Shown here: positions 1 to 64,000 of the stretch, one piece after another
Numbering within the stretch: the stretch's first letter is position 1
Layout: each line of letters opens with the position of its first letter
Origin: Plantibacter sp. VKM Ac-2880
GTDB taxonomy: Bacteria; Actinomycetota; Actinomycetes; Actinomycetales; Microbacteriaceae
Reading direction: 5' to 3'
NCBI RefSeq assembly: GCF_015351235.1
Contig: NZ_JADKSJ010000002.1
Coordinates: 186,001-250,000, forward strand
Length of the DNA stretch: 64,000 nt
The notes under the pieces: generated by a model
The model's database searches: none
What the model was told of the DNA's origin: nothing
What the model saw: the letters and a program-made list of their open reading frames with translations, nothing else
Translations under genes and position numbers: made by a program

Positions 1-324
1 CCCGAGGACCACCTGCAGGCCGAACCGGACCCGGACCGGGAGTCCACGGACGTCCTCGACGGCGCCGATCGCGGCGTTGAGGACCGAGATGCCGGCGACG
101 ATCCAGAGCGGCAGGCTCTGGAAGACCACAGCAGCGGTACCGAGGCCGACCGCGACGGCGATGGCCACGCCGATGCCGCCGCCGCGGATGGTGGGTGTGA
201 CGTGCATCGAACGGTGGTTCGGGGTGTCGACGACCGAACGGTGGATGAGGACCGGGCGGATGACGAGTTGCGACAGCAGACTCACGACGAGCGCAACGAC
301 CCCCGCCAGCACGGCAGCGGTCAT
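1..324 (-). CDS. WecA/TagO/MraY-family undecaprenyl-phosphate sugar-1-phosphate transferase (3'-truncated by window)
   Basis: Membrane enzyme that moves a sugar-1-phosphate from a UDP-sugar to undecaprenyl phosphate, starting synthesis of a lipid-linked surface glycan. Only the first 108 residues lie in the window. They show a first membrane segment, the family motif DTPNHRSMHVTPTIRGGG (about residues 36-53), two more hydrophobic stretches, and VEDVRGLPVRVRFGLQ, the equivalent of the DDxxxLpxxxRlxxQ loop. The ATG at 324 overlaps the stop of the upstream dehydratase gene by 4 bp (ATGA), so it is the promoter-distal gene of the leftward operon. It is absent from simple ORF calling because it runs off the edge. 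Sugar specificity cannot be read from this part. Confidence 0.85.
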   Translation of the reverse strand, partial: MTAAVLAGVVALVVSLLSQLVIRPVLIHRSVVDTPNHRSMHVTPTIRGGGIGVAIAVAVGLGTAAVVFQSLPLWIVAGISVLNAAIGAVEDVRGLPVRVRFGLQVVLG

Positions 325-2141
325 TGCACCAGGTGGTGCGTCTCGACGCAGTCCTCGGAGATCGCCTCGCGCCAGACCGCGATGTCGAGCAGGGCCGGAT
401 CGAGCGGCTGGATGCGCGTGTGCGAGACCTTCGGGTGCTTGGAGCGGTCGGCGATCTCGTCGGTGTCGATGAGGACCTCGTGCAGTTTCTCGCCGTGCCG
501 GAGGCCGGTGTACACGATCTCGACGTCCTTCCCGGACGCGGCGATCATGCGCTTCGCGACGTCGAGGATGCGGACCGGTCGTCCCATGTCGAGGATGAGG
601 ACCTCTCCGGGGTCGCCGATGGCGCCGGCTTGGATGACGAGCTTCGACGCCTCGGGGATCGTCATGAAGAACCGGGTGACGTCGGGGTGCGTGACCGTGA
701 CGGGGCCACCGGCCTCGATCTGCGCGGTGAACGCGGGGATCGCGGAGCCACGGCTCCCGATGACGTTGCCGAAGCGCACGGACAGGTAGCGGGAGTCGGT
801 CTCCTGCGCGCTCATCCAGGCGGTGAGCTTCTCGGCGATGCGCTTGCTGTACCCGAGCACGGTCGTGGGGTTCGCCGCCTTGTCGGTGGAGATGTTGACG
901 AAGGTGCCGACGCCGACGGCCCGCGCGGCGTTCAGGACGTTCAGGGTGCCGAGCACGTTGTTCTTCCACGCCTCGTCCGGGTACTGCTCGAGCATGGGCG
1001 CGTGCTTCAACGCCGCCGCGTGGAACACGACGTCCGGGCGGCGGTCCTCGAAGACCTCCAGCAGGGAGGGGAAGTCGCGGATGTCGGCGAGCACGACCTC
1101 CTTCGTGTCGAGCAGACCGTGGCCGGAGATCGAGAGCTGGGTGGTGTGCAGACCCGTCTCGTCGCGGTCGAGGAGGACGAGTTCGGCCGGGCCGAACTGG
1201 TTGACCTGGCGCGCGATCTCAGACCCGATGGATCCGCCGGCACCCGTCACGAGGACGCGCTTGCCCGTCAGGTAGCCGGCGATGCTCTCCACCTGCAGGT
1301 CGACCGTGTTGCGGCCGATGAAGTCCTCGACGTTCAGGTCGCGGAGGCTGGGTGCGCTTTCGGCGGTGCCCGGCGCGAGCATCGTGTCGATGGGTGGGAC
1401 CACCAGCACGCGGAGCCTGGCCTCGTCGGCCCGCTCGCTGACCTGGCGGATGAAGTCGTTGTCGACGTCGGCGATGCTGATGATGATGGCCTGCGCTCCG
1501 GTGCGCTTGACCGCCGCGACGAGGTCGGCACCGGTGCCGACGACGGCGACGGAGGCGATGCGGAAGTTGCGCTTCGACGGGTCGTCGTCGATGACGCCGA
1601 CCGGCAGGTACGGCGACTGCGGGTCGCGCATGAGGCGCGGGATGATCGACATGCCGAGCGCACCGGCCCCGTAGACGAGGACCCGCTGCGCCTCGATCGG
1701 GCGACTGCGGCTGTCGACGAAGAGCCGCTTCACGTACCGGGTGATGCCCATGAAGACGATCGCGAACGGGAAGGCGATGACCGTGGTCGATCGTGGGACC
1801 CCCCAGGCGACTCCGAACACGGCGTTGACGGCGACGAGGATCGCCGTGACGATCAGGGCGACGACGATCAGTTGTTTCGCCTCGTAGAAACTGCCGAAGC
1901 TGTGGAGCCCGTGGTAGTAGCTCCACAGGTAGGCAACCACGAGCTGGGCGACCACCGCGATGACGCACAGGGCGACCGTGCCGACGAGGGCGACCCGCTC
2001 GTACTCGAGTTCGAATCGGACCAGCTGGGCCACCACGATGGCGAGGACCCAGCACAGTGCGTCGAGGGCCGTCTTCGCCGCGAAACGGGGACCGGGCGCC
2101 TGCGTCCATCTACGGGGGGCGTCGGGGAGAGTGGGGGTCAT
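321..2141 (-). CDS. Membrane-bound nucleotide-sugar 4,6-dehydratase, CapD/WbpM/FlaA1 family
   Basis: 606 residues, the usual size of the long membrane-anchored branch. About four N-terminal membrane helices (residues 20-130) are followed by a CoA-binding-like Rossmann domain with GAGALGMS (about 155) and the catalytic SDR domain with GAGGSIGSE (about 297). The family converts UDP-GlcNAc (or similar) to a 4-keto-6-deoxy sugar at the inner membrane face. The active-site segment is STDKAANPTTVLGYSKR. In WbpM-type enzymes the position four residues before the Lys is usually Met (replacing the SDR Tyr); here it is Leu. A TAGGAT box overlaps the stop codon of the upstream gene, so a secondary internal promoter is possible. 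It sits in an operon with a reductase/epimerase and a WecA-like transferase. Confidence 0.9.
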   Translation of the reverse strand: MTPTLPDAPRRWTQAPGPRFAAKTALDALCWVLAIVVAQLVRFELEYERVALVGTVALCVIAVVAQLVVAYLWSYYHGLHSFGSFYEAKQLIVVALIVTAILVAVNAVFGVAWGVPRSTTVIAFPFAIVFMGITRYVKRLFVDSRSRPIEAQRVLVYGAGALGMSIIPRLMRDPQSPYLPVGVIDDDPSKRNFRIASVAVVGTGADLVAAVKRTGAQAIIISIADVDNDFIRQVSERADEARLRVLVVPPIDTMLAPGTAESAPSLRDLNVEDFIGRNTVDLQVESIAGYLTGKRVLVTGAGGSIGSEIARQVNQFGPAELVLLDRDETGLHTTQLSISGHGLLDTKEVVLADIRDFPSLLEVFEDRRPDVVFHAAALKHAPMLEQYPDEAWKNNVLGTLNVLNAARAVGVGTFVNISTDKAANPTTVLGYSKRIAEKLTAWMSAQETDSRYLSVRFGNVIGSRGSAIPAFTAQIEAGGPVTVTHPDVTRFFMTIPEASKLVIQAGAIGDPGEVLILDMGRPVRILDVAKRMIAASGKDVEIVYTGLRHGEKLHEVLIDTDEIADRSKHPKVSHTRIQPLDPALLDIAVWREAISEDCVETHHLVQ

Positions 2142-2153
2142 AACCTGTCAATC

Positions 2154-3131
2154 CTACCGATCGTCGGCTTCGCGTTGGCTGCGGACGGGCTGCGCGTCGG
2201 CGGGGTCGCCTGGGCGTGCGCGCTCCGCGGCGAGCGCCGCGATCGAGGCCCGGAGGCCGTCATCGGTCGCGACCGGCATGCGCTCGCGGCCGAGTGCGGC
2301 GAGCAGACGGGCGCCGGAGACCCGGTAGTCCTGGGTGAGCTTGCCGAGGCGGGCGGTGTTGAGCGGCACGGCGGGCACGCGGTCCCCCACGGCGGCCGCG
2401 AGGCGGACGAGCGCGGGCGGCACCGCAAGGCGACGCACCCGGCGACCGGTGACCTCGCCGATGAGGGTGACGAGATGCCCCGTCGAGACGGCTTCGTCGT
2501 CGGCGACGAGGTAGACCCCCGTCGGCACCGCCGGCGTCCCGATGATGCTCGTGATGGCCCACGCCAGGTTCTGGATGGACACGAAGCTGCGCGCGTTGCG
2601 GAAGGCGTCGAGCGGGTACGGGATGCCTCGGGACAGCAGCCCGAACAGCAGGCGGAGGTTGCCTTTGTCGCCCGGGCCGTGGACCATCGTCGGCCGGAGG
2701 ACGATCGTCCGACGCCCTGCCGGGGGGTCGACCGCGAGCAGCAGACGTTCGGCCGCGAGCTTGGACAAACCGTACGGGGTCGTCGGGCGGGGGTCCGCCG
2801 ACTCGTCCAGCACACCCTCCACGCTCGTCTCGTTCACCGCTGCGACACTGCTCAACTGGATGAACGTGGACGCGTCCGAGGCGAGGAACGCGACGTAGGC
2901 GCGCTCGGCGAGGTCCGTGTTGATGCGGCGGTACACCTCGGGTCCGGCGGTGCCGTCGAGGTCGTGTGCCTTACCGGCGAGGTGGACGACGACGTCGATG
3001 TCGGCCGGGAACGGCTCCCCCGTCCATCCGCGCAGGGAGAACGGCACGACCTCGTGGCCCGCGTCCTCCAGGACGGGGACGAGGTTCGTCCCGATGAAGC
3101 CGGTCGCGCCGGTCACGAGTACGCGACTCAT
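2154..3131 (-). CDS. NAD-dependent epimerase/dehydratase (SDR), WbpV-like
   Basis: 325 residues from ATG 3131, which overlaps the glycosyltransferase stop by 4 bp. This junction decides the start, although the reading frame stays open much further upstream. An N-terminal Rossmann motif GATGFIGTN (about residues 8-16), an SSVAAV strand and a catalytic YGLSK (YxxxK) identify an extended SDR acting on a nucleotide sugar. Given the adjacent 4,6-dehydratase and WecA-type transferase, a 4-keto reductase making UDP-QuiNAc or UDP-FucNAc, as WbpV does in Pseudomonas, is the best inference; a C4 epimerase is the alternative. The gap to the next gene is only 12 bp, so co-transcription is expected. Confidence 0.8.
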   Translation of the reverse strand: MSRVLVTGATGFIGTNLVPVLEDAGHEVVPFSLRGWTGEPFPADIDVVVHLAGKAHDLDGTAGPEVYRRINTDLAERAYVAFLASDASTFIQLSSVAAVNETSVEGVLDESADPRPTTPYGLSKLAAERLLLAVDPPAGRRTIVLRPTMVHGPGDKGNLRLLFGLLSRGIPYPLDAFRNARSFVSIQNLAWAITSIIGTPAVPTGVYLVADDEAVSTGHLVTLIGEVTGRRVRRLAVPPALVRLAAAVGDRVPAVPLNTARLGKLTQDYRVSGARLLAALGRERMPVATDDGLRASIAALAAERARPGDPADAQPVRSQREADDR

Positions 3132-3925
3132 CGGCCGAACCACCCCCACGTGCGGAAGTACACGAAGGCGCCCTGGATCGAGTACCACATGAGTTTCCGG
3201 TTGTGGTGGGACCCCTTCGCGAAGTGATGGTGGATCGTCGCGCCCGGGTAGTACGCGGTGCGGGACACCTGGAGGAACCGACGCGTCAGGTCGGCGTCCT
3301 CGATGTACATGAAGATGCGCTCGTCGAAGAAGCCGACGCGGTGCAGGGTCGACGTGCGCAGGAACATGAAGCAGCCCGAGAGGTACGGGACGTCGAACAT
3401 GGTCTTGTCGTAGTCGTGCGACGGGTTCTCGTCGATGTCGCGGTACTCGTACCTGGCCATGCGCTTCGCGACCAGGGGCTTCAGCGGCCCGGGCAGGAAC
3501 CGGCGGGCGAACAGGTCGAAGACCGAGGGGTTGCGCTTCACCAGGTACTGGAGCGAGCCGTCCGGGTACAGCACCTTGGGCATGACATGACCGACCTCGG
3601 GGTGCTCGAGCATGAACTCGTAGAGCTCCTCGATCGCCGACGGCTCGAAGTAGACGTCCGGGTTGACGACCATGTGGAACTTGGAGCGTCCGAGGACCTT
3701 GGCGATCGCGATGTTGTGTGCGGCGCCGAACCCCGGGTTCGACGGGTTGTGCAGGTACTCGATGCGCGGGTCGTCGGCGAGGTCGCGCAGTTCGTCCGTC
3801 GGGGAGTTGTCCACGAGGTACAGCGTCTCCACCAGGGGGCTCCCGAGGGTCGAGCGGATGGCCGCACGGAGTTTGTCGCGATCGTTCTGGTACATGACGA
3901 TGCACCCGGTCACTGGACGGTCCAC
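3128..3925 (-). CDS. Family 2 glycosyltransferase (rhamnosyltransferase-like)
   Basis: 265 residues. The GT-A fold begins with VTGCIVMYQND and continues with YLVDNSPTDEL, NPGFGAAHNIAIAK and the metal/nucleotide segment VVNPDVYF, typical of WbbL-like rhamnosyl or related transferases that extend an undecaprenyl-linked acceptor in the cytoplasm. No membrane segment is obvious. GTG 3925 is chosen because GGAGAGG lies about 8 nt upstream; a longer form from GTG 3955 would add ten residues of poor quality (PSRCRRGWT). It is the first leftward gene of the surface-glycan operon within this window. Donor and acceptor are unknown. Confidence 0.82.
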   Translation of the reverse strand: MDRPVTGCIVMYQNDRDKLRAAIRSTLGSPLVETLYLVDNSPTDELRDLADDPRIEYLHNPSNPGFGAAHNIAIAKVLGRSKFHMVVNPDVYFEPSAIEELYEFMLEHPEVGHVMPKVLYPDGSLQYLVKRNPSVFDLFARRFLPGPLKPLVAKRMARYEYRDIDENPSHDYDKTMFDVPYLSGCFMFLRTSTLHRVGFFDERIFMYIEDADLTRRFLQVSRTAYYPGATIHHHFAKGSHHNRKLMWYSIQGAFVYFRTWGWFGR

Positions 3926-4036
3926 GGTCCACCCTCTCCGGCAGCGGGACGGCACCGCCGAGACACGACGGACGTGGGCCCGGCGCGCGTCGTCAGTCTA
4001 CGTGCTGCCCGGTGGTGGCCCGGGAGCCGACGGCCG

Positions 4037-4042
4037 CATACT
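4037..4042 (+). promoter_or_regulatory. -10 hexamer for leaderless HAD gene
   Basis: CATACT followed by exactly 6 nt (GGAGAG) and then GTG 4049. This spacing recurs at many starts in the window and indicates transcription starting at or very near the start codon. Confidence 0.45.
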
Positions 4043-4048
4043 GGAGAG

Positions 4049-4687
4049 GTGCCAGAGCGTGTGTTCTTCTTCGACTGCGACAAGACCCTCTACGACTACG
4101 ACTTCCGGAAGCGCCTCCCCGCGCTCGCCCGCCTGACGGGCGTCAGCCAGTACCGTCTGGCGAAGCAGTGGTGGGTCGGCGGACACGAGGCCGCGGCCAA
4201 CATCGGCGAATACCCGACAAGCGACGACTACTTGGCCGTGTTCGCCGAGGTGACCGGGTACCCGCTCTCGCTCGACGAGTGGCGGGAGGCCAGGGCGGCG
4301 GCCATGACGCCGGTCCCCGGCGCCCTCGCGACCCTCCGACGCGCCGCGTCCCTCGGGACCGTCTCCCTCCTGTCGAACAACCCGATCCCGTTCCGCGACT
4401 CCTTCGCGCAGCTGGCTCCGGAGGCGGCCGCCGTCCTCGGCGAGAACGACCTCGTGTCCGCCGTGCTCGGTGCCGAGAAGCCCGAGCCGCGGATCTACAC
4501 GAGGGCGCTCAGCCGCTACGGCGTCGCTCCCGAGCGGGCGATCCTCATCGATGATTCCGCCGCGAACTGCGCGGGGGCGACCGCCGTCGGCATGCACGCC
4601 TTCCACCTGACGAAGGACACCTCAGGCGTGTTCGACATCGCGGGACTCGATGCGGCGGTCGACGCGTTCGTGGCCGCCACGCCCTGA
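4049..4687 (+). CDS. HAD-superfamily hydrolase, pyrimidine 5'-nucleotidase-like
   Basis: 212 residues. All four HAD motifs are visible: FFDCDKT (motif I, catalytic Asp pair), LLSNN (motif II Ser), GAEKPEP (motif III Lys) and ILIDDS (motif IV acidic pair). An all-alpha cap (KRLPALARLTGVSQYRLAKQWWVGG) sits between motifs I and II. Such enzymes dephosphorylate nucleoside monophosphates or small sugar phosphates; the substrate is not determined. GTG 4049 is preferred because a -10-like CATACT ends 6 nt before it (leaderless); GTG 4061 is an alternative. It is convergent with prmC, and a copy of the window's palindromic repeat lies just after the stop. Confidence 0.8.
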   Translation: MPERVFFFDCDKTLYDYDFRKRLPALARLTGVSQYRLAKQWWVGGHEAAANIGEYPTSDDYLAVFAEVTGYPLSLDEWREARAAAMTPVPGALATLRRAASLGTVSLLSNNPIPFRDSFAQLAPEAAAVLGENDLVSAVLGAEKPEPRIYTRALSRYGVAPERAILIDDSAANCAGATAVGMHAFHLTKDTSGVFDIAGLDAAVDAFVAATP

Positions 4688-4695
4688 GCCGCCAC

Positions 4696-4720
4696 GCCCT
4701 TCGACAGGCTCAGGGACCGG
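4696..4720 (+). repeat. Palindromic intergenic repeat, single copy
   Basis: One copy of the repeat with core CCCTTCGACAGGCTCAGGG followed by ACCGG, lying between the convergent HAD and prmC stop codons. The ends CCCT/AGGG can pair. See the clusters at 8970, 42041, 46194 and 50534. Confidence 0.85.
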
Positions 4721-4737
4721 CGGTCGTGGGAGCCGGG

Positions 4738-5658
4738 TCAGCGGATCGCGATGGTGGTGCGGTCGCGCGTGGTGAGGTCGCGATGCGTCGCCGCGGCGTT
4801 CCAGCCGTCGACGGTGAGGAGTTCACGGATCGCCTGCCCCTGGAGCTCTCCGTGCTCGATGATGAGCGTGCCGCCGCGATGGAGCAACCGCTTGGCCGTG
4901 GTGGAGACCTGTCGGACGACGTCGAGGCCGTCCGGACCGCCGTACAGGGCGGCGGAGGGATCGTGGAACCGGACCTCCGGATCGCGCGGGATCGCATCGT
5001 CCGGGACGTACGGCGGGTTCGAGATCACGACGTCCACCATGCCGTCGAGCTCGTGGAAGGCGTCGGCGAGGTGTTCGAACACGACCGTCGCGTTGTCGGC
5101 GGCCGACTCGGCGAAGTTCTGCTTGGCCCAGATGAACGCCTCGACCGAGTTCTCGGTCGCGTAGATCGCGGCGTTCGGGACCTCGGTGGCCATGGCGAGC
5201 GCGATGGCGCCACTCCCGGTGCCGAGGTCGACGCCGATGGGACGCGGGATCGGGACGGCCCGCAGGGCGTCGATCGCGAACTGGACGACGGACTCCGTCT
5301 CCGGCCTCGGGACGAAGACGCCCGGGCCGACCGCGAGCTCCATGGAACGGAACGCCGCCCGCCCGGTGATGTGCTGCAAGGGCTCCCGTGCCGCGCGGCG
5401 TTCGACGAACTCCCCGAACACCGTGCGCTCCTCCGCGTCGAGGACCCGGCCGGTGATGGCCGCGGCCTGGACGGCACCACGGCCGAGTCCGAGCACGTGG
5501 CCGAGCAACAACTCGGCGTCGACGTCGGGCGATGGGACCCCCGCACGGGCGAGGATCTCGACGGCGTGCTGGCGCGCGAGTTCGACGGTCGCGGGGTGAC
5601 CGCCGGACGGGGTGTCGGCGGAAGCGGCGGGAGGGGTGCTGGGCATGAGCGAGGTCAT
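4738..5658 (-). CDS. prmC: Peptide chain release factor N5-glutamine methyltransferase
   Basis: 306 residues. PrmC (HemK) methylates the Gln of the GGQ motif in release factors, using SAM. The N-terminal helical domain is followed by the Rossmann methyltransferase core: GVDLGTGSGAIAL (SAM motif I) and VVISNPPYVPDD, with the NPPY signature that binds the target glutamine. The substrate gene prfA lies 3.5 kb away on the same strand, but cysK, cysE and an ABC-F gene on the other strand separate them. ATG 5658 is used; ATG 5646 is possible, as neither has a good SD. A TAGGCT -10 candidate lies at 5694-5699. Confidence 0.93.
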   Translation of the reverse strand: MTSLMPSTPPAASADTPSGGHPATVELARQHAVEILARAGVPSPDVDAELLLGHVLGLGRGAVQAAAITGRVLDAEERTVFGEFVERRAAREPLQHITGRAAFRSMELAVGPGVFVPRPETESVVQFAIDALRAVPIPRPIGVDLGTGSGAIALAMATEVPNAAIYATENSVEAFIWAKQNFAESAADNATVVFEHLADAFHELDGMVDVVISNPPYVPDDAIPRDPEVRFHDPSAALYGGPDGLDVVRQVSTTAKRLLHRGGTLIIEHGELQGQAIRELLTVDGWNAAATHRDLTTRDRTTIAIR

Positions 5659-5771
5659 TTATTGGGGCGGCCCTGGTCGGATGGGCCGCACCGAGCCTAC
5701 CTCACAGGCTCGTCGCGGCCGTCGGGCGTCCGCCCCCACGTCACACAGGAGGAGCGCCGTCGCCCACGACG

Positions 5772-5777
5772 TAGGCT
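5772..5777 (+). promoter_or_regulatory. -10 box of cysK
   Basis: TAGGCT about 31 nt before the cysK start, leaving a short leader that carries the GAGGAAGAGG ribosome site. The same hexamer recurs at leaderless starts elsewhere in the window. Confidence 0.45.
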
Positions 5778-5808
5778 GAACGGACCCCGAACGAGGAAGA
5801 GGAACACC

Positions 5809-6747
5809 GTGGCAGGCAGCGTCTACACCGACATCACGAAGGCCTATGGGCGCACCCCGCTCGTGCGCCTCAACCGGATCGCCGAGGGCGTCGGTGCGAC
5901 CGTGCTCGCGAAGCTCGAGTTCTACAACCCGGGGTCGAGCGTGAAGGACCGCCTCGGCATCGCCCTCGTGGACGCGGCGGAGGCCTCCGGCCAGTTGCAG
6001 CCAGGCGGCACCATCGTCGAGTCGACGAGTGGCAACACCGGAATCGCCCTCGCCCTCGTCGGCGCGGCTCGCGGGTACCGGGTCATCCTCGCGATGCCCG
6101 CGTCCATGAGCAAGGAGCGCCGCATGCTCCTCCGGGCCTACGGGGCGGAGCTCGTGCTCACCGACCCCACCAAGGGCATGGCGAACGCCGTCCAGGAGGC
6201 GCAGCGCATCGTCGACGAGACGCCGGGCGCGGTCTGGGTCCGCCAGTTCGAGAACGAGGCGAACCCCGCCATCCACCGCCGGACCACCGCGCCGGAGATC
6301 TGGGAGGACACCGGCGGGACCGTCGACGCCTTCGTCGCCGGCATCGGCACGGGCGGGACGATCACCGGCGTCGGCCAGTGGCTCCGTGAACGCAACCCGG
6401 ACGTCCAGATCATCGCGGTGGAACCCTCCGACTCCCCACTGCTGAGCGAGGGCCGGGCCGGCGGGCACAAGATCCAGGGCATCGGGCCGAACTTCGTCCC
6501 CGACATCCTCGACACCTCCCTGTTCAGCGAGGTGATCCCGGTCGAGACCGACATCGCCTACGCGACGGCGCGACGCCTCGCCACGGACGACGGCATCATC
6601 GGCGGGATGTCCGCAGGTGCCGCCGTCTGGGCGGCGCTCGAGGTGGGCCGCCGACCGGAGATGGCCGGCAAGACCATCGTGGTGATCATCCCCGACGCCG
6701 GGGAGCGCTACCTGTCGACGGCGATGTACGACGACCTCCGCGAGTAG
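5809..6747 (+). CDS. cysK: Cysteine synthase A (O-acetylserine sulfhydrylase)
   Basis: 312 residues, normal length for CysK. A PLP enzyme that makes L-cysteine from O-acetylserine and sulfide in the cytoplasm. Visible motifs are NPGSSVKDR with the PLP lysine, the substrate loop STSGNTGIA, the phosphate-binding GTGGTITG and the C-terminal PDAGERYLST. GTG 5809 is preceded by GAGGAAGAGG at suitable spacing and gives the expected N-terminus (MAGSVYTDITKAYGRTPLVRL). The stop codon forms part of a -10 box for cysE, so the two steps of cysteine synthesis are adjacent but the second also has its own promoter. Confidence 0.96.
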   Translation: MAGSVYTDITKAYGRTPLVRLNRIAEGVGATVLAKLEFYNPGSSVKDRLGIALVDAAEASGQLQPGGTIVESTSGNTGIALALVGAARGYRVILAMPASMSKERRMLLRAYGAELVLTDPTKGMANAVQEAQRIVDETPGAVWVRQFENEANPAIHRRTTAPEIWEDTGGTVDAFVAGIGTGGTITGVGQWLRERNPDVQIIAVEPSDSPLLSEGRAGGHKIQGIGPNFVPDILDTSLFSEVIPVETDIAYATARRLATDDGIIGGMSAGAAVWAALEVGRRPEMAGKTIVVIIPDAGERYLSTAMYDDLRE

Positions 6748-6750
6748 GCT
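6745..6750 (+). promoter_or_regulatory. -10 box of cysE embedded in cysK stop codon
   Basis: TAGGCT, whose first three bases are the cysK TAG stop, ends 6 nt before the cysE ATG at 6757. No SD is present, so a leaderless cysE transcript is expected in addition to any cysK read-through. Confidence 0.5.
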
Positions 6751-6756
6751 CGACCC

Positions 6757-7323
6757 ATGGGAATGCTGTCGCGGGTCCGCGAGGACATCGGAGCGGCACG
6801 AGCCCACGACCCGGCGGCCCGCGGCAGCCTCGAGATCGCCCTCAGCTACGCCGGGCTGCACGCAGTGTGGGCGCACCGGCTGAACCACCGCCTGTGGCGC
6901 CGCGGCTTCCGGAGCCTTGCACGCTTCGGTTCGCAGTTCGCCCGATTTCTCACCGGGGTGGAGATCCACCCGGGCGCCCGCATCGGTCGGCGGTTCTTCA
7001 TCGACCACGGCATGGGCGTCGTCATCGGCGAGACCGCCGAGGTCGGCGACGACGTCATGATCTACCACGGCGTCACCCTCGGCGGGAAGAGCCGCGGATC
7101 CGGCAAACGTCACCCGACGATCGGCGACGGGGTCGCCGTCGGAGCCGGGGCGAAGATCCTCGGGCCGATCCGCATCGGAGCCGAGACCATCATCGGTGCG
7201 AACGCCGTCGTCACCAAGGCCTGCCCGCCGCGCAGCCTGCTGCTCGGCGTGCCGGCGGTCGAACGGCCGCGCGGCAGCGGAGCCCATGGTCTCGCCCTCC
7301 TCGACCCCGAGTACCACATCTGA
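6757..7323 (+). CDS. cysE: Serine O-acetyltransferase
   Basis: 188 residues, the short actinobacterial form. It transfers acetyl from acetyl-CoA to L-serine, supplying O-acetylserine to CysK. The N-terminal alpha domain ([13 protein letters not shown]-like, residues 10-60) leads into left-handed beta-helix hexapeptide repeats: [44 protein letters not shown]. The catalytic His lies in IDHG and the CoA-contacting [18 protein letters not shown] follows. The start is fixed by the upstream TAGGCT with 6-nt spacing. It is likely to form the cysteine synthase complex with the adjacent CysK product. Confidence 0.95.
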
Positions 7324-7405
7324 TCACGCTGAGCCGTCAGGCTCCTCCCCCGGCGTCCGGCGCCTTGCCGCGTCCCGCCGCACCCACGCACCTCGAGAGG
7401 GCACC

Positions 7406-8962
7406 ATGAGTCTCATCCGTCTGCACGACGTCACCGTCCGCTTCGAGGACCGCCCGGTCCTGCGCGACGTCTTCTTCCGTCTCGAACCCGGCGACCGCGT
7501 GGGACTGATCGGGCGGAACGGTTCCGGCAAGTCCACCCTCCTGAAGCTCGCCCTCGACCAGATCCAGCCCGACTCGGGCACCGTGACCATCGAGGACGGC
7601 ACACGGATCGGGTACTTCTCACAGTTCTCAGAGCTCGACGGCAGCGCCACCATCACCGAGGTCCTCGAAGAATTGTTCGGGCACATCCACGCGATCGAGG
7701 CGGAACTCGCGTCGATCGACGCAGCGATCGCCGCAGACCCGAACGACCTCGACGGCATGACCAAGCTCATCGAACGCCAGGCCGAGCTCTTCGAGGAGAT
7801 GGAGCGCCAGGACGGCTGGGACTACCAGCGCCACATCGACACCGCGCTCACCACGCTCGGCTTCGACACCGCACGCCGGGTGCTACCCATCGACGCGCTC
7901 TCCGGCGGGTGGCGGAACCGCGCGGCCCTCGCCAAGATCCTCCTCGAACGCCCAGATGTGCTCCTGCTCGACGAGCCGACGAACTTCCTCGACGTCGCCG
8001 GCGTCGAGTGGCTCGAGTCCTGGTTCGGCTCGTTCCGTGGCGCGGCCATCGTCGTCTCGCACGACCGGACCTTCCTCGACGCCGTGGTCACCCGCATCGT
8101 CGAAGTGGAGAACTTCCACCTCCACGACTACCCCGGCAGCTTCGACGAGTACGTCGTGCAGAAGCAGTTCCGGTTGAAGAGCCTCGAGGCGCAGTTCGTC
8201 CACGAGTCGGAGCTGCTCGCGTTCGAGGCCGAGGGCATCTCGGATCGCCGGGAGGCGGCGAAGGCCGCCGGCAAGAAGGACCTCTCCTCCCAGCTGGCGA
8301 AGATCAAAAAGGCCAGGCCGCCGCGCCCCGTCGACGACATCATCACCGACATCTACGGCGGTCTGCACATCAAGGACACCCTGTGCCGGATCCAGGGGCT
8401 CACGAAGGCGTACGGCGAGCACACCCTCTTCGACGGCTTGGACCTCGAGATCGGCCGCCGCGAACGGATCGTCGTCCACGGCCCGAACGGCGCCGGCAAG
8501 TCCACCTTCCTCCGCATCCTCGAGGGCGACGAACGCCCGGACGCCGGGCACGTCACCTGGACGGGCGGGGTCCGGTACGCCTCGTACAACCAGATGGTCG
8601 ACGACCTCGACCTCACCGACACCGTCGCGCACGCGGTGGGCGCTATGCCGGACAGCCTCGCGTTCGCCGCCACCAAGAAGTCCGTGAACCGCTTCCTCGG
8701 GATGTTCCAGTTCTCCGACGCCGACCTCAAACAGAAGATCGGCATGCTCTCCGGTGGCCAGCGCGCCCGCGTGGCGATGGCCCAGTGCCTGCTCTCGGGG
8801 GCGTCGGTGCTCCTCCTCGACGAGCCGACGAACCACCTCGACCTCGCGAGCACCCAGGTGATGGAGCGCGCACTCGTGCACTTCCCCGGCGCGATCGTGG
8901 TGGTCAGCCACGACCGCTTCTTCGCCGACAAGGTCGCGACGAAGCGCCTGCGCATCGGCTGA
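7406..8962 (+). CDS. ABC-F family ATPase (ribosome-associated type)
   Basis: 518 residues, two fused ABC ATPase domains and no membrane segments. Walker A motifs are GRNGSGKST (about residue 36) and GPNGAGKST (about 360). Signatures are LSGGWRNR and LSGGQRAR; Walker B runs are LLLDEPTNFLD and LLLDEPTNHLD. The charged linker between domains (about 235-320, FVHESELLAFEAEGISDRREAAKAAGKKD) is the P-site tRNA interaction motif region of ABC-F factors, which act on stalled or antibiotic-bound ribosomes. The subgroup (EttA-, Uup- or resistance-type) is not decided. ATG 7406 follows GAGAGG at 6 nt. A cluster of six palindromic repeats starts 8 bp after the stop. Confidence 0.9.
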   Translation: MSLIRLHDVTVRFEDRPVLRDVFFRLEPGDRVGLIGRNGSGKSTLLKLALDQIQPDSGTVTIEDGTRIGYFSQFSELDGSATITEVLEELFGHIHAIEAELASIDAAIAADPNDLDGMTKLIERQAELFEEMERQDGWDYQRHIDTALTTLGFDTARRVLPIDALSGGWRNRAALAKILLERPDVLLLDEPTNFLDVAGVEWLESWFGSFRGAAIVVSHDRTFLDAVVTRIVEVENFHLHDYPGSFDEYVVQKQFRLKSLEAQFVHESELLAFEAEGISDRREAAKAAGKKDLSSQLAKIKKARPPRPVDDIITDIYGGLHIKDTLCRIQGLTKAYGEHTLFDGLDLEIGRRERIVVHGPNGAGKSTFLRILEGDERPDAGHVTWTGGVRYASYNQMVDDLDLTDTVAHAVGAMPDSLAFAATKKSVNRFLGMFQFSDADLKQKIGMLSGGQRARVAMAQCLLSGASVLLLDEPTNHLDLASTQVMERALVHFPGAIVVVSHDRFFADKVATKRLRIG

Positions 8963-8969
8963 GCGTCAC

Positions 8970-9180
8970 GCCCTTCGACAAGCTCAGGGACCGGAGTGCC
9001 CCTTCGACGGGGTCAGGGACCGGGGTCAAGACCGCCCTACGACAGGCTCAGGGACCAGGGTCAAGACCGCCCTACGACAGGCTCAGGGACCAGGGTCAAG
9101 ACCGCCCTTCGACAGGCTCAGGGACCGGAGGTGGTGGCTCAGGGGCCGCCCTTCGACGGGCTCAGGGACCGGAGGTGGGG
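8970..9180 (+). repeat. Cluster of six palindromic repeat copies with a 35-bp tandem section
   Basis: Six same-orientation copies of the CCCTTCGACAGGCTCAGGG-type element begin near 8970, 8999, 9034, 9069, 9104 and 9148. Copies three to five sit at an exact 35-bp period with the shared spacer GGTCAAGACCG. Point variants include cctacg for cttcg and a cgggg/cgggc centre. The cluster fills the whole convergent gap between the ABC-F and prfA stops; there is no gene in it. Confidence 0.9.
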
Positions 9181-9184
9181 TGGG

Positions 9185-10264
9185 TCAGTCCTGGTCGCCG
9201 ATGTCGGCCAGTCGGGCCTCTTCGTCGGCGCTGATCGCCGATTCGATGATGGGCCCGAGCGCGCCGTTCATGACCCCGTCGAGGTTGTAGGCCTTGTACC
9301 CGGTCCGGTGGTCGGCGATCCGGTTCTCCGGGAAGTTGTACGTGCGGATGCGCTCGGACCGGTCCATCGTCCGGATCTGCGTCTTGCGCTTGGCACTGTC
9401 GAGGGCGGCCTGCTCCTCCTGCTGGCGCGCGAGGATACGGGCGCGCAGCACGCGCATGCCGGCCTCACGGTTCTGCAGCTGGCTCTTCTCGTTCTGCATG
9501 GACACGACGATGCCGGTCGGGAGGTGAGTGATGCGCACCGCGGAGTCCGTCGTGTTGACGGACTGCCCGCCGGGACCGCTCGAGCGGTAGACGTCGATCT
9601 TCAGGTCGTTCTGGCTGATCTCGACCTCCTCGGGCTCGTCGACCTCGGGGAAGACGAGGACACCCGTCGTGGAAGTGTGGATGCGGCCCTGGGACTCGGT
9701 CGCCGGGACGCGCTGCACCCGGTGGACGCCGCCCTCGTACTTGAGGTGCGCCCAGACGCCCTGGGAGGGATCGGTCGCGTTCGACTTGATCGCCACCTGG
9801 ACGTCCTTGTAGCCACCCAGATCGCTCTCGGTGCGCTCGAGGAGCTCCGTCTTCCACCCCTTGGACTCCGCGTAGTGCAGGTACATGCGCAGCAGGTCCG
9901 CCGCGAACAGCGCGCTCTCCGCTCCGCCCTCGCCGCCCTTGATCTCCATGATGACGTCGCGACCGTCGTCGGGGTCACGCGGGATGAGCAGGCGTCGCAG
10001 CTTCTCCTGGTTGGTGACGAGCAGTTCCTCGAGGACCGGCACCTCCTCGGCGAACGCCTCGTCCTCCTTGGCGAGCTCGCGAGCGGCGTCGAGGTCCTCC
10101 TGGGTCGACTGCCACGTGTGATAGGCCGCGATGATCTTCGACAGCTCGGCGTACCGGCGGTTGATCTTCTTCGACCTCGCGGGGTCGGCGTGCACGGCCG
10201 GGTCGGCGAGCTGATCCTGCAGATCCTTGTGCTCGGCGACGAGCGTCTCAACTGATTCGAACAT
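9185..10264 (-). CDS. prfA: Peptide chain release factor 1
   Basis: 359 residues, normal for RF1. It recognises UAA/UAG in the A site and triggers peptide release. The catalytic GGQ lies in [20 protein letters not shown] (about residues 225-245), the Gln being the PrmC substrate. The N-terminal helical domain, [20 protein letters not shown] and the C-terminal [20 protein letters not shown] are all typical. ATG 10264 is preceded by GAAGGAAG. It lies downstream of rho on the same strand, separated by a strong hairpin. Confidence 0.97.
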
Positions 10265-10310
10265 CGTTCACTTCCTTCATCACCATCATGCGGCACCGGG
10301 GGCGAAACGG

Positions 10311-10367
10311 GACCGACCCCATCCGTTCCCGGTGCCATGAGGGCTCCGGGAACGGATGGGGTCGGTC
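10311..10367 (-). terminator. Perfect 22-bp hairpin between rho and prfA
   Basis: Arms 10311-10332 and 10346-10367 are perfect reverse complements (22 bp) around a 13-nt loop, starting 7 bp after the rho stop. The downstream side on the transcribed strand has only CCGTTTCG, so it lacks a good U tract. It may act as an intrinsic terminator of high-GC type or as an attenuator controlling prfA read-through. Confidence 0.75.
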
Positions 10368-10374
10368 GGGACCG

Positions 10375-12630
10375 CTAGCGGTGGTTGTTCTCGTGTCCGT
10401 GGCTGTGCGAGGTCGGTGCGGGCATCGACTTCTGCATCTGGACGAGGAACTCCACGTTGGACGTGGTCTCCTTGAGCTTGCCGAGGACGACCTCGAGGGC
10501 CTGCTGCTGGTCGAGGCCGGCGAGGGCGCGACGCAGCTTCCAGGTGACCTTGACCTCGTCGGGGGCGAGCAGCATCTCCTCGCGGCGGGTCGAGGACGCG
10601 TTGACGTCCACGGCCGGGAAGATCCGCTTGTCGGCGAGCTGGCGCGAGAGGCGGAGCTCCGAGTTGCCGGTGCCCTTGAACTCCTCGAAGATGACCTCGT
10701 CCATCTTGGACCCGGTCTCGACGAGCGCCGTCGCGAGGATGGTGAGCGAGCCACCGTTCTCGATGTTGCGCGCGGCACCGAAGAAGCGCTTCGGCGGGTA
10801 CAGCGCCGCAGCGTCGACACCACCGGAGAGGATCCGGCCCGAGGCGGGAGCCGCCAGGTTGTAGGCACGGCCCAGACGCGTGATCGAGTCGAGCAGCACG
10901 ACGACGTCGTGACCGAGCTCCACGAGACGCTTGGCGCGCTCGATCGCCAGTTCGGCGACCGTGGTGTGGTCTTCCGCCGGGCGGTCGAAGGTGGAGGCGA
11001 TGACCTCGCCCTTCACCGTGCGCTGCATGTCGGTGACCTCTTCGGGCCGCTCGTCGACGAGCACGACCATGAGGTGGACCTCAGGGTTGTTGATCGAGAT
11101 GGCGTTGGCGATCTGCTGCAACACGATCGTCTTGCCGGCCTTCGGCGGCGCGACGATGAGGCCGCGCTGGCCCTTCCCGATCGGGGCGACGAGGTCGATG
11201 ATGCGCTGCGTCAGCTTGTTCTGCTCCGTCTCGAGACGGAGGCGCTCCTGCGGGTACAGCGGCGTCAGCTTGCCGAACTCCACCCGCGTGCCGGCCTCGT
11301 CGACGGACAGGCCGTTGACCGAGTCGACCTTGACGATGGCGTTGTACTTCTGGCGGCTGCTGCTGTCGTTGTCGCGCGGCTGGCGGATGGCGCCGACCAC
11401 GGCGTCGCCCTTGCGCAGGTGGTACTTCTTCACCTGACCGAGGGAGACGTAGACGTCGTTCGTGCCGGGCAGGTAGCCGGAGGTGCGCACGAAGGCGTAG
11501 TTGTCGAGCACGTCCAGGATGCCGGCGACCGGGATCAGGACGTCGTCCTCGGAGATCTCGGGCTCGACGTCGTCGTTCTGCACGGAGCCACGACGCTTGC
11601 GGTCGCGGTAGCGGCTGCGGCCACCGCGCCCTTCGGCGTCGTCCGCCGGAGCGCCCTGGTTCCCCTGGTTGCCGCGGTTCTGACCGGGCTGCTCCTGCTT
11701 CGCTTCGGCCTTCTGACCGGCGTCGGCGTTCTGGTTGCCGGTGTTCTGGCCACCGTTGTTCTGCCCGCCGTTGTTCTGGTTGCGGCCTCGGCCACGACCA
11801 CGGCGTCCGCCGGAGGACTGACCGTCCTGCTGCTCGGCGTCCTGGGTCTGGGACTCGTCGGAGTCCGTGCCCGCGGTGTCGTCGTCGGTGGCGTCCTGCT
11901 CGGGGGCGTTCTGGGCGGCGCGGTTCTGCTCGCCACCCTGCTCGGCGGGGTTCTGCTCGGCGTCTTCCGTGTTGCGGTCGCGATCGCGGCCACGGCCACG
12001 GCGGTTGCCGCGCGAACGCCTCGGGGTCTGCTCGGGCGTCGCCTCGTCGGCGTCGGTCGACTCCGAGGTTCCAGCGGAACGGTCGTCGCGCGACTCGGCG
12101 GCGTCGGCCTCGACGGGCGCGGAGGGCTGCGAGTCGTCTGACTCCGCCGGCGCTGCCGACTCGGCAGGGGCGGTTGCGGCGGGCGCCTGTGCGGCCGGCG
12201 CCTGCACGGCGGGTGCCTGTGCGGCGGGCGCCTCGACGACGGGAGCGCCGACGATCGGGGCGGCGTTCGGCGCGACGGTGGCCGTCGTGGCACGACGCGA
12301 CTTGCGACGCGCCGGCGGGGCCGCCTTCTCGGCACCGAAGGCCTGGTCGAGCGCGAGGTCGAGCTCGGGCAGCTTGGACTGCACCGGCGCCTCTGGGGCG
12401 ACCTCGAGCGCGGAGACCGACTCGATGACGTCGGACGTCTCGGTGGTCGCCGCCGCGGTGTCGGTGCTGTTCTGGATGGTCTGGATGGCTTCGACCAGTT
12501 CGCCCTTGCGGAGCTTCGAGGCTCCGGCCACTCCGAGAGCGGCGGCGAGACGCTGGAGGTCGGCGACCTTCAGCGTCTTCGGGTCGGCATCCAGCGAGAC
12601 GCCGGAGGCGCCTTCGTTGACGTCTGTCAC
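10375..12630 (-). CDS. rho: Transcription termination factor Rho with long disordered N-terminal insertion
   Basis: 751 residues against about 420 in E. coli. A SAP-like Rho_N helix bundle (KTLKVADLQRLAAALGVAGASKLRKGELVEAI, residues 18-50) is followed by some 290 residues of low complexity. These include APAAQ repeats (about 135-155), acidic Ser/Glu stretches, RG-rich runs and an N/Q-rich stretch (QNNGGQNNGGQNTGNQN, about 285-300). Then come the RNA-binding cold-shock-like domain (VAGILDVLDNYAFVRTSGYLPG) and the RecA-type ATPase with Walker A APPKAGKTI, the DERPEEVTDM segment and LDSITRLGRAYN. Such insertions are known in actinobacterial Rho. GTG 12630 follows GGAAGGAAG. Confidence 0.96.
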   Translation of the reverse strand: MTDVNEGASGVSLDADPKTLKVADLQRLAAALGVAGASKLRKGELVEAIQTIQNSTDTAAATTETSDVIESVSALEVAPEAPVQSKLPELDLALDQAFGAEKAAPPARRKSRRATTATVAPNAAPIVGAPVVEAPAAQAPAVQAPAAQAPAATAPAESAAPAESDDSQPSAPVEADAAESRDDRSAGTSESTDADEATPEQTPRRSRGNRRGRGRDRDRNTEDAEQNPAEQGGEQNRAAQNAPEQDATDDDTAGTDSDESQTQDAEQQDGQSSGGRRGRGRGRNQNNGGQNNGGQNTGNQNADAGQKAEAKQEQPGQNRGNQGNQGAPADDAEGRGGRSRYRDRKRRGSVQNDDVEPEISEDDVLIPVAGILDVLDNYAFVRTSGYLPGTNDVYVSLGQVKKYHLRKGDAVVGAIRQPRDNDSSSRQKYNAIVKVDSVNGLSVDEAGTRVEFGKLTPLYPQERLRLETEQNKLTQRIIDLVAPIGKGQRGLIVAPPKAGKTIVLQQIANAISINNPEVHLMVVLVDERPEEVTDMQRTVKGEVIASTFDRPAEDHTTVAELAIERAKRLVELGHDVVVLLDSITRLGRAYNLAAPASGRILSGGVDAAALYPPKRFFGAARNIENGGSLTILATALVETGSKMDEVIFEEFKGTGNSELRLSRQLADKRIFPAVDVNASSTRREEMLLAPDEVKVTWKLRRALAGLDQQQALEVVLGKLKETTSNVEFLVQMQKSMPAPTSHSHGHENNHR

Positions 12631-12862
12631 GTGTGTCTTCCTTCCCTTGCGTCGAGACAGAGCTGTCTCGCGCAGGCGGCGATCGCACCGGAATCCTGTG
12701 CGGCGGGTGGGTGATGTTCACACGACGCAGAGCCTGTGCGGATAGCCCGGTGCGACGATCCGGCGGAGCGATGCTCAGCAGGATGGAAACACGGTGGGAC
12801 CCGAACAGACGCGATCAATTGGTGCGAAAGCGATGATTGTGCGGAAATGCCCCGGAAGCCGG
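12631..12862. other. rho upstream region
   Basis: This 232-bp gap between thrB and rho is less GC-rich than its flanks (CACAATCATCG and CAATTGATCG stretches read on the minus strand). It must contain the rho promoter and leader. I see no coding region here beyond chance frames. Confidence 0.5.
12653..12670. promoter_or_regulatory. Inverted repeat in the rho leader
   Basis: CGAGACAG-AG-CTGTCTCG, 8-bp perfect arms with a 2-nt centre, located just upstream of the rho ribosome binding site. It could be an operator or part of the leader structure used in rho autoregulation; the function is inference. Confidence 0.4.
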
Positions 12863-13819
12863 TTACGCCGAAGAGGCGGGGTGGGCCGGGTGCCCTCCTA
12901 CTGTAGCACCCTTGAAGTCGACCGCGAGCATGAGCGACTGCCACGGGGTGGCGGAGTGCTCGGCGACGAGGGCGGTGGCTTCGAGCCGGCGACCCGGGTC
13001 GTCCGCGAGGACGAGGATCGACGGGCCGGCGCCGGAGACGACGGCGGCGAACCCGTGCTCGCGCAGCATCGTGATGAGGCTGTTCGTCTCGGGCATGGCC
13101 GCGGCGCGGTAGCTCTGGTGCAGGCGGTCCTCCGTAGCCGCGAGCAGGAGCTCCGGGCTCTGGGTGAGCGCGGCGACGAGCAGGGCCGACCGGGAGACGT
13201 TGAACGCGGCGTCGGCGTGCGGCACGTTCGCCGGCTGCAGGCTGCGGGCGAGTTCCGTCGACATGGTGTGCTCGGGCACCAGCACGAGCGGCGAGACGCC
13301 ACGGTGCACGATCAGCTTCTTGTGCTGGGGACCGTCGTCCGTCGTCCACGCGATCGTGAGCCCGCCGAACAGCGCCGGGGCCACGTTGTCGGGGTGGCCC
13401 TCCATCTCCGTGGCGAGCCGCAGCAGGTCGTCGGGGCCGAGTTCGACCTGCCCCTCGAGGAGCCCCTTCGCCGCCATGATGCCGGAGACGATCGCGGCAC
13501 CCGACGACCCGAGACCGCGACCGTGCGGGATCACGTTGCGAGCGACGACGTCGAGACCGGGCAGCTCCCGACCGTAGGCGCGGAGGGCGTGCGCGATCGC
13601 CGTGATGACGAGGTTCGTCTCGTCGGTCGGGACCTCGCCGGCTCCGACGCCGATCACCTCGACGAACACGCCGGGCTCCTCGCGGACGGTGACGGTCAGC
13701 TCGTCGTAGAGCGCGAGCGCGAGTCCGAGCGTGTCGAACCCGGGGCCGAGGTTCGCGGTCGTCGCGGGGACCTTGACGGTGACGGTGCGCCCGATCTCCA
13801 GCGTGTCGGAAGAGCTCAT
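12863..13819 (-). CDS. thrB: Homoserine kinase
   Basis: 318 residues, a GHMP kinase that phosphorylates homoserine for threonine synthesis. The N-terminal PATTANLGPGFDTLGLAL strand-turn and the phosphate loop IPHGRGLGSSGAAIVSG (about residues 95-112) are diagnostic. The C-terminal VSGAGPSILVLAD is the family's third motif. It lies 65 bp after hom on the same strand, so lysA-hom-thrB form an aspartate-family unit. thrC is not in the expected place between hom and thrB and is not in the window. Confidence 0.95.
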   Translation of the reverse strand: MSSSDTLEIGRTVTVKVPATTANLGPGFDTLGLALALYDELTVTVREEPGVFVEVIGVGAGEVPTDETNLVITAIAHALRAYGRELPGLDVVARNVIPHGRGLGSSGAAIVSGIMAAKGLLEGQVELGPDDLLRLATEMEGHPDNVAPALFGGLTIAWTTDDGPQHKKLIVHRGVSPLVLVPEHTMSTELARSLQPANVPHADAAFNVSRSALLVAALTQSPELLLAATEDRLHQSYRAAAMPETNSLITMLREHGFAAVVSGAGPSILVLADDPGRRLEATALVAEHSATPWQSLMLAVDFKGATVGGHPAHPASSA

Positions 13820-13884
13820 ACGGTGGCCTGCAATCTGAAGAGGGGTCGGGGTTCGACGCGGTCGGGGGTCGTGCTGCTCGGCAC

Positions 13885-15204
13885 CTACTCGGCTCCTTCG
13901 ACCCGGAGCACGGACACGACCCGCTCGACATGGGCGTTCGAGGCGAGCTGCTCGACGGTGGCCGCGAGAGCCGATTCGAGCGCCCGGTGGGTGCCGATGA
14001 CCAGGGTAGCGGTCGACAGCGTGCCGTCCGAGGAGGCCACGGACTGCTGGAACGTCTCGACCGAGACGCCACCGTCACTGAGGATCCCGGCGACGGACGC
14101 GAGGACACCCGGCTCGTCGGCGACCTCGAGGGTCACCTGGTACCGGGTGGTGACGCGACCGATGTCGAGCACGGGCAGGTCCGCGTGGGTCGACTCGCCC
14201 ACACCCGGTCCGCCGGCGACGTGTCGCCTCGCCGCCGAGACGAGGTCGCCGAGCACCGCGGAGGCGGTCTCCTTGCCGCCGGCGCCGGCGCCGTAGAACA
14301 TGAGGCTGCCGGCGTTCTCGGCCTCGACGAACACGGCGTTGTTCCCACCGTGCACGGCGGCGAGCGGGTGCTCGCGCCCGATGAGCGCGGGGTAGACGCG
14401 GGCCGACAGACCCTCCTCGCCCGTGGTCTCGTCGACGATCCGCTCGGCGATCGCGAGCAGCTTGATGACGTAGCCCTCACTCCGTGCGAGGTCGACCTGC
14501 GCCTTGGTGATGCCCGAGATCCCCTCGCGGTGGACGGCTTCGACGGGCACGGTGGTGTGGAAGGCGAGACTGGCGAGGATGGTCGCCTTCTGCGCGGCGT
14601 CATACCCCTCGACGTCGAGGGTCGGGTCGGCTTCGAGGTAGCCGAGCTCGCTCGCTACGGCGGCCGCCGCCTCCATGGTGTCGCCGAAGCGGTCCATCCG
14701 GTCGAGCATGTAGTTGGTGCTGCCGTTCACGATGCCGAGCACCCGGTTGATGCGGTCGCCGGCGAGGCTCTCGCGCAGCGGGCGGATGATCGGGATCGCC
14801 GCCGCCACCGCCGCCTCGTAGTAGAGCTGCGCGCCGACCTGCTCGGCGGCGTCGAAGAGTTCGGGACCGTGGGTCGCGAGCAGCGCCTTGTTGGCGGTGA
14901 CGATGTCGGCCCCGGCGTTGATCGCCTGCAGGATGTGGCTCCGCGCCGGCTCGATGCCGCCGATGAGCTCGATGACGATGTCGGCGCTCAGGATGAGCTG
15001 TTCGGCATCCGTCGTGTAGAGCTCCCGGGGTAGCTCGACGTCCCGCGGGGCGTCGACGTCACGCACGGCGATGCCGATGAGTTCGAGGCTCGCACCGGCT
15101 CGGGACGCCAGCTCGTCGGCGTGCTCGAGCAAGAGACGCGCCACCTGCGAGCCCACCGAGCCGGCGCCCAGCAGAGCCACTTTCAATCCGCGGTATTCGA
15201 TCAT
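13885..15204 (-). CDS. hom: Homoserine dehydrogenase
   Basis: 439 residues with a C-terminal ACT domain, the long actinobacterial form. It reduces aspartate semialdehyde to homoserine with NAD(P)H. GAGSVGSQVARLL (about residue 12) is the dinucleotide-binding loop; LRESLAGDRINRVLGIVNGSTNYML and DPTLDVEGYDAAQKATILASLAF carry the catalytic and substrate residues. The ACT segment YQVTLEVADEPGVLASVAGIL (about 345) suggests feedback control by an amino acid such as threonine. ATG 15204 overlaps the lysA stop by 4 bp. Confidence 0.96.
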   Translation of the reverse strand: MIEYRGLKVALLGAGSVGSQVARLLLEHADELASRAGASLELIGIAVRDVDAPRDVELPRELYTTDAEQLILSADIVIELIGGIEPARSHILQAINAGADIVTANKALLATHGPELFDAAEQVGAQLYYEAAVAAAIPIIRPLRESLAGDRINRVLGIVNGSTNYMLDRMDRFGDTMEAAAAVASELGYLEADPTLDVEGYDAAQKATILASLAFHTTVPVEAVHREGISGITKAQVDLARSEGYVIKLLAIAERIVDETTGEEGLSARVYPALIGREHPLAAVHGGNNAVFVEAENAGSLMFYGAGAGGKETASAVLGDLVSAARRHVAGGPGVGESTHADLPVLDIGRVTTRYQVTLEVADEPGVLASVAGILSDGGVSVETFQQSVASSDGTLSTATLVIGTHRALESALAATVEQLASNAHVERVVSVLRVEGAE

Positions 15205-16607
15205 TCCGTGTCCAATCCCGCATCGCGGCTGAGGAGGTCGTGTTCGGTCTCGCCACGCACGATGATGCGGGCCTCACCGCCTGAGACGGCGACGACGGCC
15301 GGGCGACCGAGGTAGTTGTAGTTGCTCGCCAAGGACCAGCAGTAGGCGCCCGTCGCCGGGACGGCCAGGAGGTCGCCGTCGCGCACGTCGGCGGGCAGAT
15401 AGTCGGCGTTCACCACGATGTCCCCCGACTCGCAGTGCTTGCCGGCGACGCGGACGAGCGCAGCGCCCGCCTCGCTCACCCGGTCGGCGATGCGGGCGGT
15501 GTACTCCGCGCCGTACAGCGAGGGGCGCGCGTTGTCGCTCATGCCGCCGTCGACGCTGACGTAGCGGCGGACCGCCGTCTCACCCTCGTCGTTCCACGCG
15601 ACCGTCACGTCCTTGATCGTGCCGACCTCGTACAGCGTGATGCCGGGACCGCCGATGATGGCGCGACCCGGTTCGAATGCGAGCTTCGGGATCGGGACGC
15701 CGTGGAGCTCGGCCGCGGTCCGCACACCGGCGAGGATGTCCGCGGCGAGCTGCTCGATCGGCGTGGGGTCGTCCGCACTCGTGTAGGCGATGCCGAAACC
15801 GCCCCCGAGGTTCAACTCGGGCACGGGGCCGGTCTCGAGCAGGCGTGCGTGCACGGCGAGGAGTCGGGCAGCGGACTCGGCGAAGCCGTCCGACCCGAAG
15901 ATCTGCGAGCCGATGTGGCAGTGGAGCCCGAGGAAGTCGAGCGAGGCGTACGAGCGGATTCGCGCCACGGCGTCGGCCGCGTCCTCAAGGGGCAGTCCGA
16001 ACTTCTGGTCCTCGTGCGCCGTCGCCAGGTACTCGTGCGTGTGGGCGTGGACGCCGCTGTTGACCCGCAGCCGGACGGACTGGACGCGGCCCGCACGCTC
16101 CGCCGCCGCAGCGACCCGCTCGATCTCGACCAGGCTGTCGAGCACGATGCCACCGATCCCGACGCCGACGGCGCGCTCGATCTCGGCGACGGACTTGTTG
16201 TTGCCGTGGAAGCCCAGCCGGCCGGGGTCGGCCCCGGCAGCGAGGGCGACAGCGAGCTCTCCCCCGCTGCAGATGTCGATGCGGAGGCCCTCCGCCGTCA
16301 TCCAGCGGGCGACCTCGGAGGACAGGAACGCCTTCCCGGCGTAGTAGACGGCGACGCTCGTCCCGTGCGCGGCGGCCTCACGTTCGAAGGCCTCGCGCAG
16401 GCGACGCGCCCTGGCCCGGGCGTCGTCCTCATCGACGACGTAGAGCGGGGTCCCGAAGCGTCGACGGAGGGTGTGCACGTCGACGCCGCCGACGTGCAGG
16501 ACGCCGTCGGCGTCGCGCTCGGCCGAGGCCGGCCACACGGCGGGGTCGAGGGCATTCGGGTCGGCCGGCTCGGCGAGCCAGTCTGGGGCGAGGGGGTTTC
16601 TGGCCAC
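15201..16607 (-). CDS. lysA: Diaminopimelate decarboxylase
   Basis: 468 residues. A fold-type III PLP decarboxylase turning meso-DAP into L-lysine, the last step of lysine synthesis. The PLP lysine lies in VYYAGKAFLS (about residue 80), with GGGFGIAYT glycine-rich phosphate binding, the cysteine motif GKHCESGD and the C-terminal ATGAYCWSLASNYNYLGRPA. GTG 16607 gives the expected N-terminus (MARNPLAPDWLAEP) and follows AGGA at 8 nt; the reading frame continues upstream but without family sequence. A long leader precedes it. Confidence 0.95.
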   Translation of the reverse strand: MARNPLAPDWLAEPADPNALDPAVWPASAERDADGVLHVGGVDVHTLRRRFGTPLYVVDEDDARARARRLREAFEREAAAHGTSVAVYYAGKAFLSSEVARWMTAEGLRIDICSGGELAVALAAGADPGRLGFHGNNKSVAEIERAVGVGIGGIVLDSLVEIERVAAAAERAGRVQSVRLRVNSGVHAHTHEYLATAHEDQKFGLPLEDAADAVARIRSYASLDFLGLHCHIGSQIFGSDGFAESAARLLAVHARLLETGPVPELNLGGGFGIAYTSADDPTPIEQLAADILAGVRTAAELHGVPIPKLAFEPGRAIIGGPGITLYEVGTIKDVTVAWNDEGETAVRRYVSVDGGMSDNARPSLYGAEYTARIADRVSEAGAALVRVAGKHCESGDIVVNADYLPADVRDGDLLAVPATGAYCWSLASNYNYLGRPAVVAVSGGEARIIVRGETEHDLLSRDAGLDTE

Positions 16608-16927
16608 GGGGTTGTCCTGAGTCCTGGTGAGCGGAAGAGGAGGTTCTCGTTGGGCGAGCGGACCCGGTTTGGCCCCTGAAGCACCGATTTGGAGAGCACC
16701 GATGAAGGTGGGTGCGCGCGGCCCGGGCGGGTGTCCCGGTCGACCGCACCCATCGCCGCCCGGTTGGAACGACTGAGGTGGAACACGAGCCTGGCGGCCC
16801 AACGGCACACGTCACCGCCCGGTCGGAGCAGTGGGTGTGGAGAAAGTCTAGCGAGCCGTCGGGGCTCCTGCAGCATCGTGACGTCGCGCCGGTTCGCCGA
16901 GGTGGTCGCGAGCCATCGGCGCAGCGC
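16608..16927 (-). promoter_or_regulatory. lysA leader region (320 bp without a gene)
   Basis: A -10 candidate TAGACT lies at 16845-16850 on the minus strand, implying a lysA leader of about 230 nt. The leader contains several GC-rich inverted segments and a near-direct repeat ATCGGTGCT (about 16679-16705). I do not recognise a lysine riboswitch core. A regulatory leader is plausible but unproven; no convincing gene is present. Confidence 0.4.
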
Positions 16928-17689
16928 TCACCCGCAGCTGCCGAGGGTCTGCAGGGAGGCCTCGTCGAGGCGGAGCGTCGTCGATGTGAGCGTGGCCGTC
17001 GCCACTTGCGGGGTCACCGCGAGCCGGTCGAGGTCGACCCCCTCCGGCAGGTACTGGGCGACACAGATGCTCGGCGGATCACCCTGCAGGAATCCGGTCA
17101 CGAGGGCTCGCAAGTCGATCACGCCGAAGAGCCCGGTGTCGACGTTCACCGACGTCGGCATGAGGTTCACCCGCTCCGCCGTGGTGGTCGGTGCCACGGA
17201 GAAGTCGTACGGGATGGTGAATCCGAGCACGGTCGCCTCACCCGCGTACCCGACCTCGTCGTCCCCCAGGGTGAGCGTGCCGGGAAGCCCGGCGGTCTTG
17301 GCGAGCGCAGCGGCTCCGTCCGCGTCGATCCGGATCGTCGCCACCACCCGGCCGATGGTCTGCTTCGGATCGAGCGGGACCGCATCCGCGCTGACCCGGA
17401 CGTCCAGAGGGATGCCGTCGACACTCGCGCCCGGCGCCCGCAGGTCCACATGCTCGAACGTGCCGGTGAGGTACTGGGCGATGACCGAGGCTCCGCCGAT
17501 CGACACGGCGACGTCGGCGTCGACGCCGTCGGGCAGGCTCTGCTCGATCTGCGACGCGACGCGATCCTCGGCGACGCCTCGGACGATCGTGTCGGCGATC
17601 AGGAACGCGCCGACGAGGACGACGATCACGCCGATCACGACGACGAACGGAACCCAGGGACGCCTGCGCTTGCGAGACGGTGCACTCAT
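16928..17689 (-). CDS. DUF2993 (LmeA-like phospholipid-binding) membrane-anchored protein
   Basis: 253 residues. An Arg-rich N-terminus and one membrane segment (PFVVVIGVIVVLVGAFLIADTIV, about residues 13-35) are followed by an extracytoplasmic domain. This begins VAEDRVASQIEQSLPDGVDADVAVSIGG and contains repeated beta-rich LmeA features such as GTFEHVDLRAPGASVDGIPLDV. The family includes mycobacterial LmeA, a periplasmic phospholipid-binding protein linked to lipoglycan maturation and membrane homeostasis; the role here is inferred. ATG 17689 has TACGCT with 6-nt spacing just upstream, indicating a leaderless start. Confidence 0.75.
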   Translation of the reverse strand: MSAPSRKRRRPWVPFVVVIGVIVVLVGAFLIADTIVRGVAEDRVASQIEQSLPDGVDADVAVSIGGASVIAQYLTGTFEHVDLRAPGASVDGIPLDVRVSADAVPLDPKQTIGRVVATIRIDADGAAALAKTAGLPGTLTLGDDEVGYAGEATVLGFTIPYDFSVAPTTTAERVNLMPTSVNVDTGLFGVIDLRALVTGFLQGDPPSICVAQYLPEGVDLDRLAVTPQVATATLTSTTLRLDEASLQTLGSCG

Positions 17690-17695
17690 GCTCCG

Positions 17696-17701
17696 AGCGT
17701 A
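17696..17701 (-). promoter_or_regulatory. -10 box, leaderless DUF2993 gene
   Basis: TACGCT on the minus strand ends 6 nt before ATG 17689. Confidence 0.45.
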
Positions 17702-17726
17702 GCGAACCGTCACCTCCGGGCAGGCG

Positions 17727-18311
17727 TCAGCACAGCTGGTCGAGCTCAACCTCCGCCGTGTCCAGCACGCGGCCGCTGAACCGTTCCCACTCGTCCGCCG
17801 AGGTCGGGTGGAAGGCCGCCAGGGTATACCCCTCGAGCTCCGTGAGGTTCGCGTCCTCCAGCGATCCCTTCGCGACCACGTCGGCGGAGGTGAACGCCGC
17901 CCGGACCGGATCGCCGGGGATGACGAACGCCGGCGCGACCGTCTTGCCGCCCTCGCCGGTGACGACGACCGCTAACGCGTCCGGCAGTTGCAGCGTGCTC
18001 GCCCCCACCTCCTGCAGTTCGATCTCGAACGGCGCGCACTGGAATGCCGGCGAGACGATGTTCTGGAGGTAGTCCATCGTGCCGACGCTCCCCGCGTGCA
18101 GCCCGTCCGGGAACCGCAGACGGATCGAGACGCCCGAGCCCTCCGCTCCGAACGGCGCGAAGGCCCGGAGGTCGACGGCCGAGGACGGCGACGTGCCACC
18201 GGGCGTCGGCGTGCCGGACGCGTCCGGGCCCGGGCCGACGCAGCCGGCGCTCGACAGGACGGCCAGGACCGCCGCGACAGTCAGGATCGGGCGGAGCCTA
18301 CGAAGATGCAT
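17727..18311 (-). CDS. Predicted lipoprotein of unknown function
   Basis: 194 residues. ATG 18311 starts a short lipoprotein signal peptide, HLRRLRPILTVAAVLAVLSSAGC, with a lipobox ending in Cys near residue 24. A Gly/Pro/Ser/Thr linker and a soluble beta-rich domain (about 50-194) follow. I do not recognise the domain. It is not similar in sequence to the adjacent LmeA-like protein, but the two are exported neighbours on one strand, 37 bp apart. TACCGT with 6-nt spacing precedes the ATG. Confidence 0.7.
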   Translation of the reverse strand: MHLRRLRPILTVAAVLAVLSSAGCVGPGPDASGTPTPGGTSPSSAVDLRAFAPFGAEGSGVSIRLRFPDGLHAGSVGTMDYLQNIVSPAFQCAPFEIELQEVGASTLQLPDALAVVVTGEGGKTVAPAFVIPGDPVRAAFTSADVVAKGSLEDANLTELEGYTLAAFHPTSADEWERFSGRVLDTAEVELDQLC

Positions 18312-18317
18312 GCTGCC

Positions 18318-18323
18318 ACGGTA
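18318..18323 (-). promoter_or_regulatory. -10 box, leaderless lipoprotein gene
   Basis: TACCGT on the minus strand ends 6 nt before ATG 18311. Confidence 0.45.
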
Positions 18324-18429
18324 TCGGAGCGTCCGCCTCCCGCTCGGCACCCGCATCGGCGGACCTGACGCGCGCAGGAACGCCCCCGAGGGACGGTCCT
18401 CCGCGCGCCGAAGCCCTGCCGCGGTGACG

Positions 18430-20100
18430 CTACATGCGCTCCGGAGCGGAGACGCCGAGGAGGGCGAGGCCGTTGCGGATGACGGTGCCGGTGGCGTCGT
18501 TCAGCCACAGCCGCGTGCGGTGGAGGTCGGTGACCGGTTCCTCGCCCATCGGGACGACCCGGCAGCTGTCGTACCACTTGTGGTAGAGGCTCGCCGTCTC
18601 CTCCAGGTGGCGCGCGACCCGGTGGGGTTCGCGCAGCTGCGCGGCCTGTGCCACGATGCGCGGGAACTCCTGGAGCACACCGAGGAGCGCGGACTCCGTC
18701 TCGTGGGCGAGGAGTTCGGGGGCGAACACGCTCCGGTCGACGCCCGCCGAAGCGGCGTTGCGCGCCACCGAGCTCGTCCGGGCGTGCGCGTACTGGACGT
18801 AGAACACGGGGTTGTCGTTCGTGCGGCTGCGGAGCTGCTCGGGGTCGAGGGCCAGCGGCGAGTCGGCCGGATAGCGACCGAGCGAGTACCGCAGGGCGTC
18901 CGTCCCGATCCAGGCCTGCAGGTCGTCCAGCTCGATGATGTTGCCGGCGCGCTTCGAGAGTCGGGCGCCGTTCACACTGACGAGCTGGCCGATGAGCACC
19001 TCGATGTCGCGGTCGGGGTCGTCTCCGGCGGCACCCGCGAGGGCCTTCAGCCGGTGCACGTACCCGTGGTGGTCGGCCCCCAGCAGGTAGACCTTGTGCT
19101 GGAAGCCGCGGTCGCCCTTGTTCAGGTAGTACGCCGCGTCCGCCGCGAAGTAGGTGTAGACGCCGTTCGAGCGACGGATCACGCGGTTCTTGTCGTCGCC
19201 GAAGTCCGTGGTGCGCACCCAGACGGCACCGTCCTCGTCGAAGACGTGCCCCTGCTCGCGCAGGCGGTCGACGGCCTGGTCGATGAGGCTGGTGCCGTCC
19301 GCGTCCGTCGCGTGGAGCGTGCGCTCGCTGAACCAGACGTCGAAGTGGACGTTGAAGCGTTCGAGGGACGCTCGGATCTCCCCGAGCTGGAGGGCGTAGG
19401 CACGCTCACGCGCGACCTCACGGGCGTCGGGGCGCTCGAGCAGGTCGGGGATTTCCGCCAGCACGGCCTTCGCGAGGTCGCCGATGTAGGCACCCGGGTA
19501 GCCGTTCTCCGGCGTCGGCTCGCCCTTCGCCGCGGCGAGCACCGAGTCGGCGAAGGTGTCCATCTGGTTGCCGGCGTCGTTGATGTAGTACTCGCTGACG
19601 AGGGTCGCGCCGGACGCGCCGAGCACGCGGGCCAGGGAGTCGCCGAGGGCGGCCCACCGCGTGTGGCCGATGTGGAGCGGGCCCGTGGGGTTCGCCGAGA
19701 CGAACTCGATGTTGATGGTCTGGCCCGCGAGGCTGTCGTTGCGCCCGAAGGCGTCGCCCGCGTCGACGATGACCTTCGCGAGCGCACCCGCGGCGGCGGC
19801 GTCGAGCCGGACGTTGATGAACCCGGGACCGGCGACCTCGACCGAGGCGACCCCGTCGACCTGGACGAGCGCGTCGGCGAACTCCTGGGCGAGCTCGCGC
19901 GGGTTCGCACCCACCCGCTTCGCGAGCTTCATCGCGATGTTGCATGCCCAGTCGCCGTGGTCGCGGTTCTTGGGCCGCTCCAGCACGACGTCGTCGACCG
20001 AGACCACGACCTCCTGGTCGATGCCAGCCGCCTCGCGTCGTCGTTCGACGATCGGAACGACGATGGCGTGCAGGGCGGAGGCGAGGTCTTCAGGAGTCAC
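18430..20100 (-). CDS. argS: Arginyl-tRNA synthetase
   Basis: 556 residues, class I synthetase charging tRNA-Arg. The N-terminal Add-1 domain ([21 protein letters not shown]), the HIGH signature in [17 protein letters not shown] (about residue 125), a KMSKS-like [11 protein letters not shown], and the terminal [10 protein letters not shown] are all present. GTG 20100 is chosen over GTG 20139 because TAGAAT ends 8 nt upstream with no SD (leaderless) and the homologous N-terminus ([14 protein letters not shown]) starts there. A tRNA-Arg(CCG) gene lies 1 kb away, on the opposite strand. Confidence 0.96.
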
Positions 20101-20108
20101 GAGGAGCG

Positions 20109-20114
20109 ATTCTA
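20109..20114 (-). promoter_or_regulatory. -10 box of argS
   Basis: TAGAAT on the minus strand, 8 nt before GTG 20100, a near-consensus -10 hexamer that fits a leaderless argS mRNA. Confidence 0.5.
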
Positions 20115-20163
20115 CCCGGGCTCCCGGCGGGAGCGGCACGGGGCCGCCCGCCGGAACGACGCG

Positions 20164-20997
20164 TCAGGCGAGTACGACCGGCTGTGAGGGATCGTCGGTG
20201 GGCAGGACGTCGATCAGCGCGTCGATCCGCATGTCCTCGACCGTGACGTTGCCGTGGTGGTTGCTCAACCAGGCGACGTCCGCCGCATCGCGGCCCGTGG
20301 CGATCCGGACGAGTGACTGGCGGGGAGCGAGACCCGTCGCGTCGACCACGTGCCACGCGCCGTCGACGAAGCCTTCGGCGACGGCGTGGAAGTCCATCGG
20401 CACGAGGCCTGGGGCGTACACGGCCGCGTACCGCGCCGGGATGTCGAGGGCGCGCAGCATGGCGATCGTCAGGTGCGCGAAGTCCCGGCAGACCCCCTGG
20501 CCGGCCGCCAGGGTCGAGACCGCGCTGTCGGAGACGGTCGTGGAACCCGAGACGTAGGAGAGGTGACGGCCGACCCACGCGGCGACCCACGGCAGGATCT
20601 GCAGGCCGCCCGACACCGTGCCGTCCTCGTGCAGGCGACGGTGCTCGAGCAGGTATCCGAGCTCGGAGCGCGCGAGCGAGAACAGGGCGTCCGACTCGCA
20701 GTAGCGGCTCGGACGGAGGGCGGTCACCGTCTCCAGGGGGTCGACTGCCCGCGGCACCGCCTGCCCGACGACCACCGCCTCGTAGTCGACCTGCAGGCGT
20801 CCCGGCTCGGCGATCACCCGGTGGAGCCGGGTGTCGTCGGGGCCGAGGATCTCGGTGACGGCGCACGGGCCGTCTGAGGAGCGCACCTGCAGCCGTTCAC
20901 TCGCCAACGGGGTACCACCGGCGACAGCGATGGAGAAGATGAGGTCGGCTCGATCGTGCACCCGCAGATCGAGCGACGCGGTCAGGGTGCGCTGCAT
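20164..20997 (-). CDS. Transglutaminase-like (cysteine protease fold) protein
   Basis: 277 residues. An N-terminal beta domain (MQRTLTASLDLRVHDRADLIFSIAVAGG) precedes a transglutaminase core with the triad GVCRDFAHL (Cys), MDFHAVAE (His) and WHVVDATG (Asp). No signal peptide or membrane segment is visible, so it is probably cytoplasmic; the family's bacterial substrates are mostly unknown and include peptidase-like activities. ATG 20997 is supported by GATGAT ending 6 nt upstream; the longer form from 21027 would begin with MLVTAWDDGH. Confidence 0.82.
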   Translation of the reverse strand: MQRTLTASLDLRVHDRADLIFSIAVAGGTPLASERLQVRSSDGPCAVTEILGPDDTRLHRVIAEPGRLQVDYEAVVVGQAVPRAVDPLETVTALRPSRYCESDALFSLARSELGYLLEHRRLHEDGTVSGGLQILPWVAAWVGRHLSYVSGSTTVSDSAVSTLAAGQGVCRDFAHLTIAMLRALDIPARYAAVYAPGLVPMDFHAVAEGFVDGAWHVVDATGLAPRQSLVRIATGRDAADVAWLSNHHGNVTVEDMRIDALIDVLPTDDPSQPVVLA

Positions 20998-21003
20998 GTG
21001 CCC

Positions 21004-21009
21004 ATCATC
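21004..21009 (-). promoter_or_regulatory. -10 box, leaderless transglutaminase-like gene
   Basis: GATGAT on the minus strand ends 6 nt before ATG 20997. Confidence 0.35.
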
Positions 21010-21046
21010 CCACGCGGTCACGAGCACTCATCCCGCGTCGCTCCGG

Positions 21047-21076
21047 TTCCGGCGATGGCCTCGACTCTGGTAGCTT
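21047..21076 (+). promoter_or_regulatory. Promoter of tRNA-Arg
   Basis: TTCCGG at 21047-21052 and TAGCTT at 21071-21076 with 18-bp spacing, ending 11 nt before the mature tRNA 5' end. Confidence 0.35.
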
Positions 21077-21087
21077 GGACACGTTCC

Positions 21088-21162
21088 GCCTTCGTAGCTC
21101 AGCGGAAGAGCGCTTCCCTCCGGAGGAAGAAGTCGCTGGTTCGAATCCAGTCGAGGGCACCA
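21088..21162 (+). tRNA. tRNA-Arg (anticodon CCG), CCA encoded
   Basis: A full cloverleaf can be drawn by hand. The acceptor GCCTTCG pairs with CGAGGGC (one G-U). The D arm is GCTC/GAGC. The anticodon stem CTTCC/GGAAG encloses loop CTCCGGA, giving anticodon CCG. The T arm is GCTGG-TTCGAAT-CCAGT, then discriminator A and an encoded CCA. It reads the Arg codon CGG, common in GC-rich genomes, and lies near argS. Confidence 0.97.
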
Positions 21163-21180
21163 TCTCATCAGGCGAGGCTT

Positions 21181-21198
21181 CGTCCGCTCACGCGGACG
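21181..21198 (+). terminator. Hairpin downstream of tRNA-Arg
   Basis: CGTCCGC-TCAC-GCGGACG, a 7-bp perfect stem with a 4-nt loop, 18 nt after the tRNA. No U tract follows. Confidence 0.5.
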
Positions 21199-21209
21199 GG
21201 TCACTCCGC

Positions 21210-21215
21210 GATACT
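21210..21215 (+). promoter_or_regulatory. -10 box, leaderless PPTase gene
   Basis: GATACT ends 6 nt before ATG 21222; no SD is present. Confidence 0.45.
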
Positions 21216-21221
21216 GGACGC

Positions 21222-21902
21222 ATGTCGCGTCCGAGCCGTCACCCACAGCCCGCGGTCCGACTCCTCTCCTGGGATCGGGCGGACGAGCTCGACCTCGACG
21301 GCACCGCCGGCCGACTCGACGAGGCCGCCAGGGACCGCCTCGAAGCGTCGTCCGAGGCCGAGGCCCGCCGCTTCCTGTTCGGTCGCGCGCTCCTCGTGGA
21401 CACGGTCGCGAAGACCGTCGGCGCCCGGCGCATCACGGTGACCGCCCACTGCCCGCACTGCGGCCTCGCCCATGGACGCCCGCAGGTGCTCGTCGACGGC
21501 GGGACCGTCCACGCGAGCGTCTCGCACACCGACGGCGCCTCGGCGGTCGCGGTGTCGGTCACGCACGCCGTCGGCGTCGACGTCGAACGGCTCGACGCGG
21601 CACGGTTCGCCGGCGTCGAGACCGTCGCCCTCTCCCCCACGGAACGGGAACGGTGGCACCGGTTGCCGGAGCAGCGCCGCCTCCGGTCCCTCGCCGAACA
21701 GTGGACGGCGAAGGAGGCGGTGACGAAGGCGCTCGGCACCGGACTCGCGACCGATCCGGCCACGATCGACCTCACCGGCCGTGCCGAGTTCACCGGCCAC
21801 GCCGGAGGGACGGTCGCCGAGATCGGCGGACGTCGCTTCGTCGTCGACCATCCGGTCCTCGCACCGGACACCGTGGTGGCGACGGCCCTCCTGCTCGCCT
21901 GA
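21222..21902 (+). CDS. 4'-phosphopantetheinyl transferase (Sfp-type)
   Basis: 226 residues. Sfp-type PPTases move phosphopantetheine from CoA to the active Ser of carrier domains. Both signature motifs are visible: GVDVERLD (about residues 117-124, Mg-binding acidic residues) and WTAKEAVTKALG (about 164-175). An upstream VSHTDG supplies the family's His. The N-terminal half contains a CPHCGLAHGRP stretch. It is convergent with, and 8 bp from, the M1 peptidase gene, which is fused translationally to a carrier-domain synthetase. The synthetase (Ser563) is therefore its most likely client. Confidence 0.88.
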   Translation: MSRPSRHPQPAVRLLSWDRADELDLDGTAGRLDEAARDRLEASSEAEARRFLFGRALLVDTVAKTVGARRITVTAHCPHCGLAHGRPQVLVDGGTVHASVSHTDGASAVAVSVTHAVGVDVERLDAARFAGVETVALSPTERERWHRLPEQRRLRSLAEQWTAKEAVTKALGTGLATDPATIDLTGRAEFTGHAGGTVAEIGGRRFVVDHPVLAPDTVVATALLLA

Positions 21903-21909
21903 CCCGGGC

Positions 21910-23244
21910 TCAGCGGGCGGGGAACGGCGGCAGCGCCTCGCGGAACAGCCAGGCGTCGATCAGCGACTCGATCGGCTCCGGCGCATGGCGGTCAGCGGTG
22001 CGCACGAAGTCCTCGGTCGACACGGTGGCGAACCGGAAGGTCGCCACCCAATCCCGGAGGAGGTCGAAGAAGGCGTCGTCGCCGAGGAGCAGCCGGACGG
22101 CGTGGAGCGTGATGGCGCCGCGCTTGTACACGCGGTCGTCGAACATGTCCGCAGGGCCAGGGTCGCCGACGACGATGTCCTGCGGCGCACGACGGAGCGC
22201 CGCGTAGTGGGCCCTGGCGCACGCATCCGCCGTCTCGGCGCCCGACTGCTCCGACCACAGCCACTCGGCGTAACAGGCGAACCCCTCATGGAGCCAGATG
22301 TCGCGCCAGGCACCGATCGTCAGGCTGTTGCCGAACCACTGGTGCGCGAGCTCATGGGCGATCAACCGTCCGGCGCCACCGACACCGTCGACGTGGTTGC
22401 GTCCGAACACGCTCAGCCCCTGCGCTTCGAGCGGGATCTCCAGCTCGTCGTCGGTGACGACCACCCCGTAGCTGTCGAAGGGGTAGGGCCCGAAGGCCTG
22501 CTCGAAGCAGGCGAGCATGTCGACCTGCTCGGCGAAGTCGTGGCGGAAGTCGGCGGTGAGGTCGCGCGGGAGGTGTGCGACGACCGGCACGGCTGAGGCC
22601 GCCACCCGGGCGTCGACGGTGAGGCGCTGGTAGCGCCCGATCTGCACGGTCGCGAGGTAGGCCGCCATCGGCTCGCGCTGCTCGTAGACCCAGGTCGTCC
22701 GACTCGCGCGTGCCGTCCGCGAGACGAGCTCGCCCGGGGCGACGACGGTGTAGGCCGACGCCGCAGTGACACTGATGCGGTAGGACGCCTTGTCGGAAGG
22801 GTGGTCGTTGCACGGGAACCAGCTCGATGCACCGCAGGGCTGCGAGGCCACGATCACGCCGTCCTCGAGCTCCTCCCAGCCGATCTCGCCCCAGTGGCTG
22901 CGGACCGGACGGGGCGTCCCGGCATAGCGGACGAGGACGGTGAACTCCGCCCCGGTCGCGATCGGTGTCCGCGGGGTGAGGGTCAGTTTGCCCGAGCCGT
23001 GCGTGCGTTTCGCGTCGACGCCGTCCACCTGGGCACGGGTGACGCGCAATGCCGCGAGGTCCAGGGAGAAGCGCGTCAGCTCCTCCGTGGCGACTGCGGT
23101 CAGCCGTGCCGTCGCGCTCAGGCCGTTGCGATCGATCGCGTAGTCGAGGTCGAGCTCATAGCGGACGACGTGGTAGCCGCGGTTGCCGCTCGTCGGCGTG
23201 TAGGGATCGCCTGCGCTCCGCAGGCGGGCGAGCGCCTCCCCCAT
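21910..23244 (-). CDS. M1-family zinc metallopeptidase, candidate polymer-degrading aminopeptidase
   Basis: 444 residues from ATG 23244, whose A is the last base of the synthetase TGA (TGATG coupling). The gluzincin motif HELAHQWFGN (His297, Glu298, His301) is followed 18 residues later by Glu320 in LHEGFACYAEWLW, completing the zinc site. The usual GAMEN exopeptidase motif is replaced by PLEAQGLSVF (about 271-280), as in the short M1 branch. No signal peptide or membrane anchor is evident. Zn-dependent aminopeptidases that degrade epsilon-poly-lysine are known from polymer producers, so tight coupling to the synthetase suggests self-protection or chain trimming (inference). Confidence 0.85.
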   Translation of the reverse strand: MGEALARLRSAGDPYTPTSGNRGYHVVRYELDLDYAIDRNGLSATARLTAVATEELTRFSLDLAALRVTRAQVDGVDAKRTHGSGKLTLTPRTPIATGAEFTVLVRYAGTPRPVRSHWGEIGWEELEDGVIVASQPCGASSWFPCNDHPSDKASYRISVTAASAYTVVAPGELVSRTARASRTTWVYEQREPMAAYLATVQIGRYQRLTVDARVAASAVPVVAHLPRDLTADFRHDFAEQVDMLACFEQAFGPYPFDSYGVVVTDDELEIPLEAQGLSVFGRNHVDGVGGAGRLIAHELAHQWFGNSLTIGAWRDIWLHEGFACYAEWLWSEQSGAETADACARAHYAALRRAPQDIVVGDPGPADMFDDRVYKRGAITLHAVRLLLGDDAFFDLLRDWVATFRFATVSTEDFVRTADRHAPEPIESLIDAWLFREALPPFPAR

Positions 23245-26200
23245 CAGGACGTGACCTGGGGCTCCCGGTACTCCGCCGTCGTCACCTCGCGCCACGGGCC
23301 GATCGGGTTGCCGCTCCATCGGGTGCCGGCGGGGACACGTTCGCCGCGCATCACGAGGGAGGCGGGGCCGACGGTCGCGTCGTCGTCGATCCGGGCTCCG
23401 GGGAGGATGACGCTGTGCGGTCCGAGCGTGGCGCCCGCAGCGAGTTCGACCTGATCCATACTCATGATTCGATCATGGAACAGGTGTGTTTGCACAACGC
23501 AGCCCCGGTTGACCGTCGCTCCGTCGCCCAGCTCGACCAGGTCGGCCTCCGGAAGCCAGTAGCTCTCGCACCAGACGCCGCGACCGATCCGGGCACCCAG
23601 TGACCGCAACCACCAGGTCAGGGCGGGCGTGCCGGTGGCGGGTGCGGCGAACCACGGCGCCGCGACCATCTCGACGAAGGTGTCCGACACCTCGTTGCGC
23701 CAGATGAACGACGACCACAGCGGGTGCTCGCCGGCACGGATCGGCCCGACGATGAGCCACTTGGCGACGGTCGTGATGCCGGCCGCGACCGCGCCGGCCG
23801 CGAGGAGGACGGCACCGCTGACCGCGACGGCCACGCCGAGGCCCCAGGTGTCGGCGAACCACGCGAGGGTGAGCAGGACGAGCAGGGCGATGGCCGTCGT
23901 CACCATGACCGGGACGATGCGACAGACCTCCCAGAGGGAGCGCGCGATGCGGAGCCGCAGCGGCGGTGCGTAGGTGCGGTCGAGATCCGCGTCGGACACC
24001 TGCCTGCGGAGTCGCATCGGCGGGCTGCCGAGCCACGACGACCCGGACTTCGCCTTCCGCGGAGCGGCCGACAGCACCGCGACGAGGCCGTTCTTCGGAA
24101 CGTGCATGCCAGGGCCCGCCATCCCGGAGTTGCCGAGGAATGCGCGCTTCCCGACGGACGCACCCGCGATCCGCATCCACCCGCCACCGAGTTCGTAGGA
24201 CGCCACCATCGTGTCGTCCGCGAGGAACGCGCCGTCACCCACGGTCGTCATGCGTGGCAGGAGGAGGACCGTCGACGCCTCGACGTTCTTCCCGACCTTC
24301 GCTCCGAGCAGACGCAGCCACACCGGCGTGAAGAGGCTGGCGTAGATGGGGAAGAGCAGGGTGCGGGCGGCGTCGAGCAGGCGCTCCGTGGCCCACACCT
24401 GCCAGCCGACCCGGCTGCGCACCGGGAAGTACCCCTCCCGCAGGCCGATGCCGAGCAGGCGGACCAGACCGATGGTGCTGATCGCGAGGACGAGGAACCA
24501 CACGATCGTCGCGACCGGCACCCAGAGGAGCGCGCGCCAGGAGAATTCGACGAGGGACCCGGCACCGGCGGCTCCGGCCGCCACGACCGAGGCCGCGAGC
24601 ACGAAGGCGAGGAACGGCAGCACCGAGAGGAGCGCCGAGCCGACACCGTACGCGAACAGCCAACGCCGCCGCCTGGGTGGACGCTCGGTCGGCCAGACGG
24701 GCTTCGCCTTGCCGACGCGGACGGCGGGCGAACCGGACCACAGGTGACCGGACGGCACCCGACCGAACACCGACGACCCCGGCGCGATCTCGGCGCGCTT
24801 GCCGATGCGCGTCCCGGCGAGCAGCGTGCTGCGAGCGCCGACCGTGCTCTCCGCGCCGATGTGGACGTGGCCGAGTCGGAGCGTGTCGCCGTCGACCCAG
24901 TACCCGCGGAGGTCGACCTCGGGCTCGATGGACGCACGAGCCCCCACGGTCAGGAAGCCGGTGACGGGCGGGACACTGTGCAGGTCGGCGTCGGGGCCGA
25001 TCTTCGCTCCCAAGGCCCGTGCGTATTGCGAGATCCAGGGGGCGCCGGCGAGGCTCACCGCACCGACCGTGTCGGCGACGCGTTCGGCGAGCCAGAGCCG
25101 GACGTGCACCGAGCCGCCGCGTGGGTAGTCGCCAGGGCGCACGCCGGCGAGCAGCAGCCTGGAGGCGACGACCGAGATAGCCATCCGCCCGATGGGGGTG
25201 ACGACGAGGAGGAATCCGAGCGCGATCCACCACCACGAGACCATCGGCAGGTAGGGCACGTCGGCCACGAGGCCGAGCACGCGGCTGCCGGCGAGGAGGT
25301 ACACGAGCCACCGGAGGCCCACGAGGATGAGCAGCGGGATCCCGAGCAGGGTCTGCGCCCACTGGGTCCTGAGTGGGGTGGGGCGGACGGGGGCGGCCGC
25401 AGCGGCGCGGGTGCGACGCTCGGGGCGACGGCCGTCGAGTTCCGCGGCCATGGCGCCGAGTCTCGGGTGGCCGTAGATGTCGGCGACGGTGAACTCCGCG
25501 TCCCTCGTGCGGATGAGCGAGACCAGCTGCGCGGCGGCCAGGCTGCCGCCGCCGAGGCTGAAGAAGTTGTCGCCCTCCGCCGTGACCCGGACGCCGAGCA
25601 CGGCCGTCCACTGTTCGGCGAGCCAGGCCGCCGTGCCCGACAGGGTCGAGGCGTCCTCACCGTCGGTCCCGCCGAGCGGCCACGGCAGTGCCGACCGGTC
25701 GACCTTGCCCGAGGTGCGCGTGGGCAGCTCGGACACGACCGCCAGCAGGGGTACGAGCGGCGCGGGCAACTGCTCGCGAAGGACACCCAGCGCGTCGTCC
25801 AGGGAGAAGGCGTCGCCGTCGGGGACCGCGAGATACCCCACGAGGACCGGGTTGCCGGCCGCGGTGCGCTGGACGGCCGCGGCGGCTCCCGAGACCCCGG
25901 GCAGTGCCTGCAGGGCGGCCTCGATCTCGCCGAGCTCGACGCGACGGCCGCCGATCTTGACCTGGTCGTCCGCGCGTCCCTGGAAGACGAGCCCGGCGGC
26001 CTCGAAGCGGACGAGGTCGCCGCTGCGGTAGGCCCGGTGCCACCCGAGGCTCGGCATGGGCGCGTACCGTTCGGCGTCCTTGACGGGGTCGAGGTACCTG
26101 GCGAGACCGACGCCGCCGATGATGAGCTCACCGACGCCGCCCTCCTCCACCGGTACCCCGTCCGCGTCGACCACGGCGAGGTCCCAACCGTCGAGCGGGA

Positions 26201-27230
26201 GACCGATCCGCACCGGTTGTTCGCCGGTGAGGAGCGCCGCGCAGGCGACGACCGTGGCCTCGGTCGGGCCGTACGTGTTCCAGACCTCGCGTCCGTCGAC
26301 GGCGAGTCGGGCGGCGAGCTCCGGCGGGCAGGCCTCGCCGCCGAAGATGAGCATGCGGATGTTCTCGAGCGACTCCGCCGGCCACATGGCCGCGAGCGTC
26401 GGCACCGTGGACACCACGGTGATGCCCTTCGCGGTGAGCCAGGGACCGAGGTCCATGCCACTGCGGACGAGCGACCGCGGTGCGGGGACGAGGCAGGCAC
26501 CGTGGCCCCAGGCGAGCCACATCTCCTCGCACGAGGCGTCGAAGGCCACGGAGAGGCCTGCGAGCACGCGGTCGCCCGGGCCGAGGGGCTCGGCCTGCAG
26601 GAAGAGTCGGGCCTCGGCGTCGACGAACGCCGCGGCGGACCGGTGGGAGACGGCGACGCCCTTCGGTGTCCCCGTCGATCCCGAGGTGAAGATGATCCAG
26701 GAGTCGTCGTCGAGCCGGGGAGCCTCGAGGATCGGGATCGCCCGGGTCGCCGGGTGCGGTGTCCCCTCGGTGGCGAGCCGGACCGGTTCGCCCGCGGTCT
26801 CGGTCGGCGCTGCGAGACGTCGGAAGACGCCTCCGTCCTCGAGGACCCCGACCACGGCCGCCTCGCCGAACACCAGCCGGGCGCGTTCCTCCGGGTCGTC
26901 GGCGTCGACCGGCACGTACGCGGCTCCCGCGAACAGGATGCCGAGGATGCCGAGGTACAGCTCGCGCGAGCCGGATGCGATCCGCACCCCGACCCGGTCG
27001 CCACGGCGGACACCGGTGGCGAGCAGGGCTGCCGCGAGGCGTTCGGCGCTCACGATGAGTTCGCGGTAGCTGAGCGCGCCCGCCGCGTCCTCGAGCGCGG
27101 AGGCCTCGGGGTGCGCCGCGGCGACGGCACGCAGGACGTCGATCAGGGTGCGTTCGGCGGGCGCACGTCCGCCGCCGAGCAGCGTCGGCTGCCGCTCTGC
27201 AAGCAGGGCGGTGGTGGTCTCAGCGTCCAT
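23244..27230 (-). CDS. Single-module membrane NRPS, epsilon-poly-L-lysine synthetase-like
   Basis: 1328 residues. Adenylation domain, about 1-520: A3 FTSGSTGTPKG (181-191), A5 NTYGPTE (318-324), A7 YRSGD (401-405), A10 PTRTSGKVD (503-511). Carrier domain, about 530-600: DNFFSLGGGS with Ser563. From residue 625 come three repeats of paired membrane helices plus left-handed beta-helix hexapeptides, with no condensation or thioesterase domain. This is the layout and near-length of Pls, which joins L-lysines by epsilon-amide bonds. Specificity residues read by eye are D231 A232 E235 S274 I295 G297 T319 V327 V328 K509, 8 of 10 matching the published Lys code. ATG 27230 follows GAGG at about 8 nt. 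Product and bond type are inferred. Confidence 0.88.
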   Translation of the reverse strand: MDAETTTALLAERQPTLLGGGRAPAERTLIDVLRAVAAAHPEASALEDAAGALSYRELIVSAERLAAALLATGVRRGDRVGVRIASGSRELYLGILGILFAGAAYVPVDADDPEERARLVFGEAAVVGVLEDGGVFRRLAAPTETAGEPVRLATEGTPHPATRAIPILEAPRLDDDSWIIFTSGSTGTPKGVAVSHRSAAAFVDAEARLFLQAEPLGPGDRVLAGLSVAFDASCEEMWLAWGHGACLVPAPRSLVRSGMDLGPWLTAKGITVVSTVPTLAAMWPAESLENIRMLIFGGEACPPELAARLAVDGREVWNTYGPTEATVVACAALLTGEQPVRIGLPLDGWDLAVVDADGVPVEEGGVGELIIGGVGLARYLDPVKDAERYAPMPSLGWHRAYRSGDLVRFEAAGLVFQGRADDQVKIGGRRVELGEIEAALQALPGVSGAAAAVQRTAAGNPVLVGYLAVPDGDAFSLDDALGVLREQLPAPLVPLLAVVSELPTRTSGKVDRSALPWPLGGTDGEDASTLSGTAAWLAEQWTAVLGVRVTAEGDNFFSLGGGSLAAAQLVSLIRTRDAEFTVADIYGHPRLGAMAAELDGRRPERRTRAAAAAPVRPTPLRTQWAQTLLGIPLLILVGLRWLVYLLAGSRVLGLVADVPYLPMVSWWWIALGFLLVVTPIGRMAISVVASRLLLAGVRPGDYPRGGSVHVRLWLAERVADTVGAVSLAGAPWISQYARALGAKIGPDADLHSVPPVTGFLTVGARASIEPEVDLRGYWVDGDTLRLGHVHIGAESTVGARSTLLAGTRIGKRAEIAPGSSVFGRVPSGHLWSGSPAVRVGKAKPVWPTERPPRRRRWLFAYGVGSALLSVLPFLAFVLAASVVAAGAAGAGSLVEFSWRALLWVPVATIVWFLVLAISTIGLVRLLGIGLREGYFPVRSRVGWQVWATERLLDAARTLLFPIYASLFTPVWLRLLGAKVGKNVEASTVLLLPRMTTVGDGAFLADDTMVASYELGGGWMRIAGASVGKRAFLGNSGMAGPGMHVPKNGLVAVLSAAPRKAKSGSSWLGSPPMRLRRQVSDADLDRTYAPPLRLRIARSLWEVCRIVPVMVTTAIALLVLLTLAWFADTWGLGVAVAVSGAVLLAAGAVAAGITTVAKWLIVGPIRAGEHPLWSSFIWRNEVSDTFVEMVAAPWFAAPATGTPALTWWLRSLGARIGRGVWCESYWLPEADLVELGDGATVNRGCVVQTHLFHDRIMSMDQVELAAGATLGPHSVILPGARIDDDATVGPASLVMRGERVPAGTRWSGNPIGPWREVTTAEYREPQVTS

Positions 27231-27388
27231 GCGCGATCCTCTGTCGTCCGGCCATCAGCGCCGCCAACGCTAGGGAGCGCAGGTGGACGGCCGGTGAACC
27301 CCAGTCAACCGCGAGGTGTCGCGGGCGCGACGGCGACGCACCGCACGCCCGGGGGAAGCTCGCCGGACTCGCGCCTACCATGGCCTGC
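27231..27388. promoter_or_regulatory. Divergent promoter region between synthetase and gabT
   Basis: Leftward: TAGCGT (minus strand, about 27268-27273) is a -10 candidate for the synthetase, with GAGG as SD. Rightward: TACCAT 27376-27381 ends 7 nt before gabT ATG 27389 (leaderless). I see no clear operator palindrome. Confidence 0.4.
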
Positions 27389-28723
27389 ATGACCATCGAA
27401 TACTCCGTGCCCCAGGAACGTCAGCTCGTGACCGCCATCCCCGGTCCCCGATCGCTCGCCCTCACGGAACGGCGCCGTTCCGCAGTGTCGCGCGGCGCGG
27501 GCAACCTCGCCCCGGTCTGGATGGACCACGGCTCCGGCGGCATCCTCGTGGACGTCGACGGCAACCGCATCATCGACCTCGGCACCGGCATCGGCGTCAC
27601 GACCATCGGCCACGCCAACCCGGACGTCGCCGCGGCAGCCGCCGAACAGGCCACGAAGCTCACGCACACGCTCTTCACGGTGACTCCGTACGAGAACTAC
27701 CTGCGGGTGGCGGAGAAGCTCGCCGAGATCACCCCGGGCGACTTCGAGAAGCACTCGATCCTCTTGAACTCCGGGGCCGAGGCCGTGGAGAACGCCGTCA
27801 AGATCGCGAAGAAGTACACGGGGCGCCGCGCGATCGTCGCGCTCGACCACGCCTTCCACGGCCGGACGAACCTCACCATGGCGATGACCTACCGCCCCGC
27901 CCCCGAGCGGCTCGGCTTCGGTCCGTTCCCCGGCGAGATCTACAGCGTCCCGCTGTCCTACCCCTTCCGCGACGGGCTCACCGGCCCTGAGGCCGCCGAG
28001 GTGACGATCGACTACATCGAACGGCACATCGGTGCGAGCGAGGTCGCCGGGTTCTTCGCCGAACCGATCCTCGGCGACGGCGGCATCGTGATCCCCGCCC
28101 CCGGCTACTTCTCGCGCATCAGCGAGTGGTGCACCGAGAACGGCATCGTGTTCGTCGCCGACGAGATCCAGGCCGGCATCGGTCGGACGGGTGCCTGGTA
28201 CTCGATCGAGCACCACGGCGTCGTCCCCGACCTCATCACGAGCGCCAAGGGGATCGCCGGCGGCTTCCCGCTCTCGGCGGTCACGGGTCGTGCCGAGATC
28301 ATGGACTCGGTACAGCCCGGCGGCATCGGTGGCACCTTCGGCGGCAACCCGGTGTCGACCGCCGCGGCGCTCGCCACCTTCGAGGTGATCGAACGGGAAG
28401 ACCTGCTGGGCGAGGCGCGTCGAGTGGGAGCCACGCTGCAGGCGCTCATGGGCGACTGGGCCGAGCGGTTCGACATCGTCGGCGAGGTCCGGATCATCGG
28501 CGCGATGGCCGGTGTCGAACTCGTCGTCCCGGGCACGAAGCAGCCGCACCCCACGGCGCTGCAGACGATCATCGATGCGGCGATCGCCCAGGGCGTGCTC
28601 GTCCTCGACGCCGGCTCGTGGGACTCGGTGCTCCGGTTGCTCCCGAGCGCGGTCATCTCCGACGAGCTGCTTCGCGACGCGGTCTCGGTCCTCGAGGACG
28701 CGCTGGCACAGGTCACGTCCTAG
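27389..28723 (+). CDS. gabT: 4-aminobutyrate aminotransferase (class III PLP aminotransferase)
   Basis: 444 residues. It transfers the omega-amino group of GABA (or a similar omega-amino acid) to 2-oxoglutarate, giving succinate semialdehyde. Visible are the PLP-ring segment NSGAEAVENAVKIA, HAFHGRTNLTMAMT, the DEIQAGIGRTG Asp that contacts the pyridine nitrogen, and the PLP lysine in TSAKGIAGGFPLSAVTG (about residue 287). ATG 27389 is supported by TACCAT ending 7 nt upstream; ATG 27380 overlaps that box. It is divergent from the synthetase. It could supply or remove omega-amino acids, but it also fits ordinary GABA catabolism together with the class-I amidotransferase-like gene at 29.6 kb. 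Confidence 0.9.
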   Translation: MTIEYSVPQERQLVTAIPGPRSLALTERRRSAVSRGAGNLAPVWMDHGSGGILVDVDGNRIIDLGTGIGVTTIGHANPDVAAAAAEQATKLTHTLFTVTPYENYLRVAEKLAEITPGDFEKHSILLNSGAEAVENAVKIAKKYTGRRAIVALDHAFHGRTNLTMAMTYRPAPERLGFGPFPGEIYSVPLSYPFRDGLTGPEAAEVTIDYIERHIGASEVAGFFAEPILGDGGIVIPAPGYFSRISEWCTENGIVFVADEIQAGIGRTGAWYSIEHHGVVPDLITSAKGIAGGFPLSAVTGRAEIMDSVQPGGIGGTFGGNPVSTAAALATFEVIEREDLLGEARRVGATLQALMGDWAERFDIVGEVRIIGAMAGVELVVPGTKQPHPTALQTIIDAAIAQGVLVLDAGSWDSVLRLLPSAVISDELLRDAVSVLEDALAQVTS

Positions 28724-28744
28724 CGGACCGGCCGGGCGGGCGGC

Positions 28745-29575
28745 TCAGTCGACGGTGACGAAGTCGATGAGCTGCTCGACCCGGCCGAGCAGCTCGGGCT
28801 CGAGGTCGTTGAACGTCCGGACCTGACCGAGGATGCGCTTCCAGGCGCGGGCGATGTCGGCCTGCGTGTCGTGGGGCCAGCCGAAGGCCTGGCAGATGCC
28901 CTTCTTCCACTCGATCGACCGCGGGATGGTCGGCCACTCCTGCAGCCCGACCCGCGCAGGCTTCACGGCCTGCCAGACGTCGACGTAGGGGTGGCCGACG
29001 ATGAGGACGTTCCGGCCGTTCGGCCCGGCCATGACCGCATCGGCGATGCGCTGCTCCTTCGAGCCGCGGACCAGGTGGTCGACGAGCACGCCGACGCGCC
29101 GGTCGGGGCCCGGCTGGAACTCGGCGAGCGCCGCGTCGAGGTGGTCGACGCCGGCGAGGTACTCCACGACGACGCCCTCGACGCGGAGGTCGTCGCCCCA
29201 GACCCGCTCGACGAGTTCCGCGTCGTGCCGCCCCTCGACGAAGATCCGGCTCGCGCGAGCCACCCGGGCGTTCGTCTCCACGGCGAAGGACCCGGACGCC
29301 GTCCGGGCACGACCGGTGGGGGCACGTTTCGGCACGACGAGGACGACCGGTTCCCCCTCGAGGAGGAACCCGGCGCCCATGGGGAACACGCGACGTTTGC
29401 CCCGGTAGTCCTCCAGCTCGACCGTCTTCGCCTCGACGCGCGTGATGGCACCGCAGAAGCCGCCGAGCTCCTCGACGACGAGATCGGTCACGGCCTCGAC
29501 CTCTCGGGCGACCACCCGGTTCTTCTTCCGCCAGTCACCCGCGAGGACGTCCTGGCCATACCTGTCTTCGAACAC
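28745..29575 (-). CDS. DUF3097 family protein (conserved actinobacterial, TOPRIM-like)
   Basis: 276 residues, matching the DUF3097 family of uncharacterised actinobacterial proteins. Recognisable stretches are MFEDRYGQDVLAGDWRKKNRVV at the N-terminus, the acidic FVEGRHDAELVERVWGDDL and GVLVDHLVRGSKEQRIADAV, which resemble TOPRIM acidic patches, and IEWKKGICQAFGWPHDTQ near the end. The biochemical role is unknown. GTG 29575 is leaderless: TAGCGT ends 6 nt upstream. It is convergent with gabT, 21 bp apart. Confidence 0.8.
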   Translation of the reverse strand: MFEDRYGQDVLAGDWRKKNRVVAREVEAVTDLVVEELGGFCGAITRVEAKTVELEDYRGKRRVFPMGAGFLLEGEPVVLVVPKRAPTGRARTASGSFAVETNARVARASRIFVEGRHDAELVERVWGDDLRVEGVVVEYLAGVDHLDAALAEFQPGPDRRVGVLVDHLVRGSKEQRIADAVMAGPNGRNVLIVGHPYVDVWQAVKPARVGLQEWPTIPRSIEWKKGICQAFGWPHDTQADIARAWKRILGQVRTFNDLEPELLGRVEQLIDFVTVD

Positions 29576-29581
29576 CCGTCA

Positions 29582-29587
29582 ACGCTA
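29582..29587 (-). promoter_or_regulatory. -10 box, leaderless DUF3097 gene
   Basis: TAGCGT on the minus strand ends 6 nt before GTG 29575. Confidence 0.45.
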
Positions 29588-29647
29588 CGACAGCGCGGTG
29601 CACAACCCAGGAGCGCTCCGGCGTGGCGTCGGGCGACCGGCGATCGG

Positions 29648-30394
29648 TCAGGCGGCTGCGCGCTCCGCCTCGCGGGCGAGGCCACCGAGCAGCAGCTCGA
29701 GCTGGTCGTCGACGGTGCCGGGGTCCTCCGGGTGCCACTGCACGCCCGTGATGGGCAGGGTGTGGTGCTCGATCGCCTCCACGGTGCCGTCGGAGGACCA
29801 GGCGACCGCACGGAGTCCGTCGCCGAGCTCGCCGACCGCCTGGTGGTGGGCGCTCTGCACCTGGAGGTGCCGGGCACGCAGCCGGAAGGCGAGGGCGCTC
29901 GACGGGTCGAGCTCGACCTCGTGGGGCGTCATGCTCTGATCGACCGGGACGCCGTCATTGCGGTGGGCGCTGTGGGCGCCGAGGTCCTGGACGAGGGTGC
30001 CGCCGAGGGCGACGTTGATGATCTGGTGTCCGCGGCAGATGCCGAGGAGCGGCGTCCCGCGTTCGGCGGCGCGTCGCGCCACGGCGAGCTGTGCGCGGTC
30101 GGCCTCCGGGAAGTGCTGTCCCTCGGCGCGGTAGCCGGTGGCTCCCCCGTAGTGGATGGGGTCGATGTCGGCTCCGCCCATGAGGACGACGGCCGAGGCA
30201 CCGTCGGTCGCGGCGAGGAGGGCCTCGGTGCCGAGGTCCTCCGCGGCCCACCGCGTCACCCGCCACCCGGCCCGTTCGGCCGCCGCGATGGTGCGACCGA
30301 GGAGGATCTGCACGTACTCGTGGTACGCCTGGTCGTCCTCGCGGAACCTCGTGACCTCGACGAGCGCCAGCATGGGTGAGACGTGTCCTTGCAT
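29648..30394 (-). CDS. Gamma-glutamyl-gamma-aminobutyrate hydrolase family (class I amidotransferase, PuuD-like)
   Basis: 248 residues, a stand-alone class I glutamine-amidotransferase fold. GGADIDPIHYG and the nucleophile elbow LLGICRGHQIINVALGG (Cys about 117) match PuuD, which cleaves gamma-glutamyl-GABA. The catalytic His lies in ITGVQWHPED. ATG 30394 is fixed by GGAAGGAG at 5 nt; the frame is open further upstream without family sequence. Proximity to gabT would fit GABA or putrescine catabolism, but the other Puu genes are not here, so the substrate is unsettled. Confidence 0.85.
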   Translation of the reverse strand: MQGHVSPMLALVEVTRFREDDQAYHEYVQILLGRTIAAAERAGWRVTRWAAEDLGTEALLAATDGASAVVLMGGADIDPIHYGGATGYRAEGQHFPEADRAQLAVARRAAERGTPLLGICRGHQIINVALGGTLVQDLGAHSAHRNDGVPVDQSMTPHEVELDPSSALAFRLRARHLQVQSAHHQAVGELGDGLRAVAWSSDGTVEAIEHHTLPITGVQWHPEDPGTVDDQLELLLGGLAREAERAAA

Positions 30395-30642
30395 GATGCT
30401 CCTTCCAGGGGTTCCGCGACGGGGACGCCACCAGTCTCGTCGCGCCGATCCGCGGACGCGACCGGAGGCGTCACGGTCGGTAACAGAGTGACGACGTCCG
30501 AGGTGTCGGCGCCGCATAGCACAGCTCGCAGCCGGCTCCCCCGCCCACAGGCACCGGTAGAGAAGTGCTGGTCCCGGACCTAGACTCGGACCCGAGCCGC
30601 GGGGTGGGGCTCGACGGGTCCGAACGAGTGACGAGGTGGCCG
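30395..30642. promoter_or_regulatory. Divergent intergenic region before the TPM gene
   Basis: 248 bp between the PuuD-like and TPM genes. A TAGACT -10 candidate lies near 30580 rightward, about 60 nt before the TPM start. No gene is seen. Confidence 0.3.
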
Positions 30643-32733
30643 ATGCGGGTTCGCTGGGCGGTATCGATCTGGGCGTTCTGCCTGGCCATGCTCCTCGGCG
30701 CGGGGGCGACCGCAGCCTGGGCGGAGAGCCCCGTGGACCTCGGAGCCGGACGCGTCTCGGACAGCGCCGGCGTCCTGAACGCAGCCCAGGTCTCCGAGAT
30801 CACGGCCGCGGTCGACGACCTCTCCTCCGAGCACGGCGTCGACCTCTGGGTCGTGTACGTCCCGACCTTCACGGATCCGAGCGACGCCGAGGGGTGGGCG
30901 AACAGGACCGCCGAGGACAACAACCTCGCACCGAACCAGTACCTCCTGGCCATCGCGACGGAGGGTCGCGCCTACTACCTCTCCGGTGACTCCAGCGGTC
31001 CGGTCAGCGGCGACCAGCTCACCGAGATCGAGCAGCAGCGCATCCTGCCGCAGCTGCGTGACGAGGACTGGGCCGGTGCCGGCGTCGCGGCCGCCCAGGG
31101 CCTCGGCTCCGCAGTGGGCGGCGGGTCCACCGGCTCCTCGGGGACCGACGGTGGCGGCTCGGCCGGATGGCTGACCATCCTGCTGATCGTCGTCGTGGCG
31201 GTCGTGGCCGTCGTCCTCCTGGTCGTCTTCCTCCGCCGGCGGCGCGGCTCGTCTGGTCAGGGCCCGGCTGTGACCGGGCGAGCGGGCGCGCCGGTCGATC
31301 CGCTGACGACCACACCGATCCCGGAGCTCGAGCGACTTGCCGGAAGCGCCCTCGTGCAGACCGACGACGCCGTCCGCACGAGCGAGGAGGAACTCGGCTT
31401 CGCGACCGCCTCCTACGGCGAGCAGGCCACGGCGGCGTTCACCGCAGCCCTCGCCGGAGCGAAGGAGCAGCTCACGCAGGCGTTCGCGCTGCGGCAGCGG
31501 CTCGACGACGCCGAACCGGACACCGAGCAGCAGCAGCGCGACTGGAACATCGAGATCATCCGACGCTGCGAACACGCGAACCACGTTCTCGACGAACAGG
31601 CCGCGTCCTTCGACGAACTCCGCGCCCTCGAGCGGAACGCGCCGGCGGCCGTCGAGGAGCTCCGAGCGAGGACGGCCGCCGCGGAACCCGCGGTGCAGAC
31701 GGCTCGCGAGACGGTGACCGCCCTGCAGGCGAGGTACACGCCCGACGCGCTCATCACGGTCATCGACAACCCGTCGGAGGCGGCCGAGCGCCTCACCTTC
31801 GCCTCCGCGGCCGTCGCCGACGCTGCGGCCAGGCTCGCCGCCGGCGATTCGGGCGAGGCTGCCGTCGGCATCCGCGCCGCGGAGGAGGCGCTCGACCAGA
31901 GCACGCAACTGACGGGCGCAGTCAAGCGCCTGCAGGCGGATCTGATGGCCGCCGAGCAGCAGGTGGCCGCTCGGCTCGCCGAACTCGACGGCGACGTCGC
32001 CGCCGCGGCCGGCCAGACGGATCCGACCGGGAGCCTCGCGGCGGCCGTCGCGAGCACGTCCGCCACGGTCGCCCAGGTGCGGACCGCGCTCGGCGCGCCA
32101 AACAACCCGATCGCCCTGCTCGCCCGGCTGGACGCCGCCAACGCCCAGATCGACGGGGCCCTGCAAGGGGTCCGCACCGCGGCCGAGCAGCGGCGGCGCG
32201 CGGTCGCCGCGCTCGGCCAGACCCTGCAGACTGCGCAGGCGCAGGTGTCCGCCGCGGAGGACTTCGTCGTGTCCCGACGCGGCGCCGTCGGGCCGGAGGC
32301 GAGGACCCGTCTCGCCGAAGCCGGACGCAGCCTCGTGCAGGCGCAGGGCCTCGCCCCGACCGACCCGACGCAGGCCCTCTCCCTCGCCCAGCGTGCCATC
32401 ACGCTCGCCGGCCAGGCCGTGCAGCTCGCCCAGGCCGATCTCGGACAATTCCAGAACCAGTCGGCCGGCGGCCTCGACGGGATGTTCGGCGGCGGCGGTC
32501 AGGGCGGCGGCAACGGCATGCTCGGCGCCGTGCTCGGCGGCATCCTCATCAACTCCGTCCTCGGCGGGGGCGGCGGTTCGCGCTCCGGGGGCGGCATGTT
32601 CGGCGGGGGCGGCGGCGGCAGCCGGTCACGCAGTGGCGGCGGCATGTTCGGCGGCGGCGGCGGTCGCTCACGCAGCGCCGGCAGCTTCGGCGGCGGAGGC
32701 ACCCGCTCGAGGCGCGGCGGTGGCCGATTCTGA
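30643..32733 (+). CDS. TPM-domain membrane protein with long coiled coil and Gly/Ser-rich tail
   Basis: 696 residues. A signal sequence (MRVRWAVSIWAFCLAMLLGAGATAAWA) precedes an extracytoplasmic TPM/Psb32 domain (about 30-170, VDDLSSEHGVDLWVVYVPTF). One membrane helix (ILLIVVVAVVAVVLLVVFL, about 185-203) leads to a cytoplasmic, Ala/Glu/Gln-rich helical region (about 230-600) with heptad character and many AAxAxL stretches. A low-complexity tail of GGGG, SRS and MFGGGG blocks ends the protein. TPM proteins are associated with membrane-stress and photosystem-repair functions. It is followed 76 bp later by PspA, suggesting a joint membrane-stress role. ATG 30643 is preferred over GTG 30628 because it directly begins the signal peptide. 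Confidence 0.82.
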   Translation: MRVRWAVSIWAFCLAMLLGAGATAAWAESPVDLGAGRVSDSAGVLNAAQVSEITAAVDDLSSEHGVDLWVVYVPTFTDPSDAEGWANRTAEDNNLAPNQYLLAIATEGRAYYLSGDSSGPVSGDQLTEIEQQRILPQLRDEDWAGAGVAAAQGLGSAVGGGSTGSSGTDGGGSAGWLTILLIVVVAVVAVVLLVVFLRRRRGSSGQGPAVTGRAGAPVDPLTTTPIPELERLAGSALVQTDDAVRTSEEELGFATASYGEQATAAFTAALAGAKEQLTQAFALRQRLDDAEPDTEQQQRDWNIEIIRRCEHANHVLDEQAASFDELRALERNAPAAVEELRARTAAAEPAVQTARETVTALQARYTPDALITVIDNPSEAAERLTFASAAVADAAARLAAGDSGEAAVGIRAAEEALDQSTQLTGAVKRLQADLMAAEQQVAARLAELDGDVAAAAGQTDPTGSLAAAVASTSATVAQVRTALGAPNNPIALLARLDAANAQIDGALQGVRTAAEQRRRAVAALGQTLQTAQAQVSAAEDFVVSRRGAVGPEARTRLAEAGRSLVQAQGLAPTDPTQALSLAQRAITLAGQAVQLAQADLGQFQNQSAGGLDGMFGGGGQGGGNGMLGAVLGGILINSVLGGGGGSRSGGGMFGGGGGGSRSRSGGGMFGGGGGRSRSAGSFGGGGTRSRRGGGRF

Positions 32734-32809
32734 CCCCGCGCAGCCATCAGATCCCAGTGTCCGAGACGAACCCAACCGATCCAGCAGGACCAGAGAGAGG
32801 AACCACACC

Positions 32810-33583
32810 ATGGCAGAGAAGCAGTCCATCTTCGGACGCATCGCCCAGCTGACCAAGGCCAACATCAACGCGCTGCTCGACTCCGCCGAGGACCCGCAGA
32901 AGATGCTCGACCAGATGGTCCGCGACTACACGAACTCCATCGCCGACGCCGAGAGCGCGATCGCCGAGACCATCGGCAACCTCCGCCTCCTCGAACAGGA
33001 CCACCAGCAGGACGTCGAAGCGGCCTCGGAGTGGGGCACCAAGGCGCTGGCCGCCAGCCGGAAGGCCGACGAGTACCGGCAGGCCGGCAATACCGCCGAC
33101 GCGGACAAGTTCGACAACCTCGCGAAGATCGCCCTCCAGCGCCAGATCGGCGCGGAGAACGAGGCCAAGCAGGCCGAGCCGCAGCTCGCGTCGCAGACGA
33201 AGGTCGTCGAGCAGCTGAAGAACGGCCTCAACGGCATGAAGTCGAAGCTCGAGCAGCTGAAGACGAAGCGCAGCGAGCTCGTCGCCCGCGCGAAGACCGC
33301 CGAAGCCCAGCGCAAGGTCGCGGACGCGGTCGGAAGCATCGACATCATGGACCCGACGAGCGACCTGAGTCGCTACGAAGACAAGATCCGTCGCGAGGAG
33401 GCGAAGGTGCTCGGTCAGCAGGAGCTCGCCGCCTCGAGCCTCGACGCGCAGTTCAACGACCTCGAGGACCTCGGCGAGCTGACCGAGGTCGAGGCCCGCT
33501 TGGCCGCGCTGAAGAGCGGCGCGCCGTCGTCGCCCGCGATCGAGTCCTCGGGCCCCGAGTTCACGCCGAACGCCGGTCGGTAA
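32810..33583 (+). CDS. pspA: PspA/IM30 (ESCRT-III-like) membrane-stress protein
   Basis: 257 residues, almost entirely helical. The N-terminal segment SIFGRIAQLTKANINALLDSAEDPQKMLDQMVRDY is the PspA amphipathic helix and first hairpin. Long heptad-rich helices follow through about residue 220, then a short disordered tail ends in SSGPEFTPNAGR. The family coats and protects stressed membranes. ATG 32810 is preceded by GAGAGAGG at 9 nt. It sits downstream of the TPM-domain gene, a known Psp-type partner arrangement, and ends at a strong terminator. Confidence 0.93.
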   Translation: MAEKQSIFGRIAQLTKANINALLDSAEDPQKMLDQMVRDYTNSIADAESAIAETIGNLRLLEQDHQQDVEAASEWGTKALAASRKADEYRQAGNTADADKFDNLAKIALQRQIGAENEAKQAEPQLASQTKVVEQLKNGLNGMKSKLEQLKTKRSELVARAKTAEAQRKVADAVGSIDIMDPTSDLSRYEDKIRREEAKVLGQQELAASSLDAQFNDLEDLGELTEVEARLAALKSGAPSSPAIESSGPEFTPNAGR

Positions 33584-33592
33584 CGACGACCC

Positions 33593-33623
33593 GACGGGTC
33601 CCCGGGGCGACCCGGGGCCCGTC
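33593..33623 (+). terminator. GNRA-capped terminator hairpin after pspA
   Basis: Left arm 33593-33606 and right arm 33611-33623 form a 13-bp GC-rich stem with one bulged T and a GCGA tetraloop, 10 nt after the pspA stop. No U tract follows, as is usual in this GC range. Confidence 0.7.
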
Positions 33624-33668
33624 GCCATCGCCCCACGCACCGCCGCACCACCCCCAGGAAGGCATCGC

Positions 33669-34529
33669 ATGACGCAGTTCGTCGTCGTCCCCCAGTGGCA
33701 GGGCTCCGGTTCGTCCAGGGCCATGCAGTTGATCGATGGAGCCGAAGCGATCCGCGGAGACCTGCCGGTCGCGGCGACCACGCTCGTCCACGTCCCGGCC
33801 GAGGCCGGCGAAGCCCTCGACACCGGCATCCGGCGCGCCAGTTCGCTGGCGACGACCGCCGGTCTGCAGCGGCAGGCGCTCGCGGGGATCGACGAGCCGG
33901 TCATCACCATCGGCGGGGACTGCGGCGTCGAACTCGCCTCCGTCGGCGAAGCCCTCCGGCGCGACCCCGGGATCGCGGTGGTCTGGTTCGATGCGCACGG
34001 CGACCTCAACACCCCGCTCAGCTCGCCCTCCGGCGCGTTCAGCGGCATGGTCACGCGGGCGCTCACGGGCGAAGGCGCGGCGATGCTGTTACCGGAGGCA
34101 CCGCTCGACCCCGAGCGGCTGGTCCTCGTCGGCGTGCGCGACCTCGACGACGGTGAGCTCGCGCACATCGAAGAGCGCGGCATCCCGATGGTCTCCTCGG
34201 TGATGACGAGCGCGGCCGAGGTCGTCGCGGCCGTCGAGGCGACGGGCGCGGAGCGGGTCTACCTCCACGTGGACGTCGACGTCCTCGACCCCTCCGTCAT
34301 CGCCGGCGTCAGCTCGGCCGTCCCGTTCGGCCTGGAGCTCGGCACCCTGATGGAGTGCATCACCGCCCTCCGCGCCCGCTTCGGCTTCGCCGGTGCCGGC
34401 GTCACCGGCTTCTCCCCGGCCACCCCCGAGGCCGCGTCCGACGACCTCGGCACCATCCTCCGCATCATCGGCGCGGTCAGCCGCGACCCGAACCCGAACC
34501 GCACCAACCCGACAGGAGTCACCCCATGA
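33669..34529 (+). CDS. Arginase/ureohydrolase-fold protein with altered metal ligand
   Basis: 286 residues. The ureohydrolase fold is clear: GGDCGVEL, WFDAHGDLN and HVDVDVLDPS carry the metal-site segments. In arginases and agmatinases the first segment is GGDHS, whose His binds Mn. Here the position is Cys (GGDC), while DAHGD and DVDVLD are intact. It may be an active variant, a binuclear site with a Cys ligand, or a one-metal enzyme; the substrate (arginine, agmatine, other guanidine) is not predicted. ATG 33669 follows AGGAAGG. The stop overlaps the next start by 4 bp. Confidence 0.82.
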   Translation: MTQFVVVPQWQGSGSSRAMQLIDGAEAIRGDLPVAATTLVHVPAEAGEALDTGIRRASSLATTAGLQRQALAGIDEPVITIGGDCGVELASVGEALRRDPGIAVVWFDAHGDLNTPLSSPSGAFSGMVTRALTGEGAAMLLPEAPLDPERLVLVGVRDLDDGELAHIEERGIPMVSSVMTSAAEVVAAVEATGAERVYLHVDVDVLDPSVIAGVSSAVPFGLELGTLMECITALRARFGFAGAGVTGFSPATPEAASDDLGTILRIIGAVSRDPNPNRTNPTGVTP

Positions 34530-35944
34530 GCCGAACCGTCGATCTCGTCGTCATCGGAGCCGGACCCGTCGGCGAGAACGTCGCCGACTACGCCCACCGC
34601 GGCGGGCTCAGCGTGGTCGTCGTCGAGAGCGAACTGGTCGGCGGCGAGTGCTCCTACTGGGCGTGTATGCCCTCGAAGGCGCTCATCCGCTCGGGGGCGG
34701 CCCTCCGAGCCGCGAAGCGCACCGGTGGGTCCATCCCCGAGGACACCGCACTCGACCCGCTGAAGGTCCTCGCGCGCCGCGACTCGTTCACGAGCGACTG
34801 GTCGGACGCCGGTCAGGTCGAGTGGCTCGAGGGGGCCGGCCTCGAGCTGGTCCGTGGGCACGGCCGCCTCACTGGTGAGCGCGAGGTCACCGTGACGGCC
34901 GCCGACGGCACGACGACCGTGCTCTCGGCGACCCACGCCGTCGCTGTCTGCACGGGATCCGCCGCCCTCCTCCCCGACATCGCGGGACTGGCCGAGGTGC
35001 GCCCCTGGACGAGCCGTGAGGCGACCAGCGTGCAGGCCCTGCCGAGCTCCGTCGCGTTCCTCGGGGGCGGGGTCGTGGCCGTCGAACTCGCGACCGCCTA
35101 CCGCTCGCTGGGTGTCGACGTCACCCTCGTCGCGCGCCGCGGTCTGCTTGGCGCAAACGAACCCTTCGCCGGGGAGCTCGTCGAATCGTCCCTCCGGGAG
35201 CTCGGGGTGACGATCGTGCACGCCTCCCCCACCGCCGTGTCGCGGGCTGCCGACGGCGGCGCCGTGACGCTCGACTTCGACGACCACGACGCCGTGACCG
35301 CCGACGAACTCGTCGTGGCCACCGGACGGACGCCGCGGACGGACGATCTCGGACTCGAGACCGTGGGGCTGGAACCGGGCGCGTGGATCGACGTCGACGA
35401 CCAGCTCCGCGTGCCGGGCAGCGACTGGCTGTACGCCGTCGGCGACGTGAACCACCGGGCGCTCCTGACGCACCAGGGCAAGTACCAAGCACGTGCGGCG
35501 GGGGCGGTCATCGCCGCGCGGGCGAACGGCGAGGACGTCGATCCCAGCCCGTGGAGCGACCACGCTGCGACCGCGGACCACCGCGCCGTGCCGCAGGTCG
35601 TCTTCTCCGAGCCAGAGGTCGCCGCCGTCGGGCTGACGGCCAAGCAGGCCGAGCAGGCGGGGATCGACCACCGGGTCGTCGACTACGACCTCGGTGGCAT
35701 CGCAGGCTCGAGCCTCCACGCCGACGGCTACACCGGGCAGGCGAGGATGGTCGTCGACGAGGAGCGCGGCGTGATCGTCGGGATGACCTTCGTGGGCCAG
35801 GACGTGGCCGAACTCGTCCATGCGGCGACCATCGCCGTCGTGGGCGAGGTGCCGCTGCACCGGCTCTGGCACGCCGTGCCGTCCTACCCGACGATGAGCG
35901 AGATCTGGTTGCGGCTCCTCGAGACCTACCGGAGCGGTGCATGA
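34526..35944 (+). CDS. Class I pyridine nucleotide-disulfide oxidoreductase (MerA/Lpd-like)
   Basis: 472 residues, flavoprotein oxidoreductase. The FAD dinucleotide fold VVIGAGPVGENVADYA and redox disulfide GGECSYWACMPSK (C-x4-C) are followed by an NAD(P)-binding GGGVVAVELA (about 175) and LYAVGDVNHRALLTHQGKYQAR. The C-terminal dimer motif is SYPTMSE; the His of HPTxSE found in lipoamide dehydrogenase is Tyr here. A small-thiol or quinone substrate is therefore more likely than lipoamide. ATG 34526 overlaps the upstream stop, and the gene's own stop overlaps the next start, so three genes are translationally coupled. Confidence 0.88.
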   Translation: MSRTVDLVVIGAGPVGENVADYAHRGGLSVVVVESELVGGECSYWACMPSKALIRSGAALRAAKRTGGSIPEDTALDPLKVLARRDSFTSDWSDAGQVEWLEGAGLELVRGHGRLTGEREVTVTAADGTTTVLSATHAVAVCTGSAALLPDIAGLAEVRPWTSREATSVQALPSSVAFLGGGVVAVELATAYRSLGVDVTLVARRGLLGANEPFAGELVESSLRELGVTIVHASPTAVSRAADGGAVTLDFDDHDAVTADELVVATGRTPRTDDLGLETVGLEPGAWIDVDDQLRVPGSDWLYAVGDVNHRALLTHQGKYQARAAGAVIAARANGEDVDPSPWSDHAATADHRAVPQVVFSEPEVAAVGLTAKQAEQAGIDHRVVDYDLGGIAGSSLHADGYTGQARMVVDEERGVIVGMTFVGQDVAELVHAATIAVVGEVPLHRLWHAVPSYPTMSEIWLRLLETYRSGA

Positions 35945-36348
35945 CCGATCGGCCGGGAGACGCGGCGCTGAGCAGGCGGTCAGGAGGACCGTGGCTCGAC
36001 TCGCCCGTGAGCCGCATCGGGTACTGGTACGCCACGCTCACCGGCCTCGTGTGGGGCGCGATCTGGAGCACCGGTCCCGTGGAACGACGAGGCGGGATGA
36101 TCGTCTTCCGCGGCATGCCCTCGTGGACCTTCGGGCGCGGCGGATCCTGCGTCGGTGGGGTGTACCTCACGGACCGGAACGTGTCGACGCGCGTCCTGGA
36201 GCACGAGGCGGTGCACAAGCGTCAGTGGCAGCGCTACGGGATGCTCTTCCCGCTCATGTACGGCATCGCCGGGCGTGACCCGTTGCGGAACCGGTTCGAG
36301 ATCGAAGCCGGCCTCGAGGCCGGCGGATACCTGCCGAAGCGTCGCTGA
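35941..36348 (+). CDS. Small HExxH-motif membrane-associated protein, function unknown
   Basis: 135 residues, overlapping the upstream gene by 4 bp. One weakly hydrophobic segment (IGYWYATLTGLVWGAIW, about 26-42) is followed by a compact domain with RGGMIVFRGMPSWTFGRGGSCVGGVYLT and LEHEAVHKRQWQRYGMLFPLMYGIAGRDPLRNRFEIEAGLEAGGY. HEAVH is a zincin-type motif, and the downstream Glu residues (E in EIEAGLE) could supply a third ligand. I recognise no characterised family. It is probably a metal-binding protein working with the oxidoreductase or the arginase-fold enzyme. Confidence 0.7.
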   Translation: MTDRPGDAALSRRSGGPWLDSPVSRIGYWYATLTGLVWGAIWSTGPVERRGGMIVFRGMPSWTFGRGGSCVGGVYLTDRNVSTRVLEHEAVHKRQWQRYGMLFPLMYGIAGRDPLRNRFEIEAGLEAGGYLPKRR

Positions 36349-36374
36349 GCCACGCGTCGTCACGGCGGAGCCGG

Positions 36375-36830
36375 TCAGTGCGAGGCGCGCTCCTCCGAGC
36401 GGCGACGCAGGCGTGCGTCCATGCCGGCCAGGGTCATGCGGAGGTCGTTCCGGAGTCCCGCGAGGTGCTCCGTCTCGCCGCCGATCCACACGTGGTACTC
36501 GGCCGAGTCATGACCCTCGACGTCGAGCATCTCGCTCGCCCAGGCCCGGGTGGCGCGCGCAGCCGCCTGGCCACGGGCGCACCTCGCGCCGGTTCCCGGC
36601 TCACCGGAACGGGCCGCGCGGACGAGCCAGGTCACGACGACGCGGCCGGGTGACTGCAGGGTGGTGATGGACGCGGCGTCGTCGACCTCGACGAACACCT
36701 GGCCACGGGCGCAGATCGGCAGGAGGGCGAGCACCTCGGACAGCTCTCCGATCGACGACTCGTCGCCCGCCAGCAGCACGTGCCGCGCGTCGGCGACGGC
36801 GAATTCCGCCGGATCCTCGAAATAACTCAC
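36375..36830 (-). CDS. SIP-domain protein (siderophore-interacting type, C-terminal domain only)
   Basis: 151 residues corresponding to the NAD(P)H-binding half of siderophore-interacting ferric reductases: AVADARHVLLAGDESSIGELSEVLALLP, VFVEVDDAASI, VTWLVRAARSG and YHVWIGGETEHLAGLRNDL. The N-terminal FAD-binding barrel of normal SIPs (about 120 residues) is absent, so it either borrows flavin from a partner or is a regulatory or non-catalytic remnant. GTG 36830 has TATACT ending 6 nt upstream, overlapped by an iron-box-like palindrome. It is divergent from an Opp/Dpp-type importer. Confidence 0.82.
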   Translation of the reverse strand: MSYFEDPAEFAVADARHVLLAGDESSIGELSEVLALLPICARGQVFVEVDDAASITTLQSPGRVVVTWLVRAARSGEPGTGARCARGQAAARATRAWASEMLDVEGHDSAEYHVWIGGETEHLAGLRNDLRMTLAGMDARLRRRSEERASH

Positions 36831-36836
36831 GCGATC

Positions 36837-36857
36837 AGTATAGGCATGCCTAAGCTC
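36837..36857. promoter_or_regulatory. IdeR/DtxR-type iron-box candidate overlapping the SIP -10 box
   Basis: The palindrome TAGGCATGCCTA at 36841-36852, extended to TATAGGCATGCCTAAGCTC, resembles the actinobacterial iron-repressor consensus TTAGGxxxGCCTAA. It overlaps the TATACT -10 of the leaderless SIP gene (36837-36842 on the plus strand as AGTATA), so Fe-loaded repressor would block transcription. Confidence 0.6.
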
Positions 36858-37103
36858 ACTTCCGACCCGTCCCAGGTGGATTCCGAGCCGGCGGAGCACA
36901 TCACGATCCGATCACTCTGTGACGCCCGCCGACCACCCGGCTGGCACCCCCTCACCGACCCGGGTACGCTCGCTGGAGCCCCAGCGAAGCGGCTTTTCCG
37001 GACGCGGTCCACTATCCGTCCGGCCGACGCGGGAATCCCCGCTGCCCGGAACCGGTTGTGCGTCTCAGATGCCTGCCACCCTGCATCCCCCGAAAGGACC
37101 ACC
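36858..37103 (+). promoter_or_regulatory. Structured leader upstream of the Opp-type importer
   Basis: A -10 candidate TACGCT at 36965-36970 leaves a leader of about 125 nt with three consecutive hairpins: CGCTGG-agcc-CCAGCG (about 36969-36984), a 7-bp CCGGACG/CGTCCGG stem (about 36998-37023) and GCGGG-aatc-CCCGC. ATGCCTGCC near 37070 slightly resembles the end of a cobalamin box, but the rest of that riboswitch is not recognisable. SD AAAGGA lies 7 nt before ATG 37104. Confidence 0.35.
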
Positions 37104-38612
37104 ATGCGTCATCGTCAGCTGCGTCGTCAGCTCCTCACCGCCGCGATCGCGGTCACCGGCGCCGCGCTCGTCCTCACCGGTTGCGCCGGCCCCGCCGCCA
37201 CACCGACGCCCGACGCCGACGCGAGCCTGCGGGTCGGGCTCGTCCTCGAGCCCTCGGACCTCAACATCCGCACCACCTCGGGCGCCGCGCTCGACCAGAT
37301 CCTCGTCGACAACGTCTACCAGGGGCTCGTCTCGCGCACCGAGGACAACCAGATCGTCGACACGCTCGCGAAGAGCCACGAGATCAGCCCCGACGGCCTC
37401 ACGTACACCTTCGTCCTGCGCGACGGCGTGACCTTCCACGACGGCGCGACGATGACCGCCGCCGACGTGGTGAATTCGATCACCCAGGTGCAGCAGGACC
37501 CGTCCTTCGTCGACAACGTGGCGCTGCAGAAGCTCGCCACGGTCACCGCCGTCGACGACACGACGGTGCAGCTGCAGCTCACCTCCCCCGACTCCAACCT
37601 GCTCTGGACCCTGACCGGTCGTGCGGGACTCGTCCTCCAGTCCGGTGCCGACAACGACCTGTCGACCACCGCGAACGGCACCGGCCCGTTCACGCTGAAG
37701 ACCTGGAAGCAGGGCGACAGCATCACCTTCGAGCGGTACGACGGCTACTGGGGCGATGCCCCGAAGGTCAAAGAGGTCGTCTTCAGCTACATCCCCGACG
37801 CCGCCTCCGCCGTGAACGCGACCCTCGCCGGCGAGCTCGACGTGCAGACCGCGCTCGACGCGAACCTCAAGGACCAGATCACGCGTGCCGACGGGTTCAC
37901 GGTCACCGAGGGCAAGACGACCGACAAGTACACCCTCGCCTTCAACAACCAGCGCGCACCGCTCAACGACCCCCTGGTCCGCCAGGCCCTCCGCACGGCC
38001 ATCGACCACGCGGCCATCGTCGAAGCCGTCGGCGGCGCCGCCGTCGAACAGTACGGGCCGATCCCGGAACTCGACCCCGGGTACGAGAACCTCAAGGAGC
38101 TGGTGGACTACGACCCCGAGCAGGCGAAAGCGCTCCTCGCCCAGGCCGGCCAGGAGAACCTGTCGCTGACGCTCACCATCCCGAGCTTCTACGGCACCTC
38201 CGTCGCCAACGTCCTCGTCTCCGAGTTCAAGGCCATCGGCGTCACCCTCACGGTGAACAGCGTCGAGTTCCCCACCTGGCTGAACGACGTCTACACGAAC
38301 AAGGACTACGACCTCAGCTACGTGAACCACGTCGAGGCACGCGACTTCCAGAACTGGGCGAACCCGAACTACTACTTCGGCTACGACAACGCGCAGGTCC
38401 AGTCGCTCTATGCTGAATCCGTAGCGGCGACCGATCCGGCCGTCGCAGCCCAGAAGCTCAAGGAGGCGGCGTACCTCGTGTCCAAGGACAACGCCGCCGA
38501 CTGGCTCTACACCGCGATCACCCTCACGGTGGTGCGCGACGGCGTGACCGGCTTCCCCGTGGACTCGGTCAACTCGCGCATCAACCTGGCGAAGGTCGCC
38601 GTGACCGGGTGA
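37104..38612 (+). CDS. Opp/Dpp-type ABC transporter substrate-binding lipoprotein
   Basis: 502 residues. A lipoprotein signal LLTAAIAVTGAALVLTGC (lipobox Cys about residue 27) is followed by the SBP family 5 fold: SLRVGLVLEPSDLNIR, LAKSHEISPDGLTYTFVLRDGVTFHDGATMTAADVV, GTGPFTLKTWKQGDSITFERYDGYWG and LAFNNQRAPLNDPLVRQALRTAIDH. Ligands of this family include peptides, nickel, heme and metallophores. The divergent iron-box-controlled SIP gene hints at a metal chelate (inference). First gene of a five-gene transport operon; GTGA overlap with the permease. Confidence 0.92.
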   Translation: MRHRQLRRQLLTAAIAVTGAALVLTGCAGPAATPTPDADASLRVGLVLEPSDLNIRTTSGAALDQILVDNVYQGLVSRTEDNQIVDTLAKSHEISPDGLTYTFVLRDGVTFHDGATMTAADVVNSITQVQQDPSFVDNVALQKLATVTAVDDTTVQLQLTSPDSNLLWTLTGRAGLVLQSGADNDLSTTANGTGPFTLKTWKQGDSITFERYDGYWGDAPKVKEVVFSYIPDAASAVNATLAGELDVQTALDANLKDQITRADGFTVTEGKTTDKYTLAFNNQRAPLNDPLVRQALRTAIDHAAIVEAVGGAAVEQYGPIPELDPGYENLKELVDYDPEQAKALLAQAGQENLSLTLTIPSFYGTSVANVLVSEFKAIGVTLTVNSVEFPTWLNDVYTNKDYDLSYVNHVEARDFQNWANPNYYFGYDNAQVQSLYAESVAATDPAVAAQKLKEAAYLVSKDNAADWLYTAITLTVVRDGVTGFPVDSVNSRINLAKVAVTG

Positions 38613-39568
38613 CCCGGTTCCTCCTGACGAGGCTCGTGCTCCTCCTCGTCGGGCTCCTCGCCGCCAGCGCCCTGATCTTCTTCACCATCAGGGTGCTCCC
38701 GGGCGACGTCGCCCAGGTCATCGCCGGGACCGATGCGACCCCCGAGGCGGTCGCCGCGATCCGCGACCGGTTGGGACTCGGGCAGCCCGTGCTCCTCCAA
38801 TACCTGGACTGGATCGGCGGTCTGCTCCGCGGCGACCTCGGGAACTCCCTCGTCACGGGCACCCCCGTCGCGAGTGAGCTCGCCGAGAAGGCGCAGGTCA
38901 CGGTGCCGCTCGGCCTCATGGCCCTCGTCATCGCCCTCGCGTTCAGTGTGCCGCTCGGCGTGCTGGCGGCGGTGCGACGCACGCGCGCGACCGGCACGAT
39001 CATCTCCTTCGCGTCGCAAGGACTCGCCGCCGTCCCGGTCGTCTGGGCCGGCATGATGCTCGTGCTCCTGTTCGCCGTCGTCCTCGGTTGGTTGCCCGCG
39101 CAGGGCTTCCCCCGCGCCGGCTGGAACGACCCGCTGGCGGCCATCCGTTCCCTCCTCCTCCCGGCCCTCACGATCGGCGTCGTCGAGGGCGCCGTCCTGC
39201 TGCGCTTCGTGCGCTCCGCCGCGCTCGACGCCATCGGCCAGGACTACGTCCGGACCGCGGCCGCCAAGGGGCTGACGCGCTCGCAGGCGCTCGTCCGCCA
39301 CGGGCTGCCGAACGTCGCCCTCTCGGTCGTCACCGTGCTCGGGCTCCAGATCGCCGGTCTCATCGTCGGGAGCGTCATCATCGAACAGCTCTTCACCCTG
39401 CCGGGGATCGGCCGCATGCTCGTCGCGGACGTCGGCAACCGCGACCTCGTGAAGGTCCAGGGTGAGCTCCTCGTGCTCACGGGCGTGGTCCTCGTGATCG
39501 GGGCCGTCGTGGACGTCGTCCATCGGCTGGCCGACCCGCGGCTCCGGGAACGGGAGCGTGCCGCATGA
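38609..39568 (+). CDS. Opp/Dpp-type ABC transporter permease (DppB-like)
   Basis: 319 residues with about six membrane helices. The N-terminal FLLTRLVLLLVGLLAASALIFFTIRVLPGD and RDRLGLGQPVLLQYLDWIGGLLRGDLGNS are typical of the DppB/NikB branch. The EAA loop YVRTAAAKGLTRSQALVRHGLPNVALSV (about residues 212-239) contacts the ATPases. GTG 38609 overlaps the SBP stop, and the stop overlaps the second permease, so the operon is translationally coupled throughout. Confidence 0.93.
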   Translation: MTRFLLTRLVLLLVGLLAASALIFFTIRVLPGDVAQVIAGTDATPEAVAAIRDRLGLGQPVLLQYLDWIGGLLRGDLGNSLVTGTPVASELAEKAQVTVPLGLMALVIALAFSVPLGVLAAVRRTRATGTIISFASQGLAAVPVVWAGMMLVLLFAVVLGWLPAQGFPRAGWNDPLAAIRSLLLPALTIGVVEGAVLLRFVRSAALDAIGQDYVRTAAAKGLTRSQALVRHGLPNVALSVVTVLGLQIAGLIVGSVIIEQLFTLPGIGRMLVADVGNRDLVKVQGELLVLTGVVLVIGAVVDVVHRLADPRLRERERAA

Positions 39569-40476
39569 CCGCGCATCAAGCCGAGCGGTCGCGTCGCTCC
39601 GGTGCGAGCGGGCTCCGCGCCCTCCTGGGCAGCCCCGCCGGGGTGTTCGGTCTCGCGGTCGTCGCCCTGCTCCTCGTGAGCGCCGGCGTCTCCTTCCTCT
39701 GGACGCCGCACGACCCCCAGCTCACCGACCCGTTCTCGAAGTGGCTGTCCCCCTCGCCCAGCCATCTCCTCGGAACGGACGAGGTCGGGCGGGACATCTT
39801 CAGCCTGCTCCTCGTCGGTGCCCGCGTCACCGTGGCCGTGGCGATCGGTTCCGCCGTGGTGTCGACCGTCGTCGGGGTCGCGCTCGCCGCCCTCGGCTCG
39901 TTGACACGGCGGTGGGTGCGGGAGACCGTGGCCGTCCTCATCGACATCCTCATCGCGTTCCCGACGCTGCTCATCGCGATGATGATCGCCTCCGTGTTCG
40001 GCGGCTCACTGTGGGTCGTCGTCTGGGCCGTCGGCATCAGCTTCGGGGTGAACATCGCCCGGGTCACCCGCCCCGAGATCCGCCGCGTCTCGAACAGCGA
40101 GTACGTGCTCGCGGGGAAGGCCGCGGGACTCGGGCCGTTCCGGAACCTCACCCGACACCTCCTCCCGAACGTCGCGCCGGTGTTCATCGTGCAGTTGTCG
40201 TGGTCGATGGCGGTCGCGGTCCTGGCCGAAGCAGGCCTCTCCTACCTCGGGTACGGTGCGCCCTCCAGCGTCCCGTCCTGGGGGCGCATGCTCAGCGAGC
40301 TGCAGACCTACCTCGCCGTGCACCCGCTGTCCGTGCTGTGGCCGGGGCTCGCCATCACGATCACCGTCCTCGGCCTCAACCTCCTGGGGGACGCCCTGCG
40401 CGATGCGACCGACCCGACCCTCGGCCGGCGCGGGCCCGCCTCGACGCCCACCTCACCGCAGGGGGTGACCGCATGA
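39565..40476 (+). CDS. Opp/Dpp-type ABC transporter permease (DppC-like)
   Basis: 303 residues, the DppC/NikC-type partner permease. An N-terminal cytoplasmic stretch (HQAERSRRSGASGLRALLGSP) precedes the first helix. Conserved segments are LGTDEVGRDIFSLLLVGARVTVAVAIG and the EAA loop YVLAGKAAGLGPFRNLTRHLLPNVAPV. The family signature GLSYLGYGAPSSVPSWGRML is present near the C-terminus. It forms the heterodimeric channel with the preceding gene product. Confidence 0.93.
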   Translation: MTAHQAERSRRSGASGLRALLGSPAGVFGLAVVALLLVSAGVSFLWTPHDPQLTDPFSKWLSPSPSHLLGTDEVGRDIFSLLLVGARVTVAVAIGSAVVSTVVGVALAALGSLTRRWVRETVAVLIDILIAFPTLLIAMMIASVFGGSLWVVVWAVGISFGVNIARVTRPEIRRVSNSEYVLAGKAAGLGPFRNLTRHLLPNVAPVFIVQLSWSMAVAVLAEAGLSYLGYGAPSSVPSWGRMLSELQTYLAVHPLSVLWPGLAITITVLGLNLLGDALRDATDPTLGRRGPASTPTSPQGVTA

Positions 40477-41261
40477 GTCTCGACGTCGAAGACCTCGTCA
40501 TCACGCTCGGTGGCCGCCGCGTCGTCGACGGGGTCGGGTTCAGCGTCCCGGACGGTGCCCGGTTCGGCATCATCGGCGAGTCCGGCTCGGGGAAGTCGTT
40601 GACCGCGCTCGCGATCCTCGGCCTCCTCCCCGACGGCGCGACGGTGAGCGGCAGCATCCGGTGGCAGGGCGAGGAGCTCGTCGGCCGCGACGACCGCGAG
40701 CTCGCGAGGATCCGCGGCCGGGAGATCGGCATCGTGTTCCAAGAGCCGCGGACGGCGCTGAATCCGATCCGGACGATCGGCCGGCAGATCGGCGAACCGC
40801 TCCGCATCCACGAGGGGATGTCGAAGCGGGACGCCCTCGCCCGAGCCGTCGACCTTGCCGCCCGGGTGCGGCTGCCGGAGCCCGAGCGCATCGTCCGCCG
40901 ATACCCGCACCAGCTCTCCGGCGGGCAGCGGCAGCGGGTCGCAGCGGCCATCGCCCTCGCCTGCGGTCCGTCGTTGCTCATCGCGGACGAACCGACCACA
41001 GCGCTCGACGTCACGATCCAGTCGGAGATCCTCGGCCTCTTCGAGCGCCTCGTGAGCGAGACGGGGGCGTCGCTCGTCTTCATCACCCACGACCTCGCCG
41101 TCCTCTCCCGGATCGCGAGCGATGCCGTGGTGCTCGCGCAGGGGAAGGTCGTCGAGGCAGGACCCGTCGCGCGCCTGCTGTCGGCCCCGGAGTCACCCGT
41201 GACGCAGCGACTCCTGGCGGCCGCGAAGACGATGAGCTGGAAGGGCGAGGACGATGACTGA
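40473..41261 (+). CDS. Opp/Dpp-type ABC transporter ATPase (DppD-like)
   Basis: 262 residues. Walker A GESGSGKS (about 34-41), the Q-loop in VFQEPRTALNP, signature LSGGQRQR, Walker B LLIADEPTTALD and switch His in FITHDLAVL are all intact. It powers the importer. It lacks the long Cys-containing C-terminal Fe-S extension of classical OppD, ending shortly after the switch region (AKTMSWKGEDDD). It overlaps the upstream and downstream genes by 4-8 bp. Confidence 0.93.
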   Translation: MSLDVEDLVITLGGRRVVDGVGFSVPDGARFGIIGESGSGKSLTALAILGLLPDGATVSGSIRWQGEELVGRDDRELARIRGREIGIVFQEPRTALNPIRTIGRQIGEPLRIHEGMSKRDALARAVDLAARVRLPEPERIVRRYPHQLSGGQRQRVAAAIALACGPSLLIADEPTTALDVTIQSEILGLFERLVSETGASLVFITHDLAVLSRIASDAVVLAQGKVVEAGPVARLLSAPESPVTQRLLAAAKTMSWKGEDDD

Positions 41262-42039
41262 GCCGCTCCTGCGCGCCCAGGGTGTCAGCCGGGTGTACAC
41301 GAACCCGCGGGAATCCCTCTTCCAGCGCCCGAGCCGCACGGTCGCGCTCCACCCGAGCAACCTCGTCGTCGCCCCCGGGGAGGCGGTCGGGATCATCGGT
41401 GAGTCCGGGTCGGGGAAGTCCACGCTCGTGCGACTCCTCCTCGCGCTCGACACCCCGAGCTCGGGCTCGGTCGAGTTCGACGGCCGCCCGGTGAGCACCG
41501 CGGCGAGTGCCCGCAGCCTGCACTGGTTCCGCCGGCAGACCGGTGTCGTGTTCCAGGACCCCTACGCGTCGCTCGATCCGCGGATGCGGGTGGGCCGGAT
41601 CGTCGCCGAACCCCTCGAGGCGCTCGGGATCGACGGTGACCACCGTTCCCGGGTCGGCGAGGTGCTGCGCCTGGTCGGGCTCGAGGCGGACGCCGCCGAC
41701 CGCTTCCCCCACGAGTTCTCGGGTGGTCAACGCCAACGCATCGCCCTCTCGCGCGCGATCGTGCACCGCCCGCGGCTGCTCGTCGGCGACGAACCGCTGA
41801 GCGCGCTCGACGTCACCGTCCGCGCGCAGATCCTCGACCTGCTCGGCGGGCTCCGCCAGGAGCTCGGCCTGGCGATCGTGCTCGTCTCGCACGACATCGG
41901 GGTGGTGCAGCATCTCTGCGACCGGGTCGTCGTCATGCGCGACGGCGCGATCGTCGAGGAGGGTCCCGTGTCGCGGGTCCTCAGTCGGCCCTCGCACCCG
42001 TACACGACCCAGCTCCTCGCCTCGGTCCCCCGCCTCTGA
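41254..42039 (+). CDS. Opp/Dpp-type ABC transporter ATPase (DppF-like)
   Basis: 261 residues, the second ATPase of the importer. Walker A GESGSGKST, the Q-loop VVFQDPYASLDPRMRVG (typical DppF), signature FSGGQRQRIALSRA, Walker B LLVGDEPLSALDV and SHDIGVVQHLCDRVVVM are present. The C-terminus ends YTTQLLASVPRL. The start overlaps the upstream gene by 8 bp. The stop is followed immediately by a degenerate 20-bp tandem repeat ending in a full palindromic repeat copy. Confidence 0.93.
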   Translation: MTEPLLRAQGVSRVYTNPRESLFQRPSRTVALHPSNLVVAPGEAVGIIGESGSGKSTLVRLLLALDTPSSGSVEFDGRPVSTAASARSLHWFRRQTGVVFQDPYASLDPRMRVGRIVAEPLEALGIDGDHRSRVGEVLRLVGLEADAADRFPHEFSGGQRQRIALSRAIVHRPRLLVGDEPLSALDVTVRAQILDLLGGLRQELGLAIVLVSHDIGVVQHLCDRVVVMRDGAIVEEGPVSRVLSRPSHPYTTQLLASVPRL

Positions 42040-42040
42040 C

Positions 42041-42130
42041 GCCGTCCCGGTCCTGAGCCGCCGCCCCGGTCGCTGAGCCACCGCCCCGGAGCCTGAGCCA
42101 CCGCCCCGGTCCCTGAGCCTGTCGAAGGGC
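42041..42130 (-). repeat. Four 20-bp tandem units ending in a palindromic repeat copy
   Basis: Four imperfect 20-bp units (42041, 42061, 42081, 42101; type CCGCCCCGGTCCCTGAGCCA) run into a full element at 42106-42130, the reverse orientation of the CCCTTCGACAGGCTCAGGG core. It fills the convergent gap between the importer operon and the MpaB-like gene. Confidence 0.85.
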
Positions 42131-42131
42131 G

Positions 42132-43103
42132 TCAGACGGCCGGGTTCGCCAGTCGACGGTGCCGCCGCAGGGCCGCACGCTGGCTGGGCGACTCGCCGTG
42201 GAGCACGAGGCCGACGACCCAGAGGACGACCCTCGTCGCGGTCACGACCGGCAGCGGGATCGGGCCGAGGTGCGCTGTCCGGAGCCCGAGGATGCGGCGG
42301 TACTCGGGCGGGAGCGTCGCGACAGCGCCGGCGAAGAGGATCGAGTACGCGGGCAGCAGTGAGCGGTCGAGCGGTGGCCGACGGAGGAACGCCAGGGTCT
42401 CGTCCACCCGCGGGCCGCCGGTGAGTTCGCCCCGGTTGAGATACCCGCGCAACTGTCGGGCCAGCTCCGCCTCCGACCGCGGCGGGTCGACGACACCCAT
42501 CAGCTCGCCCGCGAGTGCCCAGTCGGCGACGTAGGCGTCCGCGCCGCCCGGGATCGGGCCGCCCCAGGTCTGCCGCACGCTCAGGAAGGCGTCGGTGAAC
42601 GCCAGGTGGACCCACCGCAGGAGGTCTGGATCGTTGGCCGCGTACGGTCGCGTCACCCCGTGGGCGTCCAGGTACTCGCCGACGACCCGCTCATGCAGGT
42701 GGAGGACGTAGTCGCTCGTCCGCCGAGCCGTGTCGCGGTCGCCGTAGGTGACCGTGAAGATCCAGCGGATGGTCCCGTCGAGCCGCCCGAGCGGATCGTC
42801 CCGATAGCGGGACCAGTCGTGCACCCCGGCGAGGGCCCCCGGGTGGGCCGCCTGCAGGAGCAGCGCCCGGAGGCCGGCGACCATGGTCTCGACGCCGCCG
42901 TGGACGACCCAGGCGGCGGATTCGGGCGTGAAGTACCCGGTGTCGGTGCCGTCCTCGAGGTCGAGCGTCCACTGCGGTGGGCGATCCTGCTCCACCGCGA
43001 AGACGGCGAGGATTCGCGAGCGGAGCCCGGCGAGGAGCCGGGTGCGTATCCGCGAGACCGGTCGTCGCCCCGTGCCGGTGTCCACCACCCGATCGTCCTC
43101 CAC
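42132..43103 (-). CDS. MpaB/DUF2236-family oxygenase-like protein
   Basis: 323 residues of the DUF2236 family, which includes the heme-b enzyme latex-clearing protein and the fungal MpaB oxygenase. Recognisable family segments are ESAAWVVHGGVETMVAGLRALLLQAAHPGALAGVHDWSRYRDDPLGRLDGTIRWIFTVTYGD, with the His that would ligate heme in AAHPGALAGV. LRWVHLAFTDAFLSVRQTWGG follows. No signal peptide is visible. Substrate unknown. GTG 43103 begins the frame; TAGGCT lies about 14 nt upstream. Confidence 0.82.
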   Translation of the reverse strand: MEDDRVVDTGTGRRPVSRIRTRLLAGLRSRILAVFAVEQDRPPQWTLDLEDGTDTGYFTPESAAWVVHGGVETMVAGLRALLLQAAHPGALAGVHDWSRYRDDPLGRLDGTIRWIFTVTYGDRDTARRTSDYVLHLHERVVGEYLDAHGVTRPYAANDPDLLRWVHLAFTDAFLSVRQTWGGPIPGGADAYVADWALAGELMGVVDPPRSEAELARQLRGYLNRGELTGGPRVDETLAFLRRPPLDRSLLPAYSILFAGAVATLPPEYRRILGLRTAHLGPIPLPVVTATRVVLWVVGLVLHGESPSQRAALRRHRRLANPAV

Positions 43104-43166
43104 TCGCTGTCACGACGAGCCTACGTCGGGGTGCCGCCGCCCCCACCCGTAGGAGGCAGCGGGAGC

Positions 43167-44531
43167 TCATCCGACGGCCTCGGAGCGGCTCGAGTCGCGC
43201 TCGAGGTTCCGTCCGCCGCGGTACCGGGCCGCCGGGTGGTCGGACGGGAGCCGGGCGGCTCCCCCGGTCAGTCGCTCGCGGAGCGTCTCCCCCGGTCGAT
43301 AGCCCTCGCGCAGCCGTCCCCTCCGACGGAGCTCCGGCACGACGAGGTCGACGAAATCGGTGAGCGTGTCGAGGCTGTGGTACTGGCGCAGGTTGATGCC
43401 GTCGATCCCGACCTCGTCGAGCCACCGCTCGATCTCGTCCGCGACGACCTCCGGAGTGCCGACGGCGAAGAAGTCCCGCTCGAGGTCGCTGCCGACGCGC
43501 GCGATGAACTCACCGACGGTGCCGGCCGTCACCTGCGGGGGCAGGGCGTCGGCCGGGACCCCCTCCGCGGCGAGCGCCTCGGCGACCGTCCGGTCCTCCG
43601 GGTGCGCCAGCGGATCGAACGGCAGGCCGGCGTGCACGAACCGGCCGACGAGGCTCGCGTGTTCCCGGTACTGCGCCGCCTTCGCCTCGGCCTCCTCCTG
43701 TGTGGCCGCGACGATCACGGCGGCCTGGACGACGATCTTCAGGGCGGTACCGTCACGGCCGTTGTCGGCTGCCGCCGCACGGAACCGCTCAAGGAGCGGC
43801 CCCGCACCGCCCGGTCCGCGCACACCCGTGAACACCGCTTCGGCATGCCGTCCGGCGAAGGCGATCCCGGCCGGCGAGGCGGTCGCGGTGTACAGCAGCG
43901 GTGTCCGTTGCGCGCTCGGCTCGGACAGGTGCGGCCCGGCGACCTGGAAGTAACGCCCGACGTGGTCGATGTACCGGACCTTGTCGGGATCGGAGTAGAC
44001 GCCGGCCTCGCGGTCGCGGACGACGGCGTCGTCGTCCCACGAGCCCTCCCACAGCTTGTAGAGGACGTCCAGGTACTCCTCGGCGATCGCGAACCGCTCG
44101 TCGTGCGGGATCTCCTCGGCCAGGCCGAAGTTCCGGGCGGCGTTCGGCAGGTAGGAGGTGACGATGTTCCACGCGACACGACCGTTCGTCAGGTGGTCGA
44201 GTGTGCTCATGCGACGGGCGAAGGCGAACGGTGGTTCGTAACTCGTCGAGAAGGTGATCCCGAACCCGAGGTGCTCGGTCACGGCGGCCATCGCCGGCAC
44301 GATGAGCAGCGGGTCGTTGTTCGGGATCTGCAGCCCCTCGCGCAGGGCGTCCGCCGGGCCACCGCGGAAGACGTCGTACGTCCCGACCACGTCGGCGATG
44401 AAGACGGCGTCGAAGCCGCCGGCCTCGGCCGTGCGGGCGAGCTCGGTCCAGTAGCGGATGTCGGTGTACTGCTCGCGCCGGTTGCCCGGCAGCCGCCAGA
44501 GGCCGTGGGTGATGTGGCTCACGCAGTTCAT
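43167..44531 (-). CDS. LLM-class flavin monooxygenase, NtaA/SnaA/DszA family (5' end probably longer)
   Basis: 454 residues from the first canonical ATG (44531). It is an FMNH2-dependent monooxygenase of the nitrilotriacetate/dibenzothiophene-sulfone/pristinamycin group: NNDPLLIVPAMAAVTEHLGFGITFSTSYEPPFAFARRMSTLDHLTNGRVAWNIVTSY and NFGLAEEIPHDERFAIAEEYLDVLYKLWEGSW are family hallmarks. The first barrel strand (KRLILNLFEM) is encoded upstream of this ATG, in frame back to ATC 44579, which has GAGGAG at 6 nt. True translation probably starts there with a non-canonical ATC codon. It needs a separate flavin reductase, which is not adjacent. Confidence 0.9.
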   Translation of the reverse strand: MNCVSHITHGLWRLPGNRREQYTDIRYWTELARTAEAGGFDAVFIADVVGTYDVFRGGPADALREGLQIPNNDPLLIVPAMAAVTEHLGFGITFSTSYEPPFAFARRMSTLDHLTNGRVAWNIVTSYLPNAARNFGLAEEIPHDERFAIAEEYLDVLYKLWEGSWDDDAVVRDREAGVYSDPDKVRYIDHVGRYFQVAGPHLSEPSAQRTPLLYTATASPAGIAFAGRHAEAVFTGVRGPGGAGPLLERFRAAAADNGRDGTALKIVVQAAVIVAATQEEAEAKAAQYREHASLVGRFVHAGLPFDPLAHPEDRTVAEALAAEGVPADALPPQVTAGTVGEFIARVGSDLERDFFAVGTPEVVADEIERWLDEVGIDGINLRQYHSLDTLTDFVDLVVPELRRRGRLREGYRPGETLRERLTGGAARLPSDHPAARYRGGRNLERDSSRSEAVG

Positions 44532-44706
44532 CTCGAACAGGTTGAGGATGAGGCGTTTGGGACTGGACTGGACGGTGATGACGGGCTCCTCTGCTGGAGC
44601 GGTCCGATCGATCCGTTCCGAACGGGCCGCTTCAGCACCCTAGGTGCGACGGACCGTGTCGGGCAGGGTGACCGCGTCACATCCCGTCATACGTCGCTGG
44701 GCCCGT

Positions 44707-46137
44707 TCACCTCGCGACGGGCGGCACCCGGTCCTGCCAGCGCAGCCGACGCTCCAGCTGCGCACCGAGGGCGAGGAGGGTGGTCTCGCCACCGGGACGG
44801 CCGATCAGCTGGACGCCCATCGGCAGCCCATCTGCCGTCTGGTGCACCGGGAGGGTGATGGCCGGGAGGCCGGTCGCGTTCACGAACGAGGTGTGCGGGG
44901 CGTAGCGCACCTGCTGCTCGAAGTTCAGCTCGGGCGAGACCGCGTCGTACCAGCCGATCGGTCGCGGTGTCTGCGCGAGCGCGGGGGTGATGATCGCGTC
45001 GAACGGGGCGAACTGGGCGAGGACGCTGCGCTCGAACCGGAGGAGGCTGGCGAGCGTCTCCATGAGCCGTGTGGCCGGCAGCGCCCGACCCCGTTCGACG
45101 AGTGACCTCGTGATCGGCTCGAGGAGCGCCAGCTCCGCTTCCGAGGACGCCGGGACACCGGCGGCGGAGGCCTGCCAGATCGTCGTGAAGTCGGCCGGGT
45201 AGCGTTCGGCGTCGCGGAGGGCGAGCTCGTCGATGCCGTGGCCCATCGCGGTAAACGCCTCGACCGCGACACCGACCGCCGCCCGGGCCTCCGGATCGTA
45301 GGACAGCTCGTAGGCGGCGTCCCACGGGGACCCGTCGAGGACCGCCAGTTGGAACCGTCCCTCACCACGGACGGCATGGCCGAGCAGTGGACCGTCGTCG
45401 GCGTCGGGCGCACGGAGGGTGAAGTGGTGGTCGATCCGGCCGTGGACGCGTTCGATCATCGCGTCGAGGAGGAGGGCGGCATCGGCGACCGTCCGCGCGA
45501 TCGGGCCGGGGACCACGAGTCCGGCGAGCCGGTCGACGCCCGACCCGGCCGGGACGAGTCCCCTGGTCGGTTTCAGGCCGACGAGCCCGCAGGCGGCAGC
45601 CGGGATCCGGACGGACCCGCCGCCGTCCGAGCCCGGCGCGAACGGGAGCAGTCGAGCGGCGACGGCAGCGGCGGCTCCACCGCTCGAACCGGCGGCCCCG
45701 CGGTCGAGGGCCCACGGGTTGCGCGTCGGCTCGGCGCCGATCGGCTCCGTGTAGCCGTAGAGTCCGAACTCCGGCGTCGCAGTCTTGCCGAGACTCACCG
45801 CACCGGCGCGATCGAGCACGGAGACCAGCTCGTCGTCACTCGTCGCGACGAACTCAGCGGTGAGCCGGGACCCGAAGCGGACGGGCTGCCCCGCGCGGGA
45901 CACGAGGTCCTTGTCGCCGATCGGCAGTCCCCAGAGCGGTGCGGTCCGCGACAGCTGCTCGACGGCCTCCACCCGCCCGGCAAGCGATCCGGCGGCGACC
46001 GAGGTGAACGCCCCGATCGCGTCGTCGAGCCGCTCGATCCGATCGAGGTAGTGCCGTGCCAACTCCGTCGGTGACACCTCGTCGCGCTGCAACGCCTGCC
46101 ACTGCTCGAGCGCCGTCAGCTCGTGGAGTTCCGCCAT
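44707..46137 (-). CDS. Amidase (amidase signature family)
   Basis: 476 residues. The Ser-cisSer-Lys triad regions are readable: GLPIGDKDLVSRAG (catalytic Lys about 77), AAGSSGGAAAAVAA (glycine-rich, cis-Ser) and GSDGGGSVRIPAAACGLVGLKPTRG (nucleophile Ser region). The family hydrolyses amide or carbamate bonds; no substrate can be assigned. ATG 46137 is leaderless, with TAGGCT ending 6 nt upstream. It follows the LLM monooxygenase gene in chromosomal order but has its own promoter. Confidence 0.9.
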   Translation of the reverse strand: MAELHELTALEQWQALQRDEVSPTELARHYLDRIERLDDAIGAFTSVAAGSLAGRVEAVEQLSRTAPLWGLPIGDKDLVSRAGQPVRFGSRLTAEFVATSDDELVSVLDRAGAVSLGKTATPEFGLYGYTEPIGAEPTRNPWALDRGAAGSSGGAAAAVAARLLPFAPGSDGGGSVRIPAAACGLVGLKPTRGLVPAGSGVDRLAGLVVPGPIARTVADAALLLDAMIERVHGRIDHHFTLRAPDADDGPLLGHAVRGEGRFQLAVLDGSPWDAAYELSYDPEARAAVGVAVEAFTAMGHGIDELALRDAERYPADFTTIWQASAAGVPASSEAELALLEPITRSLVERGRALPATRLMETLASLLRFERSVLAQFAPFDAIITPALAQTPRPIGWYDAVSPELNFEQQVRYAPHTSFVNATGLPAITLPVHQTADGLPMGVQLIGRPGGETTLLALGAQLERRLRWQDRVPPVAR

Positions 46138-46143
46138 GGGATC

Positions 46144-46149
46144 AGCCTA
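46144..46149 (-). promoter_or_regulatory. -10 box, leaderless amidase gene
   Basis: TAGGCT on the minus strand, 6 nt before ATG 46137. Confidence 0.5.
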
Positions 46150-46193
46150 AGTGCGGTGGCCACCACAGCCCGTCCGGTCCCCGAGCTTGTCCT

Positions 46194-46241
46194 CCGGTCC
46201 CTGAGCTTGTCGAAGGGACCTTCGACAGGCTCAGGGACCGG
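46194..46241. repeat. Head-to-head palindromic repeat pair (long hairpin)
   Basis: Two copies in inverted orientation, arms 46194-46216 and 46219-46241 (23 nt each, 22 of 23 complementary) around GA. A partial third copy lies at about 46174-46191. Unlike the other copies it is between two leftward genes (GNAT end, amidase start). Confidence 0.9.
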
Positions 46242-46265
46242 AACGCGAGGGTCGCCCGCGAGCGG

Positions 46266-46847
46266 TCAGCGCTTGAGCGACTTCTGCAGCAGGACCGTGC
46301 CGATCCACCGGTCGAACTTGAATCCGACCCGGCCCATGCGCCCCACCTCGGTGAAGCCGAACTTCTCGTGCAGCTTGATCGACGCCTCGGCGCCCTTGTC
46401 GGCGATCACCGCGAGCATCTCCTTGAGGCCCGCGGCCTTTGCGCGCTCGATGAGTTCGCCGAGGAGGTCGGTGCCGAGTCCCTTCCCCGTCGCCGCCGCT
46501 CCGAGGTAGATGGAACTCTCCACCGTGAACCGGTACGCGCGCTTCTGTTTCCACGGCGCGCAGAGCGCGTACCCGAGGATCTGTCCGGTCGGGTTGACCG
46601 CGACGATGAACGGCAGCTGGAGCCGCTGGAGGTAGGCGAACTTGGACCGCCACTCCGCGAGCGTCATCGCGTCCTCGTCGAACGTCACCATGCTGTTGGC
46701 GACGTAGTGGTTGTAGATCGCACGGATGTCGGGCAGGTCGGCCGCGGTCGCGTCCCGCATGGTGAAGGCGAACGGCGTCTCCGGCGTCGGCGGCTTCCGC
46801 AGGTGCGGTGGCAGTCGGCGCTTCGGCTCGTACTCCTCTTCCAGCAT
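46266..46847 (-). CDS. GNAT N-acetyltransferase (phosphinothricin-acetyltransferase-like)
   Basis: 193 residues. An N-terminal basic extension (MLEEEYEPKRRLPPHLRKPPTPETPFAFT) precedes the GNAT fold: RDATAADLPDIRAIYNHYVANSMVTFDEDAMTLAEW matches Pat/YwnH-type enzymes that acetylate small amines. The CoA pyrophosphate loop is AATGKGLGTDLLGELI (about 113-128), and SIKLHEKFGFTEVGRMGRVGFKFDRW follows. ATG 46847 is leaderless, with TAGGCT 6 nt upstream. Substrate unknown. Confidence 0.87.
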   Translation of the reverse strand: MLEEEYEPKRRLPPHLRKPPTPETPFAFTMRDATAADLPDIRAIYNHYVANSMVTFDEDAMTLAEWRSKFAYLQRLQLPFIVAVNPTGQILGYALCAPWKQKRAYRFTVESSIYLGAAATGKGLGTDLLGELIERAKAAGLKEMLAVIADKGAEASIKLHEKFGFTEVGRMGRVGFKFDRWIGTVLLQKSLKR

Positions 46848-46853
46848 CCCCCC

Positions 46854-46859
46854 AGCCTA
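46854..46859 (-). promoter_or_regulatory. -10 box, leaderless GNAT gene
   Basis: TAGGCT on the minus strand, then six G residues, then ATG 46847. Confidence 0.5.
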
Positions 46860-46912
46860 GCCAGGGGGCGCGACGACGGACAGGCCTTGCGGCCCGCACC
46901 GGAGAGCGGCGC

Positions 46913-47632
46913 TCAGACGAGTGACCAGTCGATGGGGTCCGCCCCGCGCGAGGCGAGGAAGTCGTTCGTGCGGCTGAACGGTCTCGATCCGAAGAACCCG
47001 CGCGAGGCGGAGAGCGGACTCGGGTGGGCGGAGACGATCACGTGGCGGTCCGGGTCGTCCGGGGAGGCCAGGAGTGGCGCCAAGCGTTCGGCGTCCTTCC
47101 CCCAGAGGATGGACACGAGCGGCCCAGGACGCTCGGCGAGCGCGCGGATGGCCTGCTCGGTGACCGCCTCCCAGCCGCGTCGGCGGTGGGAACCGGCGGC
47201 ACCGGCCTCGACCGTGAGCACGCGGTTGAGGAGCATGACACCCTGTCCGGTCCACGCACTGAGGTCGCCGTGCTCCGGGGTCGGGACGCCAAGGTCGTCG
47301 CGGAGTTCGCGGTGGATGTTCACGAGACTGCGCGGCAACGGGCGGACGGCCGGGTCGGCGGCGAAGGACAGCCCGATCGGGTGACCGGGCGTCGGGTACG
47401 GGTCCTGGCCGACGATGAGGACGCGGACCGCGTCGAACGGGGTCCGGAAGGCCCGCAGCACGAGCTCCGGCGCTGGGAGCCAGTGGGTGCCTGCTGCCGT
47501 CTCCGAGGCGAGCCAGGCGTCGATCCCGGCCAGTCGCTCGGTGACCGGTTCGAGCGCTGCCGCCCAGCCGTCATCGATCGAACCCGCCTCAGCGAGCTGC
47601 GCCGGGCTCCCGCCCAGGACACCGTCCGTCAT
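46913..47632 (-). CDS. ung: Uracil-DNA glycosylase (family 1)
   Basis: 239 residues. It removes uracil from DNA, starting base-excision repair. The water-activating motif [20 protein letters not shown] (about 75-94; the second His of the usual PYH is Pro, as is common in actinobacteria) and the minor-groove loop [23 protein letters not shown] are present. [15 protein letters not shown] is also family-typical. ATG 47632 lies 3 bp after the upstream hydrolase stop, so the two are co-transcribed. Confidence 0.95.
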
Positions 47633-47635
47633 CGG

Positions 47636-48367
47636 CTACTGCTGCTGCTCGGCGCCGATCGTGCGCACGACCACGCCGTGCTCGGCGGTGAAGACCTGCC
47701 ACACACTGCCGCCGCCCAGCACGGTCAACGCACCCTGCCCGACCACGAGGGCCGTGTTCTCGTCGATCGCGACGCCGCCGTCGACGACCCCGGCCTCGGT
47801 CGCGGCCACGAGGCGCCCGAGGGTGCCCCACTGCGCGGCGTGCGCCTCGACCGCGATGTCCACGAGCCCCAGACCGTCGCCGATGGTGACCTCGTCGAGT
47901 TCCTCGGACGCGGCCTCCGGGCTCACCGGGACCTCGCCGACCCGCCAGCCACCGATGATCGCGTGCTCCGCGGCGATCATCGCACCGGCCGAGATGCCGA
48001 GGTAGGGCAGGCCTGCGGCGACCAGACGACGGATGTCGGTCGCGACGGGAGCCACGGCCTCCGCGTAGGCGGACGGCAAGCCGCCGCCGACGATGACACC
48101 GTCGACCTCGGCGAGCTGCGCCTGCGCGACCACGCCGCCCTCGCGGACCACGACCCGCACGGCCTCGATCTCACCAGCGCGGGCGACGGCGCGCTCCAGC
48201 GCGGCGGACTGCTCGAGCCCGTCGCCGTCGTGGACGACGACGATCGCGATCCGCGGCGCGAGCCGGCCAGCGACGACCGCGAGGGCGGCCGCCTCGGCGA
48301 TGAACGCTGCGTAGACGGTCGACTCGGTCTCTGGGGCGGCCGGACCGCCGAGGAGGAAAACACTCAC
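47636..48367 (-). CDS. Peptidase S51/cyanophycinase-like serine hydrolase
   Basis: 243 residues, class-I-amidotransferase-like fold with a Ser nucleophile elbow, YLGISAGAMIAAEHAIIGG (Ser about 122). VDGVIVGGGLPSAYAEAV and LGLVDIAVEAHAAQWGTLGRL with a candidate His are also present. This group includes cyanophycinase and dipeptidase E. The C-terminal DENTALVVGQGALTVLGGGSVWQV is typical of the family. GTG 48367 is leaderless, with TAGGGT ending 6 nt upstream. Whether it acts on an isopeptide polymer is only speculation. Confidence 0.82.
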   Translation of the reverse strand: MSVFLLGGPAAPETESTVYAAFIAEAAALAVVAGRLAPRIAIVVVHDGDGLEQSAALERAVARAGEIEAVRVVVREGGVVAQAQLAEVDGVIVGGGLPSAYAEAVAPVATDIRRLVAAGLPYLGISAGAMIAAEHAIIGGWRVGEVPVSPEAASEELDEVTIGDGLGLVDIAVEAHAAQWGTLGRLVAATEAGVVDGGVAIDENTALVVGQGALTVLGGGSVWQVFTAEHGVVVRTIGAEQQQ

Positions 48368-48373
48368 CCTGTG

Positions 48374-48379
48374 ACCCTA
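48374..48379 (-). promoter_or_regulatory. -10 box, leaderless S51-like gene
   Basis: TAGGGT on the minus strand, 6 nt before GTG 48367. Confidence 0.4.
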
Positions 48380-48407
48380 CCCGGCACCCGGGCCACGAGG
48401 GGTCCGG

Positions 48408-48905
48408 TCAGGCCGTGATCGTCGGCAGGGTCGACCAGGGGAAGGAGATCCACCGGTCGACGCGCTTCCACACGTAGTCCGGGCGGAGCACCGTCTGCGG
48501 CTTCTCGTAGAGGGTGACCGTCCGCACCTCGGCCCCGCTGGCCTGCATGAGTTCCAGCACCATCGCGAGGGTGCGCCCGGAGTCCGAGACGTCGTCCACG
48601 AGGAGCACCCGGCTGCCGGGCAGGCCGGCCACGTCGAGCAGCGGCGGCAGGACGACGGGCTCCGGGAGCCGTGCGTCGACGCCCGTGTAGAACTCCACGT
48701 TCAACGCACCGCACGCCTTGACGTCGAGGGCGTAGGCGATGGCGCCGGCCAGGAGGAGGCCACCGCGGGCGATGGCGACGACCGAGTCGGGCCGGAACCC
48801 GCTCGCGACGATCTGGCTGGACAGCTCACGGGACGCGTCACCGAACGTGGGCCAGTCGAGGACCTCTCGCTCCGTGGACGCTGCGCTGGGGTTCTCGGTC
48901 GACAT
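48408..48905 (-). CDS. Phosphoribosyltransferase (xanthine/hypoxanthine type)
   Basis: 165 residues, type I PRT fold. The PRPP-binding motif VLLVDDVSDSGRTLAMVLELM (about 99-119) and VVAIARGGLLLAGAIAYALDV are clear, and the C-terminal YEKPQTVLRPDYVWKRVDRWISFPW resembles purine PRTs with a Trp-rich hood. It probably salvages a purine base, but a regulatory role cannot be excluded. ATG 48905 has TAGCGT 6 nt upstream. Divergent from an MFS exporter, 46 bp apart. Confidence 0.88.
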   Translation of the reverse strand: MSTENPSAASTEREVLDWPTFGDASRELSSQIVASGFRPDSVVAIARGGLLLAGAIAYALDVKACGALNVEFYTGVDARLPEPVVLPPLLDVAGLPGSRVLLVDDVSDSGRTLAMVLELMQASGAEVRTVTLYEKPQTVLRPDYVWKRVDRWISFPWSTLPTITA

Positions 48906-48911
48906 CCTCCA

Positions 48912-48944
48912 ACGCTATCCTGCCGGACCGGGCGCCTGTACCAT
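48912..48944. promoter_or_regulatory. Divergent leaderless promoters (PRT and MFS)
   Basis: Minus strand: TAGCGT 48912-48917, 6 nt before ATG 48905. Plus strand: TACCAT 48939-48944, 7 nt before ATG 48952. Both starts lie in a 46-bp gap, so each -35 region must lie inside or beside the other promoter. Confidence 0.45.
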
Positions 48945-48951
48945 CCCCCTC

Positions 48952-50487
48952 ATGACGCGAGATCGGCAGGCTCAGGGGGCGGCGGCCGGCGGGTGGCGGA
49001 CGTCCCTCCGCGGTTCGACGGCGGGCATCACGGCAGGGCTCATCGGCTGGCTGTTCTTCGTCGAGATCACGAGTGGTGTGCTGCAGGGGTACTACGTCCC
49101 GCTCATCCCCGACCTCGTCCGGCACCTCGGGGTCGTCGACGCGGACTTCAACTGGTTCGAGGCCGCCCAGCTGCTGCTGTCGGCGCTCGTGGTGCCGATC
49201 CTCGCCAAGCTCGGCGACCTGTACGGGCACAAACGGATCCTCCTCCTCTCGACGGTCCTGACGGCCGGCGCGAGCTGGTGGCTCGTCGTCGCCGGCGACT
49301 TCTGGTCGTTCCTCGCGGCGTGGGCGCTGCAGGGCTTCTACGTCGTGTGGCTACCGCTCGAGATCGCGCTGATCTTCGAACGCGGCCGGCGTTCCGGCAC
49401 CGGGGCCTCGCAGACCCGTCGGGCCGCCGGCCTGCTCGTCGTCGCGCTCGAGGCGGGTGCCATCATCGGCGCACTGTCGGGTGGGCGCATCCTCACGGCC
49501 CTGGGCGGCGACATCGCGGTCACGCTCATGCTCCCGGCCGTCGCCGTCACCCTCGTCTTCTTCGCCATCCTGTTCGGCGTCCCGGAGTCGGAGCCCCTAC
49601 CCGGCCGGACGCTGGACCTCGCCGGCTTCGTGCTGCTCAGCCTCGCACTCCTCCTCATCACCTCCGGCCTCACCTTCCTGCGCCTCAACGGTCCGGAGAC
49701 CTGGTGGGTCTGGGCGCTCATCGGCATCGGTGTGCTGGCGTTCCTCCCCTTCGGCCGACATGAGCTCCGCCAACCGGACCCGGCGATCGACCTCCGCGTC
49801 CTCCGGCAGCCCACCATGTGGCCGGTGCAGCTGACCGCCGGTCTGATCGGGATCAGCCTGCTCGGCGCCCAGGCCCCGCTCAGCACCTACGCGGGCACGC
49901 CGCGCGAGAACGGCTACGGACTCGGACTCGACGCGGGTGACATCTCCACCCTCATCGGCGCGTACCTGATCTCGATGATCGTCGGCGCGCTCCTGTTCCC
50001 GCTCGTGTCGCGCTGGGCTTCGCCTCGGATCGCCCTCATCGTCGCGGCGTCGCTCGTCGCCGTCGGATACCTGCTGTTCCTGCCGTTCCACCTCGAGACC
50101 TGGCAGGTCTTCGTCAACATGGCGATCGCCGGGCTCGGGTCCGGCGCCCTCGTGGGAGCCATGCCCGCCGCGGCCGCCGCCGCCGCACCACGCGGCCAGA
50201 CGGGTGTCGCCGCCGCATTGACGAACACGACGAAGACGATCGGTGGGTCCTTCGCATCGGCCGTCTTCGGCGTCGTCCTCGTGGCCGGTGCCGCCCAGGC
50301 GGTGACGGCGGGCGCATCGAGCCTGTCCGGCTACCTCACGGTGTGGACGATCTGCGGCGTCGGTGCGCTGGTCGCCGCGGTCCTGCTCTGCTTCGTGCCG
50401 AAGCTCGCCTTCGCCGACGCGGCTCCCGTCGACGCGGCCCTGATGCCGAGCACCGACCCGGCCGCTGAGCGCCCGACCGCTCACTGA
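48952..50487 (+). CDS. MFS transporter, DHA2-like multidrug exporter
   Basis: 511 residues with about 14 hydrophobic segments, the size of the EmrB/DHA2 proton-driven drug exporter branch. Conserved features are LGDLYGHKRILLLSTVL (motif A-like, about 88-104) and an internal loop GRRSGTGASQTRRAAG. PAAAAAAAPRGQTGVAAALTNTTKTIGGSFASAVFGVVL in the second half resembles the motif-C region. Substrate unknown. The start is leaderless (TACCAT, 7 nt). The stop is followed by degenerate repeat units and a full palindromic repeat copy. Confidence 0.88.
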   Translation: MTRDRQAQGAAAGGWRTSLRGSTAGITAGLIGWLFFVEITSGVLQGYYVPLIPDLVRHLGVVDADFNWFEAAQLLLSALVVPILAKLGDLYGHKRILLLSTVLTAGASWWLVVAGDFWSFLAAWALQGFYVVWLPLEIALIFERGRRSGTGASQTRRAAGLLVVALEAGAIIGALSGGRILTALGGDIAVTLMLPAVAVTLVFFAILFGVPESEPLPGRTLDLAGFVLLSLALLLITSGLTFLRLNGPETWWVWALIGIGVLAFLPFGRHELRQPDPAIDLRVLRQPTMWPVQLTAGLIGISLLGAQAPLSTYAGTPRENGYGLGLDAGDISTLIGAYLISMIVGALLFPLVSRWASPRIALIVAASLVAVGYLLFLPFHLETWQVFVNMAIAGLGSGALVGAMPAAAAAAAPRGQTGVAAALTNTTKTIGGSFASAVFGVVLVAGAAQAVTAGASSLSGYLTVWTICGVGALVAAVLLCFVPKLAFADAAPVDAALMPSTDPAAERPTAH

Positions 50488-50558
50488 GCACCCGAACGGA
50501 CGCCGAGCGCCGGCCCGGTCCGTGAACGCCGGAACGGTCCCTGAGCCTGTCGAAGGGC
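50488..50558 (-). repeat. Degenerate units ending in a palindromic repeat copy
   Basis: Several decayed CTGAGC/GGTCC units lead into a full element at about 50534-50558 (reverse orientation of the CCCTTCGACAGGCTCAGGG core). It fills the convergent gap between the MFS and SDR genes. Confidence 0.8.
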
Positions 50559-51362
50559 CTACTCCGCGACGCGCAACGGCCCCTTCGCCAGGCGGTACGG
50601 GGCCGCCTGCGCGACCGGCTTGATCGTGATGTGGTCGAGGTTCACGTGGGGTGGCAGCGAGGTCGCGTGGACGATCGCCTCGGCGACGTCGTCGGCCGAC
50701 AGCGGGTCGGGCACGTCCTCGTAGACGGCGTCGGCGCGCTCCTGGTCGCCGCCGAACCGGACGAGCGAGAACTCCTCCGTGTGCACCATGCCCGGGGCCA
50801 CCTCGATCACGCGGATGGGTTCACCGTTGAGCTCCAGGCGGAGCACCTCGAAGAGGGCGCGCTCGGCGAACTTCGCGGCGTTGTACCCGCCACCGCCGAC
50901 GTAGGCGACGTGTCCGGCGATGGACGTCACGCCGACGATGGTCGCCGCGCCGCCGTCGGGGATGCTCCGGCGGAGGATCGGCAGGAGCGCCTGCACGACC
51001 CGCTTCGTCCCGAGCACGTTGATGTCGTACATGCGCGCCCAGTCGTCGACGTCGCCGTCCTCGACGGAGGCCAGGCCGAAGGCGCCGCCCGCGTTGTTGA
51101 CGAGGGCGTGCGCCCCGCCGAGCCCCTCGACCCGGGCCGCGAGGGCGTCGACGTCGGCCTGGACGGTCAGGTCCGCGACGACGGCCGTGCCGCCGATGTC
51201 CGCGACGACGGCCGTGCCGCCGATGTCCGCGACGAGCGTCTCGAGGCGGTCGGCTCGGCGGGCCACCGCGACCACGTCCCAGCCCTCGGCTGCGAAGCGT
51301 CTCGCCGTCGCCTCACCGATCCCCGAACTCGCACCGGTCACCACCACACGTCTCGTCGTCAT
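50559..51362 (-). CDS. Short-chain dehydrogenase with an internal 9-residue duplication
   Basis: 267 residues, classical SDR of the YdfG/serine-dehydrogenase type. The cofactor loop TGASSGIGEATARRF, NNAGGAFGL, catalytic Ser in GVTSIAGHVAY and YNAAKFAE (YxxxK) are present. After beta-3 the segment ADIGGTAVV occurs twice in tandem, encoded by two perfect 27-bp copies at 51171-51224, so the protein carries an extra nine residues in the cofactor-proximal loop. ATG 51362 is leaderless (TACCCT, 6 nt). Divergent from metY. Confidence 0.9.
   Translation of the reverse strand: MTTRRVVVTGASSGIGEATARRFAAEGWDVVAVARRADRLETLVADIGGTAVVADIGGTAVVADLTVQADVDALAARVEGLGGAHALVNNAGGAFGLASVEDGDVDDWARMYDINVLGTKRVVQALLPILRRSIPDGGAATIVGVTSIAGHVAYVGGGGYNAAKFAERALFEVLRLELNGEPIRVIEVAPGMVHTEEFSLVRFGGDQERADAVYEDVPDPLSADDVAEAIVHATSLPPHVNLDHITIKPVAQAAPYRLAKGPLRVAE
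51171..51224. repeat. Two perfect 27-bp tandem copies inside the SDR gene
   Basis: Copies at 51171-51197 and 51198-51224 are identical. The length is a multiple of three, so the frame is kept (nine duplicated residues). A third partial start (GTCCGCGACGA) follows, consistent with replication slippage. Confidence 0.95.
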
Positions 51363-51412
51363 GCTTCCAGGGTAGCCACGCGCCGAGGGCGTTACGTCGT
51401 GTTTCCGCGCGG

Positions 51413-51441
51413 TTGGCCTGTCCAGGCGGGGCCGGTAGCCT
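51413..51441 (+). promoter_or_regulatory. Promoter of metY
   Basis: -35 TTGGCC (51413-51418) and -10 TAGCCT (51436-51441) with 17-bp spacing. The implied leader is about 115 nt and contains a CCGAC/GTCGG hairpin near 51476-51494. I do not recognise a SAM riboswitch in it. Confidence 0.5.
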
Positions 51442-51564
51442 CGGGGTCACGACGGACCACCGTCCTGGGACGCCCCGACGACATGGATGTCGGACCGAGC
51501 GGCCGACCGGCGGCACCCGACACCCGAGCAGCACCGACCACCCGAGCAGAGGGGACCATCCATC

Positions 51565-52890
51565 ATGAGCGATGCCACGAACGACTGGAAGTTCGAGACG
51601 AAGCAGATCCACTCGGGAGCCGCGCCCGATCCCGTCACGAAGGCGCGGGCGACGCCGATCTACCAGACCACGAGCTACGTGTTCGACAACGCCGACCACG
51701 CGAAGAACCTCTTCGCGCTCGCAGAGTTCGGCAACATCTACACGCGCATCCAGAACCCGACGCAGGCCGTCGTCGAGGAGCGGCTCACCGCACTCGAAGG
51801 AGGATCGGGTGCGCTCCTCCTCGCGTCCGGTCAGGCCGCCGAGGCGTCCGCCGTGCTGAACATCGCGCAGGCGGGCGACCACATCGTGTCGTCCTCATCG
51901 ATCTACGGCGGTACGTACAACCTCTTCAAGTACACGCTCGCGAAGCTCGGCATCGAGACCACCTTCGTCGAGAACCAGGACGATGCCGAGGAATGGCGGC
52001 GCGCCGTGCGTCCGAACACGAAGCTGTTCTTCGCGGAGACCATCGGCAACCCGAAGATCAACATCCTCGACATCCGGCTCGTCGCGGACGTCGCGCACGC
52101 GGCCGGTGTGCCACTCATCGTCGACAACACGATCGCGACGCCGTACCTGATCCGCCCCTTCGAGCACGGAGCGGACATCATCGTCCACTCGGCGACGAAG
52201 TTCCTCGGCGGCCACGGCACGGTCATCGGCGGGGTCATCGTCGACGGCGGCACGTTCTCCTGGACCGGTCACGCGGAGCGGTTCCCGGGCCTCACCACGC
52301 CGGACCCCTCGTACCACGGGGCCGTCTACACGGACGCCGTCGGCGACGCACTCGCCTACATCATCAAGGCCCGCGTGCAGTTGCTGCGCGACCTCGGTGC
52401 GGCCATCGCCCCGGCGAGCGCCTGGCAGCTCATCCAGGGCATCGAGACGCTCAGCCTGCGGATCGAGCGCCACGTGCAGAACGCCCAGCACGTCGCCGAG
52501 TGGCTCGACGCGCACCCCGACATCGCGAGCGTCAACTACTCGGGGCTGCCGTCGAGCCCCTGGTACGCCACCGCCAACCGATACGCCCCGAAGGGGGTCG
52601 GCGCGGTGCTGTCCTTCGAGCTGAAGGGCGGCGTCGACGCGGGTCGCGCGTTCGTGAACTCCCTGAAGTTGTTCTCGCACCTCGCGAACATCGGCGACGT
52701 GCGGTCGCTCGTGATCCACCCGGCGTCGACGACGCACTCGCAGTTGTCGCCCGAACAGCAGCTCACGGCCGGGGTCACGCCGGGCCTCGTGCGCCTCTCC
52801 GTGGGCCTCGAGAACATCGAGGACATCACGGCGGACCTCCAGGCGGGCCTGACCGCCGCGAAGCAGGTCGTCGAGGCCGCCCGGGTCTGA
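51565..52890 (+). CDS. metY: O-acetylhomoserine sulfhydrylase (aminocarboxypropyltransferase)
   Basis: 441 residues. A gamma-family PLP enzyme of the Cys/Met metabolism group that makes homocysteine from O-acetylhomoserine and sulfide. TKQIHSGAAPDPVTKARATPIYQTTSYVFDNADHA, SGQAAEASAVLNI, FVDNTIATPYL-like VDNTIATPYLIRPFEHGADI and the PLP Lys in VHSATKFLGGHGTVIGG are diagnostic. ATG 51565 follows AGGGG. Directly followed by metX, which makes its substrate. Confidence 0.94.
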   Translation: MSDATNDWKFETKQIHSGAAPDPVTKARATPIYQTTSYVFDNADHAKNLFALAEFGNIYTRIQNPTQAVVEERLTALEGGSGALLLASGQAAEASAVLNIAQAGDHIVSSSSIYGGTYNLFKYTLAKLGIETTFVENQDDAEEWRRAVRPNTKLFFAETIGNPKINILDIRLVADVAHAAGVPLIVDNTIATPYLIRPFEHGADIIVHSATKFLGGHGTVIGGVIVDGGTFSWTGHAERFPGLTTPDPSYHGAVYTDAVGDALAYIIKARVQLLRDLGAAIAPASAWQLIQGIETLSLRIERHVQNAQHVAEWLDAHPDIASVNYSGLPSSPWYATANRYAPKGVGAVLSFELKGGVDAGRAFVNSLKLFSHLANIGDVRSLVIHPASTTHSQLSPEQQLTAGVTPGLVRLSVGLENIEDITADLQAGLTAAKQVVEAARV

Positions 52891-52975
52891 TCCGTCCCGG
52901 GGTTGTGCCAGCCCGGTGCGCCGACCTCCACCGACCGGGTGACGTAACACAGCCGGTCAGCGCGCCAGGGCACGC

Positions 52976-52981
52976 CACAAT
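52976..52981 (+). promoter_or_regulatory. -10 box upstream of metX
   Basis: CACAAT, 8 nt before ATG 52990. The spacer also holds GGAG. Confidence 0.35.
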
Positions 52982-52989
52982 GGAGACCT

Positions 52990-54195
52990 ATGGACTGGCA
53001 GATCCCGGAAGACAGCGTGCCCTCCCGCTTCGTGACCGAAGCCGAGGTCGGCGCCCTGCTCGCGAACCCGCCCTCGAGCGGCGCGTGGCGGGACGGCGAC
53101 CGCCCGGGCGACCGGTTGTTCGCGCCGCTCGGCCGCCTCGACTTCGAGCACGGCGGCAGCATCCCGCACGCCAGGTTGGCCTACGAGACCTGGGGCACCC
53201 TCGACGACGACGGCGGGAACGCGGTCCTCGTGCTCCACGCCCTCACCGGCGACAGTCACGTGCTCGGCTCCGCGGGCAACGGGCACGCGACGGCCGGTTG
53301 GTGGGCCGGCGTGGTCGGGCCCGGGCTCGCCATCGACACCGACCGCTGGTTCGTCGTCGCGCCGAACATGATCGGCGGCTGCCAGGGCAGCACCGGGCCG
53401 TCGTCCTTCGCCCCCGACGGCGTCGAGTGGGGCTCACGCTTCCCGTACACCTCGGTGCGCGACCAGGTGGAGGCCCAGCACCGGCTCCTCGGACACCTCG
53501 GCCTCGACCGCTGGGCCGCCGTCATCGGCGGGTCGATGGGCGGCATGCACGCCCTCGAGTGGGCGGTCACCCATCCGGACCTCGTCGAGCGTCTCGCCGT
53601 GATCGCGGCTCCTCCGGTGACGACGGCCGACCAGATCTCCTTGAACTTCGTGCAACTCGAGGCGGTGCGGACCGACCCGAACTTCCAGGGCGGCGACTAC
53701 TACGACGCGCGCGACGGCGACGGTCCGCACCGCGGGCTCGCCCTCGCCCGTCGCATGGCGCTGCTCAACTACCGCAGTCCGGGTGAGTTGAACGCGCGGT
53801 TCGAGCGCAGCTGGCAGTCGAGCGTCAGCCCGCTCGGCCGGGGCGGACGCTTCGCCGTGGAGTCCTACCTCGACTTCCACGGCAACAAGTTCACGCGCCG
53901 CTTCGACGCCGGGAGCTACGTGACGCTCGTCGAGGCGATGAACTCGCACGACGTCGGGCGCGATCGCGGCGGGGTCGGAGCAGCGTTGCGCGGCTACCAC
54001 GGACCGTCGCTCGTGCTCGGGATCGACAGCGACCGGCTCTTCCCGGTCAGTGGGCAGGAGGAGATCGCGCTGCACCTCTCGGGCAATCTCGACGGCACAC
54101 GACCGGCGGTCCTCCGGTCCGATTTCGGACACGACGGGTTCCTCATCGAGAACGCGTTGGTCGGCCCGCATCTGCGTCGACTCCTCGACGTCTGA
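52990..54195 (+). CDS. metX: Homoserine O-acetyltransferase
   Basis: 401 residues, alpha/beta hydrolase that acetylates homoserine with acetyl-CoA. Diagnostic segments are ARLAYETWGTL, VLVLHALTGDSHV, the oxyanion-associated PNMIGGCQGSTGPSS, the nucleophile elbow VIGGSMGGMHALEWAV (Ser about 180) and the terminal SDFGHDGFLIE with catalytic His. It uses homoserine from the hom gene elsewhere in the window and feeds metY. It has its own -10 candidate, but read-through from metY across 99 bp is likely. Confidence 0.95.
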   Translation: MDWQIPEDSVPSRFVTEAEVGALLANPPSSGAWRDGDRPGDRLFAPLGRLDFEHGGSIPHARLAYETWGTLDDDGGNAVLVLHALTGDSHVLGSAGNGHATAGWWAGVVGPGLAIDTDRWFVVAPNMIGGCQGSTGPSSFAPDGVEWGSRFPYTSVRDQVEAQHRLLGHLGLDRWAAVIGGSMGGMHALEWAVTHPDLVERLAVIAAPPVTTADQISLNFVQLEAVRTDPNFQGGDYYDARDGDGPHRGLALARRMALLNYRSPGELNARFERSWQSSVSPLGRGGRFAVESYLDFHGNKFTRRFDAGSYVTLVEAMNSHDVGRDRGGVGAALRGYHGPSLVLGIDSDRLFPVSGQEEIALHLSGNLDGTRPAVLRSDFGHDGFLIENALVGPHLRRLLDV

Positions 54196-54275
54196 CGACC
54201 GGCACCTGGCCACCCCACACTCGTTCCGTTGCGCGCGCGTCACCCGATAAGGTGACTCCTCAGAGGAGCGTGAGC

Positions 54276-55442
54276 ATGGAACGCGAGGCGAGGACCAAGC
54301 GACGTCTGCTGCGACGCACGACACGCTTGTTCGGGCTCTCGGGATGCGTCACCGCCGCGATGATCCTCAGCGTCCCGGGGGTGGTCTCCGGAGGTCGGTA
54401 CGCCGCCGTGCTCCTCCTCGTCGCCATGCTGGCGATCGCACACATCGCCGCCGAGCAGTACGACGATCCCCGCTGGCTCGCCCTGGTCTTCGTCGCCGGC
54501 GTCGTCGCGGTCGTCTTCGTCGGCCTGTCCAACGGCGGCACCGGCAGCGTCGGACAGGCGGGCGCCATCGCCGCCATCGCCTCCCTCGGGATGGGGGCGA
54601 TCGCCGCGAGACTCGTGCCGTTCCGCCGCGCCTGGCCGTTGCTGCTCGGGGCGTTCCTGCTGACCGCCGTCGCGATCGTCGTCGTCACCGGGGCGACCAA
54701 CCTCACGATCCCCACCATCGGTCTCACCGCGGCCGTCTGGGTGACGATCGGAGCGTTCGGCCGGTGGCTCGACTCGAGCGTGCCCCGACTCATCCGGCGC
54801 GTCGACAACATCGGCAGCGCGTACAACGCGGAACGGCTCGCGAGCCAGGCCGAGTCGCAACGGCGACAGGATGCACGGCTCCTCCACGACACCGCGCTCG
54901 CGACCCTCACGCTCCTCGCGCACTCGGGGCGAGGGGTCGATGCCACCGCCCTCCGGTCGCAAGCACGGAACGACGCGCACCTGCTCCGGAGCCTCCGGCT
55001 CGGCGAGGAGCTCAGTCCTGTCTCCTCCGGCACCTACATCCTGCAACGGAGTGCCGACTTCACCCTCGACGAGGGCATCGAAGCCGTGACGGACCGCTTC
55101 GCCGGGCTGGGCCTCACCGTCAACGTCTACGGCGGTGGCCAGGCGAAGCTCGACCCCCGCGTGCGCGAAGCCTTCCTGCTCGCGCTCGGCGAATGCCTCG
55201 AGAACGTACGGCGTCATTCCGGCGTGGATTCGGCCGACGTCACCGTCTCCATCGATGAGCAGACCGCCAGGCTCCTCATCACCGACACCGGGAGCGGGTT
55301 CGATCCGACAGCGGTACCGGACGGTCACCTCGGCGTGGCTGAATCGGTCGTCGCGCGCATCCAGGAGGTCGGCGGCCAGGCACGCGTGTTCTCCGCCCCG
55401 GGCGCCGGGACGACCGTGATCCTGGAGGTCCCGCAGGCATGA
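54276..55442 (+). CDS. Membrane sensor histidine kinase (HisKA_3/NarX-type)
   Basis: 388 residues. An N-terminal membrane domain with about five or six helices (residues 20-160) carries no extracellular sensor domain. It is followed by the dimerisation helix QDARLLHDTALATLTLLAH with phospho-acceptor His204. The GHKL ATPase has ALGECLENVRRHSG (N box), LLITDTGSGFD (G1) and GAGTTVILEVP (G3). ATG 54276 follows GAGGAG; a longer form from GTG 54252 is possible. It overlaps the next gene by 4 bp and signals to the NarL-type regulator two genes on. Confidence 0.88.
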   Translation: MEREARTKRRLLRRTTRLFGLSGCVTAAMILSVPGVVSGGRYAAVLLLVAMLAIAHIAAEQYDDPRWLALVFVAGVVAVVFVGLSNGGTGSVGQAGAIAAIASLGMGAIAARLVPFRRAWPLLLGAFLLTAVAIVVVTGATNLTIPTIGLTAAVWVTIGAFGRWLDSSVPRLIRRVDNIGSAYNAERLASQAESQRRQDARLLHDTALATLTLLAHSGRGVDATALRSQARNDAHLLRSLRLGEELSPVSSGTYILQRSADFTLDEGIEAVTDRFAGLGLTVNVYGGGQAKLDPRVREAFLLALGECLENVRRHSGVDSADVTVSIDEQTARLLITDTGSGFDPTAVPDGHLGVAESVVARIQEVGGQARVFSAPGAGTTVILEVPQA

Positions 55443-56671
55443 GCATCGACAGCCTGGCCGCGGCCTCCGGGCCGACCCGCCGCTACCGGCACCGGCGTGC
55501 CCTGGACCGCCAACGGTCGTCGCTCGGGACGAGACAGCTGGGCATCGGGCTGTCGGTGTCCGGTCTCATCCTCGTCGCCTACGCGGCGATCCGGTTCGTC
55601 GAGTCGTTCTGGCACTACCCGCGTCCGCTCCTCACCGTGGTCGCCTGGCTGCTCCTCGCCGGCGCCGTCGCGTCCACCTTCCTGCTGCTCCGCCGTTCCG
55701 CGTTCCACCTGTCCGACCGATTGTTCGTCGCGCTGCTGATCGAGCTGGTGGTGGTCGCCACCCTCGACCTCGCGAGCGTGTGGAGCCGCGACGCCGTCGG
55801 GGTGTATCCGACGGCCGCCGCGGCCGTGGGTGGCGTGCTGCTCGCCGTCGTCACGCTCCGCCCCGCACGCGACGTCGCCGCGGCGACCGTCGTGCTCGGG
55901 CTCCTGCTCGTCGGGTCTATCCTCACCATCACGCGGACGCAGAGCGCCACCCTCGGGGCGGAGCTGATCTTCGCCGCGATCGCCGTCGTGCCGCCACTCA
56001 TCGCCTGCGCGATCGTCTCCCAGTACCGCCGGATCGTCCGCCTCGAACTCGACCGGGTCATGGTCGCCTCGACCGTCGCGAGCGTCCGCGACGCCCTCGG
56101 GTTCTTCGACTCCGAGGAGCTCGTCGCGCTCGACCTCGAGGCCGAGGAGTTGTTCGACGGGGTCGCCGACGGCTCCGTCGACCTCCCGCTCAGTCCCGAG
56201 CTCGCCGCCCGCGCGTCGCGCCTCGCCACGGAGCTCCGCCGCCACCTCATGTCGGAGGGCAAGGAGACCTGGCTCGAGCACGCGTTCCAAGAGTCGTCCG
56301 TGCTGTCCGAGCGCGCGACCCTGCGCGATCCCGAGCGGCTGGCGACCTATCTCGCAACGGATCAGCGGGATGGACTGCTCTCTGCAGTATGGTTGCTCCT
56401 CGGGGAAGCAGACGCGCAGACTGCCACAGCTGTGCTGACGCTCGGGCCGGTCGACCGCTCCGAACGACAGGGCCGTCCGGGAGCACTCACGGTCCCGATC
56501 GTCCTCGAAGCGAGCGGGGTGCAGCGCGCCAAAGTGGATCCCGCGGTTTGGGAAGCACTCGGACGAGTGGGCTCCTCTTCGGACACGTACCAGAAATCCC
56601 GCATCAGGATCGACATCGACAGCACCGTCGACAATCCCGCTGCGGGCCAGCGGAAAGGGGAACGTCAATGA
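55439..56671 (+). CDS. Membrane protein embedded in a two-component operon, unknown function
   Basis: 410 residues. About five membrane helices (35-200: LGIGLSVSGLILVAYAAIRF, LLTVVAWLLLAGAVASTFLLL, LFVALLIELVVVATLDLASVW, AAAAVGGVLLAVVTL, AAIAVVPPLIACAIV) precede a 200-residue cytoplasmic part. No His-kinase dimerisation His, N box or G box can be found there. The layout imitates the preceding kinase without its catalytic domain, so it may be a co-sensor or kinase regulator. It overlaps both neighbours by 4 bp (ATGA), so the three products are probably made in matched amounts. I know no named family. Confidence 0.7.
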   Translation: MSIDSLAAASGPTRRYRHRRALDRQRSSLGTRQLGIGLSVSGLILVAYAAIRFVESFWHYPRPLLTVVAWLLLAGAVASTFLLLRRSAFHLSDRLFVALLIELVVVATLDLASVWSRDAVGVYPTAAAAVGGVLLAVVTLRPARDVAAATVVLGLLLVGSILTITRTQSATLGAELIFAAIAVVPPLIACAIVSQYRRIVRLELDRVMVASTVASVRDALGFFDSEELVALDLEAEELFDGVADGSVDLPLSPELAARASRLATELRRHLMSEGKETWLEHAFQESSVLSERATLRDPERLATYLATDQRDGLLSAVWLLLGEADAQTATAVLTLGPVDRSERQGRPGALTVPIVLEASGVQRAKVDPAVWEALGRVGSSSDTYQKSRIRIDIDSTVDNPAAGQRKGERQ

Positions 56672-57318
56672 CGTCACAGGAGTCACGGATCAGGGTCGGC
56701 ATCGTCGATGACCACCGGATGCTGCTCGGCGCGCTCACCGAATGGATCAGGAGCGTCGCCGACGACATCGAACTCGTCGTCGTCACCCCCTCGTGGCCGG
56801 AACTCCTGACGCACCCGGCTTTCCCCGTCGACGTCCTCCTGCTCGACGTCGACCTCAAGGACAACGTCCCGGTGGCCGTGAAACTCGCGACGCTGAAGAC
56901 CACCGGCGTCACCACCGTGCTCATGAGCACGTACAGCGACCCGGCCGTGGTGCGCGAGGCCCTGGCGGCCGGCGCGCTCGGCTACCTCGCGAAGAGCGAG
57001 GACGCGGAGACCATCGTGCACGCGCTCCGCGCGGCATCCCGTGGCGAGTCGTACATCTCCCCGGAGCTCGACCTCGCGCTCGCGAGCGGCGCGTCCGGGA
57101 CGGGACCCCGCCTCAGCGCGCAGGAGCGTCGGGTCATGGCCCTGTACGCCGCCGGTGAGCCGGTGAAGATGGTCGCCGAGAGCCTCGGGATCTCCGACGA
57201 GACGGCGAAGAGCTACCTCAAGCGCATCCGAGAGAAGTACCGCAACGCGGGCATCGACGTCGGCACGAAGGTCGCCCTGCGGAAGCGCGCGATCCTCGAC
57301 GGCATCATCGTCGACTAG
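56668..57318 (+). CDS. NarL/LuxR-family response regulator
   Basis: 216 residues. Receiver domain: VGIVDDHRMLLGAL with the acidic pair, phospho-acceptor Asp60 in VDVLLLDVDLKDN, Thr/Ser switch in VLMSTYS, Lys in YLAKSED. The C-terminal LuxR-type HTH is LSAQERRVMALYAAGEPVKMVAESLGISDETAKSYLKRIREKYRNAG (about 150-196). ATG 56668 overlaps the membrane protein gene. Targets are unknown. Transcription ends at the hairpin at 57336. Confidence 0.93.
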   Translation: MTSQESRIRVGIVDDHRMLLGALTEWIRSVADDIELVVVTPSWPELLTHPAFPVDVLLLDVDLKDNVPVAVKLATLKTTGVTTVLMSTYSDPAVVREALAAGALGYLAKSEDAETIVHALRAASRGESYISPELDLALASGASGTGPRLSAQERRVMALYAAGEPVKMVAESLGISDETAKSYLKRIREKYRNAGIDVGTKVALRKRAILDGIIVD

Positions 57319-57335
57319 CCGCACTGATCACAGCT

Positions 57336-57371
57336 CAGGCGCCCCTTCCCCGATGGCGGGAGGGGCGCCTG
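57336..57371. terminator. Bidirectional terminator between response regulator and MFS gene
   Basis: Arms 57336-57350 and 57358-57371 form a 14-bp stem (one bulged T) around a 7-nt loop, in the 61-bp gap between convergent stops. TTCCG follows on the plus side. Confidence 0.8.
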
Positions 57372-57379
57372 TTCCGTCT

Positions 57380-58681
57380 TCAGACGGGGATCGGAGCCGT
57401 CGGCGGGTTGCGGTCCGCGACGCGTCGGTCTTCGGCCTTGTTCGCCCTGGCGAGCTCGCGCGCGAGTTGACGTCGCTCCACCCGGAAGCTCGTGATCACG
57501 ATCGCCAAGCCGACGCCCGTCAGCACGACACCCGTCCACACCGGTGCGAGGTAGCCGAGACCGCCCGCGATGACGACCCCGCCGAGGAAAGCACCGAGCG
57601 CGTTGCCGATGTTGAGGGCTGAGTGGTTGAGCGCGGCGGCGAGCGACTGACTGTCGCCGGCGACGTCCATGAGTCTCGTCTGGATGGCCGGCCCGAGCCC
57701 CTGCGAGGCGAACCCGACGGCGAAGACGAAGAGGAACATGGTCGGCGTCCATGACGCGGTGAGCGCGAGCGCGGTCAGCACGACGATCATGAGGCTGAAG
57801 AACACGATGAGCGCCCGCTTCACGCCGCGATCGGCGAGGTGTCCGCCGACGAGGTTGCCGATCGTCATGCCGACACCCATGGTCGCCAGGGCCCACGGCA
57901 CGAGGGATGCGGACTCGCCTGCCACCTCCGTCACGAGCGGGGCGAGGTAGCTGTAGACGGCGAAGAGCCCGCCGAACCCGATGGATCCGAAGCCGAGCAC
58001 GAACCACACCTGGCTCCGCCGGAACACCCGGAGCTCCCGCCGCATCGTCTGCTGCGGGTTCCCCGCCTGGACGGGCACGGCGAACCAGATCGTGACCGTC
58101 GCGAGCGCGAAGATCCCGGTGACGATGAGGTAGGCGGACCGCCAGCCGAACTCCTGGCCGACCCAGGTGGCGAACGGCACGCCGATCACGTTGGCGATCG
58201 TCAGGCCGGTCATGACGAGCGCGACGCCCTTGCCGCGCTTGCCCGGTCCCATGAGACTCGCGGCCACGAGCGCCGCCATCCCGAAGTAGGCGCCGTGCGG
58301 GAGCGCCGCGACGAAGCGGGCCAGCAGGACGAGGCCGAAGCTCGGCAGCAGCGCGGACGCGAGGGTGCCGACGGTGAACGCGACGCCGAGCCAGAGGAGC
58401 ACGGTCTTGCGGCGGTAGCGGGCGACGAGCGCGGCGATCGTCGGGGCTCCGACGACCACGCCGAGCGCATAGGCGGTGATCAGCCAGGCGGCCTGGGCGT
58501 TCGCCTGTTCCTGGCTGCGCGCCGCGAGCTCAGGGAGGAGGTCGGTGGCGATGTTCGGCAGCAGCCCCATCGCGACGAACTCGGTGGTGCCGATGCCGAA
58601 GGCACCCACGGCGAGCGCGAGGATGGCAAGACGAATACGGGTCGGCGACAGCTGCGTCGACCCGTCCAGGATGGTGGGCAT
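57380..58681 (-). CDS. MFS transporter, DHA1 drug/sugar exporter (AraJ/YdhP-like)
   Basis: 433 residues, about 12 membrane helices. ILALAVGAFGIGTTEFVAMGLLPNIA is the hallmark first helix of the AraJ/YdhP/Cml exporter group. ARYRRKTVLLWLG is motif A, MTGLTIANVIGVPFATWVGQEFGWRSAYLIV lies in helices 5-6, and a second-half LADRGVKRALIVFF repeats motif A. Substrate unknown. ATG 58681 is leaderless, with TACACT 6 nt upstream and a perfect 16-bp palindrome across the expected -35 region, so it is likely repressed by a dedicated regulator not in the window. Confidence 0.9.
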   Translation of the reverse strand: MPTILDGSTQLSPTRIRLAILALAVGAFGIGTTEFVAMGLLPNIATDLLPELAARSQEQANAQAAWLITAYALGVVVGAPTIAALVARYRRKTVLLWLGVAFTVGTLASALLPSFGLVLLARFVAALPHGAYFGMAALVAASLMGPGKRGKGVALVMTGLTIANVIGVPFATWVGQEFGWRSAYLIVTGIFALATVTIWFAVPVQAGNPQQTMRRELRVFRRSQVWFVLGFGSIGFGGLFAVYSYLAPLVTEVAGESASLVPWALATMGVGMTIGNLVGGHLADRGVKRALIVFFSLMIVVLTALALTASWTPTMFLFVFAVGFASQGLGPAIQTRLMDVAGDSQSLAAALNHSALNIGNALGAFLGGVVIAGGLGYLAPVWTGVVLTGVGLAIVITSFRVERRQLARELARANKAEDRRVADRNPPTAPIPV

Positions 58682-58687
58682 GGATCG

Positions 58688-58693
58688 AGTGTA
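58688..58693 (-). promoter_or_regulatory. -10 box, leaderless MFS gene
   Basis: TACACT on the minus strand, 6 nt before ATG 58681. Confidence 0.45.
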
Positions 58694-58701
58694 CGCGAAT
58701 C

Positions 58702-58717
58702 CTCGAATCGATTCGAG
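58702..58717. promoter_or_regulatory. 16-bp palindromic operator candidate
   Basis: CTCGAATCGATTCGAG is a perfect palindrome centred between 58709 and 58710. It overlies the spacer and -35 position of the MFS promoter, where a TetR- or MarR-type dimer would block polymerase. Confidence 0.65.
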
Positions 58718-58756
58718 TCCCGATCCCGAACGACCGCGTGATGCGTCCGGACGGGA

Positions 58757-59065
58757 TCAGCCGTCGTTGTCGAGTGCGGCGTCGAGCCGATCGAGCTTGG
58801 CCGTCAGCTCACCCGTGTAGCCGGGCCGGATGTCGGCCTTCAGGACGAGGGAGACGCGGCTCCCGTAGGCGCCGACCGCCTCGGTGGCGTCCTTGATGAC
58901 GGCGAACACCTCGTCCCACTCCCCCTCGATCGTCGTGAACATCGAGTCGGTGTGGTTGGGCAGCCCCGACTCGCGGACGATGCGGACGGCCGCGGCGACG
59001 GCGTCGTGGACGGAGCCGTCCGACTTGCCGGTGCCGCTGGGTGCGACGGAGAAGGCGACGAGCAT
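58757..59065 (-). CDS. Thiamine-binding (MTH1187/YqgV, DUF77) family protein
   Basis: 102 residues, a small ferredoxin-like fold protein. MLVAFSVAPSGTGKSDGSVHDAVAAAVRIVRESGLPNHTDSMFTTIEGEWDEVFAVIKDA is characteristic of the MTH1187/YkoF-like group, members of which bind thiamine or its HMP precursor. It is probably cytoplasmic. ATG 59065 has AAGGAG at 7 nt, and this SD overlaps the stop region of the upstream GT87 gene, so the two are translationally coupled although no functional link is obvious. Confidence 0.85.
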   Translation of the reverse strand: MLVAFSVAPSGTGKSDGSVHDAVAAAVRIVRESGLPNHTDSMFTTIEGEWDEVFAVIKDATEAVGAYGSRVSLVLKADIRPGYTGELTAKLDRLDAALDNDG

Positions 59066-59068
59066 GGG

Positions 59069-60307
59069 TCACTCCTTGAGGGTTCGAGCGTGGACACGGA
59101 CGGGAGCCGGAGACGACACCGCGTCGTCCTCGGGGTGGGCTGGTGCGAAGAGCGCGTGGACCGCCCACCCCGCGAGGACGAGGTAGGCGAGGTTGCGGAC
59201 GGTCAGCACGGTCACGAGTACGGGGTCGACGTTCAGCAGCCACAGGTACAGGTACGGGTACACGAGCTGCGTGAGTGCCGCGATCACCAGGGTGATGACC
59301 GCCGGTGCGATGAAGCGCCGACGCTGGAGCACGAGTCCGAGGATCACCGGTGCCGCCAACCACATCGCGAACTGCGGCGACCCCACCTTGTTGAAGACGA
59401 TGAGCGTGAGGACGAACAGGAGCGCCAGCGGTGCCAGCACGGTCACGAGGGGGCGCCCGGTCCGGACGGCGAGGACACCCAGCAGCACCACACCGGCGAC
59501 GGCGATCGCGAGCAGCGGCGTCATGACGGCGATCGCGGTGTCGACGCCGGGACCGGTCACCTGGAACGTCAGGATGTCGCGGTCGTAGTAGACGAAGCTC
59601 TGCGGGACGCGCAGCACGGCCAGCCAGAGGTAGGCGTTCCCGATGAGGGACTCGATCTGCAGGCCACGACCGGTCTGCTCCGTGACGAAGCTCACGGCGT
59701 TCGCACCGCCGAGGAGGAGTCCCACCCCGAGCACGACCGCCGAGGTCGCCGCAGCGGCGGCCACCACCCGTCCGCGGTGCCGATGGGCCAGGACGATCGC
59801 GCCGACGAGCGCCGCCGGCCAGATCTTCATCCAGGCGGCGATCGTGAGGAGGACGGCGGCGACGCGCGGGCGCCCGGCGACCCAGAGCAGTCCGACGATC
59901 GCGATCGGCACGGTCACCGAATCGATCCGAGCGAGGGCGATGGGTCCGAGCAGCAGTAGGAACGCAAGCCACCACCCCGCCGCGATCAGCCGCGGGCGCG
60001 AGTGACCGTTGCCGAGCAGCACGGCGAAGGCGCCGGCGTTCAACACACTCACCATGAGGAGCCACCCGACGCCGTACCCGGCGCTACCGAGCAGGAGCGG
60101 GATCAGCATCGGCACGATCGCGAGGATCGGGTAGACCCAGGGTGCGTCGACGGCGGGGATGGGGCCGCCGGAAGTCGCCTGCTCCACCCACGGACGGTAG
60201 ACGAGGACGACGTCGCCCAGTGGGAGCCCCTCAGCCACGAGGCAGAGCCAGCCGACCAGGAGGTGCACGAAGCCGAACCCGCACCAGAGGACCCAACGCC
60301 GCATCAC
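59069..60307 (-). CDS. GT87-family polyprenyl-phosphate-mannose mannosyltransferase-like membrane protein
   Basis: About 412 residues, ten or more membrane helices. The glycosyltransferase 87 (DUF2029) family adds mannose from polyprenyl-phosphomannose to lipoglycans or arabinogalactan on the outer side of the membrane. Recognisable parts are VYRPWVEQATSGGPIPAVDAPWVYPILAIVPM in the first extracytoplasmic loop, where an acidic catalytic residue is expected, ARIDSVTVPIAIVGLL and AAWMKIWPAALVGAIVLAHRHR. GTG 60307 (or ATG 60304, adjacent) is preferred: TAGGAT ends 7 nt upstream. Confidence 0.8.
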   Translation of the reverse strand: MMRRWVLWCGFGFVHLLVGWLCLVAEGLPLGDVVLVYRPWVEQATSGGPIPAVDAPWVYPILAIVPMLIPLLLGSAGYGVGWLLMVSVLNAGAFAVLLGNGHSRPRLIAAGWWLAFLLLLGPIALARIDSVTVPIAIVGLLWVAGRPRVAAVLLTIAAWMKIWPAALVGAIVLAHRHRGRVVAAAAATSAVVLGVGLLLGGANAVSFVTEQTGRGLQIESLIGNAYLWLAVLRVPQSFVYYDRDILTFQVTGPGVDTAIAVMTPLLAIAVAGVVLLGVLAVRTGRPLVTVLAPLALLFVLTLIVFNKVGSPQFAMWLAAPVILGLVLQRRRFIAPAVITLVIAALTQLVYPYLYLWLLNVDPVLVTVLTVRNLAYLVLAGWAVHALFAPAHPEDDAVSSPAPVRVHARTLKE

Positions 60308-60395
60308 GTGCACCATCCTAGGCTCGCGCACGGCATCGGGGCCGATCCGCCACTCGCGCGGCGTTCGACCCCGATGGGTGTGGCCTGGGTGCCGA

Positions 60396-61937
60396 TCAAT
60401 ACCCGCTGAAGGCGTCGGTGTGGACCCGCCCCACGCCGATGCCGCGGAGCGCGGGCTTCAGGGCGTCGACCATGGCCGGCGGCCCGGAGATGAAGACCTC
60501 GCGGGAGGCCAGATCCGGGACTGCCTCGGCGAGGCGTCCGTGGTCGAGTCGGCCCGGGCCGAGGGTGCGCCATCCCGAGGGCAGCGCGGCGTCCGCCGGC
60601 GGCCCGACCACGAGCACCTGGGTCCCCCAGGTCTCAAGCTCTGCGGCGTAGGCGAGCTCCTGCGGATCGGACACGACGTAGACGAGGACGATGTCGCGCT
60701 TCTCGGCTCGCAGATGCAGCCGGGACAGCTGGCTGGCGAACGGCGTGATCCCGATCCCGGCGGCGATCAGCAGGACGGGCTTGGCCGGATCCTTCGGCAG
60801 GACGAAGTCGCCCCACACCCCGGTGGCCGAGAGGCTCGCGCCGACGGGCAGCGCGCTCAGCGCGCGCTTGAAGCTGCTGGCCCGCTCCGGGACCCGCATC
60901 GCCACGCGGATCGTCCGATCGTCGTCGGGCGGTGACGAGATGCTGAACATGCGCCGCGAGCCCCTGACGTCCGCACCGCGGTGCGGCAGCGACAGCTCCA
61001 GGTACTGGCCGGCCGCGAAGGGCACCGGACGCTTCGAGCTGAACCGGTACTCGACCGCCGTCGGGGTGAGCGTGCGCGTCCCCTCGAGCGTCAGCCGCAT
61101 CCCGCGGCGACGGGCGACCGCGAACGCGAGCACGTTGCCCACGATGAGCGCGAGTTCCGGGGTCGACGCCACCTGACCGAGCATGAACGGGATGGAGAAC
61201 AGCACCGCGACGATCGCTGCCTCGCCGAGCTGCTGCCAGCGCCGGGGCGGCAGGGTCAGCGGTTCGGTCAGCATGAACGCGGCGAGGAAGAGGATCGGGT
61301 AGGACGTGAGCGGGGCGAGCAGCGCCGGCCCCACGTCCTGGCCACCGACGACGAGTCGGACGGTCACGAGCGCCCAAGAGAGCACGATGAAGACGAGTGC
61401 CATCGTGAGTCGCTTGGTGCGGATGAGGACCAGGCCGCCGAGGACGACCACCGCGGGCAGCAGCCACGGGTTGGCGACCCACCAGACCGACGGCGACACC
61501 CCGGGGAGGACGACGTAGCTCGCGAGCACGCTCGACACGAGGGCGGCGAAGGCGGCCGGGTTGAAGACGTGCCGGCCGCGGATCGCGAGCAGGTACTTCG
61601 ACGCGGACCCGACCGTGGCCGCCAGAGCGATCCAGGCCAGTGCGGCCGGATCGCTCGTCGGCCACAGGATGAAGAACAGCAGGAGCGAGGTGATGATCGA
61701 CGACTCGCTGTGCGGGCGCACCTGGAACAGGGCGCCGAACAGACGGTTCGTCAGGTACCCGACGACGAGCAGTGTGGCCAGCGTCGCGAGCAGGTCGAGC
61801 GGTTTGTAGAACACCTGCCCGAAGAGGGACAGCACGAACGCATAGATCGCGAGGGTGCCGAGCGAGAGCGTCACGAGGCGGTACATGGTGACCCGTCCGA
61901 GGACGGTGTCGAAGAAGTAGCCGATGCGGCCGTTCAT
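60396..61937 (-). CDS. NqrB/RnfD-type membrane domain fused to ferredoxin-NAD(P) reductase domain
   Basis: 513 residues. The N-terminal half (about 20-270) has some eight membrane helices with NQR2/RnfD-like YLTNRLFGALFQVRPHSESSIITSLLLFFIL and GRHVFNPAAFAAL. The C-terminal half is an FNR module: VPFAAGQYLELSLPH, RMFSISSPPDD (FAD), PVLLIAAGIGITPFASQL (NAD) and VFISGPPAMVDALKPAL. It would carry electrons from cytoplasmic NAD(P)H across the membrane. The neighbours encode ApbE and an FMN-binding lipoprotein, the expected maturation factor and external acceptor. The C-terminus ends FSGY. Confidence 0.88.
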   Translation of the reverse strand: MNGRIGYFFDTVLGRVTMYRLVTLSLGTLAIYAFVLSLFGQVFYKPLDLLATLATLLVVGYLTNRLFGALFQVRPHSESSIITSLLLFFILWPTSDPAALAWIALAATVGSASKYLLAIRGRHVFNPAAFAALVSSVLASYVVLPGVSPSVWWVANPWLLPAVVVLGGLVLIRTKRLTMALVFIVLSWALVTVRLVVGGQDVGPALLAPLTSYPILFLAAFMLTEPLTLPPRRWQQLGEAAIVAVLFSIPFMLGQVASTPELALIVGNVLAFAVARRRGMRLTLEGTRTLTPTAVEYRFSSKRPVPFAAGQYLELSLPHRGADVRGSRRMFSISSPPDDDRTIRVAMRVPERASSFKRALSALPVGASLSATGVWGDFVLPKDPAKPVLLIAAGIGITPFASQLSRLHLRAEKRDIVLVYVVSDPQELAYAAELETWGTQVLVVGPPADAALPSGWRTLGPGRLDHGRLAEAVPDLASREVFISGPPAMVDALKPALRGIGVGRVHTDAFSGY

Positions 61938-61994
61938 GTGCGGTCTGCTTTCTGGAAGGTGGTGGCGCCGGAGCGATGCACGACGGCGCGTGAC

Positions 61995-62882
61995 TCAGGT
62001 GAAGAGCTCGCCGGGGAAGCCGGCGGACCGATCCGTGAGGCCGCTGGTGAACATGCGGACGCTCTCGCAGGCGAAGGCTCCGCTGAGCGACTCGTGATCG
62101 GTGAAGAACAGCGCGGTGGCGAGGCCGTCCGCGAGCATCGCCTGCCCGGCGGTGACCCAGGTCGCCGCCACCGTCACCGTCGGTTCGCCCGTCCGGCCGT
62201 CGATCACGTGGTGGAGCCCCTCGCCCCAGGCGCGGCGATTGACGGCCGACGCGCAGAGGGCGCCTGATCCGATCGTCGCGACCCCGATGGCCTTCCGGGG
62301 GTCGTAGGGATGCTCGAGTGCGATCCGGAGCGGTTCCGGGGCGCTGCTCCCGTGTTCGTGTCGCAGGTCGCCCGAGGCGTCGATGGTGAAGGCCTCGTGC
62401 CCGTGCTCGACGAGGACGTCGGCGACGAGGTCGACGAGTCGGCCCTTGCCCGCCGCGCCGATGTCGATCACGAGCGGGCGGTCGGTCTCGAGCACCTCGC
62501 CGTCCCACCGGGCCACGTCGTCCCAGGCCGGAGCGGCGAGCGCCGGCCCCTGCGGGACGAGCGTGTACGCGGCGTCGTACCCGAGCCGTTCGAGGGAGGC
62601 CCCGATGAACGGGGTCATGGCGCCGCCGGTGACGTCGTGCAGGCGGCGGTAGGTGTCGAACAGGGCGATCGCGTCGTCCCTGGCGTCGTCCGGGAAGGCT
62701 GTCGAGACGGGGCCCTGGGCGAACCGGGCGACGAACGCGTCGCCGCGGAACCGCGACCAGGTGCGGTCGAACCGGTCGATGCGGGCGGCGACGGCCTCGG
62801 CGGTCTCCGGCTCGAGCGGCAGCACGGTGTCGAGCTCCCAGCCGGTGCCGATCGCGTCGAAGCGCAGCGTCGTCTCGCTCAT
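61995..62882 (-). CDS. apbE: FAD:protein FMN transferase
   Basis: 295 residues. ApbE covalently attaches FMN from FAD to Thr/Ser of FMN-binding domains. DRFDRTWSRFRGDAFV, GGAMTPFIGASLERLGYD, the nucleotide-binding IDIGAAGKGRLVDLVADVL (about 163-181) and FTIDASGDLRHEHG are family signatures; HHVIDGRTGEPT and VTAGQAMLADGLATALFF complete the metal site. There is no signal peptide, so modification would occur inside the cell or by an unusual export route. ATG 62882 begins the homologous region; the open frame continues far upstream through the neighbouring gene but without meaning. Confidence 0.92.
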   Translation of the reverse strand: MSETTLRFDAIGTGWELDTVLPLEPETAEAVAARIDRFDRTWSRFRGDAFVARFAQGPVSTAFPDDARDDAIALFDTYRRLHDVTGGAMTPFIGASLERLGYDAAYTLVPQGPALAAPAWDDVARWDGEVLETDRPLVIDIGAAGKGRLVDLVADVLVEHGHEAFTIDASGDLRHEHGSSAPEPLRIALEHPYDPRKAIGVATIGSGALCASAVNRRAWGEGLHHVIDGRTGEPTVTVAATWVTAGQAMLADGLATALFFTDHESLSGAFACESVRMFTSGLTDRSAGFPGELFT

Positions 62883-62902
62883 CGTCCGGCCGACCTGGCG
62901 GC

Positions 62903-63430
62903 TCAGCCCTTCGCTTCGGTCTTGATCGTGTCGATGGCGGCGTTGAACCCGCCGCTCGTGAGCGAGGAGCCGGCGACCTTGGAGACCTTGAGGCCGTCGA
63001 TGTCCTTGCCGACGACCTCGCCGGCGATGCCGGAGATGAACTCGGCCTGGTAGCGCTTGCTGTTCGCGCTCTCGGCGTGCGAGACGACGTCGACGGCGGT
63101 GACCTTGTCCTCGGCGAGCGTCACCGTCACGGTGATCGACTCGGTGCCGTTCGGCGACTGGTAGCTGCCGTCGGCGGTGTAGGAGCCGTCCTTGTAGTCG
63201 GTCGAGCCGGATCCCGTCGCCGCACCGGTGTCGCTGGTGGCCTCCGGGGTGGACGAGCTCTTGGCGTCCGGCGTGGTGGTCGTGGTCGTGCTCCCGGCGT
63301 CGGCTGCGGAGCATCCGGCGAGGCTGCCGATGAGGGTGAGACCGGTGAGCGCCGCGAACGTCGTCTTCTTCGCGGCCACGGACAGCCGTGGCGTCCGTGC
63401 GGGGAGCTGGGTGGTGGTGGGGTTGCGCAT
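62903..63430 (-). CDS. FMN-binding-domain lipoprotein
   Basis: 175 residues. A Tat/Sec-like N-terminus and lipobox LIGSLAGC (Cys40) are followed by a Ser/Thr-rich linker (45-77) and an FMN_bind domain (80-173). The family acceptor motif SGAT(x)TS appears as AGSSLTS (153-159), so the flavinylated residue would be Ser156 rather than Thr. SD GAGGAG precedes ATG 63430 by about 9 nt. First gene of the flavin operon; it probably receives electrons from the NqrB-FNR protein at the outer membrane surface. Confidence 0.87.
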   Translation of the reverse strand: MRNPTTTQLPARTPRLSVAAKKTTFAALTGLTLIGSLAGCSAADAGSTTTTTTPDAKSSSTPEATSDTGAATGSGSTDYKDGSYTADGSYQSPNGTESITVTVTLAEDKVTAVDVVSHAESANSKRYQAEFISGIAGEVVGKDIDGLKVSKVAGSSLTSGGFNAAIDTIKTEAKG

Positions 63431-63576
63431 CGTTCAATCTCCTCGGGCGATGTGGAGGCCGGGTGCCGGCCACCGCGGCGAGATCCCTGCCGCGGTGGCT
63501 TCAGTGTCCTGAGCTTCCCTATGGGCCAGCTATGAGCGTTCTGGGAGTTGTCCGCCGCCTGTCGGATGACGCGGGT

Positions 63577-64000
63577 TCAGGCGAGGAGACCGTGCACGAC
63601 GCCTCGGACCGCCTGAGCCACGTCCAGCGCGGCCAGCGGCCCGTCGGCGGCGGCGGCATCTCCTGCGGCGGCGTGGATGAGCACCCCGCTCGCGGCGATG
63701 CTCGCGAGCGAGGCCGGGTCGGCGAGGACGCGTTCCGCGTTGGTGGCCACGAGCGCCCCGATGATCCCGGCCAGCGCGTCGCCGGTGCCGGCGGTCGCCA
63801 GCCAGGGCGATCCTCCGGCGACCGTGATCGCCTCGCCGTCCGGAGCGACGACATGAGTGGTCCCGCCCTTCAGCACCACGACGATGCCGAGCCGGGCAGC
63901 GACGTCCGCGGCGTACGGCACCGGCTCGGCGCGGATCGCCTCGACGTCGGCCGGACTCCCCAGGCCGCTCAGCATGGTCGCCAACTCCCCGACGTGCGGC
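63577..64000 (-). CDS. nnrD: ADP-dependent NAD(P)H-hydrate dehydratase (5'-truncated by window)
   Basis: The C-terminal 140 residues of a ribokinase-like repair enzyme that converts (S)-NADHX/NADPHX back to NAD(P)H. PHVGELATMLSG near the window edge corresponds to the TPHxGEFxRL substrate loop. VVLKGGTTHVVAPDGEAITVAGGSPWLATAGTGDALAGIIGALVA includes the catalytic-Asp anion hole (GTGDALAG). Its start lies beyond 64000. It is upstream of, and separated by 146 bp from, the flavin operon. Confidence 0.92.
   Translation of the reverse strand, partial: PHVGELATMLSGLGSPADVEAIRAEPVPYAADVAARLGIVVVLKGGTTHVVAPDGEAITVAGGSPWLATAGTGDALAGIIGALVATNAERVLADPASLASIAASGVLIHAAAGDAAAADGPLAALDVAQAVRGVVHGLLA

Follow-up and report, generated by a model that had tools for sequence, protein, structure and literature searches.

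Epsilon-polylysine is a natural antimicrobial that is in use as a food preservative, and the question raised by a group of three genes in Plantibacter sp. VKM Ac-2880 is whether they equip this bacterium to make the same polymer. The genes lie in a 64,000-nucleotide stretch of the genome, here called the window, from whose first letter all positions are counted. A preliminary description, made from the letters alone, had proposed that synthesis, priming and trimming of such a polymer are brought together in this one locus. We consider it very likely that the product of the locus is epsilon-poly-L-lysine, or a lysine isopeptide very close to it, made on a synthetase that would be primed by a neighbouring phosphopantetheinyl transferase (PPTase), with a coupled peptidase acting most likely as an intracellular guard. 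The locus type is already published, also for Microbacteriaceae including Plantibacter (PMC12067966, PMC13188922), and the PPTase linkage and the peptidase location described below are at most small, modest additions.

Architecture of the synthetase

The features on which the argument draws are listed here, each with the evidence for its assignment.

21222..21902, plus strand: 4'-phosphopantetheinyl transferase of the Sfp type, 226 aa, in convergent orientation to the peptidase gene (PF01648, signature, linkage)
21910..23244, minus strand: pldII-like M1 zinc peptidase, 444 aa (PF01433, PF17900, HELAH and Glu321, adjacency to pls)
23244..27230, minus strand: pls, epsilon-poly-L-lysine synthetase homologue, 1328 aa, with adenylation, thiolation and terminal domains (TIGR02353, 7wew, clade)
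25686..27131, minus strand: adenylation domain of Pls, about residues 34-515, pocket DAESIGTVVK (PF00501, TIGR01733, 7wew alignment)
25440..25625, minus strand: carrier (thiolation) domain, residues 536-597, with the phosphopantetheine site Ser563 at 25542-25544 (PF00550)
23301..25358, minus strand: terminal (polymerising) domain, residues 625-1310 (TIGR02353, hydropathy, AlphaFold, Foldseek)

When the reading frames were rechecked, the positions and strands of the genes held, as did the TGATG coupling of the zinc peptidase. The pls gene starts with an ATG at 27230 and stops at 23244 on the minus strand, and a long plus-strand frame (23724-27392) was rejected as a gene because we judged it to be a shadow of pls, arising on the opposite strand in GC-rich sequence. 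A scan for one promoter type found no promoter-like site in 20900-27500, and a terminator scan of the locus found nothing.

On its profile match and domain order, we assign the 1328-residue protein to the Pls/PosA family of synthetases. It scores 741 bits against TIGR02353, the model of the Pls/PosA terminal domain, far above the curated cut-off of 423.1, and its top match among solved structures (E 7e-188) is 7wew, the adenylation domain of the Streptomyces albulus epsilon-polylysine synthetase. Pfam recognises only AMP-binding (residues 34-378), PP-binding and hexapeptide families in the protein. Since condensation and thioesterase domains gave no Pfam match, an ordinary modular nonribosomal peptide synthetase was rejected.

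The terminal domain is composed of three pairs of membrane helices that alternate with three beta-helix units of the hexapeptide type. The helix pairs appear in the hydropathy profile near residues 628-687, 866-918 and 1105-1149, and one extra segment above threshold (90-108) falls inside the adenylation domain. An AlphaFold model of residues 600-1328, built with 31 relatives aligned, has a mean pLDDT of 84.7 and a pTM of 0.86, and shows strand-rich, beta-helix-like stretches alternating with helices. Foldseek against the PDB matches it best to hexapeptide acyltransferases, among them CysE and maltose O-acetyltransferase, with modest scores (best E 8.4e-05). Enzymes of this type use a catalytic His, and the sole terminal-domain His that is conserved in at least 97% of 106 aligned rows is H1249, which falls within the sequence QTHLFHDR of the third unit. 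Ser563 occupies its position in 106 of 107 aligned Pls rows and is replaced by a gap in one; the 7wew fragment stops short of this position. The published model of PosA is consistent with the acyltransferase-like terminal domain seen here (PMC10522769). The one-module layout of adenylation domain, carrier and three membrane/beta-helix repeats was thus recovered by Pfam, hydropathy and AlphaFold, and the profile search and structure prediction that the preliminary description had recommended as checks both came out in its favour.

Substrate pocket, clade and distribution

The ten specificity residues (D231, A232, E235, S274, I295, G297, T319, V327, V328 and K509) are as first read by eye. The likeness to a lysine code was set too low at eight of ten, because the code DAESIGTVVK is identical at all ten positions in Pls and 7wew and the earlier figure had been counted against the code DAESIGSVCK. 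The adenylation domain as a whole is 67-68% identical to 7wew. Pls is about 55% identical over 1281 residues to the Pls proteins of two Streptomyces genomes (L149 and L150), whose own adenylation domains are 93-94% identical to 7wew. Among the 107 rows of the Pls alignment, 101 carry DAESIGTVVK exactly; the other six comprise three complete codes beginning with DFE (DFEYNGTVTK, DFECLSAVSK and DFEYVGTVTK), two partial reads and one DAESVGTVVK. According to PMC10522769, the second pocket position is Ala in lysine-activating enzymes, Phe in a diaminopropionate enzyme and Met in PosA, whose published code is DMEHNGTVSK; the Ala present here, at the position that sets the size of the pocket, therefore fits lysine.

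Several samples were used to place this protein among its relatives. Pls is encoded in 23 of 60 related genomes (E 1e-150 or better), in all seven genomes of the genus, and on 19 plasmid records (E 1e-100 or better). With the 7wew domain as query, 95 of 394 genomes sampled across the class gave a match (E 1e-120 or better). Gene neighbourhoods were compared in 80 named loci, including about 5 kb of flanking sequence wherever the contig was long enough. These loci, the best 80 of at least 586, represent close relatives only; 41 belong to Micrococcales and 39 to other orders, including a Rhodococcus MAG that the taxonomy look-up had assigned to the wrong order. A further 22 Streptomyces loci were chosen by us, from 21 of 36 matched genomes plus G271.

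A FastTree phylogeny was computed from 80 rows, which included 13 of the 39 named loci from outside Micrococcales and left out PosA, the Corynebacterium variabile protein, the beta-lysine synthetases and the 7wew fragment. The 74 rows with DAESIGTVVK and the one with DAESVGTVVK share one side of a branch with support 100, and five rows with DFE-type or partial codes lie on the opposite side, with long branches flagged between the lysine-type and DFE-type sets. All five of these rows retain H1249. The Plantibacter protein groups with its own genus within a Microbacteriaceae group, so its inheritance looks mainly vertical.

These data bear directly on whether the product might instead be another cationic isopeptide, built from ornithine, diaminobutyrate, diaminopropionate or beta-lysine, or a mixed polymer. 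Synthetases of such types belong to the same family and have the same layout (PMC10522769), both code types occur together in some Streptomyces genomes, and close lysine analogues would be compatible with the pocket taken alone. However, PosA, which makes delta-poly-L-ornithine, and the diaminopropionate and diaminobutyrate polymer synthetases resemble Pls in overall architecture and differ from it in the pocket (PMC10522769), and the DFE-type and partial-code rows, at 36-37% identity, form a branch of their own. Given this tree placement and a pocket identical to that of 7wew, with Ala at the size-setting position, we rejected a non-lysine polymer synthetase as a very unlikely reading. The proposal of an epsilon-poly-lysine-like synthesis locus has accordingly stood up well, through its TIGR02353 score, its place in the lysine-type clade away from DFE-type paralogues, its 7wew-identical pocket, and the conservation of the carrier Ser and the membrane modules in relatives.

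The seven genomes of the genus also speak to whether the locus is still in use. Every one of them has a pls frame free of inner stops, the six others being 93-98% identical, and the lysine pocket and Ser563 are kept in the three that were aligned. A vestigial locus with no polymer output, for which the silence of pls in C. variabile under laboratory conditions could be cited as a precedent (PMC8117764), is therefore very unlikely. The lysA neighbourhood was rejected as a part of the system: some 5 kb separate lysA from the peptidase gene in all seven genomes of the genus, but in the 16 other Pls-bearing genomes it is at least 38 kb away on the same contig (nine genomes) or on another contig (seven).

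Agrococcus, Microbacterium and Leifsonia belong with Plantibacter to one family, and C. variabile belongs to a different order. Epsilon-polylysine (NAPAA) clusters have been reported from the first three genera (PMC12067966), from Subtercola (PMC9287328) and from Plantibacter sp. RU18 (PMC13188922). The Microbacteriaceae reports rest on antiSMASH and alignment, and describe the same antiSMASH cluster type as the locus studied here (PMC12067966, PMC13188922). A pls-peptidase operon in C. variabile, another non-filamentous actinobacterium, which we compare by description only, and the occurrence of pls across coryneform actinobacteria, Microbacterium and Arthrobacter among them, have likewise been published (PMC8117764).

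A phosphopantetheinyl transferase linked to pls

The PPTase gene ends 7 bases from the end of the peptidase gene. Its product matches PF01648 with 52 bits (cut-off 25) and keeps the signature GxDxE...WxxKEAxxK, with G118, D120, E122, W161, E165 and K169 invariant in 11 aligned rows. The genome encodes two PF01648 proteins (E 0.001), namely an AcpS-like protein and the PPTase of the locus. It also encodes two PF00550 carrier domains at the same threshold, one in Pls and one in an acyl carrier protein beside fabF, which was confirmed to be the carrier of fatty-acid synthesis. Given this context, we strongly infer that Ser563 would be primed by the PPTase encoded next door.

The linkage extends well beyond this genome. 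Among the named loci (the best 80 of at least 586), a PPTase gene is present in 36 of the 41 from Micrococcales versus none of the 39 from other orders, with one locus on each side too short to tell (L063, lacking a PPTase, has 502 bases past the peptidase frame, and L057 has 2). In this same set of 80, 33 of the 36 linked genes lie past the peptidase gene and point towards it, 29 of them within about 310 bases of the end of the peptidase frame, and the remaining three (L064, L104 and L107) are arranged otherwise. Among the sampled relatives, the PPTase is in the pls locus of 18 of the 23 Pls-bearing genomes, a count that combines 13 found in 18 of the 22 other genomes with separate scans of G000 and G003-G006; in the other five (G013, G041, G042, G046 and G049) it is elsewhere in the genome and not in the pls stretch searched. 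No PPTase was found in the 19 kb around pls in the two Streptomyces genomes with 7wew-like adenylation domains, so that these differ from Plantibacter in lacking the linked gene as well as in overall Pls sequence. The linkage to pls is not reported in the accessible text of PMC4361855 and PMC11078359, and neither it nor the location of the peptidase is mentioned in that of PMC12067966 and PMC13188922.

Co-occurrence was assessed with a profile built from the family, which picked up PPTases in G017 and G035 that PF01648 had missed. A Sfp-type match (E 1e-5 or better) is present in all 23 Pls-bearing genomes versus six of the 37 without Pls, giving Fisher p values, which ignore phylogeny, of 2e-11 by genome and 7e-9 by genus. 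Six more Pls-less genomes with only weaker matches (8.8e-5 to 6.4e-4) were left uncounted; in five of them, G023 being the exception, the weak match is the genome's single PF01648 protein.

A general enzyme of secondary metabolism might have come to lie here by chance, and the five of 41 Micrococcales loci without a PPTase (the short L063 among them; best 80 of at least 586), the five of 23 Pls-bearing relatives without one in the stretch searched, and the six Pls-less relatives that possess one all leave some room for this view. We nevertheless regard it as quite improbable, given that the Plantibacter genome shows no carrier domain for such an enzyme to serve beyond Pls and the fatty-acid carrier, that 36 of the 41 loci (best 80 of at least 586) show linkage and do not all have the same arrangement, and that co-occurrence with Pls is 23/23 against 6/37. 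A PPTase dedicated to Pls is thus the reading we carry forward, and on this genomic context the priming step of the preliminary description is well supported.

The coupled peptidase and the proposed mechanism

The peptidase ATG shares one base with the TGA of pls (TGATG, frame-checked). The protein has the zinc motif HELAH and a downstream Glu321, in a numbering that counts one residue before Met, and its top match among solved structures, 6a8z, is named a zinc metalloprotease. It is 44% identical to the peptidase beside a 7wew-like Pls. An M1 gene adjoins pls in 22 of the 23 Pls-bearing relatives, the exception being G046 with its DFE-type protein, and lies within all 80 named loci (the best 80 of at least 586). 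Among these 80, an in-frame M1 start codon overlaps the pls stop in 55, by four bases in 35 and by one base in 20, and in seven the pls stop is followed by 44 to 2068 bases before the M1 frame opens. In S. albulus, PldII is described as translationally coupled to pls and sited outside the membrane (PMC9223678), with a pls/pldII overlap of 4 bp (PMC4361855). The TGATG-coupled peptidase corresponds to this PldII (PMC9223678, PMC8117764), and the Plantibacter and S. albulus systems are alike in layout, pocket and coupling.

They differ in the N-terminus of the peptidase. For this comparison an N-terminus was taken to run from the first start codon in the vicinity of the pls stop to the conserved domain, and we scored a twin-arginine-like export signal where 12 consecutive residues averaged 1.5 or more on the Kyte-Doolittle scale and RR occurred anywhere in the N-terminus. 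Such a signal is present in 18 of 21 Streptomyces peptidases (the 22nd locus has no M1 gene within the stretch fetched), and the three that fail the rule, L184-L186, come from loci only 68-70% identical to 7wew. In contrast, no such hydrophobic N-terminal stretch was found in the Plantibacter peptidase or in the 41 Micrococcales homologues among the best 80 of at least 586 loci, nor in 17 further peptidases of the genus, family and order. Across all 80 of those loci, the RR-anywhere rule picks out one, L099, whose start is far upstream and doubtful, and requiring RR in the first 25 residues leaves none. The term 'signal peptide' was not found in literature naming pldII, among the matches listed.

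Since no export signal is recognised, the Plantibacter peptidase is probably cytoplasmic, and on this reading of its N-terminus a role in self-protection seems likelier than trimming of the secreted polymer. Export of this peptidase could also occur without a recognisable signal. The preliminary description had counted trimming among the functions joined in the locus, and this is the part that fares poorly, because it presumes that the peptidase meets the secreted polymer although an export signal is missing, and because the literature disagrees. Repression of PldII has been tied to changed, longer chains (PMC9223678), yet according to a review neither production nor chain length changed when Pld and PldII were inactivated (PMC8506220), so published accounts conflict on PldII as the setter of chain length. 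Extracellular trimming or recycling, the role suggested for PldII in S. albulus, draws on the reported position of that enzyme on the membrane exterior and on the repression result (PMC9223678), and the three of 21 Streptomyces homologues that also lack a signal imply that its absence may not settle the role. With a signal in 18 of 21 Streptomyces peptidases against none in Plantibacter or in the 41 Micrococcales homologues (best 80 of at least 586), and with the inactivation result (PMC8506220), we hold this alternative to be unlikely, if worth keeping in mind, and prefer a guard inside the cell.

Taken in order, the PPTase would attach phosphopantetheine to Ser563 of Pls, and the adenylation domain would adenylate L-lysine and then load it onto the carrier. 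The membrane-bound terminal domain, pictured as six helices carrying three fused units that resemble hexapeptide acyltransferases, would join lysyl residues via their epsilon-amines and carry the chain through the membrane. The M1 peptidase, translated together with Pls, would most likely serve as a guard inside the cell, hydrolysing polymer that stays in the cytoplasm or leaks back into it; a role in trimming the exported polymer is less likely.

Even an intact locus of this kind may be silent. The C. variabile pls yielded epsilon-polylysine when expressed in S. coelicolor, but the polymer was not detectable from C. variabile itself or from C. glutamicum expressing the gene (PMC8117764), and pairwise antagonism assays revealed no such activity for Plantibacter sp. 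RU18 (PMC13188922). Because the C. variabile gene is silent at home and gives no polymer in C. glutamicum, activation and context appear to matter (PMC8117764).

What looked striking at first is therefore a well-conserved and known locus type, and its interest lies in the two neighbours of pls. We think there is about an even chance that two generalisations hold together: that the guard peptidase is intracellular outside S. albulus-like streptomycetes, and that the Micrococcales module (pls, a cytoplasmic M1 peptidase and a dedicated PPTase) is a portable, self-priming unit found in genomes where carrier-protein chemistry is otherwise scarce, a scarcity seen in the one genome of Plantibacter sp. 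VKM Ac-2880. The PPTase is an enzyme that may need to be co-expressed if Micrococcales Pls proteins are to be activated in other hosts. The coupled peptidase likely has a different place and role from the exported PldII, a point that touches on how producers survive their own cationic polymer and on what sets the length of that polymer.

Genes flanking the pls locus

The gene for the Pls homologue (an epsilon-poly-L-lysine synthetase homologue) lies near lysA in all seven genomes of the genus, and the adjoining stretch of the window carries the following features, three of them placed by the distance of their ends from the Sfp-type PPTase gene of the pls locus.

13885-15204, homoserine dehydrogenase gene, end about 6 kb away
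15201-16808, lysA (TIGR01048), end about 4 kb away
18430-20139, argS, end about 1 kb away
21088-21162, tRNA-Arg (CCG) gene, immediately ahead of the PPTase gene

Among the 16 Pls-bearing relatives outside the genus, lysA is at least 38 kb from pls in nine and on a separate contig in seven. The tRNA-Arg gene is a possible insertion edge of the pls block.

When PF01648 proteins, the family of this PPTase, were compared across the seven genus genomes, a third such protein was present in five (G001 and G003-G006), and no third one was found in G002 or the window's genome.

The frame opposite pls

An open frame of 1222 codons (23724-27392, plus strand) runs opposite pls and is most likely a GC-rich shadow frame.

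Pls-type genes on plasmids and in Streptomyces

Pls-type genes occur in 19 plasmid records, including three from Rhodococcus, one from Nocardia and five from Mycobacterium.

One Streptomyces genome (G810) has a second Pls that clusters with Pseudonocardiales and whose code, DAESVGTVVK, is one residue from the lysine code (DAESIGTVVK). Three further Streptomyces loci (L151, L152 and L159, each in a different genome) have open frames of 876-908 aa that match TIGR02353, the Pls/PosA terminal domain, at 757-847 bits and are apparently too short for an added adenylation domain; they may be stand-alone polymerising domains.
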